Shown here one piece after another: positions 1 through 47,856 of a stretch of 47,856 bases of DNA (position 1 is the stretch's first letter; each line of letters opens with the position of its first letter). This DNA comes from an uncultured Alphaproteobacteria bacterium (GTDB lineage: Bacteria > Pseudomonadota > Alphaproteobacteria > RF32 > CAG-239). The stretch spans positions 1 through 47,856 of the forward strand of contig CALXWC010000013.1 of the NCBI GenBank assembly GCA_944392265.1. Direction: 5' to 3'. The notes beneath the pieces were generated by a model. The model saw nothing but the letters and a program-made list of their open reading frames with translations. It did no database searches and was not told where the DNA came from. Position numbers and translations under genes: made by a program.

Positions 1-1290
1 TTTGATAAAAACGGCGGTACCGAATTTTTAGGTTATAACACCTTAAAATCAGAATGCTTGGTAAACAACTTGGTTGTAGACGGTAAAGAAGTTGAAACCG
101 TAAATAATGGTGAATTCTACCTCGTTGCCAACCAAACTCCGTTCTATGGTGAAATGGGCGGTCAAGTTGGTGATATTGGTAAAATCTATGGCCCAAATTG
201 CGAAATTGAAGTTTTAGATACCAAGAAAAAACTTCACGAGCTCACTGTTCACGTTTGCAAATTGGTTAAAGGTACAGTTAAAGTTGGCGATGATTTGACA
301 TTTGAAGTTGATACTAAAAATCGTGCCGCCATTGCTGCTAACCACACCGTTACCCACATTTTGCACAAAGTGTTGCGTGACATTTTGGGCACACACGTTA
401 CTCAAAAAGGCTCATATGTTGCTGCCGACAGAATGCGTTTTGACATTTCTCACCACAAACAAATTTCTGATGCTGAGCTCCGTTTGGCTGAAGAAAGAGT
501 AAATGATATCATCAGAGAAAACCACCCTGTCATCACTCGCATCATGCGTCAAGAAGATGCTATCAAAGAAGGCGCAATGGCTTTGTTTGGTGAAAAATAC
601 GGTGATGAAGTTCGTGTTGTTTCTGTTTGTGATAATGATAACGAACATTTCCTTTCAACAGAGCTCTGCGGTGGTACGCATGTTAAATCTACAGGTGACA
701 TCGGCTACTTCAAGATTATTGCAGAATCTGCAATCGGTGCCGGATTGCGCCGTGTTGAATGCTTAACTGGTCGTGGTGCCGAACAATATGCTTTGGAAAA
801 TGAGCAACGCTTGCATCATATCGCTTCAATGTTGAAATCTGATATGGCAAATATCGAAGGCAAAATTGCTCAACTGCAAGAAGAAAAGAAAAAACAAGAA
901 GCTGAAATCTTCAACTTGAAAAAAGCTTTGGTAAGCAACAAAGCAAGTGGCAATAATAACGAGTTTGAAGAAATCAACGGTATCAAATTTGTTGGTAAAG
1001 ACTTGCAAGATGTTCAAGCCAAAGAATTAAAAGCTTTTGTTGATGAAATCAAAGGCAATATTGGTTCCGGCGTTATTGTTTTGGCAGCAAACAATGAAGG
1101 TAAAGCCTCTATCGTTGTTGGCGTAACCAATGATTTGGTCGGAAAATATTCTGCAGTTGATTTGGTTCGCTTAGGTTCTGCTCAAGTTGGCGGACAAGGC
1201 GGTGGCGGACGTCCTGATATGGCTCAAGCCGGTGGTCCGGATGGTAGCAAAACCGCTGCGGCAATTGATGCCATCAAAAAAGCAATTTAA
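1..1290 (+). CDS. alaS: Alanyl-tRNA synthetase, C-terminal part (partial)
   Basis: The reading frame is open from base 1, so this is the 3' part (429 codons) of a gene that begins upstream of the window. AlaRS charges tRNA-Ala in the cytoplasm and clears mischarged Ser/Gly. What is visible is the editing domain with its zinc motif HTVTH (residues 115-119 of the fragment) and CGGTH (223-227), then a charged coiled coil (about 275-315), then the C-Ala/DHHA1 domain ending in a Gly-rich stretch with GGQGGGGRPDMAQ. The aminoacylation core lies outside the window. An intrinsic terminator follows 18 bases after the stop. The motifs make the identification very secure. The editing residues look intact, so proofreading is expected to work. 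Confidence 0.97.
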   Translation, partial: FDKNGGTEFLGYNTLKSECLVNNLVVDGKEVETVNNGEFYLVANQTPFYGEMGGQVGDIGKIYGPNCEIEVLDTKKKLHELTVHVCKLVKGTVKVGDDLTFEVDTKNRAAIAANHTVTHILHKVLRDILGTHVTQKGSYVAADRMRFDISHHKQISDAELRLAEERVNDIIRENHPVITRIMRQEDAIKEGAMALFGEKYGDEVRVVSVCDNDNEHFLSTELCGGTHVKSTGDIGYFKIIAESAIGAGLRRVECLTGRGAEQYALENEQRLHHIASMLKSDMANIEGKIAQLQEEKKKQEAEIFNLKKALVSNKASGNNNEFEEINGIKFVGKDLQDVQAKELKAFVDEIKGNIGSGVIVLAANNEGKASIVVGVTNDLVGKYSAVDLVRLGSAQVGGQGGGGRPDMAQAGGPDGSKTAAAIDAIKKAI

Positions 1291-1308
1291 GCAAAGTAAA
1301 ATAAAAAA

Positions 1309-1342
1309 AATAACTCCGAAAATATTCGGAGTTATTTTTTTA
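1309..1342 (+). terminator. Intrinsic terminator of alaS
   Basis: A perfect 12-bp stem (AATAACTCCGAA / TTCGGAGTTATT) with an AATA loop runs into a T tract just after alaS. It isolates the next, weakly expressed-looking membrane gene from alaS. Confidence 0.85.
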
Positions 1343-1440
1343 CAAAACAGGTATGTATAATTTGTAATTAGTCATTGCTAATAAAAACATAGTTGTATAA
1401 AATACAAATTAAAGAAACTAATAGTTGCAAAGAAACACCA

Positions 1441-2187
1441 ATGAATTCATTTTTAATTAGAAGACTAATCCCTTTCCTACTGTGCTATGTTTGCTTGGAA
1501 ATTATTGCTGCTTTATATTTGGGGATTACTAACATCAATAATGTTGATTGGCATCTTTCCACAATCATTCAAGACATTGGCGTTTTGCAACTCACATCCT
1601 TAGTTTCATTTTTATTTATGGTAATTCCTTATGTTTGCTATTTGACAATCTTGCCAGCAAAATATCAAAACAGCAACGCAGATAAAATCATCTGCTCCAT
1701 GATTTTTATTGCATTTATATTTTTGAACATATTAGAAAATACATCAGCAATCATTTTCTGGAAAGAGTTTAATATTCTCAAAAACATTCCTCTTGATAAT
1801 CCAGAAACATATTTTCTAAAAGCTCAATCTATATTAATAAATATATACCAAGAATATCCTCTGATAAAGTTTTTAAGCATCATCATCTTATTTAGTTTAA
1901 TTATATGGAAAATAATTTATCCATATCTTTTTACAAAAATAAAATCACCCAGCTTTTTTAGAAGATTATTTCATTTTGCTCTTTATATATGCATATGTGT
2001 TCTGGCATTTATGAATATTGATATTGAAGAATTAAATAACAATATCAACAAGTATAATAGTCAAATTTCAGAAGACAGAACATATGGAATACTTAATAGT
2101 TTTGTGAAAAAGAATTCACGTTTAATGCTTTTACGTCATTATCCTGACAGAAACAGCAAAATAGGTAAAAACAATGACAATCAATAG
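1441..2187 (+). CDS. Five-helix membrane protein resembling the N-terminal half of LTA-synthase-family enzymes
   Basis: This 248-residue protein has about five hydrophobic segments. They lie near residues 8-30, 45-70, 80-105, 142-165 and 180-195. The stretch around residues 100-140 (ENTSAIIFWKEFN ... YQEYPL) has the spacing of the conserved FW-EF ... ESYP region found between transmembrane helices in proteobacterial LTA-synthase/sulfatase-fold membrane enzymes. Their large catalytic domain, with its metal-binding Thr and DxH motifs, is completely missing. The protein stops shortly after the last helix. I chose the ATG at 1441; an upstream TTG at 1393 is possible but has no better ribosome site. 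The 3' end overlaps the lipid-kinase gene by 14 bases, so the two are probably co-translated. The similarity is from memory of the family and is moderate. It may be a truncated remnant or a stand-alone membrane domain. Confidence 0.45.
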   Translation: MNSFLIRRLIPFLLCYVCLEIIAALYLGITNINNVDWHLSTIIQDIGVLQLTSLVSFLFMVIPYVCYLTILPAKYQNSNADKIICSMIFIAFIFLNILENTSAIIFWKEFNILKNIPLDNPETYFLKAQSILINIYQEYPLIKFLSIIILFSLIIWKIIYPYLFTKIKSPSFFRRLFHFALYICICVLAFMNIDIEELNNNINKYNSQISEDRTYGILNSFVKKNSRLMLLRHYPDRNSKIGKNNDNQ

Positions 2188-2902
2188 GTTAAGAAAAATT
2201 CTTCAACAGTTTAATGAAGATAAATTTTCACAATTTCAATCAAGACTTCGCTCTGTTTCTGCAGAAAAAATAGCCTATGTCAAAAACAGAATTGAATCAG
2301 TTGATAAATCATACAAAAAAGAAATTTTAAGAAAGAGCATTCACTTAAGCTCATTATGGATTCCGGGACTAATGTATTTTGTTCACCCAGGCATATGCAT
2401 TATTATATTTTCAATTTTATTTTTAGGAGATGCCATACTTGAATATGGAAATTATAAAAGATGGAAATGGGCAAGAAACCTTTTTGGCAGATTATTTTTC
2501 AAAACTTTAAGAAAAAAAGAAACTAAAAGAATATATTTTCAAAGCAGCGGATCATTATATGTTCTTTTAGCAGCCATTGCTTGTATATTGCTGTTCAGCA
2601 AACCGATTGCCGTTATCTCAATTACGGTTATGCTCATTTCAGATACCTTTGCCGCACTCATAGGTAAAGCCTATGGAACAAGACAAATTTATAAGAATAA
2701 ATCTTTGGAAGGAACAGTTGCCTTTTTTATGAGCGCATTATTTATATGTATGTGTTTTGAGCCGATTTTTCATTTTACCTATGCATCTGTTTTGGCTTGT
2801 CTGTTAGCAACCATGTCCGAAGTCTATGAAGAAAAAACCGAAATCGACGATAATCTATCCATTCCGTTTTCAATGGGCATCATTTTAAGTTTATTAGGAT
2901 AA
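2174..2902 (+). CDS. Diacylglycerol/polyprenol kinase family protein (CTP-dependent type)
   Basis: A 242-residue membrane protein. A soluble, charged N-terminal 50 residues precede several hydrophobic helices. The motif SDTFAALIGKAYG (about 157-169) followed by NKSLEGTVAFF (about 176-186) and a late EIDDNLSIPFSMG matches the CTP-binding cytidylyltransferase-like fold of yeast Dgk1, dolichol kinase and bacterial phytol or DAG kinases. The expected reaction is CTP-dependent phosphorylation of a lipid alcohol at the inner membrane; the substrate cannot be read from sequence. The gene overlaps the upstream LTA-synthase-like membrane gene by 14 bases. That pairing is suggestive because LTA-synthase- and EptA-type transferases release diacylglycerol that must be rephosphorylated. 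The start ATG at 2174 has a weak upstream AGG. Confidence 0.7.
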   Translation: MTINRLRKILQQFNEDKFSQFQSRLRSVSAEKIAYVKNRIESVDKSYKKEILRKSIHLSSLWIPGLMYFVHPGICIIIFSILFLGDAILEYGNYKRWKWARNLFGRLFFKTLRKKETKRIYFQSSGSLYVLLAAIACILLFSKPIAVISITVMLISDTFAALIGKAYGTRQIYKNKSLEGTVAFFMSALFICMCFEPIFHFTYASVLACLLATMSEVYEEKTEIDDNLSIPFSMGIILSLLG

Positions 2903-2908
2903 TTAGGC

Positions 2909-2936
2909 TTGAATTAATTAAAATTTGTGGTATTGT
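2909..2936 (+). promoter_or_regulatory. Candidate sigma-70 promoter for the 2974 gene
   Basis: TTGAAT (2909-2914), 16-base spacer, TATTGT (2931-2936), followed 38 bases later by the ATG at 2974. Confidence 0.45.
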
Positions 2937-2973
2937 GCCTTTGTTTTATAAATTTTTAAAAAATTATTTTACC

Positions 2974-3276
2974 ATGAGTCAGATTGAAGTTTATGCAAAA
3001 CAGAATGGAATTACCTTATCATCTCAAGAGTACAAATCTTATACCATGATAAGAAGAGCCAAACCACAATTTCCGCTTCTCGAAATCTTTGTCAGTGAAA
3101 ACAGACGTGGCCGTAAAGACGGTAAACCGGTAACAATCATTTCCAAAGGATCCAGCATCACGCATCTGGTAACAGAAGATGTTTTGGAAAGACCATACAC
3201 CAAAAACAAACCAAGCCGTTTGTCTTCACCATGCCTCAAGATTAAGTATCCTGATTTGGAGATTAGCTTGAAGTAA
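2974..3276 (+). CDS. Small conserved-looking protein of unknown function (100 aa)
   Basis: A soluble, basic 100-residue protein starting MSQIEVYAKQ. No signal peptide or membrane segment is visible. The central part (ENRRGRKDGKPVTIISKG) and the Pro/Lys-rich C-terminus do not match a family I recognise. I chose ATG 2974 over the upstream GTG at 2935, because the 13 extra residues would be an unlikely hydrophobic and Lys-rich stub. No Shine-Dalgarno site is seen, only an A/T-rich leader. It has its own candidate promoter and ends at a hairpin shared with dut. Codon use resembles neighbours. Confidence 0.6.
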   Translation: MSQIEVYAKQNGITLSSQEYKSYTMIRRAKPQFPLLEIFVSENRRGRKDGKPVTIISKGSSITHLVTEDVLERPYTKNKPSRLSSPCLKIKYPDLEISLK

Positions 3277-3292
3277 TTCTTTTTTAAATCTG

Positions 3293-3327
3293 AAAAAAAA
3301 GCCCAAGTTGAGAAACTAGGGCTTTTT
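3293..3327. terminator. Bidirectional terminator between the 2974 gene and dut
   Basis: AAAAGCCC / GGGCTTTT stem with an inner AGTT-GAGA-AACT hairpin, A tract on the left and T tract on the right, between two convergent genes. Confidence 0.75.
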
Positions 3328-3339
3328 GCTTTTTAAATA

Positions 3340-3807
3340 TTATCTCCCGCTTGAACCAAAACCACCCTCGCCGCGTTTAGTTTCAAGCAATGCAAATTCA
3401 GCTTCAGAAACTTCTTCAAACTTTGCTCTGTATGGAAACGGCAATTCAACCTGAGCAATTTTATCTCCTGGGTTAATAACATAATCATCCTTACCGCCAT
3501 TTACGAGAATAATTTTCCATTCTCCGCGATAATCTGTATCAATAATACCACCTATTGCAAAGATTCCTTGTTTCAAGGCCAATCCGCTACGAGAATTAAC
3601 CCTAAACCACAAAGGAGCTTCCGGAGCGGCTTTTATAGCCGTCGGAAAGCCAAAACGTTCCCCTGCTTTCAAAATATAAGGTTCAGAAAGTGCCGCACAA
3701 ATATCAAAACAAGCGGCCCCATCAGTTGAATAAGTTAAGTTATTGGGGTTTTCAACATAATGTGCAAGTTTGGTAAATTTTACCGCTGTATAAATATAAT
3801 CAATCAT
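3340..3807 (-). CDS. dut: dUTP pyrophosphatase
   Basis: 155 residues, the usual size of a trimeric dUTPase. It hydrolyses dUTP to dUMP plus pyrophosphate, keeping uracil out of DNA and feeding thymidylate synthesis. The five family motifs are visible in order: DGAACFDI (29-36), SRSG (72-75), the uridine-binding GGIIDTDYRGE (86-96, catalytic Asp and Tyr), GDKIAQ (114-119), and the C-terminal flexible RGEGGFGSSG (145-154). The start ATG has a GGAG ribosome site just upstream. It is divergent from thyX across about 140 bases, so the two genes that together make dTMP share an intergenic control region. Confidence 0.95.
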   Translation of the reverse strand: MIDYIYTAVKFTKLAHYVENPNNLTYSTDGAACFDICAALSEPYILKAGERFGFPTAIKAAPEAPLWFRVNSRSGLALKQGIFAIGGIIDTDYRGEWKIILVNGGKDDYVINPGDKIAQVELPFPYRAKFEEVSEAEFALLETKRGEGGFGSSGR

Positions 3808-3887
3808 ACCAATCTCCTTTTTTTAGCAAAATAAAAATAAAAAAAAGCTTTGGCAACAAAAAACTGTTAACTATCCGATTTCTTTAA

Positions 3888-3914
3888 TTGAAGCGCTATA
3901 TAAGTTAATATAAA
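3888..3914 (+). promoter_or_regulatory. Candidate promoter of thyX
   Basis: TTGAAG (3888-3893) and TATAAA (3909-3914) with a 15-base spacer (or TAAATA at 3911-3916 with 17), upstream of an AGGAGG ribosome site and the thyX ATG. Confidence 0.45.
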
Positions 3915-3944
3915 TATAAGTAAAGAACGATATAGGAGGCTTTC

Positions 3945-4595
3945 ATGGTTAAAATAGTTCAACCGCAAATCGAAATACTTACCCCGTTAGACGGTGATTA
4001 TATAATCAAACATTTAGAATTATGCGCTCGCAATTGCTATAAAAGCGAAGATAAAATCACTGAAGATTCTGCAAAAGCGATGATAAAAAAATTGCTCGAA
4101 TTAGGACACGAAGCCATGATTGAGCATTTTTCCATTACGGTCAAATTCACCACAGATGTTGGCGCTTACAAAGACTTAACCCGTCACCGTATGGCAAGCT
4201 TTGCCATTGAAAGTACTCGTTTTTGCAATTATTCCAAAGGCAAATACGGTAATGAACTAACATTTATGCAACCAAGCAACATTGAAGAAGGTACAGAGCT
4301 TTACAACATTTGGTACAAGACCATGGAAATGATTGAGAAATCATACCTTGAAATGGCCGAAAAAGGAGCCAAAGCGGACCAGTTGCGTATGCTTTTACCT
4401 CACTCAACCAAAGCCGATGTTATTATGACCGCCAACATCAGAGAATGGCGTCATATCTTCAAACTTCGTTGCGCTCCTGCTGCACATCCGAGTGTTCGCC
4501 ATATAATGCTTATGTTATTAAATGAATTCCGTAAAAAAATCCCCGTATTGTTTGATGATATTCCATATGGGTTGGAAGAAGAAAAAGCTGCTTAA
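3945..4595 (+). CDS. thyX: Flavin-dependent thymidylate synthase
   Basis: 216 residues. Converts dUMP to dTMP using methylene-tetrahydrofolate, FAD and NADPH, leaving tetrahydrofolate rather than dihydrofolate. The ThyX signature RHRMASFAIESTR (residues 80-92) is complete, and the C-terminal IREWRHIFKLR segment carries the conserved flavin/nucleotide-binding arginines and histidine. A strong AGGAGG site precedes the ATG. No thyA is seen in the window. Divergent partner of dut; ends at a hairpin shared with the convergent gene. Confidence 0.96.
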   Translation: MVKIVQPQIEILTPLDGDYIIKHLELCARNCYKSEDKITEDSAKAMIKKLLELGHEAMIEHFSITVKFTTDVGAYKDLTRHRMASFAIESTRFCNYSKGKYGNELTFMQPSNIEEGTELYNIWYKTMEMIEKSYLEMAEKGAKADQLRMLLPHSTKADVIMTANIREWRHIFKLRCAPAAHPSVRHIMLMLLNEFRKKIPVLFDDIPYGLEEEKAA

Positions 4596-4597
4596 AA

Positions 4598-4634
4598 TAA
4601 AAAAAAGAGGTTCAGTTTTTGAACCTCTTTTTTT
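4598..4634. terminator. Bidirectional terminator between thyX and the A1 gene
   Basis: AAAGAGGTTCA / TGAACCTCTTT stem bounded by A and T tracts. The same AGAGGTTC-type stem recurs at 6722, 7296 and 7909. Confidence 0.8.
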
Positions 4635-4645
4635 GTAAGAACAGA

Positions 4646-5191
4646 TTATTTTTTGGTAAAAATAACCACTTCATAAATACCGTCTTTTGCCACAATTTGA
4701 GTTTTCTCACTCTCACCAAACACCGAGTTAAAAAGATTGGATTTGTCTTTTTTTCTTTTGGTAAATCTTGTATCTGCATATTCAGTTGCAGATTGAGATG
4801 ATTCATTTACCGTGTTTTTTCTAATGACTATTTTATTCCCCGCCGATAAAGATAAAGGAATCACAGAAGATTCTGAGGGTTTCAAGAACCATTCATATCC
4901 ATCTGCACCAACAACTATTTGATATTTACCGATGGTGTTAGTCATTCGAGTATAAGACTTTTCAATAACGGCCACTTTTTCGTTTGGATCATTTTCTTTA
5001 ACTTGCATCAGAAAAATTTTATACTGAATTTCTTGTACAAATTGCATAATAGATTTTCTGACTTTGTAACCTCCGAAATACCAAACGGCAATCAGAACAA
5101 TACAAGCAAAAACAATAAATTTCCAAGAAAAAGCAAAAAGCAAAATCACTGCAACAATGGCTAAAAGCCAATAAATTTTTTTGTTCTTCAT
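4646..5191 (-). CDS. Family-A membrane protein A1 (two TM helices plus C-terminal beta-rich domain), unknown function
   Basis: 181 residues from the ATG at 5191. Two adjacent N-terminal transmembrane segments (about 7-24 and 27-45: IYWLLAIVAVILLF ... VLIAVWYFGG) are followed by a charged linker and a soluble, probably cytoplasmic domain. It is a paralogue of the proteins at 6734-7180 and 8550-9002. All share the SWKFIVF/SWKIVLF/SWRFFLG membrane core, a YQIVV...WFLKP-like strand and, in A1 and A3, P-x-x-S-V-I-P plus an A-G-x-x-I-x-I strand. The two-helix plus small beta-domain layout recalls NfeD-type proteins, but I cannot confirm that. It has a TTGACG/TATACA promoter and a terminator of its own, and no Shine-Dalgarno site. 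An upstream start at 5269 was rejected because it would add residues over the promoter. Confidence 0.7.
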   Translation of the reverse strand: MKNKKIYWLLAIVAVILLFAFSWKFIVFACIVLIAVWYFGGYKVRKSIMQFVQEIQYKIFLMQVKENDPNEKVAVIEKSYTRMTNTIGKYQIVVGADGYEWFLKPSESSVIPLSLSAGNKIVIRKNTVNESSQSATEYADTRFTKRKKDKSNLFNSVFGESEKTQIVAKDGIYEVVIFTKK

Positions 5192-5242
5192 AAATAAAAT
5201 AATAAAAAAGTTAAACATAAAAATTATTTCAGATATTAAATC

Positions 5243-5269
5243 TGTATAACACGCGGTCTCTTTCGTCAA
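5243..5269 (-). promoter_or_regulatory. Promoter of A1
   Basis: On the minus strand TTGACG (5264-5269), 15-base spacer, TATACA (5243-5248), about 50 bases before the A1 ATG. Confidence 0.55.
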
Positions 5270-5360
5270 TCTTTTTTATACAAAAAAATTAAGATTATAT
5301 TAGTTTTATTAGACTATAAATAAAGTGTTTTTAGATATTTCAGAAAGAGGAAATAAAAAA

Positions 5361-6707
5361 ATGTCAGATTTATCTACAATACCAAACTTGGTTTGGGGGT
5401 TAGATGCCAAAATCGTAGCTGTTGCCATTGTAATAATTTCCTACGTTGTATTATTTACAGAAAAGGTAAACCGCGCAATTGTAGCTTTGCTTGGTGCCAG
5501 TATTATGATTTTAGCGGGCATTCTTACCCAAGAGACCGCCTTAAAAGGTATTGATTTTAACACCCTATCACTTTTAATCGGAATGATGACAATTGTTGGC
5601 ATTTCTGAAAAATCCGGAATGTTTCAATACGTTGCCGTTTGGGCCGCTAAAAAGGTTAAAGCTAACCCCAGAGGATTATTGGTTGTTTTATCTTTGGTGA
5701 CTGCATTTTTCTCAGCTTTTTTGGATAACGTAACAACCGTTTTATTAATTGCTCCGGTTACTTTCCAAATCACCAGAAAATTAAACATCACACCCTACCC
5801 TTATTTGGTAGTTGAGATTTTTGCCTCCAATATCGGCGGTACATCTACCTTAATCGGAGACCCTCCAAACATTTTGATTGGTTCATCTTTAGGCTTATCA
5901 TTCACAGACTTTTTGTTTGAATTAGGTCCTATTGTTTTAATCACGATGATTGTTTTGGCTTTGGGCTTTGACTTCATCTGGGGTAAAAGATTGGTCACCA
6001 CGGAAGCCAACAAAGCAACCGTTATGAATATTGAAGAAAAAGACTGCATTACGGATAAAGGCTTGTTAGCAAAATCTTTGCTTGTTCTTTTCTGCGTTAT
6101 CGGTGGATTTATGAGTGCAGAACATTTTCACATAGCAAACGGAACAATCGCCATGGCCGGTGCAGCTCTTTTATTATTGCTTTACACATTAGGTGACAAG
6201 CATGATGAAAGAGAACAAAAGGTAGAAGATATTTTCAGTTTGGTAGACTGGACAACCATTTTCTTCTTCTCTGGTTTGTTTGTTATCGTATATGGCTTGG
6301 AAGTCACAGGTGTATTAGCCATTTTAGGACAAAAATTTGTTGAGATGACAGAAGGCAGCATAGAAAAAGCCACCTTCCTCATTTTATGGTCATCAGCAAT
6401 TGTATCCAGTGCCATTGATAACATTCCGTTTGTGGCCACGATGATTCCGATGATAAAATCAATGGAAGAATCAATGGGCGGCAGAGAGGCTATGATGCCT
6501 GTTTGGTGGGCATTGTCCTTAGGTGCATGCTTTGGCGGTAACGGTACGTTGATTGGTGCTTCAGCAAACGTGATTGTTGCAGGTATGGCTCAACGTGAAG
6601 GTCACCCCATCAGCTTCTTAGGTTTCATGCTGTGGTCTGTACCAACCATGCTTATCAGTGTGTTTATTGCATCTTTGTATCTGGAGTTCCAATACTTCAT
6701 GCAATAA
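5361..6707 (+). CDS. ArsB/NhaD-type anion or ion permease (SLC13/P-protein superfamily)
   Basis: 448 residues with about eleven hydrophobic segments. The family hallmarks are FLDNVTTVLLIAPVT (roughly residues 113-127) and NIGGTSTLIGDPPNILIG (about 152-169). They recur in the second half as AIDNIPFVATMIPM and FGGNGTLIGASANVIVAG, the inverted-repeat architecture of the ion transporter superfamily. Members export arsenite, exchange sodium and protons, or carry dicarboxylates; the substrate here is not readable. No arsenic-resistance partner (arsC, arsR) is adjacent. I took ATG 5361, which has AGAGG 10 bases upstream, rather than the GTG at 5325. It sits alone on the plus strand between two members of the A-family array and ends in a terminator shared with A2. 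Confidence 0.85.
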   Translation: MSDLSTIPNLVWGLDAKIVAVAIVIISYVVLFTEKVNRAIVALLGASIMILAGILTQETALKGIDFNTLSLLIGMMTIVGISEKSGMFQYVAVWAAKKVKANPRGLLVVLSLVTAFFSAFLDNVTTVLLIAPVTFQITRKLNITPYPYLVVEIFASNIGGTSTLIGDPPNILIGSSLGLSFTDFLFELGPIVLITMIVLALGFDFIWGKRLVTTEANKATVMNIEEKDCITDKGLLAKSLLVLFCVIGGFMSAEHFHIANGTIAMAGAALLLLLYTLGDKHDEREQKVEDIFSLVDWTTIFFFSGLFVIVYGLEVTGVLAILGQKFVEMTEGSIEKATFLILWSSAIVSSAIDNIPFVATMIPMIKSMEESMGGREAMMPVWWALSLGACFGGNGTLIGASANVIVAGMAQREGHPISFLGFMLWSVPTMLISVFIASLYLEFQYFMQ

Positions 6708-6721
6708 CAAAAAAATCCAAT

Positions 6722-6756
6722 AAAAAAAGAGGTTCATTTAGGACCTCTTTTTTTGT
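6722..6756. terminator. Terminator shared by the permease gene and A2
   Basis: AAAGAGGT / ACCTCTTT stem with flanking A and T tracts. The A2 reading frame actually ends inside this hairpin. Confidence 0.75.
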
Positions 6757-7180
6757 TATCTACAAGATGATAAGACTTAACATCAAAAACACTTTCATCA
6801 CTGATAACTTGAACTTTTTCTTTTCCGTTACAAACCTCTTTACGAAGAATAACCGTTTTTCCGGGAGGCAATTCATCAAGTTTCCTTTCCAAATCACAAG
6901 GATATAATATCCATCTATATCCGTTTGCAATAAAAGAAAGGCGTTCTAACTCAAAATGTTCGTTTTGTTTAATGCAAAACTCATCAATATAGAGAGTCTT
7001 CACATACACATTAGCCACATCATAGAGCTGATATATGCTAAACTTTTCTTTTTTACCTTTTCCAAAATAACAAAAGGCAATAAAAACAATCCCGACAAAT
7101 AAAACAATCTTCCAAGAAAGAGAAAACATCCCTGTAATAACTAAGATGCCTATAAGCCAATAAAAATCATTCTTATTCAT
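6734..7180 (-). CDS. Family-A membrane protein A2, unknown function
   Basis: 148 residues. Two N-terminal transmembrane segments (about 7-22 and 25-42, including FSLSWKIVLFVGIVFIAFCYFG) precede a soluble domain with IANGYRWILYP and LPPGKTVILRKE strands that align with A1 and A3. It is the most diverged copy. Its last eight or so residues (DNKKRGPK) are encoded by the terminator hairpin, as if the ancestral stop codon was lost and reading now ends in the hairpin. The promoter is TTGACA/TATAGC. The leader before the ATG lacks a Shine-Dalgarno site. Confidence 0.65.
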   Translation of the reverse strand: MNKNDFYWLIGILVITGMFSLSWKIVLFVGIVFIAFCYFGKGKKEKFSIYQLYDVANVYVKTLYIDEFCIKQNEHFELERLSFIANGYRWILYPCDLERKLDELPPGKTVILRKEVCNGKEKVQVISDESVFDVKSYHLVDNKKRGPK

Positions 7181-7229
7181 AATATAATAATTAAAGAGTT
7201 AGACATAAAAATTTTTAACACATAAAAAA

Positions 7230-7256
7230 GCTATATCACGAAGATAGCTTTGTCAA
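7230..7256 (-). promoter_or_regulatory. Promoter of A2
   Basis: On the minus strand TTGACA (7251-7256), 15-base spacer, TATAGC (7230-7235). The TTGACA lies in a TTTGTCAATATT block repeated before B1 and B2. Confidence 0.55.
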
Positions 7257-7295
7257 TATTTTGATTAATCACAGAAAAATAAGATTTACATAAAA

Positions 7296-7328
7296 ACAAA
7301 AAAAGAGGCTCAAAAGAACCTCTTTTTT
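7296..7328 (-). terminator. Terminator of B1/C-remnant
   Basis: AAAAGAGGCTC-AAAA-GAACCTCTTTT, a slightly imperfect copy of the hairpin at 7909, with the T tract on the minus-strand side. Confidence 0.7.
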
Positions 7329-7342
7329 ATAATCAGAAACAT

Positions 7343-7396
7343 TTAACTTTTACAAGTAATTACGCCTGTCTTGACCATATCAACAACTTGAAGCAA
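7343..7396 (-). pseudogene. Remnant of a second gene C (last 17 codons)
   Basis: The 54 bases here match the 3' end of gene C (7957-8010) with only three differences, two of them silent, and the downstream terminator is copied as well. The rest of this gene-C copy is gone. The fragment lies directly behind the stop codon of B1 and in the same reading frame. This suggests a deletion that joined the end of B1 to the end of C, so readthrough of the TAA would add a C-type tail. Confidence 0.8.
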
Positions 7397-7399
7397 TAT

Positions 7400-7792
7400 T
7401 TAACTATACACTAGCTTTTCCAATGAATCAGCATATTGCATAAGGCTTTCTTTGAGATCCAACAGCTGAGAATTTCTATACTGTCCAACTTGAGAGGGAA
7501 TAAGACCATGTTCAATTTGCAGTTCATTTTTTTTGACAAGAAAATCAAGAGTACAAGCCATACTGTGTAAATGAATCTTCTGTTCTTCCAACATCAATTG
7601 GCTCATTGACTTATCATACTGGTTGTTTTTACCTAACTCGTCACGTTGCTTATTAAGCTCAGCCTGCTGTTTTTTGATTTTGTCTAGTATGTTCTTCAGG
7701 AAAAAGTAAGAGGGCACAATGACTAATGTAAAAATAAAAAAAATTGTAAGACCCGAACTGATGAGCACTTCAGAAATTAATGTTTGTTCCAT
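7400..7792 (-). CDS. Family-B membrane coiled-coil protein B1, unknown function
   Basis: 130 residues: one transmembrane segment (about 13-33), then a long charged coiled coil that is probably cytoplasmic. From KQRDELGKNN to the end it is about three quarters identical to B2, including SQLMLEEQK, KNELQIEHG and LMQYADSL; the membrane part has diverged more. Compared with B2 it lacks about 30 residues of coiled coil and the last residues differ, consistent with a deletion at its 3' end next to the gene-C remnant. The promoter is near-consensus; there is no Shine-Dalgarno site before the ATG. Confidence 0.7.
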   Translation of the reverse strand: MEQTLISEVLISSGLTIFFIFTLVIVPSYFFLKNILDKIKKQQAELNKQRDELGKNNQYDKSMSQLMLEEQKIHLHSMACTLDFLVKKNELQIEHGLIPSQVGQYRNSQLLDLKESLMQYADSLEKLVYS

Positions 7793-7840
7793 AATAGTTA
7801 TAATTTAAAAATAAGACATAAATTTAATAAAAACAAATTC

Positions 7841-7868
7841 ATCATATATTCCATATTTTTTTTGTCAA
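7841..7868 (-). promoter_or_regulatory. Promoter of B1
   Basis: On the minus strand TTGACA (7863-7868), 16-base A/T spacer, TATGAT (7841-7846). Nearly identical to the B2 promoter. Confidence 0.65.
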
Positions 7869-7908
7869 TATTTTTATTAATCATAGAAAAATAAGATTTA
7901 CATAAAAA

Positions 7909-7943
7909 CAAAAAAAAGAGGTTCAAAAGAACCTCTTTTTTTA
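7909..7943 (-). terminator. Terminator of gene C
   Basis: AAAGAGGTTC-AAAA-GAACCTCTTT, perfect stem with A and T tracts on both sides. Confidence 0.8.
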
Positions 7944-7956
7944 TAATCAGAAACAT

Positions 7957-8478
7957 TTAATTTTTACAAGTAATTACGCCTGTCTTGACCATGTCAACGA
8001 CTTGAAGCAATAATCGCTTGTTATTTTTAAATTGCTCTTCAGAAAAGCCGGACACACTTCTTAAAACATCAACAGCACCTTCTTCTTGAAGTGAGCGCAA
8101 TTTTTCCGCCAAAATCGGATTTTGCATAATCATTTGGCACAGAAGATTAAACGTCTCCATAGACTTAATCATCTTAAAATGTTCCAACTCAATCGCCTGC
8201 TGAGCAGCTTCCTTTTGAGCTTCTCTTTGCTGCACATCTATCAACCGAGCTTCCATTGTTCGAAAAAGAGCACCAGTGATTGTTCTATCGCCATAAAAAT
8301 CATATCCTTTGCATTCTGCCAACTCACGACATTCTTTCATCAAAAACCTTTCTTTTTCAGAGATTGCAGAATTTTTACTCTTGTTTGTTAAAGCAGTCTG
8401 TTTATTTTTAACAACATACAGCTTATATGCCACAACAAGCAAGAAAATGACCACAGCAACGACAATTATTTCCCACAT
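7957..8478 (-). CDS. Family-C single-pass membrane protein, unknown function
   Basis: 173 residues. One N-terminal transmembrane segment (about 3-21, MWEIIVVAVVIFLLVVAYKL), a basic patch, then a helical, charged region. The latter includes QQREAQKEAAQQAIELEH, likely a coiled coil, and a C-terminal helical domain ending in DMVKTGVITCKN. I do not recognise the family. The orientation and single helix resemble the B proteins, but the sequence is different. It lies downstream of A3 with a terminator-like hairpin in the 72-base gap. The last 17 codons are duplicated at 7343-7396. No Shine-Dalgarno site is seen. Confidence 0.65.
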   Translation of the reverse strand: MWEIIVVAVVIFLLVVAYKLYVVKNKQTALTNKSKNSAISEKERFLMKECRELAECKGYDFYGDRTITGALFRTMEARLIDVQQREAQKEAAQQAIELEHFKMIKSMETFNLLCQMIMQNPILAEKLRSLQEEGAVDVLRSVSGFSEEQFKNNKRLLLQVVDMVKTGVITCKN

Positions 8479-8501
8479 AAATCAAAAATTTTAAGTTAAA
8501 C

Positions 8502-8542
8502 AAAAAACCGAGAGAAAAGCTTATTAAAACAAATCTCTCGGC
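8502..8542 (-). terminator. Terminator of A3
   Basis: CCGAGAGA (8508-8515) pairs with TCTCTCGG (8534-8541) around an 18-base loop. The minus-strand T tract is at 8502-8507. Confidence 0.65.
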
Positions 8543-8549
8543 ATAATTT

Positions 8550-9002
8550 TTAATCTACGACTTCAAAAATTTCACCTTCGGCAATAATAACCGTTTGGGT
8601 TTTAAGGCCATTTGAGGTCAAATTTCTTTCGGTTTTGATAGTTATCTCAGCTCCTGCTGTCAAAACTTCAGGAATAACAGAGTTGGAAGATGGCTTTATA
8701 AACCATTTTTTGTTATCAGCCACAATAACAAGCTGATACCAACCATGCTGTCTTGTTGATGTGACAGAAACACTTTCTACAACAACCTTTTTCTCTTCTG
8801 TTTTGAAACCATCATAGACTTGTTCTACGGTAGTTTTCGTTTGGCTGAACAAGTCCGTTAAAAAGGATTTAACTTTGTTTTCACCAAAGAAATATACTAC
8901 GGCAAGTGCCACAACAACTCCCAAAAAAAAGCGCCAAGAAAAGAGCAACAACAATACACATATTGCAATTGCAACAAGTGTATAAAATACTTTTTTATCC
9001 AT
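8550..9002 (-). CDS. Family-A membrane protein A3, unknown function
   Basis: 150 residues with two N-terminal transmembrane segments (about 5-21 and 24-41), a linker, and a soluble C-terminal domain. It shares with A1 the motifs SW+F in the second helix, WYQLVIVADNKKWFIKP, SNSVIP and LTAGAEITIK, and ends EGEIFEVVD where A1 has KDGIYEVVIF. The gene lies 17 bases downstream of B2 and should be expressed from the B2 promoter. The start ATG is preceded by AAAAATTTTTAAATT with no Shine-Dalgarno site. Function unknown. Confidence 0.7.
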   Translation of the reverse strand: MDKKVFYTLVAIAICVLLLLFSWRFFLGVVVALAVVYFFGENKVKSFLTDLFSQTKTTVEQVYDGFKTEEKKVVVESVSVTSTRQHGWYQLVIVADNKKWFIKPSSNSVIPEVLTAGAEITIKTERNLTSNGLKTQTVIIAEGEIFEVVD

Positions 9003-9019
9003 AATTTAAAAATTTTTAT

Positions 9020-9505
9020 TTATGCATTAACTTTTTGTGTTTCATTATTTAACGCAACGGCCAATGAATCTGCATATTGCATAAGGCTTCCTTTGAGAAC
9101 CGACAGCTGAGCATTTCTATACCGTCCGACTTCATAGCTAATAAAACCGTGTTCAATTTGCAGTTCATTTTTTTGGACAAAAGAATCAAGAGTACAAGCC
9201 ACACTGTATAAATAAGTCTTCTGTTCTTCCAACATCAGTTGGCTCATTGCCTTATTATACCGGTTGTTTTTACCCAACTCATCACCTTGCTTATTAAGCG
9301 TATCAGCCTGCTCAGAAACCTTTTCTTCAAAAGATTTCATTTCATTTTCAAATTTAGCCTGCTGTTGCTTGAGTTCGTCTGCTTTGATTTTGTTTTCTTT
9401 GTCCTTTTTCAAAAAAAAGACAATGGCCACAACGACAAATGCAAAAATAAAAAAACATGCAATACCCAAATAGGTTATCGCATCAGGATTAAATGTTTGT
9501 TCCAT
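9020..9505 (-). CDS. Family-B membrane coiled-coil protein B2, unknown function
   Basis: 161 residues from the ATG at 9505. This start gives the same MEQT beginning as B1; an upstream start at 9532 would extend into the leader. There is one transmembrane segment (about 14-32), then KKDKE and a long coiled coil with a 30-residue insertion (KADELKQQQAKFENEMKSF...) absent from B1, then the conserved SQLMLEEQK ... KNELQIEHG ... LMQYADSL block and a short unique tail. First gene of the intact B2-A3 (-C) unit, with a near-consensus promoter. Confidence 0.7.
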   Translation of the reverse strand: MEQTFNPDAITYLGIACFFIFAFVVVAIVFFLKKDKENKIKADELKQQQAKFENEMKSFEEKVSEQADTLNKQGDELGKNNRYNKAMSQLMLEEQKTYLYSVACTLDSFVQKNELQIEHGFISYEVGRYRNAQLSVLKGSLMQYADSLAVALNNETQKVNA

Positions 9506-9553
9506 AATAGTTATAATTAAAAAATAAAACATAGATTTAATAAAAACAAATTC

Positions 9554-9581
9554 ATCATATATCCCATATTTTTTTTGTCAA
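9554..9581 (-). promoter_or_regulatory. Promoter of B2-A3
   Basis: On the minus strand TTGACA (9576-9581), 16-base spacer, TATGAT (9554-9559). Confidence 0.65.
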
Positions 9582-9644
9582 TATTTTTTCAATAAACAAA
9601 ATAAAAAAGAATCAGATTTCACAAAAGCGGTATTTTATTTTTTG

Positions 9645-9674
9645 TTTAACATTCCTTAATTTTTATGCTATATT
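9645..9674 (+). promoter_or_regulatory. Candidate promoter of the YjfB-like gene
   Basis: TTTAAC (9645-9650), 18-base spacer, TATATT (9669-9674), followed by an AAGGAG ribosome site. Confidence 0.4.
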
Positions 9675-9711
9675 AGTTATTAGAGTTCAGAAAGAAATAA
9701 GGAGAAGAATA

Positions 9712-9879
9712 ATGTCATCTCTAGGTGCTATCAGCAATTATGTTCTATCCATGCAGCAAATGCAAATGTCTTTAATCAAGACCAATGTTGAAATGCAGCA
9801 ACAAGTTGCAGAGCTTTTAACTGAGTGTTCTGAACAGATTATGGCCTCATCAAACCACGCCGTTGATATGTTGGTATAA
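9712..9879 (+). CDS. Small YjfB-like putative motility protein (55 aa)
   Basis: A short gene with a clear AAGGAG site eight bases before the ATG. The 55-residue product is amphipathic and very rich in Gln, Met and Ser (SMQQMQMSLIKTNVEMQQQ), has no membrane segment and ends MLV. Size and the pattern of a short N-terminal segment followed by a Gln/Met-rich helix resemble the YjfB family of putative motility proteins, found in flagellated bacteria. That fits with the flgBC-fliE genes elsewhere in the window, but the assignment is a weak recollection. Its TAA is directly adjacent to the stop codon of the convergent gene at 9880. Confidence 0.6.
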   Translation: MSSLGAISNYVLSMQQMQMSLIKTNVEMQQQVAELLTECSEQIMASSNHAVDMLV

Positions 9880-10200
9880 TTAAAAAGCTAAGAATACCAA
9901 AACAAAAATAAAACTCAAAACAGCTGAAAAGAAAAACGTACAAAAAGAAATTACGATATTCCAAAACATCTGCAGAATATCTAATTTATCTCCGTCATCT
10001 TTATAAATTTTCTTAAAAAGATAATTATAAAAAAAAGCCAAAAGCAAAATTAACAAATAAAAGCTTGGCAAATGAAGTAATAGCTCTATTCCTTCTTTAT
10101 TAGGAGATAGAGCTACCACAAAACCAAAAACAATACCTAATAAAACAAAGGGATTAAAAATCATTCCTGATGTAAAAAGAGCAACAATCCCTTTAATCAT
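9880..10200 (-). CDS. Small membrane protein, unknown function (106 aa)
   Basis: Three hydrophobic segments (about 8-30, 45-62, 83-105) with a short charged cytoplasmic-type loop KKIYKDDGDKLD between the second and third. No family recognised. It begins three bases after the stop of the upstream 68-residue gene, so the two are probably co-transcribed and translationally coupled. The leader lacks its own Shine-Dalgarno site. The 3' end abuts the convergent YjfB-like gene with no space for a terminator. Confidence 0.6.
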   Translation of the reverse strand: MIKGIVALFTSGMIFNPFVLLGIVFGFVVALSPNKEGIELLLHLPSFYLLILLLAFFYNYLFKKIYKDDGDKLDILQMFWNIVISFCTFFFSAVLSFIFVLVFLAF

Positions 10201-10202
10201 TT

Positions 10203-10409
10203 TTAATAAGCCTTAACCGTTAATTTTCTGGTAAATACGCGCGTTTCACTGGTCATAACGGAAGTTGGCCATACACATCTTGTAGACATTTGGCGAACAG
10301 ACTTTTGAGGTGCTCCATGCTCCACCAAAAGCATATTACCTTTAAGCTCTTTAGGCTCAACAGATTGGCGTTGCCAATCCAAGCTCCAATTTTGTTTTTT
10401 ATAAAGCAT
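10203..10409 (-). CDS. Small basic protein, unknown function (68 aa)
   Basis: A strong GGAGGT ribosome site precedes the ATG (minus strand, 10415-10422), which argues that this short gene is real. The product is soluble and basic with no recognisable motif: KKQNWSLDWQRQ at the N-terminus, two Trp, one Cys, and TRVFTRKLTVKAY at the end. It heads a two-gene unit with the membrane protein at 9880-10200. Confidence 0.5.
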   Translation of the reverse strand: MLYKKQNWSLDWQRQSVEPKELKGNMLLVEHGAPQKSVRQMSTRCVWPTSVMTSETRVFTRKLTVKAY

Positions 10410-10491
10410 AAAGCACCTCCATTTAGAAAAAACTTTCTTTCAGTATACAAACATTTAGTAAACAAAAGTTTAATCAAAGAAGGCAAGTCTG

Positions 10492-11826
10492 TTATTGAAG
10501 TTCTTTCAAAGTATCAATAAGTTTTTGGTGAATTTGTTTTACTTTTTCAGCATTTTTGCCACTCACCCAAACTCTCACCAAAGGCTCTGTTCCTGATGGG
10601 TGAATAACAATGCGTCCTTCATCACCCAGCAGTTTTTTCTGTTCTTCTAAAACCAAGACAACTTTTTCATTTTTTACCACTTCTTTAACTTGTTCACGAG
10701 AGTTAAAGCGCAAGCTGACAAACTCAAACGGATCCATAGCAAAGATTGGAAAGATTTCACTCATTTTTTTGTTAGCTTTTAAGAGATATTGGCAGATGAG
10801 CAAAGAAACAATCAAAGCATCACCTGATTTACAATAATCATAAGCCACAACGTGACCGGACTCTTCACCACCGACAGCACCATTAATTTCTTTCATTTTG
10901 GCAACAACGTGACGTTCGCCGACCGGTGTACTGTAATAAGGGAGTTTGAGTTCCTCTTTAACAAAGCGTTCCAAACCGGTATTAGAGAGCACGGTAGAAA
11001 CCACGGCACGACCGTTCAGTTGCATATTTTGTGCAAGGAAGGCAATAATTTGTTCGGAAGCAACCTTTTCGCCTTTGTCGTTGCAAACAATAATTCTGTC
11101 CCCATCCCCATCAACGGCAATGCCTAAATCTGCTTTTACTTCTTTAACTTTTTCCATCATATTTTGCGGGTGCATTGAACCGCAATCTTTATTGATATTC
11201 AATCCATTAGGAGAACAAGCCAAAGTTATTATTTCAGCACCGAGCTCTTTATATACTTCCGGCATAATTTGAGAAAATACCCCGTTGGCGCAATCTAAAA
11301 CAACTTTCACACCTTTAAGATTCATGCCATTTTTCATAACAGATTTGGCAATTTTAACATATTCATCAATTGCTTTGTGGTCATCTTTAATTTTGCCCAA
11401 AGCATCTTCATCATAAGAAAAATTATTTGCCTCAATTTTGGCTTCCAATTCTGCCGTAACCGTATCTGCAAATTTTTCACCGTCAGCGGCAATCAATTTA
11501 ATACCATTGTCTTTATACGGGTTATGGGAAGCCGTAATCATCACCGACATATCAACATCAAGCATGGGCGTAACGGTGGTAACGGCCGGTGTCGGAAGAA
11601 CACCTAAACGAATAACATCAATTCCTTTTGCGGTAAAACCGGCAGAAAGAGCCGCCTCAAGCATATCTCCGGAAATGCGTGTATCTTTACCGATAGCAAC
11701 ACGCTTTTTGTTTTTGCAAACCGTCTCGGCACAAGCTAAAGCCAACTTCATGGCAAAATCTGCCGTCATCGGATAAACATTAGCCACACCGCGGACACCG
11801 TCAGTTCCAAACAATTTATTTCCCAT
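10492..11826 (-). CDS. glmM: Phosphoglucosamine mutase
   Basis: 444 residues. Converts glucosamine-6-phosphate to glucosamine-1-phosphate on the way to UDP-GlcNAc for peptidoglycan and LPS. The start MGNKLFGTDGVRG is typical; the phosphoserine loop TASHNPYKDNG has Ser100, the metal loop DGDGDR is intact, and the sugar-binding GEESGH and C-terminal phosphate-binding HPSGTEPLVRVW are present. The ATG at 11826 has GGAGA upstream; a longer frame to 11925 only adds unrelated residues. It lies about 110 bases downstream of fmt on the same strand. Confidence 0.97.
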   Translation of the reverse strand: MGNKLFGTDGVRGVANVYPMTADFAMKLALACAETVCKNKKRVAIGKDTRISGDMLEAALSAGFTAKGIDVIRLGVLPTPAVTTVTPMLDVDMSVMITASHNPYKDNGIKLIAADGEKFADTVTAELEAKIEANNFSYDEDALGKIKDDHKAIDEYVKIAKSVMKNGMNLKGVKVVLDCANGVFSQIMPEVYKELGAEIITLACSPNGLNINKDCGSMHPQNMMEKVKEVKADLGIAVDGDGDRIIVCNDKGEKVASEQIIAFLAQNMQLNGRAVVSTVLSNTGLERFVKEELKLPYYSTPVGERHVVAKMKEINGAVGGEESGHVVAYDYCKSGDALIVSLLICQYLLKANKKMSEIFPIFAMDPFEFVSLRFNSREQVKEVVKNEKVVLVLEEQKKLLGDEGRIVIHPSGTEPLVRVWVSGKNAEKVKQIHQKLIDTLKELQ

Positions 11827-11935
11827 AATCATTCTCCAAAAATTTTTAATAATGGTTTTAGTATAAAAAAAATGTCGTGAAGAACAAGATTTTTTTATCA
11901 CTTCACGACACACATATTTTTGCAAATTGTTGCAA

Positions 11936-12853
11936 TTAAGCTACCATTTCATCGGGTGTAAATTGGAAGCCTCGTAAAAGCTCTTCAATTGCCATGGCTT
12001 TTTTGCCTTGGCGCTGAATTTTGGTGATAAAGAGCATTCCCTCACCGCAAGCAATCAATAAGCCGCTGTCATTGGAAATAATTGTTCCGGCCGCATATCC
12101 TGAATCTGCCATAAGGGCTTCAGCTTCATGAACCTTGAAACGCTCGCCTTTATATTCAAAATAAGTTGACGGGAATGGGTTAAACGCTCTGATTTTGCGT
12201 TCCAACACTTCAGCCGATTGTGAAAAATCTAAATGAGTTTCTTCTTTATCCAACTTAGCGGCATAACAAGTTTCTTCTTCATTTTGTTTTTCGTGTTTGA
12301 GAGAAGAATAATTTTGCAGAGCTTCCATAATTAACTCTGCCCCCATCTGAGAAAGGGCATCATGGAGTTCACCTCCTGTTGTGGTATCGGTAATTTCCAC
12401 TTCTTTTTTAAGCAACATATCACCGGTATCAAGACCTTCGTTCATCTGCATAATGGTTACGCCGGACTTTTCATCTCCCATTTCAATAGCGCGTTGAATT
12501 GGAGCTGCACCGCGCCAACGAGGCAATAAAGAAGCATGAATATTCAAGCATCCGTTAGGACAAGCCTCTAAAATTTCTTTAGGCAAAATCAAACCATAAG
12601 CCACAACAACTGCAATATCTGCTTGAAGATTTTTAAATTTTTGTTGTTCTTCAGCATTGCGCAAAGTTTTTGGTATACGCACTTCAATACCAAGTTCTTC
12701 TGCTTTAAGATGAACGGGAGTTTTGGTTTCCTTTTGACCACGTCCGGCTTCTTTTGGCGCACGCGTATAAACGCAAACAACCTCATGTTCTTTAACCAAG
12801 TTTTCTAATACCGGAACAGAAAAATCCGGTGTTCCCATAAAAACAACTTTCAT
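11936..12853 (-). CDS. fmt: Methionyl-tRNA formyltransferase
   Basis: 305 residues. Transfers a formyl group from 10-formyl-THF to initiator Met-tRNA. It shows the start VVFMGTPDFSVPVL, the catalytic/folate loop NIHASLLPRWRGAAPIQRAI with Asn, His and the downstream Asp in DTGDML, and the C-terminal OB-type domain beginning near residue 205. I use the ATG at 12853 with a GGAG site; the TTG three codons upstream lies too close to that site. fmt normally pairs with def, but here the two are separated by about 2.8 kb containing a zincin-like gene and a GC-rich foreign-looking gene. Confidence 0.96.
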   Translation of the reverse strand: MKVVFMGTPDFSVPVLENLVKEHEVVCVYTRAPKEAGRGQKETKTPVHLKAEELGIEVRIPKTLRNAEEQQKFKNLQADIAVVVAYGLILPKEILEACPNGCLNIHASLLPRWRGAAPIQRAIEMGDEKSGVTIMQMNEGLDTGDMLLKKEVEITDTTTGGELHDALSQMGAELIMEALQNYSSLKHEKQNEEETCYAAKLDKEETHLDFSQSAEVLERKIRAFNPFPSTYFEYKGERFKVHEAEALMADSGYAAGTIISNDSGLLIACGEGMLFITKIQRQGKKAMAIEELLRGFQFTPDEMVA

Positions 12854-12975
12854 AATCTTCAATCTCCTATTTCAATTTGCTTTATTGTAAAAAATTTATA
12901 TAAATAAGCAAGCAAAATGGACTTTCATTTAACACAAAAATCTGCTACGATGAAAAAGCAAAAAGGAAAATAAAA

Positions 12976-14316
12976 ATGGTTAAAGTCTTAAAAACAAATT
13001 CAGGATTTTTTATTGCGTTCAAAGATGATGCTTCTTTGAGTTATATGGAGGTATTGCAATATAAAAAATCAGATTTTGCCAAAGATAAGCAAGATTTTCA
13101 AAAAAAATTTCCTAAGGCAGATTTCACGTTAACGGAAATGTTGCAAAAAGAATTACCAACCACATTAAAACAGCAAGAATATTTTAATCAACTTTCAGAA
13201 AATGATGACCTCATAAATGACGTTTATAATTTAGAAGACCAAACACAAAAACGAGCGTGGTTTCCTAAATATACCATCTCTCAAAAAGATTTACCGCCAC
13301 CGTTTAACAAACAAAACACACCCATCAAACGTGTGGTTAGTTTTTATTATCCGGAATATGATGAACAAAAACAAGAAGTTGTTTGCTACAATCAAAATCA
13401 TGATCAGGTAAATATCTCTGACTTTAACGGCTGTCATTTCAAAAATTTAATTAGCATTTATGACAAAGTATTTATGCTACCCAAAGATTTTATTGATTGC
13501 GTCCGTAAAAAAGACCATTCCTCCAAAGGGAAAAAAATCCTTTTTTTCTTAAGCGATATTATATCCAGATACCTTATTGAAGATGAAAAATTCTATATGC
13601 TTTGCCATGAAATGAAACACGCTCAAACATACCTATATCGGCAAAATTTAGTAAAAAAAGAAGGATATCCTGAACTTTCTCCATGGCAAAATTATTGCTT
13701 TAATGAAGACAATGAAAAATCAGCTTATTTGCAAGAAATTTTTACGCTTTGCGCCTCTTATTTTCAAAAAGGAGAAGACATTAAAGTCTTTACCGACCGT
13801 TATTATTGGCTCAAAGACAAAATAAAAGACCTAACACCTGAACAACGCAAACAAGTTTTGACCAATACAAATTTTATTGTCAATGAAAGCATAAGATTTT
13901 GGGATGAAAGAGTTTCTTTAGGCTACAAAGAAAAAATAAACGGCAAAAACCATCTTGAAAGATTAACCCTTAATCAAGCTGAGCAAATATCTGTTTTAAA
14001 TATCGACACCTCAAACACAACATATTTGAAATGCAAAGAAAATATGTTCACCTTTGAAATTTATAATCCGGATAAAAAAGTTTATGAAACAACAAATGTT
14101 TTGCCTCTGATTAAAAATCCGACCCAACTCAAAAAAGAAAATGCCGAAACAATAATTGAGGCTGAAAACATCATAAGAAGAAGACAATCCGAATTACAAA
14201 AAGAAGGTATAACCAAAGAACTGATTTCAAGCCTTATTAACGGGCGGTATAAAAACCCGTTCAAATATTCATCATTATTTTTCAGTAAATTACTAAAAGC
14301 TAATAAAGAAAAATAA
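12976..14316 (+). CDS. Putative zinc metallopeptidase-like protein (HEMKH motif), unknown family
   Basis: 446 residues, no signal peptide and no membrane segment, so probably cytoplasmic. A zincin-type HExxH motif is visible as HEMKH (211-215) inside FYMLCHEMKHAQTYLY, followed about 30 residues later by FNEDNEKSAYLQEI, a plausible third-ligand helix with Glu244/Glu247. The rest is Lys-rich and helical with no domain I can name. The ATG has a GGAAA site eight bases upstream. It is a single-gene unit ending in its own terminator, inserted between fmt and def and opposite in direction to both. The protease call rests only on the motif. Confidence 0.55.
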   Translation: MVKVLKTNSGFFIAFKDDASLSYMEVLQYKKSDFAKDKQDFQKKFPKADFTLTEMLQKELPTTLKQQEYFNQLSENDDLINDVYNLEDQTQKRAWFPKYTISQKDLPPPFNKQNTPIKRVVSFYYPEYDEQKQEVVCYNQNHDQVNISDFNGCHFKNLISIYDKVFMLPKDFIDCVRKKDHSSKGKKILFFLSDIISRYLIEDEKFYMLCHEMKHAQTYLYRQNLVKKEGYPELSPWQNYCFNEDNEKSAYLQEIFTLCASYFQKGEDIKVFTDRYYWLKDKIKDLTPEQRKQVLTNTNFIVNESIRFWDERVSLGYKEKINGKNHLERLTLNQAEQISVLNIDTSNTTYLKCKENMFTFEIYNPDKKVYETTNVLPLIKNPTQLKKENAETIIEAENIIRRRQSELQKEGITKELISSLINGRYKNPFKYSSLFFSKLLKANKEK

Positions 14317-14321
14317 ACAAA

Positions 14322-14352
14322 AAAAGAGAGGTGGTAAACACCTCTCTTTCCA
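14322..14352. terminator. Bidirectional terminator between the zincin-like and DHH-like genes
   Basis: AAAGAGAGGTG-GTAAA-CACCTCTCTTT perfect 11-bp stem with a left A tract, between convergent genes. Confidence 0.8.
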
Positions 14353-14388
14353 ACTGATGAAAGAAGATTATTTCTTCATCAGTTGGTT
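14352..14388. repeat. 12-bp perfect inverted repeat at the 3' end of the DHH-like gene
   Basis: CCAACTGATGAA (14352-14363) and TTCATCAGTTGG (14377-14388) are perfect inverted copies around a 13-base loop that contains the stop codon of the minus-strand gene. It forms a second hairpin immediately before the terminator. Confidence 0.75.
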
Positions 14389-15333
14389 GATTACAGAAAC
14401 CGCGGTAGCAAGGTCAGCCTCGGTCATTTTTTGACCACGAGGAGAACCGCCGATGGTCTCACGACCACCGAAGCCTGCACCGTCAGCCAAACCGTATGCT
14501 TCATTGAGCGCCTTGAAGACGTTCATAAAGCCACCAGTACCCAGCATTTCTTCGGCAACTGTCTTATTCGGGGCACCGAACGTCAAAGCACTTGTTGCCT
14601 CAACCAAAGATACTACAATTGGATTATCCCAACCTGCAGCCTCTGTTGGAGCTCCAGACTCAACGTTGCGCTGATACCATTCTGAAAATCCGAAAACTCG
14701 GCTTTGCTTAATGGTCATCACCGCACCTACCTTTTCACCGCGCTCGCGAAGGTCTCTCAACGCAGCATCTCGACGTTGATTTTCAGTCGTCTGAGCCGCA
14801 TCAACAAAGACCTTGGCAGAAGGCTGCGTCAACAGACGGCGGAAGCCCTCAACCGCAGCATAGGCAGCAAGCTCATCATTGGCATTTGCGCCAAAGAGTG
14901 AATTCCATGCTGTGAGAACATTTCCCATCGGCATCGCAATTACATCACGACCAATTGGGTCAGTATCCATAATTGCAATTGTCTCGGCCAGAGGCAACAA
15001 ATCCTGTCCCCATGCTTTTTGCATAAAGACCGGCATGCTTTTGGCAGCCTCTGGGTGTGGAAGCAGTCCAGCTAGAGATGCCACCGCGAATATTGAATCC
15101 GCGTCGATGTGATTAATCACGAAACGCGGGTCTTCAGCACGTTTACCGAAGAAATCACGATAGGCTCTAATTGCCACGGATTCAAGGTGGCTTTTAGAAC
15201 CATGGTGATCTAACTCAAGAGAGTCAACCACGGAAACACCCCCGAAAGAGCATTCCACTGGGCAGAATCCTTCAGCTACCAAACTTTTTACAGTTTCAAT
15301 ATCTTTACTAAAAGCTATGGTAATATTAGCCAT
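14368..15333 (-). CDS. DHH-like phosphoesterase family protein, GC-rich, possibly horizontally acquired
   Basis: 321 residues, soluble. Metal-binding type motifs are visible: LDHHG (41-45), HIDADS (75-80) and MDTDPIGRD (122-130), with a C-terminal glycine-rich GFGGRETIGGSPRG that may play the role of the DHHA1 GGGH loop. DHH enzymes hydrolyse phosphodiesters such as oligonucleotides or cyclic dinucleotides. Here the DHH motif comes before the HxDxD motif, the reverse of the classical order. Codons are much richer in G and C than in neighbours (Ala, Gly and Arg codons ending in C or G). A GGAG site precedes the ATG, but it can pair with an upstream AACTCC. Family assignment is tentative. Confidence 0.5.
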   Translation of the reverse strand: MANITIAFSKDIETVKSLVAEGFCPVECSFGGVSVVDSLELDHHGSKSHLESVAIRAYRDFFGKRAEDPRFVINHIDADSIFAVASLAGLLPHPEAAKSMPVFMQKAWGQDLLPLAETIAIMDTDPIGRDVIAMPMGNVLTAWNSLFGANANDELAAYAAVEGFRRLLTQPSAKVFVDAAQTTENQRRDAALRDLRERGEKVGAVMTIKQSRVFGFSEWYQRNVESGAPTEAAGWDNPIVVSLVEATSALTFGAPNKTVAEEMLGTGGFMNVFKALNEAYGLADGAGFGGRETIGGSPRGQKMTEADLATAVSVINQLMKK

Positions 15334-15665
15334 AGTCTAACTCCAAACTTTACCTTCTTTCGAATCTCAGTCGGAGTTTATGTTAAAAACCTGCATCATC
15401 CCTGGGAAAATGGCTTTCGTTCTACTCAAAATGTTTGACAAATTTGTTTTTTGGTCCCTGAGGTACTATACTTCGCTCGCTGGGCGGTTGCTAGCTTTGC
15501 AACACTCAAATTTAATCTCTTCATCTTTTCAATACGAATCATTTTCTTACATACAATGCAGACACAATAATTAACAAAGATTTATATTTACAAGAAAATA
15601 TAATATCATAAATTTACCCCTCACACAAGAGATTTTTTTGTCTATTTTGGGCTTTTTTTATATAT
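15334..15665. other. Gene-free region with a long leader for the DHH-like gene
   Basis: No coding frame is supported here. Near the gene, AACTCC (minus 15378-15373) can pair with the ribosome site GGAGTT (minus 15344-15339) across a 28-base loop. Further out are GTTGC/GCAAC (around 15487-15502) and a TATAGT box (minus strand, around 15466-15471) that could be a -10 with only a poor -35. The half near the gene has the gene's higher GC content; the half near def is A/T-rich. Confidence 0.5.
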
Positions 15666-15692
15666 AAAAAAAGCCCATCTTATTGATGAGCC
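15666..15692 (-). terminator. Terminator of def, overlapping its stop codon
   Basis: On the minus strand GGCTCATC (15692-15685) pairs, with one G-U, with GATGGGC (15679-15673), followed by a seven-T tract. The T tract is itself part of a perfect 30-base palindrome (15648-15677, TGGGCTTTTTTTATA and its complement). Confidence 0.65.
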
Positions 15693-16198
15693 TTTTCTTT
15701 ACGCATTTTTTCCAATTTTTTCAAAAGCATTTGCCGTTTCAATCGACTGATTCGGTCAATATAGAGAATACCGTCCAAATGGTCCAACTCGTGTTGTACG
15801 GCAATGGCTAAAAAGTCTTCCGCCAAGAGCTCTTGTTCTTTGCCGTTATAGTCCAGATATTTCACTTTAACGGCAGCAAAGCGCTCCACTTCCGCACGTT
15901 GGTCCGGAACGGATAAGCAACCCTCTTCTCCACAAACCATTTCTTCAGATTTCCAAATAATCTCCGGATTAACCATATAAAGCGGATCCATTTTTTCTTC
16001 TTCATGAGAAATATCTATCACAACCACACGTTTAGACACGCCAACTTGCGGTGCAGCCAACCCCACACCGGCATCGGCATACATGGTTTCTAACATATCA
16101 TCCAAAAACTTGCGCATATCATCATCAACTTTTTCAACCTTTTGCGCCTTTTTCTTTAAAATCGGATGCGGATATTCATATAATTTCAAAACAGCCAT
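15680..16198 (-). CDS. def: Peptide deformylase
   Basis: 172 residues. Removes the N-formyl group from nascent proteins, undoing what Fmt adds. All three motifs are present: GVGLAAPQ (45-52), EEGCLS (91-96, metal-binding Cys94) and QHELDH (135-140, metal-binding His136 and His140). An AAAAGGAA site precedes the ATG. It follows nusB by 76 bases in the same direction and probably ends the murF-nrdR-nusB-def run. Confidence 0.97.
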   Translation of the reverse strand: MAVLKLYEYPHPILKKKAQKVEKVDDDMRKFLDDMLETMYADAGVGLAAPQVGVSKRVVVIDISHEEEKMDPLYMVNPEIIWKSEEMVCGEEGCLSVPDQRAEVERFAAVKVKYLDYNGKEQELLAEDFLAIAVQHELDHLDGILYIDRISRLKRQMLLKKLEKMRKEKAHQ

Positions 16199-16274
16199 TT
16201 TTTTCCTTTTATTTTTTTAGCAACAAACTAAAACAAATCTTTTACATTGCTCTAGCTTCCCGTTTGCTGCATTT

Positions 16275-16757
16275 TTAGCGTATTTCTTTTGCTATATGAT
16301 CAAGCAAAGCATTCACCATTTTCGGTTCATTTTTGGTAAAGAATGCATAAGCCAAATCAACATATTCTTTAATCAATACATTGGCATCAACATCTTGTGT
16401 GTGCGCAAGCTCATAAGTTGCACACAAAAGTAATGCGCGCAATGTACCGTCAAAACGTTCAAAAGACCAACCTTCTTTAAGATAATGAGCCAAAGATTTT
16501 TCAATTTCTTCTTTGTGAGCATGCACACCTTTGGTCAACTCTGTAAAATAAGCTGTGTCCATAGCGCTGACCTCAACCAACTCTTCATGATCAAAGCCCT
16601 CTTCTTCAATCACATAGCGTCCGACTTCACCGTTTACAAAGTCTTTAATAACCTCATCAACGGACAATTGTCCAAACTCAATCATATATGTCGCTTGAAC
16701 GGCAGCCAAACGAGCGGCTGATTTCATTTTAATTTTTTCAGAAATAAATTTAGCCAT
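16275..16757 (-). CDS. nusB: Transcription antitermination factor NusB
   Basis: 160 residues, all helical. NusB with NusE binds boxA RNA and supports rRNA antitermination. The typical N-terminal SAARLAAVQATYMIEFG and C-terminal VLIKEYVDLAYAFF...NALLDHIAK helices are clear. The ATG overlaps the nrdR stop (TAATG), so translation is coupled; this supports M1 rather than the internal Met11. Confidence 0.93.
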   Translation of the reverse strand: MAKFISEKIKMKSAARLAAVQATYMIEFGQLSVDEVIKDFVNGEVGRYVIEEEGFDHEELVEVSAMDTAYFTELTKGVHAHKEEIEKSLAHYLKEGWSFERFDGTLRALLLCATYELAHTQDVDANVLIKEYVDLAYAFFTKNEPKMVNALLDHIAKEIR

Positions 16758-17245
16758 TAATCTTCATCTCCCTCATCTTGATGTTTTGGCTTTGCAAACT
16801 GATCAATTGTTTCTACAAAATCTTCAAAATCTTTCACTTCACGAAAATCTTTATATACGGAAGCAAAACGAATATAGGCAATATGGTCTAAGTTAGATAA
16901 AGCATCCATAACATATTGACCTATTGTTGTTGACGGAATTTCAGCCTCGCCTGAGCTTTCCAAACGTCTTTGAATAGAGTTAACAATTTTTTCCACTCTT
17001 TCAGGGTTCACCGGACGTTTGCGCACGGCCAACTGAATGGAACGCTCAAGTTTATCACGGTCAAACATGGTTTTCTCACCATTTTTTTTGACCACGATTA
17101 ACTCTCTTAACTGAACTCTCTCAAATGTTGTAAATCTAGAGCCACATTCAGGGCATTCACGTCTACGACGGATAGCTGTGTTATCATCCGTATTTCGGGA
17201 ATCTTTAACCTGCGTATCATCACAACCGCAAAACGGACATTTCAT
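16757..17245 (-). CDS. nrdR: Ribonucleotide reductase repressor NrdR
   Basis: 162 residues: N-terminal zinc ribbon CPFCGCDD...CPECGSRF (Cys3, Cys6, Cys31, Cys34) and an ATP-cone domain (about 49-139). NrdR senses dATP/ATP and represses nrd genes through NrdR boxes. A GGAG site lies in the end of murF four bases upstream of the spacing region. Last base overlaps nusB. Confidence 0.96.
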
Positions 17246-17249
17246 TAGC

Positions 17250-18572
17250 TTAACTCCTACCTTGACGAATCAATTCTTCCGCAACTTTATATAATTCTGA
17301 AGAATATCTTGCTCCTTTTATAAGGACAGTATCTTTATTTTGCAAGCACTTATTTAACAAAAAGTCGCTCACACCGTCTTTATTTTCAAAATAAAACTGT
17401 TTTTTGTTTGCTGGAAGCTGAGCCAACATATCTTTTGTTTCAGGACAAACGCCAATGACAATATCGACATCAGATTGAGCCAAAGCCTCTCCGATTTCAA
17501 TATGTTTTTGCTTTGAAAAGTCACCAAGTTCGGCCATTTTGCCCAACACGACAATTTTTCTGCCTTCGGTTTTCATTTTATCTAGAGATTGAATAGCAAA
17601 CTTCATTGCTTCAGGTTGACCGGAATAACTATCATCAATCAAAGTATAATCACCTTTTGAAAACTTTAATTTCCAGTGTTTTCCACGGCCTTCTAAGGCT
17701 CCGAAATCTTTAAGATATGACGCCGCTTTGGCAACATCCAAACCAAGCTCTTGCACCACACTTAACACGCACCATGCATTGTACAGATAATGTTCTCCAT
17801 CTGTTGCAAGTTCAAAATGAGCATTTGGATGATTATCTTTTCCAAATTCAATAACTTTTGCACCATGTTCTTCAGCTCTTTTTTCCAAAACATCGGCAAA
17901 ATTTGTATCTTCATTAATAAAAGCTGTTCCGCCTTTCTTTAAGCCAGTAAAGATTTCGGCCTTGGCTTCTGCAATAGCCTGCAAGTTTGGAAAAAACTCT
18001 ATATGCATTGGATATACATTGGTCACAATAGCCATATCAGGTTTGACTAATTTTACCATTTTTTCAATTTCGCCTTTAGCGCTCATTCCCATTTCAATAA
18101 TGGCATATTTTGCATCTAAATCCATATCACATAATGTTTTAGGCACACCGACAAAATTATTAAAATTTCCGCTGGTAGCATATACGGGAGCAAATTTAGA
18201 CAAGATAAACTTTAACTCTTCTTTGGTCGTTGTTTTACCGGCGCTTCCGGTTAACCCAATAACCACACCGTTAAACTGAGAGCGAATATACGCCCCAATC
18301 ATTCCATAAGCTTCCAACGTATCAGAAACCACAATTTGACGCATGGCAGAAACATCTTTAATCAAGTGATCCACCATCACCAAAGACGCACCTTTATTAA
18401 GCACGTCTTTAACAAAATCATGCCCGTCAAACTTTTCACCTCTTAAGGCAATAAACATATCTCCGGTTTTAACATGTCTGCTATCGGTAGATATATTGTC
18501 TATATCCACATCCACCACATTTGATGCAGAGCAGACGATTTCTGCAATTTTTTTAGAATTTATCTGTCTCAT
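17250..18572 (-). CDS. murF: UDP-N-acetylmuramoyl-tripeptide--D-alanyl-D-alanine ligase
   Basis: 440 residues. Adds D-Ala-D-Ala to UDP-MurNAc-tripeptide in the cytoplasm, the last cytoplasmic Mur ligase step. It shows the MurF-type N-domain motif [18 protein letters not shown] (28-45), the P-loop [14 protein letters not shown] (106-119), the [11 protein letters not shown] motif and the central [10 protein letters not shown]. An AGAGG site precedes the ATG. It is not next to the other mur genes of the dcw cluster, at least within this window, but heads a tight run with nrdR four bases downstream and then nusB. Confidence 0.95.
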
Positions 18573-18662
18573 TTTAACCTCTTATACAATAATATATCAT
18601 CATAAAGCCAATTTATTAATATTTAGCTACTTTCCCGAAATGATTTTATAGACAAAAAACTC

Positions 18663-18691
18663 TTGCTTTTTTCTAAAAAAGAGCATATAAA
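18663..18691 (+). promoter_or_regulatory. Promoter of the WG-repeat lipoprotein
   Basis: TTGCTT (18663-18668), 17-base spacer, TATAAA (18686-18691), 47 bases before the ATG. Confidence 0.55.
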
Positions 18692-18738
18692 GAGAAACGA
18701 GAAAAGTATATTTATGTTTAATTTTTAAAATTTAAATT

Positions 18739-19410
18739 ATGAAAAATTTAGTTTTATTTTTTGCGTTCTTTGTAATGGTTTTGTTTTCTGCTTGTGACTC
18801 AAGAAAAGAAATCCGAGAGCCACTCACCGGTACCAAAGAGTATCAGACCTACCGTTTTTCTGACCAGCCAAACTTGGTCGGCGTCAAAAAAGGCGACAAA
18901 AAGGTTATCATCCCCAATGTGTACCAAGACGTGGCTTATATGGGCAACAAATTTGTCTGCAAAGACAAAAAAGGTTTCCATATCGTCTCTGCAGAAAACA
19001 AAGTGATTTTGAGCAGTCCGGCTCCGTTTGAGTACAACGTCGATGACGATTACTTCATGGCTAAGCAACCTTCCGGCGAATTACTGATTTACTTGCAGGA
19101 AAGCGGCAATGTTATCAACGGAAACTTTGAATGTTTCAAGATTGATACCTTAGGAAATCTTTCTGTCTTCAAAGATAAAAGATATGGTATCGTTAACAAA
19201 GATGGCCGCGAGCTGATTGCTCCTAAGCATGAGGCAATGAGAATTCTTAACGGAAAATATGTTGCTCTTGATGCTAAAAAAGACGGAACCAGCATCTATG
19301 ACAAGAACCAAAAGATTAACTGGAAGAACGTAAAAGTCACTTCTTACTCAAGAGTCGGCATCAAAGAAGACGCTGCTCCTAAGTTAGAAGAAGTGAAGAA
19401 GCTCTTCTAA
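18739..19410 (+). CDS. WG-repeat-like lipoprotein, unknown function
   Basis: 223 residues. Signal peptide with lipobox LFSAC (Cys19), so probably lipid-anchored. The mature part contains beta-strand repeats of the WG/KWG type, such as KKGFHIVSAENKVIL and RYGIVNKDGRELIAPKHE. These usually form a propeller-like or solenoid ligand platform. No catalytic site is visible. The leader is A/T-only with no Shine-Dalgarno site (AATTTTTAAAATTTAAATT before the ATG). It has its own promoter and terminator and is opposite in direction to its neighbours. Codons end in C more often than in adjacent genes. Confidence 0.7.
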   Translation: MKNLVLFFAFFVMVLFSACDSRKEIREPLTGTKEYQTYRFSDQPNLVGVKKGDKKVIIPNVYQDVAYMGNKFVCKDKKGFHIVSAENKVILSSPAPFEYNVDDDYFMAKQPSGELLIYLQESGNVINGNFECFKIDTLGNLSVFKDKRYGIVNKDGRELIAPKHEAMRILNGKYVALDAKKDGTSIYDKNQKINWKNVKVTSYSRVGIKEDAAPKLEEVKKLF

Positions 19411-19423
19411 AAAATTTACTTAC

Positions 19424-19463
19424 AAAAAAAACAGCCCTATTTCTTCAATAGGACTGTTTTTTT
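19424..19463. terminator. Bidirectional terminator between the lipoprotein gene and glyA
   Basis: AACAGCCCTATT / AATAGGACTGTT stem with one mismatch, A tract left and T tract right. Confidence 0.75.
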
Positions 19464-19473
19464 ATTTTAAAAG

Positions 19474-20730
19474 TTATTTATAAATCGGAAAACGATTGCA
19501 CAGTTCTATAACTTTTTCCCTAATTTGCGGAATAACCAATTCTTGTGTTCCGGCAACCATGGCATCCATCACATCTGCAATCCAATCTGCAATTTGGATA
19601 AATTCTTTTTCCTTAAAGCCGCGTGTTGTTCCGGCTGGTGTTCCCAAGCGAATGCCTGAGGTGACGGTCGGTTTTTCCGGATCAAACGGAATAGCGTTTT
19701 TATTACAGGTCATATGTGCTCTTTCCAATGTTTGAGCCACAATATTTCCTGTGAGTTTCTTCGGGCGCAAATCCACCAACAACAAATGCGTATCTGTTCC
19801 GCCGGACACCAAATCAAGCCCACGCTCTTGAAGACGTTTTCCAAGAGCTTTGGCATTTTTAACAACTTGTGCGGCATAGACCTTAAAGTCATCTGTCAAA
19901 TCCTCCTTAAAGCAAACAGCATTGGCAGCAATCACATGCATCAACGGACCACCTTGCGTTCCTGGGAAAATTGCTGAATTTATTTTCTTGGCAATCTCAG
20001 CATTATTGGTCAAAATCATACCGCCACGCGGACCTCGTAATGTTTTATGCGTGGTTGTGGTAACCACATCGGCAAATTCGAGTGGGTTTGGATGCACGCC
20101 ACCGGCAACAAGCCCTGCAAAATGCGCCATATCCACCATCAAATAAGCCCCTACTCTGTCACAAATTTCACGAAAACGAGCAAAATCAACCTGACGCGGA
20201 TAAGCCGAACCACCGGCAACAATCAGTTTTGGTCTGTTTTCTATAGCCAATCGTTCAACCTGATCATAATCAATCAAGCCATTATCTTGTCTAACACCAT
20301 ATGCAACCGAATTAAGCCACTTTCCAGAAAAAGAAACTTTAGCACCGTGCGTTAAATGTCCACCCGCATCCAAAGACATTCCCATGATGGTATCATTGGG
20401 TTGCAACAAAGCCACATATACAGCCGTGTTTGCTTGAGAACCCGAATGTGGTTGAACATTTACAAACTGTGCGTTAAAAAGTTTTTTTGCTCTATCAATT
20501 GCCAAATTTTCTACCACGTCAATAAATTCACAACCGCCATAATAGCGTTTTGCCGAATAACCTTCTGCATATTTATTGGTTAAGATTGAGCCTTGGGCTT
20601 CCAATACGGATTTTGAAACAATATTTTCGGAGGCAATAAGTTCAATTTGTTCTTGTTGACGCTTTAATTCATGTTGAATTGCATCAAAGATTTCAAAATC
20701 TTCTTCTGCTAATTTTTTTTCAAAATCCAT
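19474..20730 (-). CDS. glyA: Serine hydroxymethyltransferase
   Basis: 418 residues, normal length. PLP enzyme converting serine and THF to glycine and methylene-THF, the cofactor ThyX uses. Motifs: [20 protein letters not shown] near residues 31-50, the PLP-lysine segment [16 protein letters not shown] (about 222-237), and the C-terminal [20 protein letters not shown] site lies eight bases before the ATG. It follows rpiB by 17 bases in one operon. Confidence 0.98.
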
Positions 20731-20747
20731 ATTTTTTCTCCTACGAA

Positions 20748-21176
20748 TTACATATCAAGTTTATCCAATCGATTCTGATGACGTCCGCCTTCATATTCAG
20801 CATTAAGAAAAATATTGATTCTTCTTAACACGTCATCAAAATTCATGGTTCTACCGCCAAAGACAATCACATTTGCATTATTGTGTCTGTGAGCCATTTC
20901 TGCGGTAAAATCATCATACAAAAGAGCTGCGCGGATTCCTTTGTGTCTGTTAGCGGCAATAGAGATTCCGATTCCTGTTCCGCAAATAAGGATTCCCAAA
21001 TCAGCTTTTTTTTGTAAAATTTCATCTGCCATTTTATTGGCCATATCGGGATAATCACAAGATTGAGCTGTATAAGTTCCTAAATCTTCAAGATTTTTTC
21101 CCTGTTTTTGATAATAATCAATCAGATTCTGTTTTAATTCAAAACCACCGTGATCTGAAGCAATAGCAATTTTCAT
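20748..21176 (-). CDS. rpiB: Ribose-5-phosphate isomerase B
   Basis: 142 residues. Interconverts ribose-5-P and ribulose-5-P. It shows the family start [16 protein letters not shown], the catalytic-site [15 protein letters not shown] (Cys66 region) and FGGRTM. An AAGGAG site precedes the ATG. First gene of rpiB-glyA, an arrangement common in alphaproteobacteria. Confidence 0.96.
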
Positions 21177-21202
21177 ATTTTTCTCCTTACAAACATTATA
21201 TA

Positions 21203-21230
21203 ATCATAAATAGCCAAAATATAAATGCAA
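21203..21230 (-). promoter_or_regulatory. Promoter of rpiB-glyA
   Basis: On the minus strand TTGCAT (21225-21230), 16-base spacer, TATGAT (21203-21208), about 27 bases upstream of the rpiB ATG. Confidence 0.5.
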
Positions 21231-21308
21231 GATGAATATCAAATAAATACCAAAATATTGATTTTTAAGGGAATAAAAAAATATTCACAAAAAAACAAAA
21301 AAAATGTA

Positions 21309-21336
21309 TTGACTATCTGCAAAAAGATTGTATATA
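21309..21336 (+). promoter_or_regulatory. Promoter of the tRNA-Cys/tRNA-Asn pair
   Basis: TTGACT (21309-21314), 16-base spacer, TATATA (21331-21336), 46 bases before tRNA-Cys. Confidence 0.6.
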
Positions 21337-21382
21337 TAGTTCTCGTTGAGTGAATGAGGAACTCAAAGTTGAGGTATCAATT

Positions 21383-21457
21383 GGCCGGTTGGCAGAGTGG
21401 CTCATGCAGAGGACTGCAAATCCTTGTACATCGGTTCAATTCCGGTACCGGCCTCCA
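21383..21457 (+). tRNA. tRNA-Cys (GCA)
   Basis: 75 bases including encoded CCA. Acceptor stem GGCCGGT/ACCGGCC, anticodon GCA at 21416-21418, T-loop GGTTCAATTCC, discriminator U. The cloverleaf is complete. Confidence 0.95.
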
Positions 21458-21490
21458 AGATTTCATTCAGGAAAAGAAATACCGCATTAT

Positions 21491-21565
21491 TCCGGCTTAG
21501 CTCAGCGGTAGAGCAATCGGCTGTTAACCGATCGGTCGCCTGTTCGAATCAGGCAGCCGGAGCCA
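21491..21565 (+). tRNA. tRNA-Asn (GTT)
   Basis: 75 bases including encoded CCA. Acceptor stem TCCGGCT/AGCCGGA, anticodon GTT at 21523-21525, T-arm CCTGTTCGAATCAGG, discriminator G. It lies 33 bases downstream of tRNA-Cys. Confidence 0.96.
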
Positions 21566-21566
21566 T

Positions 21567-21601
21567 AAAAAAAATCCCTTCCTTGTGAAGGGATTTTTTT
21601 T
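21567..21601 (+). terminator. Terminator of the tRNA transcript
   Basis: AAAAATCCCTTC-CTTGT-GAAGGGATTTTT perfect stem and T tract right after tRNA-Asn. Confidence 0.85.
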
Positions 21602-21765
21602 ATGCTTGTGTTATCTGATAAGAACGGCAACCTCAGGAAGCCCGTTTAAAGTTTCTCCTTCAAAAGAAATATAACTTTGCTAAAAAAAATAATGTATAAG
21701 AAAAGAACATTTCAAATACATTATCTTTATAATATCAATATGTTATCAAATGAAATTTAGATGTT

Positions 21766-22644
21766 TTATCTATTTTTCAAATTCTCGACACAAAGTAATG
21801 CGCCCCCAATAATACCGGCATTATTTTCAAATTCGGCTTCCTTAAGTTTAATTGGAGATGTGACAATGGATGTATTTACATTTTTTTCCATTTTGGAATA
21901 ATTAATAAAATGAGCCATTGAACCACCAAGCAATACCACATCAGGATCAAAAATGCTGGCAAAAATCCGCACTCCGGATTCCACCATATTTTGCCAATGT
22001 TCAAAAACACCAATTGCTTTGGCATCATTATTTTTTAACCCGTTAACAATATCATAGCTGGTTGCGTTATCATCATTATAAAATTCCTTGGCATCCAAAT
22101 TCAGAGCCGTACCGGACATATAAATTTCCAAACAATCATAGTTTCCGCAACCACAGCGACGATGTTTATCCTGACGAACGGGGAAATGTGTTTCTCCGGC
22201 CGCTCCGGATTTACCTTTCAAGAGTTTTCCGTTAACAATAATCCCTACTCCGACGCCAGTACCAAGAGTCAACAACACAACATTATCCATTCCTTGCGCA
22301 TGACCAACCTTATATTCAGCCCACACAGCGGCATTGGCATCGTTTTCAACAAAAACTTTCTTTTCTGAAAGAGATTGAAAATCAATTTCTCCATATCCAT
22401 ACGGTAAATTACCGACAGACCCCGTAATTCTTTTATTTTCAATATCTATTGTTCCAGCTGTTGATATAGCAATTGCCTCAACTTCAGATTCATATTGAGA
22501 AATAATTTTTTTGAGCAAATTTTCAATTGCCTCTTTTGTTGCCGGAGTAGAATATTTAACCGGTTCAGAAATAATCTTACCATTCTCATCAACAAGAGCA
22601 AAAGAAATTTTGGTTCCGCCGATATCAAAAGAAAGTATTTTCAT
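21766..22644 (-). CDS. ROK-family sugar kinase (glucokinase or amino-sugar kinase type)
   Basis: 292 residues, the normal ROK length. The ATP-binding start SFDIGGTKISFALV (4-17), the catalytic VENDANAAVWAE with its Asp (about 99-110), the GTGVGVGII phosphate loop and the zinc motif CGCGNYDCLEIY (about 164-175) are present. ROK enzymes phosphorylate glucose, GlcNAc or ManNAc at position 6. nagA and nagB lie 4 kb away, which makes an N-acetyl-amino-sugar kinase plausible; the sequence alone does not decide. An AGGAAA site precedes the ATG. It is preceded by a small membrane gene 12 bases upstream on the same strand. Confidence 0.85.
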   Translation of the reverse strand: MKILSFDIGGTKISFALVDENGKIISEPVKYSTPATKEAIENLLKKIISQYESEVEAIAISTAGTIDIENKRITGSVGNLPYGYGEIDFQSLSEKKVFVENDANAAVWAEYKVGHAQGMDNVVLLTLGTGVGVGIIVNGKLLKGKSGAAGETHFPVRQDKHRRCGCGNYDCLEIYMSGTALNLDAKEFYNDDNATSYDIVNGLKNNDAKAIGVFEHWQNMVESGVRIFASIFDPDVVLLGGSMAHFINYSKMEKNVNTSIVTSPIKLKEAEFENNAGIIGGALLCVENLKNR

Positions 22645-22656
22645 TGCTTTTCCTAA

Positions 22657-22917
22657 TTATTTATCATCAATGATTTCATATTCGGCATCAATGATTTTAT
22701 CTTGTTGAGATGTTTTTTTATAAACCGTTTTATGAATCTGAATAGAGGGATGTTTTTTTCTATAAACATTATATCCCAAATTAATCAAACCTGAAATTGC
22801 CACAATCAAAATCAGCACCGGTAAAATGATAGATGCCACATAAAAAACAAAAAACAATCCGGACAATCCCAGCGCGGACCAAAAAACTAATAAAACCCAA
22901 TCATTGATATATTTCAT
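22657..22917 (-). CDS. Small two-helix membrane protein, unknown function (86 aa)
   Basis: Two transmembrane segments (about 6-28 and 30-48) and a cytoplasmic, charged tail ending DAEYEIIDDK. No family recognised. It lies directly upstream of the ROK kinase gene in the same direction and is probably in its operon. A tail of this kind is common in small bacterial membrane proteins that recruit a partner, but that is only inference. Confidence 0.6.
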   Translation of the reverse strand: MKYINDWVLLVFWSALGLSGLFFVFYVASIILPVLILIVAISGLINLGYNVYRKKHPSIQIHKTVYKKTSQQDKIIDAEYEIIDDK

Positions 22918-23023
22918 ATTTATTCTTTCACATAATTTTCAGATATAAATAACATAGGAATTTTACAAAATATTATCAAGTATAAGATAAAAAATTTCAA
23001 AATAAAAAAACTTTAAAATGATA

Positions 23024-23051
23024 TTGACAGCTAAAAAATTTGTGCTACTAC
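23024..23051 (+). promoter_or_regulatory. Promoter of the MarC-family gene
   Basis: TTGACA (23024-23029), 16-base spacer, TACTAC (23046-23051), 45 bases before the ATG. Confidence 0.5.
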
Positions 23052-23095
23052 CTACACATAATTTCAACGTAACTCACTAAAAAAAGGTAAAAAAA

Positions 23096-23692
23096 ATGTT
23101 AGAAGAATTTAACTTAAGACAATTTATCAGTGCATTTGTCGTATTGTTTGCCGTTATTGATGCCCCTGGCGCTATTCCGGTAATTTTGAAGTTAAAACGT
23201 GGCGGAAAAACCGTTTTGGCAGAAAAAGCATCCGCATTATCTTTATTAATGTTTTTAGGATTCTTTTACGTCGGAGAAGCTTTCTTAAACTTATTCAAGT
23301 TGGATATTTCATCATTTGCAGTTGCCGGTTCTTTAATTATTTTCATTATGGCTTTGGAAATGATTTTAGATATTGATATCTTCAGAGAAAAACCCGATAT
23401 GCCAAAAGATGCAACCTTCATCCCTGTTGTATTTCCTCTTTTTGCCGGTGCTGGTTCTTTAACCACCTTGTTATCAATCCGCGCCCAATTTTCTGACATT
23501 AACATCATCTGCGCAATTTTAGCCAATATCGTCATTATATACGGCGTTATAAAAATGGCAAAGAGATTAAACTTAATGTTAGGCAACGGCTTTATTTATA
23601 TGTTACAAAAGTTTTTCGGAATTATCTTGTTAGCCATTTCCGTAAAATTGTTTACCACAAATATCACTGTTTTAATTGAACATATTCAATAA
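23096..23692 (+). CDS. MarC-family inner-membrane protein
   Basis: 198 residues with six hydrophobic segments. Family landmarks are FAVIDAPGAIPVIL (18-31) and the inverted second half with FPLFAGAGSLTTLLSI (about 112-127), the half-repeat glycine/proline loops of MarC/UPF0056 proteins. These are sometimes called multiple-antibiotic-resistance proteins, though transport of a specific substrate is unproven. A candidate promoter is upstream, and a terminator shared with terC lies downstream. Confidence 0.85.
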   Translation: MLEEFNLRQFISAFVVLFAVIDAPGAIPVILKLKRGGKTVLAEKASALSLLMFLGFFYVGEAFLNLFKLDISSFAVAGSLIIFIMALEMILDIDIFREKPDMPKDATFIPVVFPLFAGAGSLTTLLSIRAQFSDINIICAILANIVIIYGVIKMAKRLNLMLGNGFIYMLQKFFGIILLAISVKLFTTNITVLIEHIQ

Positions 23693-23694
23693 AT

Positions 23695-23729
23695 AAAAAA
23701 AAAGCTCCGCGATTGCGGAGCTTTTTTTT
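23695..23729. terminator. Bidirectional terminator between the MarC- and TerC-family genes
   Basis: AAAGCTCCGC-GATT-GCGGAGCTTT perfect stem with A and T tracts. It overlaps the stop of the TerC-family gene by two bases. Confidence 0.85.
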
Positions 23730-24693
23730 ACGCTTGTGCTTTTCTCGTTTTGATTAAAGAAGCAACAATTCCAATAAATAGAATAGAAAATGTTACACAC
23801 AAAGAATGCCATGGAAGAATTTCCAAACCAAGCTTTGGTAAAAAGATTTTCAATCCGATGTATATCAAAATAATAGACAATGCTTGTTTTAAGTATACAA
23901 ACTTATGGACAGCAGCCTCTAACAAGAAGTACAAAGCTCTCAAGCCCAAAATAGCAAAGATATTACTTGTATATACAATAAACACATCTTGCGTAATCAA
24001 GAAAATTGCAGGAATACTATCCAGCGCAAAAATCACATCCATTGTTTCAATAATAAGCAAAGCAAAGAACAACGGTGTAATATAATGCTTACCGTTTTCC
24101 TTAACAAAGAAGTGTTCCCCTCTTATCTCATGTGTAACATGGAAAAATTTAGATAAAACAGAATAAAGCTTTGTATCTTTAAGTTCTTTCTTTTCTTCCT
24201 TTTCAGGTAAAGACATTTTAACACCGGTATAAACCAAAAATGCAGAAAAGATATACAATACCCAGTGGAAGTTACTGATTAAAGCCTCACCCAAGAAGAT
24301 GAGGATAGCGCGCATAATCAAAGCACCCAAGATTCCCCAGAACAACACACGGTGCTGATACATTCTTGGCACACCCAAAGAGGTAAAGATAATGGACATA
24401 ATAAAGATATTATCCAAAGACAAGCTTTTTTCTACCAAAAATCCGGTAAAGAAGAGCATACCTTTATCCACCCCTTCTTCATACATAACAAAGAAGCCAA
24501 ATAAAACCGCTGCCAAAATATAAATAATGCAAAGTACCAACGTATGCATAAAATTAGGCACTTCGTTTTTTCTATTAAAGAAGCATAAGTCCCACAACAA
24601 AAGTACAACAACCGCAATGCCGAAAATAATCCATAACCAATATTCGGGCAATACGGCATGATGTGTAAATAAATATTCTAGTTTTTCCATCAT
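23728..24693 (-). CDS. TerC-family membrane protein (Alx-like, manganese export type)
   Basis: 321 residues, about nine hydrophobic segments. It has the TerC signature SLSLDNIFIMSIIF (about 88-101) and the second acidic repeat ETMDVIFALDSIPAIFLITQD (starting near 214). The Asp residues in DN and ALDSIPA are those thought to bind metal. Family members (Alx, MntP-like function) export manganese or protect against metal stress. It follows the EptA-type gene by 13 bases in the same direction, so both are probably co-expressed. Confidence 0.88.
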   Translation of the reverse strand: MMEKLEYLFTHHAVLPEYWLWIIFGIAVVVLLLWDLCFFNRKNEVPNFMHTLVLCIIYILAAVLFGFFVMYEEGVDKGMLFFTGFLVEKSLSLDNIFIMSIIFTSLGVPRMYQHRVLFWGILGALIMRAILIFLGEALISNFHWVLYIFSAFLVYTGVKMSLPEKEEKKELKDTKLYSVLSKFFHVTHEIRGEHFFVKENGKHYITPLFFALLIIETMDVIFALDSIPAIFLITQDVFIVYTSNIFAILGLRALYFLLEAAVHKFVYLKQALSIILIYIGLKIFLPKLGLEILPWHSLCVTFSILFIGIVASLIKTRKAQA

Positions 24694-24705
24694 ATTACCT
24701 ACCGT

Positions 24706-26337
24706 TTAATTTTTGATACAGTTTTTAAAAATATCCAACTTCTCATTATAATCAGAGGTTTTAACACCCATTATTCCCAAAAGAGAATGAAACAAATTAT
24801 CATGAGAATATTCGTTTTTTAATTTTTCTTGCAAACACTTGCGTGACAAATTAAAGTTTTTAGCAAAATCATTACTAAACCACATAATCATCGGTACATG
24901 TATTTGCTCTTTGGGAGCAATAATATAAGGTGCGGCATGCAAATATATATTATTTTCTCCCAAAGATTCTCCATGGTCAGAAACATACAACAAAAAGACA
25001 TTGTATTTTGTTTCTAATTTTTTCAAATCAGCAATCAAATCAGCCAAATTTTGAGAAGTATAATAAATTGTGTTGTCATAAACATTAACAATCTCTTCTC
25101 TTGAGCATTTATCCAAACGCTCTGTTTTACAATTTGGAGAAAAGATTTCAGCCGATTTCGGATAGCGTTTATAATATGTCGGTCCGTGGCTTCCTAATTG
25201 ATGAAGCACCACAAACATATCAGAATTCTCTTGTTCCAATCTTTGCGTTAATCCTTTATTCAGAATATCATCAAAGCATGTATCCTTTTGGCAAAGTCTT
25301 TCATTTTCAACACGAGTGCAAATTCCTTTACAATCAGTAACATTACCTCTCCACCAAACCTTATATCCAGCACGCTTTGCCACATCTAGCAAGTTTTCTT
25401 TATAAGATGAGGTAGATTTTTCAAAATCATCACGTCCATCAACCGAAAACATACATGGCAAAGAAATTGCCGTAGACGTACCGCAAGAAGATACCTCTTT
25501 AAAACTTAAAATCTCTGATTGATATGAATCAAGCGGTTTATTGGTTTTTCTGTCATAACCATTCAAAGAAAAGTTTGCGGCACGAGCAGTTTCTCCAACC
25601 ACAAAAACAAATAAATTTTTCTTATTATTTTTCCAATAAGGAACCATTTTGGCATCTTGCCCGATCATAATCAACTCATGAGGCTTTTCTCTTATCTTCA
25701 TTTTAGAATAAGAAATAACCGCACTGATATAATTCACGGGCAACAAAGAATATTTAATTGGTTTATTGTTTCTTAAAAACTGAGCTGTTTGTTTGTATCC
25801 TGCACCAATAATAGCAGAACACAAAACAATTCCTGCGAACCAAATACATAATTTTTGTAAAAATTCTTTTCTTCCCGTATTATACAAAATATTTATCTTG
25901 CATAAGATAAAACTAGGTAAAATACCATAAACAAGCATATAAAACAAAACATCCAAGTTCATCAAAGCCAAGGCTTCTTGCTTATCTGTTTCCATAACAT
26001 TCATCAGCATAATCTTATCAAATGCCACATGATACACATCCATAAAGTAAAGCACCGCAGCATTAATAAGACAAAATATCACAGACAATGGTTTAGCGGT
26101 ATATTTCCAAAACAATATGGCACAAGCCATGTTTAATAAAACAAACAAAACCACAAACATCAAAGACACAAAAATAACACTTGGATATACACTCCACACT
26201 TTATTAAAGAAAATTGGATTATACAAAACAAGCGTCAATAAAGCATAAAGAGCGTTATATTGGTATGACTTTAATTTTAGCATTTTTAACTTACAAAAAG
26301 GGTTTTTAATATCAAACATAAACTTCAAAAAAGACAT
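24706..26337 (-). CDS. Phosphoethanolamine transferase, EptA/MCR type
   Basis: 543 residues. The N-terminal membrane domain has about five helices (25-185), and a periplasmic sulfatase-fold domain starts near 235. The signature FVVGETARAANFSLNGY (about 245-261, metal-binding Glu249), SCGTSTAISLPCMFS (284-298; Thr289 by alignment with the MCR-1 nucleophile, Cys285-Cys295 as the usual disulfide), YVSDHGESLGE and the following HAAP histidine are present. The enzyme moves phosphoethanolamine from PE to lipid A or another sugar acceptor, releasing diacylglycerol, and members can lower polymyxin binding. The acceptor here is unknown. AAGGA precedes the ATG. Operon with the TerC-family gene. Confidence 0.88.
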   Translation of the reverse strand: MSFLKFMFDIKNPFCKLKMLKLKSYQYNALYALLTLVLYNPIFFNKVWSVYPSVIFVSLMFVVLFVLLNMACAILFWKYTAKPLSVIFCLINAAVLYFMDVYHVAFDKIMLMNVMETDKQEALALMNLDVLFYMLVYGILPSFILCKINILYNTGRKEFLQKLCIWFAGIVLCSAIIGAGYKQTAQFLRNNKPIKYSLLPVNYISAVISYSKMKIREKPHELIMIGQDAKMVPYWKNNKKNLFVFVVGETARAANFSLNGYDRKTNKPLDSYQSEILSFKEVSSCGTSTAISLPCMFSVDGRDDFEKSTSSYKENLLDVAKRAGYKVWWRGNVTDCKGICTRVENERLCQKDTCFDDILNKGLTQRLEQENSDMFVVLHQLGSHGPTYYKRYPKSAEIFSPNCKTERLDKCSREEIVNVYDNTIYYTSQNLADLIADLKKLETKYNVFLLYVSDHGESLGENNIYLHAAPYIIAPKEQIHVPMIMWFSNDFAKNFNLSRKCLQEKLKNEYSHDNLFHSLLGIMGVKTSDYNEKLDIFKNCIKN

Positions 26338-26360
26338 ATGAAAATCCTTAAAAAATTATC

Positions 26361-26390
26361 TTTGAAAAAAAATACATTATATGTATAATG
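26361..26390 (+). promoter_or_regulatory. nagA promoter with a 7-bp inverted repeat
   Basis: TTTGAA (26361-26366), 17-base spacer, TATAAT (26384-26389) in the direction of nagA. The -10 is half of the inverted repeat CATTATA-TG-TATAATG (26375-26390), whose other half gives a TATAAT for the divergent EptA-type gene. Confidence 0.5.
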
Positions 26391-26481
26391 AAGTGTAGAA
26401 AAACTTTTGATTTATACACTATCTTTACCATTTGCCTGTATGATTAGGTCAGATAATGAATAAAACTTAAGGAACGCTTAA

Positions 26482-27651
26482 ATGGATAAGGCAATATGTC
26501 TTCATAACGCAACAGTTTTAACCGGATTTTCGGTTATGGAAAATTGCGCTGTCTATATCAAAAACAACAAAATTGTAGATGTTTTTAGTGAAAAAAGATT
26601 TCGTCAAAAACAATTTTCACCCAAAGTACAAATAATCAACGTTAACGGCTCATATGTTGCTCCCGGCTTTATTGATACCCATATTCACGGTATCGGTGGT
26701 TTTGGAACAGATGACGGAGATTATAAATCCATCTTAAAAATGTCTGAAATTTTACCACAATACGGCGTCACATCATTTATTCCAACGCTTTATGCAGCCA
26801 AAGAAAAAGATATGATAAAAAATATCAAAGCCGTTGTAAAAGCCATGGGCAAAGAAAAAGGCGCAAGAATTTTAGGCTTGCACCTTGAAGGTCCGTTCAT
26901 CTCTAAAGAAAGACTTGGCGTGCAAACGGAAGATTCCGTTAGTCCGGTAGATCTTGAACTAATGCAAAAATTCTATAAAGCCGCAAAAGGCAAAATTATC
27001 AATATGACAGTTGCACCGGAACTAAAAAACATGAGAGAACTTGCTTTATGGTGTATATCTAAAGGCATTATTCTTCAAGCCGGCCATACCAATGCTACCT
27101 ATGCTCAAATGGTTGAAGGTATGCAAGCCAGAATCATGCACACAACACATTTGTTTAATGCCATGAGCCGTATGCATCACCGTGACCCAGGTGCAGTCGG
27201 TGCTGTTTTTATTCATCCGGAAATGTCATGTGAATTTATTGCTGATGGCGTACATATCGATTCAAATTTAATAAAACTTCTTTTTCAATTCAAACCTCTT
27301 GATAAACTTGTTATGGTCACAGACTCTCTAAAGCCGACCAAACAAAAAGCAGACAAGCTTTATGCCAACAACGAAGAAGTTTATTTGGATAAATGTTTTT
27401 ACCGCAAATCAGATAATGTCATTGCCGGTTCTGCCATGACCATGTCTGACGGTGTAAAAAATCTCATTCAATGGGGATTAAGTTTAGAACAAGCTATTCA
27501 TGTGGCCTCACCTAGTCCGGCCGAGATTCTAAAAATTAATAATAAAGGCTATGTTGCACCGGGATACGATGCAGATTTAGTTATTTTTAATCAAGACTTT
27601 AACAAAATAAATACCATTATTGACGGAAACATCTACAAGGGAGAAAATTAA
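26482..27651 (+). CDS. nagA: N-acetylglucosamine-6-phosphate deacetylase
   Basis: 389 residues. Converts GlcNAc-6-P to GlcN-6-P and acetate. Amidohydrolase features: [18 protein letters not shown] (His67, His69), HLEGPF with the metal-binding Glu, [23 protein letters not shown] and the catalytic Asp in VTDSL. An AAGGAA site precedes the ATG. Its stop overlaps the nagB ATG (TAATG), so the two are coupled. Confidence 0.96.
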
Positions 27652-28448
27652 TGCGTGTTATCATCAAAAAAAATCAGGAAGAATGCTCAAAATGGGTTGC
27701 CAACTATATTGCCGACAGAATCAAACGTTTTCGCCCTACTGCAGAAAAACCGTTTGTTTTAGGTTTGCCAACAGGTTCAACCCCTCTTGGCGTATATAAA
27801 GAATTAATTGCCATGTTCAAAAAAGGCAAAGTATCTTTTGCCAATGTTGTCACTTTTAATATGGATGAATATATTGGGCTTGATGCCAAACACCCGCAAA
27901 GTTATCATTATTTCATGTGGGAAAACTTCTTTTCTCATATAGATATCAAAAAAAATAATGTTCACATTTTAGATGGTATGACCAAAAACTATGCCAAAGA
28001 ATGCCAAGATTATGAAAATGCCATTAAGAGCTACGGCAAAATTCATCTCTTTTTAGGCGGTGTTGGTTCTGATGGACATATTGCATTCAACGAGCCCGGC
28101 TCTTCCTTAAGCTCTCGCACCAGAGTAAAAACATTAACTCAAGAAACCATGCAAGCAAATTCACGTTTCTTTGACAATGACATCAGCAAAGTTCCCGGAA
28201 CCGCTTTAACCGTTGGTATCGGAACAATTATGGATGCTGAAGAAGTAATGATTATGGCAACCGGAGCCAACAAAGCCAGAGCCATTCACCACGCTATTGA
28301 AGGAAGCATCAACCATATGTGGCCGGTCAGCATTTTGCAAATGCACCAACATGGATTTATCATTTGTGATGATGATGCCACCAAAGAGCTCAAGGCAGAT
28401 ACTGTTAAATATTTTAAGGAAATTGAAGGTTCTAAGATAAGAAAATAA
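27651..28448 (+). CDS. nagB: Glucosamine-6-phosphate deaminase
   Basis: 265 residues, standard length. Converts GlcN-6-P to fructose-6-P and ammonia. [16 protein letters not shown] (phosphate-binding, about 38-53), FNMDEYIGL with the catalytic Asp, and [17 protein letters not shown] with the catalytic His are intact. Coupled to nagA; ends at an intrinsic terminator. Confidence 0.97.
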
Positions 28449-28460
28449 TCTAACAAAATA

Positions 28461-28492
28461 AAAAAAAGCTCTCAGTTTTGAGAGCTTTTTTT
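28461..28492. terminator. Terminator of nagB, also facing the 28509 gene
   Basis: AAAGCTCTCA-GTTT-TGAGAGCTTT perfect stem with A and T tracts between convergent genes. Confidence 0.85.
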
Positions 28493-28508
28493 ATGCCAAT
28501 CTTTGATA

Positions 28509-28796
28509 TTATTTTTTGAATTTAATATCTAAGATTTTGTCTCCTTGCACTGTGATGGTATCCCCTTCTTGTACGAAGAAAGCTTTCTCAGATTTATAAG
28601 CTTTAAGAATAAGCCCAGACTCTGTTAAAATCATTTTTAAACCACCGACACTACCTCCGGCACCACTAATGGAATGTTCAACTCTAAATACCACTTCTTT
28701 TGAAACAGGAGAATTCTTTTCGACTTTTGTCTCTCGTTCTTCTATACAACTTACAAAAAACAAAGAAAAAACAAAAAATAAAGATGTTAATTTCAT
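28509..28796 (-). CDS. Small lipoprotein, unknown function (95 aa)
   Basis: Signal peptide with lipobox FFVSC (Cys17), then a charged linker and a short beta-rich domain (VVFRVEHSISGAGGSVGGLKMILTE split by a Gly/Ser loop; VQEGDTITVQGD). No family recognised. Own TTGTCA/TATATT promoter; the ATG has an A/T-only leader without Shine-Dalgarno site, like the A/B/C genes. Confidence 0.65.
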   Translation of the reverse strand: MKLTSLFFVFSLFFVSCIEERETKVEKNSPVSKEVVFRVEHSISGAGGSVGGLKMILTESGLILKAYKSEKAFFVQEGDTITVQGDKILDIKFKK

Positions 28797-28840
28797 AATT
28801 CATAAATTTTATTTTATACAATAATAAATAACTTGGCTAA

Positions 28841-28868
28841 AATATAGCACAAAATTCAGTTTTGACAA
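28841..28868 (-). promoter_or_regulatory. Promoter of the 28509 lipoprotein gene
   Basis: On the minus strand TTGTCA (28863-28868), 16-base spacer, TATATT (28841-28846). Confidence 0.55.
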
Positions 28869-28883
28869 TACAGTTTTTTATCA

Positions 28884-28915
28884 TAAAAAAAGCACTGATT
28901 TTCATCAGTGCTTTA
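28884..28915 (-). terminator. Terminator of the SIMPL-domain gene
   Basis: AAAGCACTGAT / ATCAGTGCTTT stem with minus-strand T tract, 23 bases after the stop. Confidence 0.8.
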
Positions 28916-28937
28916 ATCTAATTTTTTATCAAAATAT

Positions 28938-29771
28938 CTATTTCAACCAATATTCAATGGTAGAAACCACTCTGACTTTCTTTTCAATTTGAGAGGCTTC
29001 AGATGCTCCGGCAGTTTGTTCTGATGGCAAGATAGAGAAAACGCCCTGATTAGCACGTCTGATTTTTCCAACGGTAGAATTTGAGCTTTTAGCAAATTCT
29101 TGAGCTGAAGCTTCAGCATTTTTGGTTGCTTCTTCTAACATCTTAGGCTTGATATCGTTGAGTTTTGTAAACACATAAGAAACCGGTGTTGCATATTGAT
29201 TTTCAAAAACAATACCTTGAGCAATCAAACTTCCGGTTTTGCCTAAAGAACTTGCCACCAAATCAACCTTAGAAGAACGCACGGTAATTGTTTGATTCAA
29301 AATATATCTGGAAGCATTAGCCCCTTCATTACGATACGGATTAGCCATTAAATCATTGGTATTAATTGATTCAACCACAATCTCAGCATCGCTAAAGCCT
29401 TGTTCTTTCAAGAATGAAACAATCATTTGTCCTTTTTGAGCAATTTCTTGTTGAGCCAAAGACAAATCATTGTTGGTAACCACAAACTTCAAATCCCAAA
29501 CAGCCAAATCAGCTCGCACCGGCATTTCAGACAAACCTTTAACTGTCACATAGTTTGAATTCATTTTTGTTTGATAGTAATAATATCCGGGGAAGAAACC
29601 ACCGGCACACAAACCTGCTCCGATTAATAAGGCAGAAACAACGCGAGCAAAACTTTTGCAACCACATTTGCATTTTTGACCGCAAGAACATCCGCAAGTG
29701 CATGGCTTGCCCTCATTACATCCGCATTTGCAATTTTCATCGCAAGAACAAGTTTTATTCATTTCCTCCAT
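28938..29771 (-). CDS. SIMPL-domain (DUF541) protein with a metallothionein-like cytoplasmic tail
   Basis: 277 residues in three parts. Residues 1-40 contain twelve Cys in Cys-x-Cys and Cys-Gly-Cys pairs (for example KCGCNEGKPCTCGCSCG), like a metallothionein. Residues 43-66 are a transmembrane segment (VVSALLIGAGLCAGGFFPGYY). From about 75 on is a SIMPL/DUF541 domain (VTVKGLSEMPVRADLAVWDL at its start, repeated alpha/beta units, SAQEFAKSSNSTVGKI near the end). The basic CKSFAR before the helix predicts that the Cys tail is cytoplasmic and the SIMPL domain periplasmic. SIMPL proteins are periplasmic or outer-surface proteins of poorly known function, linked to oxidative stress in E. coli YggE. 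An AAGGAGA site precedes the ATG. Confidence 0.85.
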   Translation of the reverse strand: MEEMNKTCSCDENCKCGCNEGKPCTCGCSCGQKCKCGCKSFARVVSALLIGAGLCAGGFFPGYYYYQTKMNSNYVTVKGLSEMPVRADLAVWDLKFVVTNNDLSLAQQEIAQKGQMIVSFLKEQGFSDAEIVVESINTNDLMANPYRNEGANASRYILNQTITVRSSKVDLVASSLGKTGSLIAQGIVFENQYATPVSYVFTKLNDIKPKMLEEATKNAEASAQEFAKSSNSTVGKIRRANQGVFSILPSEQTAGASEASQIEKKVRVVSTIEYWLK

Positions 29772-29824
29772 AACAATCTCCTTTATATTAAAGTTTTAAT
29801 TTAACATAATTAAATAATAATTTG

Positions 29825-31408
29825 TTATAACTTACTATTAATCATCTCTGCACATTTCAAACCATCAACAGCGGCAGACATTATTCCTCCGGCATAACCG
29901 GCACCTTCACCACATGGATATATACCTTCAACAGAGCTTTGCAAGCTTTCATCACGCTTAATTCGTATCGGAGAAGAACTTCTGCTCTCAACACCTGTTA
30001 AAACAGCATCAGGATGAGCAAAGCCATGCAACTTATTATCCATATCCAAAATTCCTGCTTTAAGCGTATCTGTCACAAAATCAGGCAAAAAAGATTTTAA
30101 GTTTGCAGGTGTCACCCCTGGGGTGTAAGATGGCTTAACTTCACCGATTTTTTTAGAATCAACAGATTTAATAAAGTCTCCAACCAATTGAATCGGTGCA
30201 AAATAATTTCTTCCTCCGCTTACAAAAGCTTTTTCTTCCAATTCTCTTTGCCAATACATTCCCTGCAACGGATGATTATCTCCGTAATCTTGAGATGAGA
30301 CACCGACCAACAAAGCCGCATTGGCATTTTCTTTGTTTCTGGCATGTTCGCTCATTCCGTTTGTTACCAATCTGTTGGGCTCTGAGGCAGCGGCAATTAC
30401 TTCTCCGCCCGGACACATACAAAATGTGAACAAAGAACGACCGTTTTTCAAATGAGAAACCATTTTATAATCAGCCGCATTCAAAAACTTTGCAAATTTT
30501 CCATATTGAGATTCATTAATAAGTTCTTGTTTATGCTCAATTCTCACACCAACGGCAAAAGCTTTTGGTTCAATAAATATGCCGGCCTGATACAACATTT
30601 CAAAAGTATCTCTGGCACTATGTCCAATTGCCAACACCAAATTTTGTGTGGCTATTTCATAAATTTGCCCTTGCGGATTTTTAACCTTTATGGCTTTAAG
30701 TTTTCCGTCTTGAACCACTATATTTTCAAGCTTATTTTGAAAACGGTATTCTCCGCCCAATTTTTCAATTTTTTGCCGTATATTTTGCACCACACGTGCC
30801 AAAATATCTGTTCCCACATGAGGCTTTGCCAAATACAAAATTTCTTCAGGAGCTCCGGCTGCAACTAATTCTGCCAAAACTTTAGAGGTATATTTGTCTT
30901 TTTTAATACCACTCATTAATTTTCCGTCAGAAAAAGTCCCGGCACCGCCTTCCCCAAATTGCACATTAGATTCCGGATTCAGATTTTCGCCGTTCCAAAA
31001 AGATTTTACATCTTTTTGGCGTTCGGGAACCGGCTTTCCTCTTTCTAAAATAATGGGCTTTAATCCGGCTTCTGCCAAGGCAATACCGGCTAACATTCCG
31101 GCCGGACCACTTCCCACAACAACCGGACGCAAAGCAGATTTTTTCTGAGGAAGATAATATTTTTCTTCAGACTTATATATTAAAATATCATATATTTTAC
31201 AAGAAGATAGAAGCTTTTCTTCATCTTCTACTTCAACATCCGTACAATATACATAATGCACATCAGACTTGCGTCTGGCATCAATAGCCTGTTTTACTAT
31301 CTTAAAAGAAAGCCAATCAGCAGACATCCCTATTTGCTCTTTAACATAAAGAGCTAAATGAGATGGCGTTATGCTCAAGGGTGCTTTAATATTATTAATT
31401 CTCAACAT
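29825..31408 (-). CDS. COG2509-type FAD-dependent dehydrogenase
   Basis: 527 residues. An N-terminal adaptor domain (1-90) precedes a two-dinucleotide-fold flavoprotein. It has the FAD-binding VVGSGPAGMLAGIALAEAG (about 95-113) with ERGKPVPERQ, then NVQFGEGGAGTFSDGKL, an NAD(P)-type LVLAIGHSARDT, and the C-terminal EGIYPCGEGAGYAGGIMSAAVDG. This order is characteristic of the uncharacterised COG2509 dehydrogenases. Substrate unknown. No partner gene within the operon is visible; the upstream and downstream genes on the strand are separated by terminators. Confidence 0.85.
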   Translation of the reverse strand: MLRINNIKAPLSITPSHLALYVKEQIGMSADWLSFKIVKQAIDARRKSDVHYVYCTDVEVEDEEKLLSSCKIYDILIYKSEEKYYLPQKKSALRPVVVGSGPAGMLAGIALAEAGLKPIILERGKPVPERQKDVKSFWNGENLNPESNVQFGEGGAGTFSDGKLMSGIKKDKYTSKVLAELVAAGAPEEILYLAKPHVGTDILARVVQNIRQKIEKLGGEYRFQNKLENIVVQDGKLKAIKVKNPQGQIYEIATQNLVLAIGHSARDTFEMLYQAGIFIEPKAFAVGVRIEHKQELINESQYGKFAKFLNAADYKMVSHLKNGRSLFTFCMCPGGEVIAAASEPNRLVTNGMSEHARNKENANAALLVGVSSQDYGDNHPLQGMYWQRELEEKAFVSGGRNYFAPIQLVGDFIKSVDSKKIGEVKPSYTPGVTPANLKSFLPDFVTDTLKAGILDMDNKLHGFAHPDAVLTGVESRSSSPIRIKRDESLQSSVEGIYPCGEGAGYAGGIMSAAVDGLKCAEMINSKL

Positions 31409-31465
31409 TTTTTTAACTCAAATTTATTTTGCAACCATATTAGCAAAAATATTTATTTATTCCAT

Positions 31466-31497
31466 AAAAAAAGGCAATAGTATAAAAACTATTGCCT
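31466..31497 (-). terminator. Terminator of the 31496 membrane gene
   Basis: AGGCAATAGT / ACTATTGCCT perfect 10-bp stem with minus-strand T tract; overlaps the stop codon. Confidence 0.75.
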
Positions 31498-31843
31498 AAA
31501 AGATTAATCCTGTAATTACCAATGTGATTACAGCATAAAAAATGGCTTTAAAGACGCTTATCTTTAAATATTTAAAGAATAAACACAGAGCGACGATAAG
31601 TCCTAATACACCACCCCAAATGCCTAAAACGCTATTTACGGCGCCAAAGAATTCGGGAAAGATTCTGGTCCAAGAATCTGCCGGTGCGAAAAAGCAACCA
31701 TAAACGACCAAACCCAGTAATGCCCAAATCCATAAGCTTGTAGAAAACAGAATTGCAAAAACAACTTCCAACCCTTTGAAAAACAAGCACAAAAGGAGGT
31801 AAATCACCAAAAGTGCAACCGCCAAAAACAGTATTGTTTCCAT
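31496..31843 (-). CDS. Small polytopic membrane protein, unknown function (115 aa)
   Basis: Four hydrophobic segments (about 2-22, 27-50, 67-90, 95-114) with almost no soluble loops: ILFLAVALLVIYLLLCLFF, VVFAILFSTSLWIWALLG and so on. No family recognised. It has no Shine-Dalgarno site. The leader carries a nested set of inverted repeats (31862-31934). A terminator separates it from the three small membrane genes upstream on the same strand. Confidence 0.6.
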   Translation of the reverse strand: METILFLAVALLVIYLLLCLFFKGLEVVFAILFSTSLWIWALLGLVVYGCFFAPADSWTRIFPEFFGAVNSVLGIWGGVLGLIVALCLFFKYLKISVFKAIFYAVITLVITGLIF

Positions 31844-31861
31844 ACTTTTATTTTTTTAAGC

Positions 31862-31934
31862 GCAGTATTGAGGCTGTTCGATAAAATATCTACCTGTTGC
31901 CACACGTGGCAAAATACTGCAAAATAATCGCCTC
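31862..31934 (-). promoter_or_regulatory. Structured leader with nested inverted repeats
   Basis: GCAGTATT (31862-31869) pairs with AATACTGC (31913-31920). GAGGC (31870-31874) pairs with GCCTC (31930-31934), crossing the first pair. Inside lies the perfect hairpin TTGCCAC-AC-GTGGCAA (31897-31912). On the minus strand this precedes the 31496 gene and could fold into alternative structures or serve as a protein-binding site. Confidence 0.5.
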
Positions 31935-31967
31935 CATAATAATTTTTATTTAAGCCTAATATATCAC

Positions 31968-31998
31968 AAAAAAAGAGCCCAAACAAGGCTCTTTTTTT
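31968..31998 (-). terminator. Terminator of the 32010-32727 small-membrane-gene run
   Basis: AAAAAGAGCC ... GGCTCTTTTT stem with A and T tracts. Confidence 0.75.
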
Positions 31999-32009
31999 AT
32001 AATTGACGT

Positions 32010-32234
32010 CTAAAAACGCCTAAAACGAAAAATCAGATAAATAATTAAGGGTACAAATATGGCAATACTCCAGCCCCATCCAAGAAAGGTAAATACAATT
32101 TTCAATCCATAACAGAGCCAATATCCTAAAAAAGCAAATAAAAATGCCATTAGGATTATATGCCAAGAGCCCCAAAACAGCCATATCAATGCAATAACAA
32201 CAATTACATCAATCAAAATTGCAAACCAAGTCAT
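32010..32234 (-). CDS. Small membrane protein, unknown function (74 aa)
   Basis: Three hydrophobic segments over the whole length (WFAILIDVIVVIALIWLFWG, ILMAFLFAFLGYWLCYGL, WGWSIAIFVPLIIYLIF) with a basic C-terminus RFRRF. No family recognised. Last gene of a three-gene run expressed from the promoter at 32813-32840. No Shine-Dalgarno site. Confidence 0.5.
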   Translation of the reverse strand: MTWFAILIDVIVVIALIWLFWGSWHIILMAFLFAFLGYWLCYGLKIVFTFLGWGWSIAIFVPLIIYLIFRFRRF

Positions 32235-32250
32235 ACTTCAAAAATTTTTA

Positions 32251-32496
32251 TTATGACAAAATTGCCGACCATATTTTATTTGGGAAAGCCAACATAGACC
32301 TAATCATCTGATAAAAGAAGTCTTGATAATTCCAAAAAATTGCAAACAAGATGAAAGCAATTAAAATCAATATCCAAAATGTTTTTGCGGAATTAAAATT
32401 AAATTTCTCATTCACAAACTTTAGATACAGGCTTATCACCACCATAATCACCACTATGGTCATTATGACAAAAACCGCTGTTATCATAACTTTCAA
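32251..32496 (-). CDS. Small membrane protein, unknown function (81 aa)
   Basis: Two long hydrophobic segments (about 3-25 and 40-60) joined by a charged loop KFVNEKFNFNSAKTF, and a short amphipathic C-terminus. No family recognised. Middle gene of the run, 16 bases upstream of the 32010 gene. Confidence 0.5.
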   Translation of the reverse strand: MKVMITAVFVIMTIVVIMVVISLYLKFVNEKFNFNSAKTFWILILIAFILFAIFWNYQDFFYQMIRSMLAFPNKIWSAILS

Positions 32497-32520
32497 ATTT
32501 AAATATGTTACAAAATCTAT

Positions 32521-32727
32521 TTAAAAGAAGAATATTCCCATCAAAATAAAAGCAAGAATCAACCAAAGCAAAGCTTTTCTCTTGTTTCTACCGGACTCTG
32601 TAATAAAAACATACAAAGCATAAACAATAAGCACCAAAGCAATTATTGGAGACAATATGTAAAATACAATGTATAACACAGCCAAAAACAGGAACACCAA
32701 AAAAAAGATTACTTCAAACATAGGCAT
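32521..32727 (-). CDS. Small membrane protein, unknown function (68 aa)
   Basis: Two or three hydrophobic segments (FEVIFFLVFLFLAVLYIVFY, IIALVLIVYALYVFI, LLWLILAFILMGIFFF) with ESGRNKRK as the cytoplasmic loop. No family recognised. First gene of the run; a strong promoter is 85 bases upstream. No Shine-Dalgarno site. Confidence 0.5.
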   Translation of the reverse strand: MPMFEVIFFLVFLFLAVLYIVFYILSPIIALVLIVYALYVFITESGRNKRKALLWLILAFILMGIFFF

Positions 32728-32812
32728 AAGTTTTAAGGCTTTTTAGAAAAATCTTCTACAAGCTTGTTAAACAATAAAATAATAAACTCATAAAAATTAA
32801 AATATGAGCTAT

Positions 32813-32840
32813 ATTATAAGAAATAGAACAATAAATTCAA
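32813..32840 (-). promoter_or_regulatory. Promoter of the small-membrane-gene run
   Basis: On the minus strand TTGAAT (32835-32840), 16-base spacer, consensus TATAAT (32813-32818). Confidence 0.6.
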
Positions 32841-33090
32841 GTAAATTTCAGATAAAAAATTGCTTTAGTTCCCTATTTATTTCTTTTTTATGCACATAAC
32901 AATAAGAAACTAGCAAAAATATGAAGAAGTACACAAAAGTTTGGAGAACGCGAAACATATAAAAAAATGTGGAGAATGAGGAAGATAGAGTGATTTTAGG
33001 AGCGAGAAAAATCCCAATGTACAAAGAAGTACATGAATTTTTCGAGCCGACGTAAAATCGCTCTAGCTTTCCATTATACACATTTTAAAT
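32841..33090. other. Gene-free region downstream of fliE
   Basis: Together with 32728-32840 this makes about 360 bases without a supported gene. It contains the small-membrane-gene promoter and the long imperfect hairpin at 32986-33065. A 77-codon frame here runs over the hairpin and has no ribosome site. Confidence 0.5.
32986..33065. repeat. Long imperfect extragenic hairpin
   Basis: TAGAGTGATTTTAGG (32986-33000) pairs with CGTAAAATCGCTCTA (33051-33065) with two mismatches. Inward, GAGAAAAATC pairs approximately with GAATTTTTCG, and ATGTAC (33017-33022) perfectly with GTACAT (33029-33034). It is about 37 bases per arm with a six-base tip and has no T tract on either side, so it is not a standard terminator. 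Confidence 0.65.
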
Positions 33091-33408
33091 TTAGATTTGC
33101 ATGTTGAAAATAGACTGATAAGCCTTTATCGCAGTATCGCGGAAGGCAACAACTTTGTCCAAAGCCAATTCTGCGTTTGAAACGGCCAAAACCACATCTT
33201 GCACATCTGCTTTGCCCTGAATTCCGGCAATGGTTGTTTTTTCAGCTTTTTGACCAAGCTCTTGAGCTGTTTCAATGCTTGATTTTACCATATCTGAAAA
33301 AGAAAGGTTTTCTTGAACAGGTTTTTCTTCTTTGATTGGTGTTTGGGCACCAATTCGGCTTAATGCAGCTTGATAAGCATTTAACGCATTAGTAATATTG
33401 CTAACCAT
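33091..33408 (-). CDS. fliE: Flagellar hook-basal body protein FliE
   Basis: 105 residues. FliE joins the MS ring to the rod. The segment SFSDMVKSSIETAQELGQKAE and the C-terminal DVVLAVSNAELALDKVVAFRDTAIKAYQSIFNMQI (helical, ends with the family-typical AYQxIxxMQI) identify it. The ATG at 33408 has GGGGAA upstream; a TTG two codons earlier is possible. Third gene of flgB-flgC-fliE. Confidence 0.93.
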   Translation of the reverse strand: MVSNITNALNAYQAALSRIGAQTPIKEEKPVQENLSFSDMVKSSIETAQELGQKAEKTTIAGIQGKADVQDVVLAVSNAELALDKVVAFRDTAIKAYQSIFNMQI

Positions 33409-33424
33409 ATTCAATTCCCCCTAC

Positions 33425-33835
33425 TTACTTCAAAACGTCTAAAACTTTAGAATTCATATCTCTTGCCGTTTGCATCATGGTCAAGTTTGCCTCATAGGCT
33501 CTTTGAGCTTCCTTCATATCCATCATCTCCACCAAAGTATTTACGTTTGGCATGGAAACATAACCTTGAGCATCTGCGGCCGGATGATTCGGTGCATATT
33601 TTTTAATAAACGGAGACTGGTCTTTAATAACCTTGTCTACCTTGACCATATTGGCGCCGGTTTCTTTATCGACATAGTTTTTGAAAGTTACAACTTGACG
33701 ACGATAAGGATCTTCGCCGGCACGAATGCCAACTGATTCAGCATTAGCCATATTTTCAGAAATAATACGCAAACGCTCGCTTTGAGCTTTCATTCCTGAA
33801 ACGGCAATATCTGATGTCACAGACAAATCACTCAT
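33425..33835 (-). CDS. flgC: Flagellar proximal rod protein FlgC
   Basis: 136 residues. Rod protein with the N-terminal motif SGMKAQSERLRIISENMANAES and C-terminal YEANLTMMQTARDMNSKVLDVLK, which form the coiled-coil ends shared by axial proteins. The YVSMPNVNTLVEMMDMKEAQRAYEAN region is FlgC-specific. AGGGG precedes the ATG at 33835. Confidence 0.95.
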   Translation of the reverse strand: MSDLSVTSDIAVSGMKAQSERLRIISENMANAESVGIRAGEDPYRRQVVTFKNYVDKETGANMVKVDKVIKDQSPFIKKYAPNHPAADAQGYVSMPNVNTLVEMMDMKEAQRAYEANLTMMQTARDMNSKVLDVLK

Positions 33836-33844
33836 CAATCACCC

Positions 33845-34273
33845 CTAAATATTAATTTTTGTATTAGCGTTTTTGAGCATATCCCGATATTTATTATATA
33901 TTGTAATCATACGGTTATACTCGCCGCTTGCCTTATTAGCTTGATTTAATTCATCTTCCAAAACAACACCGTTTCCATCTATTGTAAGCGGAGAAGTTGG
34001 CTTAGGTGTAACAATCTGAAAGCCTCTTTCTTGACGATTTTTGCTCGTAATATTTTCTGCGGTTAAATGTTTTGGATTCGTTCTGGCTAAAGGCAATTGA
34101 GCAGTTTCGCTAACTTCCATTGCTTTTTTAAAATCGGGTTCTACAACTTGTTTAGGCAGATATCCGGGCGTTGTGGCATTAGCAATATTTTCAGAAGCCA
34201 CACGTTCACGCACGGCCTGATAACGCATATTCTTTTTTATAAAGTCCACAACTTTAAGACTATCTACGTCCAT
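33845..34273 (-). CDS. flgB: Flagellar proximal rod protein FlgB
   Basis: 142 residues. The N-terminal RVASENIANATTPGYLPK is the axial-protein motif, and the C-terminal GEYNRMITIYNKYRDMLK helix closes it. First gene of flgB-flgC-fliE, six bases before flgC at the 3' side. A GGGAA site lies before the ATG. Divergent from the FlhB-like gene. Confidence 0.94.
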   Translation of the reverse strand: MDVDSLKVVDFIKKNMRYQAVRERVASENIANATTPGYLPKQVVEPDFKKAMEVSETAQLPLARTNPKHLTAENITSKNRQERGFQIVTPKPTSPLTIDGNGVVLEDELNQANKASGEYNRMITIYNKYRDMLKNANTKINI

Positions 34274-34410
34274 TGTTTATTCCCTATTTTCGCATAACAT
34301 TGACTTCCCCTCATCAAATTGTTATGCAATTTCCGTGCCTTATTTTAATTCTTGCTAAAATTACGTTAAAAGATTATAATCAAAGCATATAAGAATTTGA
34401 AAGGCACACT

Positions 34411-34731
34411 ATGTCTGAAGAAGATATTAACAAAAGCTTAATGAATAGCAATCAAGAAAACAGCTTGTCCACAGATTATGCTGTTGCTTTAGGTTATGAC
34501 CCGATAAAAGACAATGCACCAAAAGTTTTAGCCAAGGGACAAGGTCATGTGGCTGATAAGATTATTCAAATTGCAATTGAAGAAGGTATAGAAATCCGCC
34601 AAGATGCCGATTTGTTGCAAATATTAAAAGCCGTGGATATTGACAGCGAAATTCCGATAGAAGCTTTTTCCGCCGTGGCAGAAATCATCTCTTATATATA
34701 CAAACAAAACGGCAAAGCACAAGAAAGCTAA
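34411..34731 (+). CDS. FlhB C-terminal-like protein (FhlB type)
   Basis: 106 residues, no membrane segment. It corresponds to the cytoplasmic export-switch domain of FlhB/YscU standing alone: YAVALGYDPIKDNAPKVLAKGQG (start near residue 23), VADKIIQIAIEEGIEI, and IPIEAFSAVAEIISYIYK. It lacks the NPTH autocleavage motif of full FlhB, so its sequence begins about where the post-cleavage FlhB-CC fragment would. Such proteins can partly replace FlhB-CC in substrate switching. It is divergent from flgB, and its stop overlaps the stop of the convergent RsmB-like gene by four bases. Confidence 0.85.
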   Translation: MSEEDINKSLMNSNQENSLSTDYAVALGYDPIKDNAPKVLAKGQGHVADKIIQIAIEEGIEIRQDADLLQILKAVDIDSEIPIEAFSAVAEIISYIYKQNGKAQES

Positions 34732-35951
34732 AAAAGTCTTTCCATCACACAAATAAAAAATCCGTCCGTAGATGTAGAAAGCGGAGATAAACGCAAATAT
34801 TTTTCAGAATGATATGGATATGGCACGTCAAATTTCTTTTGCCACAAATCTTTCATATTAACTGTCTGAAAATTTGGATTATTTTGCAAAAATGCAGCAA
34901 TAATTTCTTCATTTTCTTCATTCAAAATTGAGCAAGTAATATAAATTATCCGACCATCAATCTTTGTTTTTTCGGCCGCAGTTTGCAATATATCAATCTG
35001 AATACGATTAAGCTTATCTACCATATTTTGGTTAAGACGAAACTTTGCATCAGGAGCTCGTCGCCATGTTCCCGTCCCCGAACAAGGAGCATCAACCACA
35101 AAGCGGTCAAAGTTGTTATCAGATGTTGCAACAAAATCTAACAGCTCAATATTTTTAACCCCTAACCTTTCCATTCTGGGCTTGATTGCCATGAGGCGTT
35201 TTTTCTCTATATCATGAGCAAAAATATGTCCTTTATTTTGCAACAAATAAGCCATGGCCAAACTTTTTCCGCCGGCACCGCAACAATAATCCATGATTTT
35301 ATGTTCAGGCTTGACATCACACAAAATGGCCGCAATCTGAGAAGCCTCATCTTGCACCTCAATCTCGCCTTCTTTATATGCAATGCAATTACCTAAAGGA
35401 ATTCTTTTATAAGACCTGATTCCCAAAGGAGAATACGGTGTTGCAACCACATCAAAACCTTCTGCCTTAAGCTTTTCAATCTCGGCATCTCTGTTTTTAA
35501 CATTGATTCTAAAATCTGCCGTTGCCAGTTCATTTAAAGATTTCAGCAAGCGCACATCTTGAACTTTTTTATACAGCCACTCTGGCGTTTCTGCCTCCAC
35601 ATAAGGCGGATACACATCTTCATTATCTGTTTGCAGCCAAGTTTTTTCTTCTTCGCTCAAAGCCACCGGAGCATATTTTTCGCCACTGAAAATCTCCGCA
35701 ACATTTTCGCCTTTCTTTTTAAGATAAGTCAGCAAAACTTTGCGATATTCTTTTGAGCCGGCATCAAACTCCAACTTCATTCGATTACGAATAAGCTCCC
35801 ATACGGTATCTGTGATAAAACGTCTGTCTTTGGAACCAATATATTTTTTAGATTTAAGATAGCTCTCAATAATGCCGTCTGCCGGAGCCATATCCTTAAA
35901 AATTTCGCCAATTAATTCTAAGACAGCCTGATACCTTGCGCTTGGTTGCAT
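34728..35951 (-). CDS. RsmB/NOP-family RNA (cytosine-5) methyltransferase
   Basis: 407 residues. An N-terminal NusB-like RNA-binding domain (MQPSARYQAVLELIGEIF) precedes a Rossmann SAM domain. It has KIMDYCCGAGGKSLAMAYL (SAM loop), VDAPCSGTGTWRRAPDAK (one catalytic Cys) and YITCSILNEENEEII (the other Cys in TCS). It methylates cytosine in rRNA or tRNA; the specific site is not readable. ATG 35951 has an AAGGA site; a longer frame to 36017 overlaps the next gene and is not used. Confidence 0.88.
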   Translation of the reverse strand: MQPSARYQAVLELIGEIFKDMAPADGIIESYLKSKKYIGSKDRRFITDTVWELIRNRMKLEFDAGSKEYRKVLLTYLKKKGENVAEIFSGEKYAPVALSEEEKTWLQTDNEDVYPPYVEAETPEWLYKKVQDVRLLKSLNELATADFRINVKNRDAEIEKLKAEGFDVVATPYSPLGIRSYKRIPLGNCIAYKEGEIEVQDEASQIAAILCDVKPEHKIMDYCCGAGGKSLAMAYLLQNKGHIFAHDIEKKRLMAIKPRMERLGVKNIELLDFVATSDNNFDRFVVDAPCSGTGTWRRAPDAKFRLNQNMVDKLNRIQIDILQTAAEKTKIDGRIIYITCSILNEENEEIIAAFLQNNPNFQTVNMKDLWQKKFDVPYPYHSEKYLRLSPLSTSTDGFFICVMERLF

Positions 35952-35961
35952 TTTTTTATCC

Positions 35962-36168
35962 TTATCTGTCTTCCCAAAGTTCAAAACGAGGTTTGCCGTT
36001 AGGAAGTGTGTCTTCAAACATGGTTAAAGGACGCGCCCAGATTTGCGCCTTGTTTTTCACATTGCAATAAATAACCAATTCTTCTTTGGTTTCGGTATGT
36101 ATTGCCACTTCCAAAACCAAATAAAGGTTACCTTTATAATGCTTATATATTTGCCCGCGATGCACCAT
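35962..36168 (-). CDS. DUF1653-family protein (68 aa)
   Basis: Small soluble protein with the DUF1653 pattern GQIYKHYKGNLYLVLEVAIHTET ... LVIYCN ... IWARPLTMFED. Function unknown; predicted to be a small SH3-like beta barrel. AGGAG precedes the ATG. It sits 10 bases upstream of the RsmB-like gene and a few bases downstream of rlmE, in one operon of RNA-modification genes. Confidence 0.85.
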   Translation of the reverse strand: MVHRGQIYKHYKGNLYLVLEVAIHTETKEELVIYCNVKNKAQIWARPLTMFEDTLPNGKPRFELWEDR

Positions 36169-36173
36169 ATTTT

Positions 36174-36875
36174 TTACTCCTGAATATCTTTTCTAAAACC
36201 GATTGCCACCAAATATTCCTCAGGCGAGCCTTGACGACTGGCATCCGGTTTTGCATGAGAAACTTTTTTGAAACGTTTTTTAATATCATTCAACAGCCCA
36301 GCCTCAGCCCCACCTTTGAATACTTTGGCAATAAAAATACCGTTTTCAGCCAAAACTTCTTTGGCAAATTCATAAGCAATTTCCACCAAAGCTATGGTAC
36401 GCAAATGATCGGTTTGTTGGTGACCGGTTGTGTTGGCAGCCATATCGCTCATCACAATATCTGCCTCGCCATTCAAAAGTTCTTTTAATCTATCGGCAGC
36501 TTCGGGCTCAGTAAAATCTTGGCAAATAAGCGTTGCCCCTTTAATCGGCTCTGCTTCCAAAATATCAATACCAACGACTTTACCTGTTCCCTTATTGCGT
36601 TCAACGGCAACTTGTGTCCAACCGCCTGGAGCGCAACCCAAGTCAACAATAGTTTTGCCTTTGCCCAAGAAATGAAATTTTTCATCCAATTGAATAAGCT
36701 TAAATGCCGCACGAGAGCGATATCCCAAGCGTTTTGATTCTGCAACATATGGGTCATTCAATTGACGTTCCAACCAACGGTTAGAAGATTTATCTCTGTA
36801 TTTTGCCGTTTTAACACGCACGGTCAGTTGGTGTCGACCGCGAATTTCTTTGGCAGATTTGGTTAACTTTACCAT
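36174..36875 (-). CDS. rlmE: 23S rRNA (uridine-2'-O)-methyltransferase (RrmJ/FtsJ)
   Basis: 233 residues. Methylates U2552 of 23S rRNA. The SAM loop IVDLGCAPGGWTQVA, the acidic VMSDMAANTTGHQQTDH and the catalytic KVFKGG Lys are present, completing the K-D-K-E tetrad. It is preceded by RSRAAFKLIQLDEKF. ATG 36875 has an AAGGAA site. Its first 65 bases overlap the end of the upstream Ppx/GppA gene in another frame. Confidence 0.94.
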   Translation of the reverse strand: MVKLTKSAKEIRGRHQLTVRVKTAKYRDKSSNRWLERQLNDPYVAESKRLGYRSRAAFKLIQLDEKFHFLGKGKTIVDLGCAPGGWTQVAVERNKGTGKVVGIDILEAEPIKGATLICQDFTEPEAADRLKELLNGEADIVMSDMAANTTGHQQTDHLRTIALVEIAYEFAKEVLAENGIFIAKVFKGGAEAGLLNDIKKRFKKVSHAKPDASRQGSPEEYLVAIGFRKDIQE

Positions 36876-37830
36876 TTTTTTCCTTATTTTGTTTATATTC
36901 ATCAATGAGTTCAGAAACAATACCATCTTTAGCGCTCTTCAAAGAAGCGGTAATTTCTTTTGCTCCCAAACAATCATATATTGTTTTAAAAATAACACAG
37001 GCCGCTGTAAAAATTGTAGAACGTTTTTGACCGATATACAAATTTTCCATCATTTGCTCTCGCGTAAGATTATAAACACCGTTTATTTGTTCATCAATAT
37101 CTTTGCAAGAAATAACATGTCCATCAGCTTTGTCTCTATCATATTTTCCAAATTTTTCAATCATAGAAACATAGCGCAACGGCGTGCTTGACGTTGCCAC
37201 AAAACAAACCTTATCTCTGATTTGTTCTAGCTTAGCATCTTTCACAAAGCCATCGGCATATTTTTTAATTTCATCATGAAGTTTTTGTGCTTTTGCCTCA
37301 TCATATTCAATCAAATCAAAAGCCTCAGAAGCGTTTCTGGCACCCCATGGAATAGAAATCGTATGTATGATTTTGGGATTTTTGGTATTTGTTGCCAAAG
37401 TAATTTCGGTTGAACCGCCGCCCAAGTCATATAGAACAACATATTCGGTTTTACCGCAAACATGTTCCAATGCGCCTTTTAAGTTCAAACGGGCTTCTTC
37501 ATAACCGTCAATCACTTCAATTTTAATACCAGTTTTCTTCTTCACTTCATCTATAAATTCTTGGGAGTTTTGCGCCATTCTGCAAGATGCCGTGGCAATA
37601 GCTCTGGTCTTGATAATATTATATTTTTTCATAATATTTTTCAGTTTCACAAAGCAATCCACTCCCCTTGCAAAAGATTCTTTGGTGAACATCATATGCT
37701 CATACATTCCCTCACCGAGCTTAACGGAATAAGCTTCTGTGAAAGCATATTTTTTGTTTTTATCAGCAATAACCAATCGGCAAGAGTTTGTTCCCAAATC
37801 AATAGCTGCAAAATATTTATTTCTGTTCAT
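36811..37830 (-). CDS. Ppx/GppA-family phosphatase, paralogue 2
   Basis: 339 residues. Family features: YFAAIDLGTNSCRLVIAD (N-terminal phosphate loop), RAIATASCRMAQNS and the second loop YVVLYDLGGGSTEI. The family hydrolyses long-chain polyphosphate or pppGpp. It is tandem with a diverged paralogue immediately upstream (14-base overlap). The C-terminus NGKVNQICQRNSRSTPTDRAC is read from the start of rlmE in a different frame and looks like a non-conserved tail. I start at MNRNKYFAAID, as it aligns with the family and has an AGAGGA stretch upstream. Confidence 0.9.
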   Translation of the reverse strand: MNRNKYFAAIDLGTNSCRLVIADKNKKYAFTEAYSVKLGEGMYEHMMFTKESFARGVDCFVKLKNIMKKYNIIKTRAIATASCRMAQNSQEFIDEVKKKTGIKIEVIDGYEEARLNLKGALEHVCGKTEYVVLYDLGGGSTEITLATNTKNPKIIHTISIPWGARNASEAFDLIEYDEAKAQKLHDEIKKYADGFVKDAKLEQIRDKVCFVATSSTPLRYVSMIEKFGKYDRDKADGHVISCKDIDEQINGVYNLTREQMMENLYIGQKRSTIFTAACVIFKTIYDCLGAKEITASLKSAKDGIVSELIDEYKQNKEKNGKVNQICQRNSRSTPTDRAC

Positions 37831-38923
37831 GATTTTTTCTTCCTCTTTTTCCATAAGGAAAACGTCTTCTGAACTTTTTATTTTGCTGTTTATGATGCTC
37901 ATTTTGTGAATGCATCAAGTCAAGCAAAATTCCTTCACGAATTCCTCTATCGGCAACCGTAATTTCTGAAATGGGCCAAAAAGAACACAAAGCCTCAATA
38001 ATTGCACAACCGGCCATTGTTAAATCTGCCTTTTGCGCACCGATGCAAGCGTGTTTTTTTCTACCCTCATCGCCCAGTCTTTTAATTTTATTAATCGTGC
38101 GGTCAATATCTTGTTTAGAGATAGACAAACCATCCACGGCCGAACGATTATACCTTGGCAAGTTAAGATGAACGGCACCCAAAACAGTAACAGTTCCAGA
38201 CGTTCCGATAACCTGAATTTCTTGATTACGGATAGCCTCCATAATCTGATATTTTTCTTCAAAATCTGCCAAAATTTTTTGTGTGCGTTCGATAATGGTA
38301 TTATAGGCCAAATCTGTCATATCTTGAGAAGGAAAAGCCTCAGAAATTGTCACTACGCCATAAGGTAAAGAAACAAAACCTTCAATAAAAGTTTTGCCCG
38401 TATTTGTCACTCTGGCCAAAGAAATTTCCGTTGAACCGCCACCAATATCAAAAACCAACGCTCTTTTGATGGTTCGGTTTAATAAAGGAATACACCCCAC
38501 AACCGCCAATCTGGATTCTTCTTTAGAAGAAATAATTTCCAGACTCAAGCCGGTTTCTCTTTTCACCGCATCTACAAATTCTTTGCAGTTAACCGCACGC
38601 CTGCAAGCCGCGGTTGCCACATAACGATATTTATAAATAGGCGCATATTCAGCCAACACACCGGAACAAACTTTTAATGCGGCAATTGTACGTTTAATTG
38701 CCAAACGAGAAAGTTGATTATCATTAATAATACCTTCTCCCAACCGCGTAATTTTAGAAAAAGTTTCCACAATTCTAAAAGAACTCGGCGTTGGTGTTGC
38801 AATCACCAAACGACAAGAATTTGTTCCCAAATCAATTGCCGCATAATTTTTAGGTTCTGGCGCGGCAATTTTTATTCTATCGTTATATGGCTTTACATTA
38901 TTTTTATTTAATTTTTTTGCCAT
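37817..38923 (-). CDS. Ppx/GppA-family phosphatase, paralogue 1
   Basis: 368 residues. NYAAIDLGTNSCRLVIATP (near 27-45), RYVATAACRRAVNCKEFVDAV and ALVFDIGGGSTEISLA show the actin-like fold with both phosphate loops and the catalytic Glu region ATAACRR. N-terminal 25 residues and a very basic C-terminus (RRRFPYGKRGRKNHEQK) are extra. It overlaps the start of paralogue 2 by 14 bases. Both copies keep the active-site motifs, so they may have split polyphosphatase and pppGpp roles. Confidence 0.9.
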   Translation of the reverse strand: MAKKLNKNNVKPYNDRIKIAAPEPKNYAAIDLGTNSCRLVIATPTPSSFRIVETFSKITRLGEGIINDNQLSRLAIKRTIAALKVCSGVLAEYAPIYKYRYVATAACRRAVNCKEFVDAVKRETGLSLEIISSKEESRLAVVGCIPLLNRTIKRALVFDIGGGSTEISLARVTNTGKTFIEGFVSLPYGVVTISEAFPSQDMTDLAYNTIIERTQKILADFEEKYQIMEAIRNQEIQVIGTSGTVTVLGAVHLNLPRYNRSAVDGLSISKQDIDRTINKIKRLGDEGRKKHACIGAQKADLTMAGCAIIEALCSFWPISEITVADRGIREGILLDLMHSQNEHHKQQNKKFRRRFPYGKRGRKNHEQK

Positions 38924-39021
38924 TTTATATTTAATTTCAACTTATCTTTGTCTTATACAATCATTTCTCTCATAATGAAGAATTTTTCTTTCAAGAGCAA
39001 GCATTTTTTTGGTTTTAAAAT

Positions 39022-39051
39022 AAAAAAAAGGAGCTATGAAAAGCTCCTTTT
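39022..39051 (-). terminator. Terminator of ccrM
   Basis: AAAAGGAGCT-ATGAA-AAGCTCCTTTT style stem with minus-strand T tract, about 10 bases after the stop. Confidence 0.75.
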
Positions 39052-39060
39052 AATTAAAAA

Positions 39061-40176
<1,116 letters not shown>

Positions 40177-40343
40177 TTAGTTATCATTTTCACTGAGCAC
40201 AGTATCACGCAAATTTGGTTATAAAATTATTAACATTGACAAAAAAATTATACATTTTTTGTAAAAAAATATTTTTTTATTATATTTCAATAAGATAAAA
40301 TTGCAATTATTCGTTTAAATAGACCGTTTTTTCCAAATAAGAC

Positions 40344-40369
40344 AAAAAAAAGAGGTGCAAAGCACCCCT
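40344..40369 (-). terminator. Terminator of the 40375 gene
   Basis: GAGGTGC-AAA-GCACCCC stem with minus-strand T tract (40344-40350). Confidence 0.65.
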
Positions 40370-40374
40370 GTTTG

Positions 40375-40938
40375 TTAATTTAATTTTCGCAAATTCTGAT
40401 ATTTTTCCGAAAATTTTTTTAAGATTTCATCGACCGTATATTCTTCCGGAGAAAGTCCCAATGTCTCAGTCAAAATTTCAAAATCATCATCCCTGTCAAA
40501 ATCAGCCAACAAGTCCAATAATTCCAAATAATCATCACCACTGAAGGACCTGACATTTGTAATAAAAAAACTCGTCACATACTGATAAAATTGCTGGGCA
40601 AAATTATCATGCACAAAAGGAGATAAAATTGCGATGCAAGATAACCAAAACGGAATGACCTCATGGTCTGTTGCCACATAGGTCAACTTGGTAATCTCTT
40701 TTGTTAAGGATTCTAATTTTTCATCAATCTTCTGTTTCAAAAGTTTTGCCTTTCTGGAGATATTCTCCGCAGTAACGCTCTGCCAAAACTCATCGTCTTC
40801 AATCATATGAATATATTCAATATGCTTTGCCAAAATGTTTTTTGGAAGACCGTACTGCAAATATATAGCCAAAGAAGACATAGCCGCCGCAGTCATATGG
40901 ATTCTACCCATCTGTTCTGCAAAAAATCTTTTTTTCAT
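40375..40938 (-). CDS. Helical protein of unknown function (187 aa)
   Basis: Soluble, all-helical, acidic C-terminal half (YLELLDLLADFDRDDDFEIL, LSPEEYTVDEILKKFSEKY). It has no signal peptide; a short hydrophobic region (IPFWLSCIAILSPFVHD) may be buried rather than a membrane helix. No family recognised. Single gene between rnhB and ccrM with its own terminator and an SD-less leader. Confidence 0.55.
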   Translation of the reverse strand: MKKRFFAEQMGRIHMTAAAMSSLAIYLQYGLPKNILAKHIEYIHMIEDDEFWQSVTAENISRKAKLLKQKIDEKLESLTKEITKLTYVATDHEVIPFWLSCIAILSPFVHDNFAQQFYQYVTSFFITNVRSFSGDDYLELLDLLADFDRDDDFEILTETLGLSPEEYTVDEILKKFSEKYQNLRKLN

Positions 40939-41015
40939 AGCCGTAAAATTATAAGTTAATAATAATGTGCTATAAAAAAACTTATTTTATTAGACAAAAG
41001 ATGTCAAACAAAAAT

Positions 41016-41633
41016 CTATAAATATTTTTGAATAGGTTTATAAGAGATTCTATGTTCCGGACAGATTCCATATTTTTCCAAACCGTCTATATGAAGTTTG
41101 GTTCCGTATCCCGCATTTTTTTCAAAACCATAATGAGGATACTTTTCAGCCAAGTTTTGCATGAGCTTATCTCTATATACTTTCGCCACAATAGACGCTG
41201 CCGAAACAGACATTGACAATCCGTCCCCTTGAATAATGGTCTCCGTTGCACAAGGAAAATCTTTGGGAGTTCTGTTTCCGTCAATTAAAGCCACGTTGGG
41301 GTGAACATTTAAGTTTTGATAAGCTCTTTTCATAGCTAAAAAGGTTGCTTGTAAAATATTTAAATTATCAATTTCTTCTCTGCTCGCCTGCCCGATTCCG
41401 ATACTCAAATTTCCTTTTTTTTCTTCTTCTTGCAACATATCATAAAGTTTTTCTCTTTTTTTGGCAGATAGTTTTTTGGAATCATTTAAAGAGTTCAACA
41501 ATTCTTTGCTTTCGTTTCTGTTCAAAAACACAACGGCACCTGCCACAACGGGACCGGCCCAAGGTCCACGTCCGGCCTCATCAATTCCCACGACCAAAGT
41601 TGAATACTTATCTTCAAAAGAAAAATCAGGCAT
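41016..41633 (-). CDS. rnhB: Ribonuclease HII
   Basis: 205 residues. Cleaves RNA in RNA-DNA hybrids and excises single ribonucleotides. GIDEAGRGPWAGPVVAGAVV carries the metal-binding Asp18 and Glu19; LNDSKKLSAKKRE and ALIDGNRTPKDF give the other acidic residues, and KNAGYGTKLHIDGLEKYG is conserved. An AAGGAA site precedes the ATG. Confidence 0.96.
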   Translation of the reverse strand: MPDFSFEDKYSTLVVGIDEAGRGPWAGPVVAGAVVFLNRNESKELLNSLNDSKKLSAKKREKLYDMLQEEEKKGNLSIGIGQASREEIDNLNILQATFLAMKRAYQNLNVHPNVALIDGNRTPKDFPCATETIIQGDGLSMSVSAASIVAKVYRDKLMQNLAEKYPHYGFEKNAGYGTKLHIDGLEKYGICPEHRISYKPIQKYL

Positions 41634-41713
41634 TTTTATTTCCTTTAAGCTAAATTAATGATTTTATATTTTTTTACTTAAAGCTCAAAACAAAGTCAAC
41701 ATTTTCAAATATC

Positions 41714-41753
41714 ATAAAAAAAAAAGAAAGGTCCGTATCTCACGCCCCAGACC
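41714..41753 (-). terminator. Probable terminator of the M16-like gene
   Basis: On the minus strand AAGG(G)TC pairs with GGACCTT with one bulged G, followed by a long T tract. Confidence 0.5.
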
Positions 41754-41784
41754 CTTCACCTCTATAACAGAAACAATTCACCAA

Positions 41785-42963
41785 CTATTTCAGATTTTCT
41801 TCCACTTCGTCATAGCCGACAACTTGCTTGTCTGAAGCCACGACGTAAGTCAACGGCGTTGAGAAGATATCCTGAGCAATCTCTTGCACATTGCGAGCAG
41901 AAACACGCCATGTTGCAATGATTCTCTCATCGATATCATACATTTTTTCACGGCCCAAAATTTGCCAGGCAGTTTCAACCGAAGCATCGTTTGCAGATGC
42001 AAACTTGAACAGTTTTTCGGTCATAGCCCACTGGCGGGCAGACTCCAAAGCACCTTCCGACAATGGCTCGTTTTTGAGCTTCTGAACAATACCGATGACA
42101 ACATCAACGATATCATTCAAGTTTACGTCCGGCTGCCATGTTTCAACAGAGATACGCAATGTACGCATCCCACCAAAATAACCGGCAATCTTGAGTTCCG
42201 GTTTGGCCTCCATTGACGCAAAAGCTCTCTCGAGTTGACCGTTCAAGGCAGACATCAGAACGTTAGCCTCGCTCACACCAGAAAGATTTGTCACATCCCA
42301 ACCGAACATAACTCTCTGGTAGTCACCGTTTGAAGCAATCTGCTCAAAGCCACCTGTATACAGCTCATTGTCAGCTTTGTAGCGCTTTCCTTCCGGAACA
42401 TCTGCAAAGAATTCTTTGGCCAGTTCTTCGGCATCAGACTTCTTTGGCTTTTCTCCGGCAACACATACGACCAAGTTCTTTCCGGTATAGTACTTCTCGT
42501 GTAAAGCCTTGAGGTCTTCCACCGTCACAGCCTTAACCGCAGCGATATATTCCTCCGTATTCCACACAAGCTGGTGTTTTGAGAACGCCACGTGCTTGTA
42601 AGCCAATTTTGACTGACGAGCCGGCATTTTTGCCAAAAGTTCCGTTCTTTCGATTGTGTCTGCTTTTGCCTGCTCCAACAACTCTTCAGACAACTCCGGA
42701 GCTTTCACCAAATTGGCCATCTTCTCCATTGTCTCTTTCAAGTTTTCTTTTGCACATCCGGTGAGGAAGGTAGTAATTGTTCCGCCATACACAGCCTGCA
42801 CAAAAGGAGCCTGAAGCATAAGGACTTTTTCAAAAAGAGCAGCGATACCGAGCTTAGGCTCGTTAATGTGTCCGACATTCACAGTCACTGATACTGTATA
42901 AACACTTGCACCATTTGATGCCAAAGCCACTCTCATTCCGTTCTTAATAACTAATGTTTCCAT
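41785..42963 (-). CDS. Peptidase M16-fold protein without the zinc motif
   Basis: 392 residues with M16 (pitrilysin/MPP) architecture. There is an N-terminal strand LVIKNGMRVALASNGASVYTVSVTVNVGHINEP, a helix region, YGGTITTFLTGCAKENLKETMEKMANLV, and a C-terminal half starting near residue 195 (FEQIASNGDYQRVMFGWDV). Where active enzymes have HxxEH, this protein reads ALFEKVL, so both zinc histidines are replaced and catalysis is not expected. It may act as a non-catalytic subunit like the MPP alpha or second M16 partner, but no active partner is in the window. Higher GC than neighbours; own consensus promoter; no Shine-Dalgarno site. Confidence 0.75.
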   Translation of the reverse strand: METLVIKNGMRVALASNGASVYTVSVTVNVGHINEPKLGIAALFEKVLMLQAPFVQAVYGGTITTFLTGCAKENLKETMEKMANLVKAPELSEELLEQAKADTIERTELLAKMPARQSKLAYKHVAFSKHQLVWNTEEYIAAVKAVTVEDLKALHEKYYTGKNLVVCVAGEKPKKSDAEELAKEFFADVPEGKRYKADNELYTGGFEQIASNGDYQRVMFGWDVTNLSGVSEANVLMSALNGQLERAFASMEAKPELKIAGYFGGMRTLRISVETWQPDVNLNDIVDVVIGIVQKLKNEPLSEGALESARQWAMTEKLFKFASANDASVETAWQILGREKMYDIDERIIATWRVSARNVQEIAQDIFSTPLTYVVASDKQVVGYDEVEENLK

Positions 42964-43014
42964 AACCTAAATTTTTAAAATATATTTATAATAATTAACT
43001 AACACATCATCAGC

Positions 43015-43041
43015 AGTATAACCTTTTTTCTATTTTGTCAA
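43015..43041 (-). promoter_or_regulatory. Promoter of the M16-like gene
   Basis: On the minus strand TTGACA (43036-43041), 15-base spacer, TATACT (43015-43020). Confidence 0.6.
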
Positions 43042-43062
43042 TACTTTTTTAACTTTTGGTCT

Positions 43063-43095
43063 AAAAAAAAGGAGTTTTTTCAAACTCCCTTTTTT
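43063..43095 (-). terminator. Terminator of the Cys-rich secreted protein gene
   Basis: AAAAGGAGTTT / AAACTCCCTTTT stem with one mismatch and minus-strand T tract. Confidence 0.7.
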
Positions 43096-43098
43096 CTT

Positions 43099-43428
43099 TT
43101 ATCGACACGGAAATTCCGGTGATATGCAAGTCCCCTTACAATCATACAAAAATCTGTTTGGCGGGCAAACACATTTTTGGTTAACACAAACCTTTCCGCC
43201 CTTGCACGACGGGTTACACCTGTTGGCTTCGGGGCACCCCCAACATAAGATTCCTTGATAGGTTACATAAGTTGGATTTTTACACATTTTGGGATATGTT
43301 GCCGTCCGCCCTATCTCCCAACATTTTGCATCGAGTCTTTTTTGGTTTGCTCTCAAGCCGGACATATTTGCCGCCTGCAAATCGGCAACACTCAAAAGTA
43401 AAGCAACTATGCTAAAAAAGATTCTCAT
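43099..43428 (-). CDS. Secreted Cys-rich small protein, unknown function
   Basis: 109 residues with an N-terminal signal peptide (FFSIVALLLSVADLQAANM, likely cleavage after AQA/LQA near residue 20). The mature part has twelve Cys, in pairs such as CWGCPEANRCNPSC, CVNQKCVCPPN and DCKGTC; this looks like a disulfide-stabilised, EGF- or knottin-like fold. No catalytic residues seen. The ATG overlaps the stop of the upstream META-domain lipoprotein (TAATG), so they are co-translated. Confidence 0.7.
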   Translation of the reverse strand: MRIFFSIVALLLSVADLQAANMSGLRANQKRLDAKCWEIGRTATYPKMCKNPTYVTYQGILCWGCPEANRCNPSCKGGKVCVNQKCVCPPNRFLYDCKGTCISPEFPCR

Positions 43429-43820
43429 TATTTTTCAGCAACTGTTCCAACTTCTTCAAAAACCAAGTTTTGGCCGTCTGTAGTTTTCAAGGTCAAGCTC
43501 TTATCTTCCAAAACAAAAGAATTTACTTTTGGCAAAGTCATCAAATATTGGCTTTCAGCTTTCATCAAATTTTCCGGACCGGCCATCATGGTTGCACCGG
43601 CTGGGCCAAATTTAATATTATTACCGTCTAACTCATATTTACCAAAATAGTTATTAATAACTTTTCCAAAAAAGCGATTCTCTTTTGCATCAAAAGCCAA
43701 GGTAATTTCAGCCTTATTAGCCGCATCGTTCATTTTATATTCTTTACCCTTAAAAGAATTTTCTTTGGCAGCGCAAGCTGTAATCAACAATGCAGCCATA
43801 ACACTCAATATTTTTTTCAT
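43428..43820 (-). CDS. META-domain (HslJ-like) lipoprotein
   Basis: 130 residues from the ATG at 43820, with an AAGGAGA site. Signal peptide with lipobox LITAC. The mature domain follows the META/HslJ pattern: ITLAFDAKENRFFGKVINNYFGKYEL, IKFGPAGATMMAGPENLMKAESQYL, VNSFVLEDKSLTLKTTDGQNLVFEEV. In E. coli HslJ-type proteins are heat-inducible outer-membrane-associated proteins tied to novobiocin resistance. The upstream frame to 43919 lies over the leader and is not used. First gene of a two-gene unit with the Cys-rich protein. Confidence 0.8.
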   Translation of the reverse strand: MKKILSVMAALLITACAAKENSFKGKEYKMNDAANKAEITLAFDAKENRFFGKVINNYFGKYELDGNNIKFGPAGATMMAGPENLMKAESQYLMTLPKVNSFVLEDKSLTLKTTDGQNLVFEEVGTVAEK

Positions 43821-43906
43821 ATGTTCTCTCCTTAAGTTAAAAACTATAATTGTTATATCACATATTCCCAAACATAACAGAGATTTATTTTTCTTGTGAA
43901 AAAAAC

Positions 43907-43935
43907 TTGTTTTAGACAAAAAAATATGATATAAA
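43907..43935 (+). promoter_or_regulatory. Promoter of the 43964 gene
   Basis: TTGTTT (43907-43912), 17-base spacer, TATAAA (43930-43935), 28 bases before the ATG. Confidence 0.5.
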
Positions 43936-43963
43936 ATTATTAGAAACCAATTATTAAAAGATT

Positions 43964-44563
43964 ATGAAGAGTGTAAAAATTAAATCAGATCGTTTAGCAT
44001 TCAGAGATGCTAGTCTGATTCTGGGAGAAAAATTGAAGGTCGTCAAAATTTCTTTTGAGCAAGCTATGGCTTTCAGAAGAAATAAATTTTCTTCTTTTGA
44101 AGAAATGGCTGCTTATTATGGCAACCAAATTCTCAAAGAAGGAGAGTTTTACAAGGGCTACGTTGCCCTCTACCGTTCTTATAAACAAGAGGTAATATAT
44201 CTAGACGGGATATTAACGAAAGTAAAATCAGAAGGAATAAATGAGTTCTTTATGCCGTATCATGATATTCAAGCGGCAAAAGAAGGCATCCTTTGGAAGA
44301 TTGAGTATCCGGCAAACCGCAAGCAAGGCTCGTTCCGTTATGTCTGGAACTTTGGAGATTGCAGCTTTGACGCTTGGATTACTTATCTTCAAGGTCTTGG
44401 AAAACTCCCCAAAGAGGACGCCGAGAAGAAATCTGAAGGCATAAAAGAAAAGCTCATTCAGTCTTTGATTACTAATTCATCAGCTGAACTGAGTGATGAA
44501 GAATTTCTGGTGGTACAAAGCTACGCACCGGATTACTTCAGATTATTTTTTTCTGAAGTTTAA
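43964..44563 (+). CDS. Unknown soluble protein, tandem paralogue 1 (199 aa)
   Basis: No signal peptide or membrane segment. It shares with the next gene the order LKVVKISFEQAMAF, FSSFEEMAAYY, ILKEGEFYKGYVALYRS, VIYLDGILTK, GILWKIEYPA, WNFGDCSF, and a C-terminal KEKLIQSLITNSSAELSDEEF. I recognise no family. Own promoter, no Shine-Dalgarno site, own terminator: the same expression layout as the A/B/C genes. Confidence 0.65.
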   Translation: MKSVKIKSDRLAFRDASLILGEKLKVVKISFEQAMAFRRNKFSSFEEMAAYYGNQILKEGEFYKGYVALYRSYKQEVIYLDGILTKVKSEGINEFFMPYHDIQAAKEGILWKIEYPANRKQGSFRYVWNFGDCSFDAWITYLQGLGKLPKEDAEKKSEGIKEKLIQSLITNSSAELSDEEFLVVQSYAPDYFRLFFSEV

Positions 44564-44566
44564 CAA

Positions 44567-44601
44567 GAAAACCCTGCCGGCTTGTTGCTGACAGGGTTTT
44601 T
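44567..44601 (+). terminator. Terminator of the 43964 gene
   Basis: AAACCCTG (44568-44575) / CAGGGTTT (44592-44599) stem and T tract. Confidence 0.75.
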
Positions 44602-44617
44602 GTTTGTAAAACAACTC

Positions 44618-44647
44618 TTGATTAAAATAAAATTCGTAATATATATT
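44618..44647 (+). promoter_or_regulatory. Promoter of the 44687 gene
   Basis: TTGATT (44618-44623), 18-base spacer, TATATT (44642-44647). Confidence 0.5.
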
Positions 44648-44686
44648 AAAGCTACAAAAACAATTATTTACTAAAACCCTACTATT

Positions 44687-45292
44687 ATGAAAACAATCAA
44701 AATTATTCTGCAAGATTTGGCTGTTGATAAAGCTGATTTAAGAATCGGCCATGAATTAAAAGCTCTTAAACTCTCATTTGAACAAGCCATGTCTTATGAA
44801 AAAACATTTTCTTCCTTTGAAGAAATGTGTCAACATTACCCAGATGCAAATGTGTTACAAGAAGGTGAATACTATCACGGTTATCTTTTGATATTTTATT
44901 CCGCACGACATCAACAGATTGTTTACCTCAACGGCATGTTAAACAAATGTACCGATGAAGAAAAACACCATGATGATGATATTGCCATCAGAGATGCCGC
45001 TCATAATGGAATATTATACGAAATATCCCACCCTTCTCATCATGTAAAAGGACATTGCGACAACATTTGGTCTTTTGGAAAATGTTCTTATGCATCCACT
45101 GTTGTTGAAATGCAAAGACATCAAGGCCTTTCAATAAACATTAATGCAAAAAAAACAGAAAAAAATTTGAAAGAGAAACTAAAAGCTGCTTTGCTTAACC
45201 ACTCTTTCACCTGCGAACTGACAGATGAAGAATACACCGTATTGATGCATCATTGCCCAAGCAGAAATTCTATGTTCACACTTATCGAGTAA
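44687..45292 (+). CDS. Unknown soluble protein, tandem paralogue 2 (201 aa)
   Basis: Paralogue of the preceding gene along its full length: LKALKLSFEQAMSY, FSSFEEMCQHY, VLQEGEYYHGYLLIFYS, IVYLNGMLNK, GILYEISHPS, WSFGKCSYAS, and LKEKLKAALLNHSFTCELTDEEY. It is richer in His (several HH pairs) than copy 1. Function unknown. Separate promoter and terminator suggest independent control of the two copies. Confidence 0.65.
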   Translation: MKTIKIILQDLAVDKADLRIGHELKALKLSFEQAMSYEKTFSSFEEMCQHYPDANVLQEGEYYHGYLLIFYSARHQQIVYLNGMLNKCTDEEKHHDDDIAIRDAAHNGILYEISHPSHHVKGHCDNIWSFGKCSYASTVVEMQRHQGLSININAKKTEKNLKEKLKAALLNHSFTCELTDEEYTVLMHHCPSRNSMFTLIE

Positions 45293-45298
45293 AATCAT

Positions 45299-45339
45299 AA
45301 AAAAAGAGAAAGTCTATTAAAGAACTTTCTCTTTTTTTA
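45299..45339. terminator. Bidirectional terminator between the 44687 and 45341 genes
   Basis: AAAAAGAGAAAGT (45301-45313) / ACTTTCTCTTTTT (45324-45336) perfect stem with A and T tracts. Confidence 0.8.
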
Positions 45340-45340
45340 T

Positions 45341-45853
45341 TTATCTATCCTTTTCTTGGGATTGTATATTCATATTTTGTTTTTCATCTTGATTTTTAGG
45401 AAATGAAATATATGTTTTGTATAATTTTTCTCCCTGTATTCCCATAAATGTTTCTTTTTCAGTTAAATTAATCATATTTAATAGGCTTAAGCGTTTAAGC
45501 AACGCATAAGAAGTATCCTTTCTTGTTTCAGCCTCCCAAGTACCTCCTACTTCTTTCATATGGTTTAACAATTCAAACAATAGCTTTTTAGAAAATCTTC
45601 TATAATCGGGAGCAACAGCTACGTCATGAATATGTTTTGCCGCATCAGAATATAACGCATAACCTACAACTTCGTTTTGATAATTTTTCAATAACATAAA
45701 TTGAGAATTTTTATCTTTTTCTCTAAACTCTGCTTTCCAATTATATGAAAGATCTCCAACCTTTACTATTTTCATAGATAATGTTTGAACTGAAGATAAA
45801 ATTTTAGGCAAATCATCAACCACATAATCAGCCAATTCCACCAAGATATGCAA
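45341..45853 (-). CDS. GNAT-like acetyltransferase, 5' end uncertain
   Basis: The open frame of about 170 codons begins with TTG at 45853; the first in-frame ATG is at 45775 (about 144 residues). The core FMLLKNYQNEVVGYALYSD, HDVAVAPDYRRFSKKLLFELLNHM and the following TWEAETRKDTSYALLKRLSLLNM resemble the GNAT acetyl-CoA-binding motif A and B, in a somewhat weak form (VAPDYRRFSKKLL for the usual R/Q-x-x-G-x-G/A). No ribosome site supports either start, so the gene may be 5'-truncated or degenerate. Substrate unknown. Confidence 0.45.
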   Translation of the reverse strand: MHILVELADYVVDDLPKILSSVQTLSMKIVKVGDLSYNWKAEFREKDKNSQFMLLKNYQNEVVGYALYSDAAKHIHDVAVAPDYRRFSKKLLFELLNHMKEVGGTWEAETRKDTSYALLKRLSLLNMINLTEKETFMGIQGEKLYKTYISFPKNQDEKQNMNIQSQEKDR

Positions 45854-46244
45854 TAGCCGATATAATGACTAAATTGAAAAGCCAATCTTCCTCACAAATA
45901 AGAGCCTAGTTTACATGGCTTAGTAAAGTATATTTTAAAGAAAATATATTTTAATCACAGGATACTTCGTCAGTAGTTTGGCTTAGATGAAGATAAAATC
46001 AAACATTATATAGAATTTTAAGAACAACCGTATTTAATCCAGATCCGTTTGGATCTGTAAAGAAAAGGCACCTTTTGGGGCCTTTTCTTAGAACCTACTG
46101 TTTTTTGGAATATTTATTAATAGTTACTATCTGTTCACTAGTGAATTAATAACCTACTCACATCTTAAGTCTTACTTTATCATAAAGTTTGATAATAAAG
46201 CATCCATCTTTACAACCAAAATTGTACTAAATACAAATTTAACA
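45854..46244. other. Gene-free region with hairpins
   Basis: About 390 bases with no supported coding frame. It contains two adjacent hairpins (46041-46089) and a perfect 12-base palindrome TTCACTAGTGAA (46134-46145). A small RNA or a decayed gene is possible. Confidence 0.45.
46041..46089. terminator. Two adjacent hairpins, possible terminator
   Basis: AGATCC-GTTT-GGATCT (46041-46056) followed by AAGAAAAGGC / GCCTTTTCTT (46060-46089). There is no gene immediately upstream on either strand, so which transcript they would end is unclear. Confidence 0.45.
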
Positions 46245-47636
46245 TTAATTAAAGCATTCTATACTCCAATTTTTCCGTCCTGACAAATGTTTTACAACCC
46301 AAAAATTTTTATAGTTTACTCTAGTATTTACAAACATGTGATCCATCATTTCTCGATGGTGTTTCCACATTACAAAAGCAAAGCTTGTTTGATCTCGTTT
46401 GCTAAAATTTATTAACATATTCCACCAATCATTCATAATATCTATTATTTCTTGAGAATGATGTTTTCGGTAAAGAATATTATTTTCTCCTAAACCATAT
46501 TGATCAGGAAAGTTTTTTTGTTTTAAAAACTCTTTCTGCTTTAAAAAAGCTTTTTTATCGTCCTCACTAAATCTAGGACTATTCATTAAAGCATCTATTT
46601 CTTGATAAATACAATTTCTATTAAAATGTATGGGAAACAATAAATCTTTTCCTTTTTCTTCAATGAGATCAAATAAATAAGATGTTAAAATGTTTATATT
46701 TGCATCAATATATATACTCTCATCGTAATCAGGAAAAAGAATATGAGGATGTAGTTTATGCCAACGATTATTACGAGTTGCATCCAGATTATTAAACCTA
46801 AGAGGTTCAATTTTCCAAATTCCATGTTTCTTTTGTTGAATTAATTCATTATTGTCTGTGAAACAAATGTAATCCCATTCATCATTTATAAAATAATGAT
46901 TTATAAGGTTATCATAATTATTTATAATACAAGTATAAACAACCTTTTTATTTTTATGTTTTTTTCTCCAGTATTCATCGATTTTTGACTGAGCAAGATG
47001 CCATACATTATATTCAAACTGATAACCATCAAAACGAGCAAAATTCAAAAAATAAATTAACGGATTCATATTATAATATGTAGGATGATAATATACAAAT
47101 TTATTTGAAGGCCATTGTTTTTGTTTCCATCCCTCTTGCAAATAATAATCCAATGGAGAACTATTTTTGTTTTTAGCCAACCAAACTTTATAACCATCAT
47201 AATATCTAGATAAAAAGTAGTTTTCATCCCATAATTGAGAATTTAAAATATCCATTCTATCTATTAAATATTTGGTATCAATTATTGATGCTTCTATTTT
47301 ATTAGAATCATTATTTATATTTTTCTTTTCTTTTCGATTCTGCAAATATAGATGAAATAAAGGACACCAATTTTTTTCAAGCAATTCAGAGTGCTTTCTG
47401 ATATAATCATTTGTATCAAATTTAGCACTAGGATTTCGTCTTTCTTTCCATCCGTATTTCACATAATGTTTGGCAGCACTTATCCTACTAACCTTAACAT
47501 CTGGATTTTTCTCTAAATACCATTTTTCATCAAAAAATTCTGATTTTTTAACAATTTCAATTTGCCTTTTTTCATTATATTTTTTTTCTGTAATTAATCG
47601 AAGAATTCTTGCAATTTTCAAAAGTATTATATTCAT
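46245..47636 (-). CDS. Glycosyltransferase-like protein (DUF616 type) with N-terminal repeats
   Basis: 463 residues from the ATG at 47636 (AAGGTAGGG upstream). N-terminal region (about 30-220) holds repeated units of the form FFDEKWYLEKNPDV ... AAKHYVKYGWKERRNPSAKFD, seen again as WDENYFLSRY ... PLDYYLQEGWKQKQWPSNKF, common in surface-polysaccharide glycosyltransferases. The C-terminal half matches the DUF616/TOD1-type domain: VVYTCIINNYDNL, WDYICFTDN, WKIEPLRFNNLDATRNNRWHKL split over several strands, and DYDESIYIDANI, where the D-x-N may bind metal-nucleotide sugar. Probably makes capsule or O-antigen sugars. Its codons are even more A/T-rich than the rest. Confidence 0.75.
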   Translation of the reverse strand: MNIILLKIARILRLITEKKYNEKRQIEIVKKSEFFDEKWYLEKNPDVKVSRISAAKHYVKYGWKERRNPSAKFDTNDYIRKHSELLEKNWCPLFHLYLQNRKEKKNINNDSNKIEASIIDTKYLIDRMDILNSQLWDENYFLSRYYDGYKVWLAKNKNSSPLDYYLQEGWKQKQWPSNKFVYYHPTYYNMNPLIYFLNFARFDGYQFEYNVWHLAQSKIDEYWRKKHKNKKVVYTCIINNYDNLINHYFINDEWDYICFTDNNELIQQKKHGIWKIEPLRFNNLDATRNNRWHKLHPHILFPDYDESIYIDANINILTSYLFDLIEEKGKDLLFPIHFNRNCIYQEIDALMNSPRFSEDDKKAFLKQKEFLKQKNFPDQYGLGENNILYRKHHSQEIIDIMNDWWNMLINFSKRDQTSFAFVMWKHHREMMDHMFVNTRVNYKNFWVVKHLSGRKNWSIECFN

Positions 47637-47781
47637 AGCCCTACCTTTTTTATTAATCTTCAAAACAAATCTATCAATGCCCTGCAAAAACAATACTGTA
47701 CCATAATACAGGCGCGGAATTATTATTTTTTATTACAAAGTGATCTCAAACCATCCTGTAACAATCATCAAGGCCCCACAG

Positions 47782-47856
47782 TTATTTCAGCTGAGTTTTG
47801 TACAAAGAAGCATAAATAGAATTTTCTTTATTCATAAGTTCTTCATGTGTACCTTG
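47782..47856 (-). CDS. ABC exporter ATP-binding C-terminus (partial)
   Basis: The last 24 codons of a gene entering from the right: QGTHEELMNKENSIYASLYK and four more residues. GTHEEL followed by a Y-x-x-L segment is the typical end of MsbA/HlyB-type exporters (the G-x-H-x-E-L after the H-loop). Which exporter cannot be told. Confidence 0.75.
   Translation of the reverse strand, partial: QGTHEELMNKENSIYASLYKTQLK

What the first reader, a model, noticed from the sequence alone, without database searches (positions are those of the whole stretch)
28938..29771. Membrane-anchored metallothionein-like tail fused to a SIMPL domain
The first 40 residues hold twelve Cys in CxC and CGC arrangement, then one transmembrane helix, then a periplasmic SIMPL/DUF541 domain. 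SIMPL proteins usually have just a signal peptide. A Cys cluster on the cytoplasmic face next to a periplasmic stress-related domain could bind Zn, Cu or Cd, or sense metal/redox state across the membrane. I know of no described protein of this layout.
Basis: partly seen in the sequence, partly recalled or inferred. Interest (0 to 1): 0.68.

Follow-up and report, generated by a model that had tools for sequence, protein, structure and literature searches.

The report
Portable metallothionein-like tail on SIMPL protein
A gut alphaproteobacterium carries on an ordinary membrane-anchored SIMPL protein a short cysteine-rich tail that turns out to be a 20-residue metallothionein-like module, absent from the family databases I searched, which bacteria of several phyla attach to many unrelated proteins and often keep next to copper or zinc genes, so it is probably a reusable metal-binding tag.

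Summary
The ORF at 28938-29771 (-) encodes 277 aa: 12 Cys in residues 8-38, one TM segment (about 44-62) and a SIMPL domain (PF04402, E 2.7e-21). The interpretation (a metal-binding, probably cytoplasmic tail) is partly supported, but the tail is not special to SIMPL. Its core, CxC[G/D]xxCxCGC[Q/N]EGK[E/P]CTCG, is a portable module. A pattern scan of 84,980 species genomes found 72 stretches with it, in several phyla. It occurs as small stand-alone peptides and fused to HisRS, GrpE, RNase E/G, AqpZ, a YlbF protein, a SlyD-like FKBP, HMA copper chaperones and others. Stand-alone or HMA-linked copies lie beside CsoR-family repressors, CopA-type ATPases, a CDF exporter or ArsR. Among 103 SIMPL sequences 9 have the full module (at least three changes on the tree), 37 have 1-6 tail Cys and 57 none. 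Where present, no Cys codon has a non-synonymous change although TGC/TGT swaps are common. Best reading: an inner-membrane-tethered metallothionein-like tail binding Cu(I) or Zn(II) at the cytosolic face. Metal binding itself is inferred, not shown. No Pfam or NCBIfam model, and no open-access paper searched, covers the module.

The parts
28938..29771 (-). Complete ORF: Cys-rich N-tail + TM + SIMPL domain, 277 aa
29778..29783 (-). AAGGAG ribosome-binding site of the ORF
   Evidence: read from sequence; same spacing in orthologues
29643..29771 (-). N-terminal tail, residues 1-43, 12 Cys, predicted cytoplasmic and disordered (pLDDT under 50 for residues 1-66)
29691..29750 (-). Canonical portable module CSCDENCKCGCNEGKPCTCG (residues 8-27)
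   Evidence: pattern hit; position statistics
29658..29690 (-). Second Cys-rich half CSCGQKCKCGC (residues 28-38)
29586..29642 (-). Single transmembrane/signal-anchor segment VVSALLIGAGLCAGGFFPG (residues 44-62)
   Evidence: hydropathy; conserved in orthologues
28983..29549 (-). SIMPL (DUF541) domain, predicted periplasmic
   Evidence: PF04402; PDB relatives
29825..31408 (-). Upstream same-strand FAD-dependent protein (PF21688); neighbour, linkage not kept in most of the family

Best explanation
The protein is a member of the membrane-anchored SIMPL subfamily whose N-terminal tail carries a portable metallothionein-like module. The tail lies on the cytoplasmic side of the inner membrane and its 12 thiols bind a thiophilic metal cluster, most likely Cu(I) with Zn(II) as the alternative. 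This buffers or holds the metal, or protects against it, at the membrane surface, in units that can be repeated or trimmed. Shown here: the architecture, the homology and portability of the module, its repeated appearance in SIMPL, selection on the cysteines, and metal-homeostasis neighbours for other carriers. Inferred: cytoplasmic location (charge pattern and homologues), metal binding, which metal, and the consequence for SIMPL function.
For: Same module in unrelated proteins and as stand-alone peptides: 72 stretches in the genome scan and 27/152 family genomes, with 0 for the reversed-pattern control in the family. Positions not forced by the pattern are conserved: Q 52/73, K 54/73, E/P 57/73, T 58/73, Cys at -6 61/73 and -4 64/73. 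Metal context: a stand-alone copy 10 nt after a CsoR-family repressor (L127), others beside one (L086, L136), HMA+module 24 and 136 nt before a CopA-type ATPase (L118, L097), a stand-alone copy 30 nt after a CDF exporter (L069), one in an ArsR ORF (L070), a tail on an FKBP/SlyD-like protein (L132). The CsoR-type neighbours keep the Cys...His-x3-Cys pattern of Cu(I)-sensing CsoR (sequence; ligand rule from general knowledge). Cys codons show 0 non-synonymous changes in all 28 pairwise comparisons of eight SIMPL tails, with 1-7 synonymous ones per pair, while other positions show 1-7 non-synonymous. Tandem expansion in G024: 7.5 copies of 54 bp, 47 Cys. AqpZ C-tails in the same family show the same gradient from a few Cys to the full module.
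Against: No metal gene lies beside the SIMPL gene itself, and its neighbours are not conserved. Most SIMPL orthologues lack the module, so it is dispensable for the domain's core role. The window's genome (82% complete) shows no CsoR-family repressor. Carriers as different as HisRS, GrpE and RNase E do not suggest one metal client. Metal binding was not measured.
Confidence: 0.62

Rival explanations
1. Trans-membrane metal or redox sensor: the cytoplasmic Cys cluster senses metal or oxidation and changes the periplasmic SIMPL assembly (or the reverse).
For: Tail and SIMPL domain are in one chain across the membrane; SIMPL proteins of the YggE type are linked to oxidative stress (NCBIfam PRK11087 weak hit).
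Against: The tail is absent or short in most orthologues with the same TM and domain. The module occurs on proteins with no periplasmic domain. The tail is predicted to be disordered.
Confidence: 0.12
2. Neutral repeat expansion: a low-complexity tail that grows by replication slippage, without function.
For: Tandem 54-bp repeats in G024; large variation of tail length between genera.
Against: Zero non-synonymous change at Cys codons while synonymous change is common; the non-Cys consensus QEGK[E/P]CTCG is shared across phyla; metal-gene neighbourhoods.
Confidence: 0.08
3. Metal-dependent clustering tag: thiolate-metal bridges between tails hold several SIMPL chains (or SIMPL and other tagged membrane proteins such as AqpZ) together at the membrane.
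For: A SIMPL relative is solved as a multi-chain entry (10am, 9 chains); tagged membrane proteins AqpZ and a small TM protein occur in the same family.
Against: Many carriers are soluble; a stand-alone peptide form exists; no direct evidence.
Confidence: 0.1
4. Cys-rich signal peptide that is removed, leaving a soluble periplasmic SIMPL protein.
For: The h-region is followed by small residues (AGG) that a signal peptidase might accept; many SIMPL proteins (YggE, BP26) are secreted (general knowledge).
Against: The segment after the TM (GFFPGYYYY) is highly conserved; no clear A-x-A site; the solved relative 10am aligns from residue 47, inside the TM; a 40-residue conserved n-region would be odd.
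Confidence: 0.08

Closest known systems
SIMPL/DUF541 proteins (PF04402); solved relatives 7c50 (Campylobacter jejuni Simpl-like), 10am, 4hvz (Brucella BP26)
   Same: SIMPL domain by HMM and by fold; TM-anchored form like 10am
   Different: No Cys-rich tail known in these; here the tail holds 12 Cys
Bacterial metallothioneins of the SmtA/BmtA type
   Same: Cys-rich, presumed thiophilic metal binding
   Different: SmtA-type MTs are folded proteins with a GATA-type zinc-finger fold (PMC10612145); this module is a short repeat with no hit to a prokaryotic metallothionein Pfam model
SlyD metal-binding C-terminal tail
   Same: Unstructured, lineage-variable, metal-binding tail on a housekeeping protein (PMC7055735); one of our carriers is itself a SlyD-like FKBP (L132)
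   Different: The SlyD tail is rich in His as well as Cys and is Ni(II)-directed; here a defined Cys repeat is shared by many unrelated proteins
Mycobacterial MymT, a copper-binding bacterial metallothionein
   Same: Small Cys-rich peptide tied to copper (PMC10612145 and general knowledge)
   Different: No shared motif was tested or is known to me; MymT is stand-alone
Eukaryotic metallothioneins with CxC repeats (Pfam Metallothio_5)
   Same: CxC spacing; one stand-alone copy gives a weak, non-significant hit (E 0.063, below cut-off)
   Different: No significant similarity

Membership tests
SIMPL/DUF541 (PF04402) | Match to the SIMPL profile above the curated cut-off | tested here: met
   77.2 bits against cut-off 25.2; fold match 7c50 E 7.9e-15
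YggE oxidative-stress protein (PRK11087 equivalog) | Score above equivalog cut-off | tested here: not met
   24.3 bits against cut-off 249
SmtA-type bacterial metallothionein | Match to a prokaryotic metallothionein profile | tested here: not met
   No metallothionein hit for the window protein at E up to 1 nor above cut-off for stand-alone copies
Metallothionein in the functional sense | Short Cys-rich sequence with CxC spacing | tested here: met
   12 Cys in residues 8-38; module consensus
Metallothionein in the functional sense | Binds several metal ions through thiolate clusters | not testable with these tools
   Needs a metal-binding assay; only indirect gene-neighbour evidence
Portable module defined here | C-x-C-G-C-x-E-G-x-x-C-x-C-G core plus unforced Q, K, E/P, T and upstream CxC | tested here: met
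   CSCDENCKCGCNEGKPCTCG (N instead of Q)
SlyD-type metal tail | Tail on an FKBP-type prolyl isomerase | tested here: not met
   Host domain is SIMPL, not FKBP

The most novel reading that the evidence does not exclude
Bacteria of several phyla share an undescribed, transferable metallothionein-type peptide (about 20 residues, tandemly expandable) that is attached again and again to housekeeping and membrane proteins, giving those proteins local Cu(I)/Zn(II) buffering; on SIMPL and AqpZ it makes an inner-membrane-tethered metallothionein.
Probability: 0.45. Interest if true: 0.75.

Novelty: new variant of a known kind. Interest (0 to 1): 0.6.

Why it matters
If the module binds metal, it is a natural, minimal, portable metallothionein domain that evolution has put on tRNA synthetase, chaperone cofactor, RNase, aquaporin and SIMPL proteins. 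That would make one question testable: do bacteria place metal buffers on particular proteins or at the membrane, rather than only in free metallothioneins? It also gives annotators a family to define, since Pfam and NCBIfam did not recognise it here.

Tried and rejected
Viral contigs: no module, so no sign of phage spread. Own genome: no second copy of the long CxCxC-x5-CxC pattern and only one SIMPL gene; the loose CxCxC pattern was too common to use. Gene neighbourhood of SIMPL: not conserved beyond close relatives except scattered nagA/nagB adjacency. Recent DNA-level copying between carriers: not supported in G132, where the two carrier modules differ clearly in codons; not tested further. 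Lipoprotein reading (C55 in AGLC): rejected, not a lipobox and not conserved. Literature: nothing for the peptide strings, nothing for a C. jejuni Simpl-like protein. AlphaFold with only 7 sequences gave a moderate model (pLDDT 65), so no claim on the tail or on oligomers. A few pattern hits look spurious or unlike the consensus (L072, L073) and were not counted as carriers.

Full report
What is there. The ORF 28938-29771 on the minus strand starts at an ATG with an AAGGAG site and encodes 277 aa. Residues 8-38 hold 12 Cys; given the 1.38% Cys of the other window ORFs this has p about 2e-13. A single hydrophobic segment (44-62) follows, then a SIMPL domain (PF04402, 75-263, E 2.7e-21). Membrane anchoring, however, is the rule in this subfamily, not the exception: orthologues across the family keep the TM and a GFFPGYYYY-like segment, and the best solved relative, 10am (9 chains, 'Periplasmic protein'), aligns from inside the TM. 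The fold also matches the C. jejuni Simpl-like protein 7c50 and Brucella BP26. Positive charges precede the TM and some Cys-free orthologues have strongly basic N-tails, so an N-in topology is the best inference.

Conservation of the tail. A search of 136 family genomes gave matches in 103 (at least one of these, G144, is a match to the Cys module alone). N-termini were then read and 103 SIMPL sequences, three of them outgroups, went into a tree. The full module is present in all 5 recovered sequences of the genus, in 3/3 of genus g6 and in one of 8 in g11. Counts by a simple cut-off just before the TM gave 37 sequences with 1-6 Cys and 57 with none. Parsimony on a quick ML tree of the domain without the tail gives 3 changes for the module. 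Direction (gain or loss) is not decided by that count, but the scattered placement suggests repeated gain. G024 carries a 7.5-copy, 54-bp tandem expansion with 47 Cys. In codon comparisons of eight tails, Cys codons show no non-synonymous change in any of 28 pairs, while TGC/TGT swaps occur in every pair and other codons change amino acid. Where present, the cysteines are maintained by selection.

The module is portable. A pattern for CxCGCxEGxxCxCG hits 27 of 152 family genomes and the reversed control none. The scan of the species-genome collection returned 72 stretches. Reading the ORFs and Pfam or NCBIfam gives these carriers: SIMPL N-tails; a small TM protein of genus g3; AqpZ C-tails; a stretch inside RNase E/G; a shorter, module-like stretch inside PFOR; HisRS C-tails in several Bacilli; GrpE N-tails; a YlbF protein in Akkermansia; HMA proteins in Propioniciclava; a SlyD-like FKBP; DUF1292 and CD1247-type proteins; and stand-alone peptides of about 49-136 aa, others with secretion signals. 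Unforced positions (Q, K, E/P, T, upstream CxC) are strongly conserved, which argues for one module rather than chance Cys-richness, although convergence under a metal-binding constraint cannot be excluded. AqpZ tails in the same family show a graded series from CRFCPCCKK to the complete module, much as SIMPL tails do.

Function. Neighbours of the stand-alone or HMA-linked copies point to metal homeostasis: a CsoR-family repressor 10 nt upstream (L127) or adjacent (L086, L136), a CopA-type P-ATPase 24 or 136 nt downstream (L118, L097), a CDF exporter 30 nt upstream (L069) or about 1.5 kb away (L120, with FeoB), and an ArsR HTH in the same ORF (L070, where an internal start may make the peptide separately). 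The CsoR-type neighbours keep a Cys...His-x3-Cys pattern, which by general knowledge is the Cu(I) ligand set. I therefore favour Cu(I), with Zn(II) next. For the SIMPL protein itself there is no metal neighbour and the window's genome shows no CsoR (incomplete genome), so the assignment there is by homology of the module. Precedent for a variable, unstructured metal-binding tail on a housekeeping protein is SlyD (PMC7055735). Known bacterial metallothioneins of the SmtA type are folded with a zinc-finger fold (PMC10612145), and the module does not match a metallothionein model above cut-off.

Verdict. The trans-membrane sensor idea has no support. Metal binding, metal identity and effect on SIMPL remain untested.

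Noticed in passing
L047, L056, L058, L236-L247 (AqpZ loci of the same family): Aquaporin Z C-tails form a graded series from CRFCPCCKK through poly-Cys to the full module; both AqpZ termini are cytoplasmic in known structures (general knowledge).
   Followed up: partly
L084, L085, L125, L135: Histidyl-tRNA synthetases of gut Bacilli MAGs end in 1-3 copies of the module.
   Followed up: partly
L038/L080 and L106, L124: Module or module-like Cys stretches lie inside RNase E/G and inside PFOR rather than at a terminus.
   Followed up: partly
L046, L048-L055, L057, L059, L060, L064, L216: A family-specific small TM protein (GMGFNELLHGCCGRCP...VIIINADGS) with module N-tail and often a His/Cys-rich C-tail; no Pfam match (L048).
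   Followed up: partly
L045, L061, L213-L215, L217, L218: Small Cys-rich N-region joined to a conserved SDKEMAFELC-type end, next to a thioredoxin-reductase-like gene in L045; no Pfam match (L045).
   Followed up: partly
L172, L176, L185, L016, L159-L192 (genera g4, g12, g14): SIMPL tails without the module are often His-rich or Arg/Phe-rich instead (HHHKHH, RPFERR), as if the tail were a fast-evolving slot.
   Followed up: no
window 31496-32727 (-): Run of four small predicted membrane proteins (115, 74, 81, 68 aa) in tandem between the FAD gene and flagellar rod genes.
   Followed up: no
window 4649-5218 and 8553-9002 (-): Two small membrane proteins with similar LLLFSWRF-type N-termini, perhaps paralogues.
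   Followed up: no
window 43964-44560 and 44687-45289 (+): Tandem similar ORFs (LSFEQAM...SFEEM), probably a duplication.
   Followed up: no
L022 and L160: SIMPL orthologues G020 and G081 matched with one in-frame TAA, possibly upstream of the true start.
   Followed up: no
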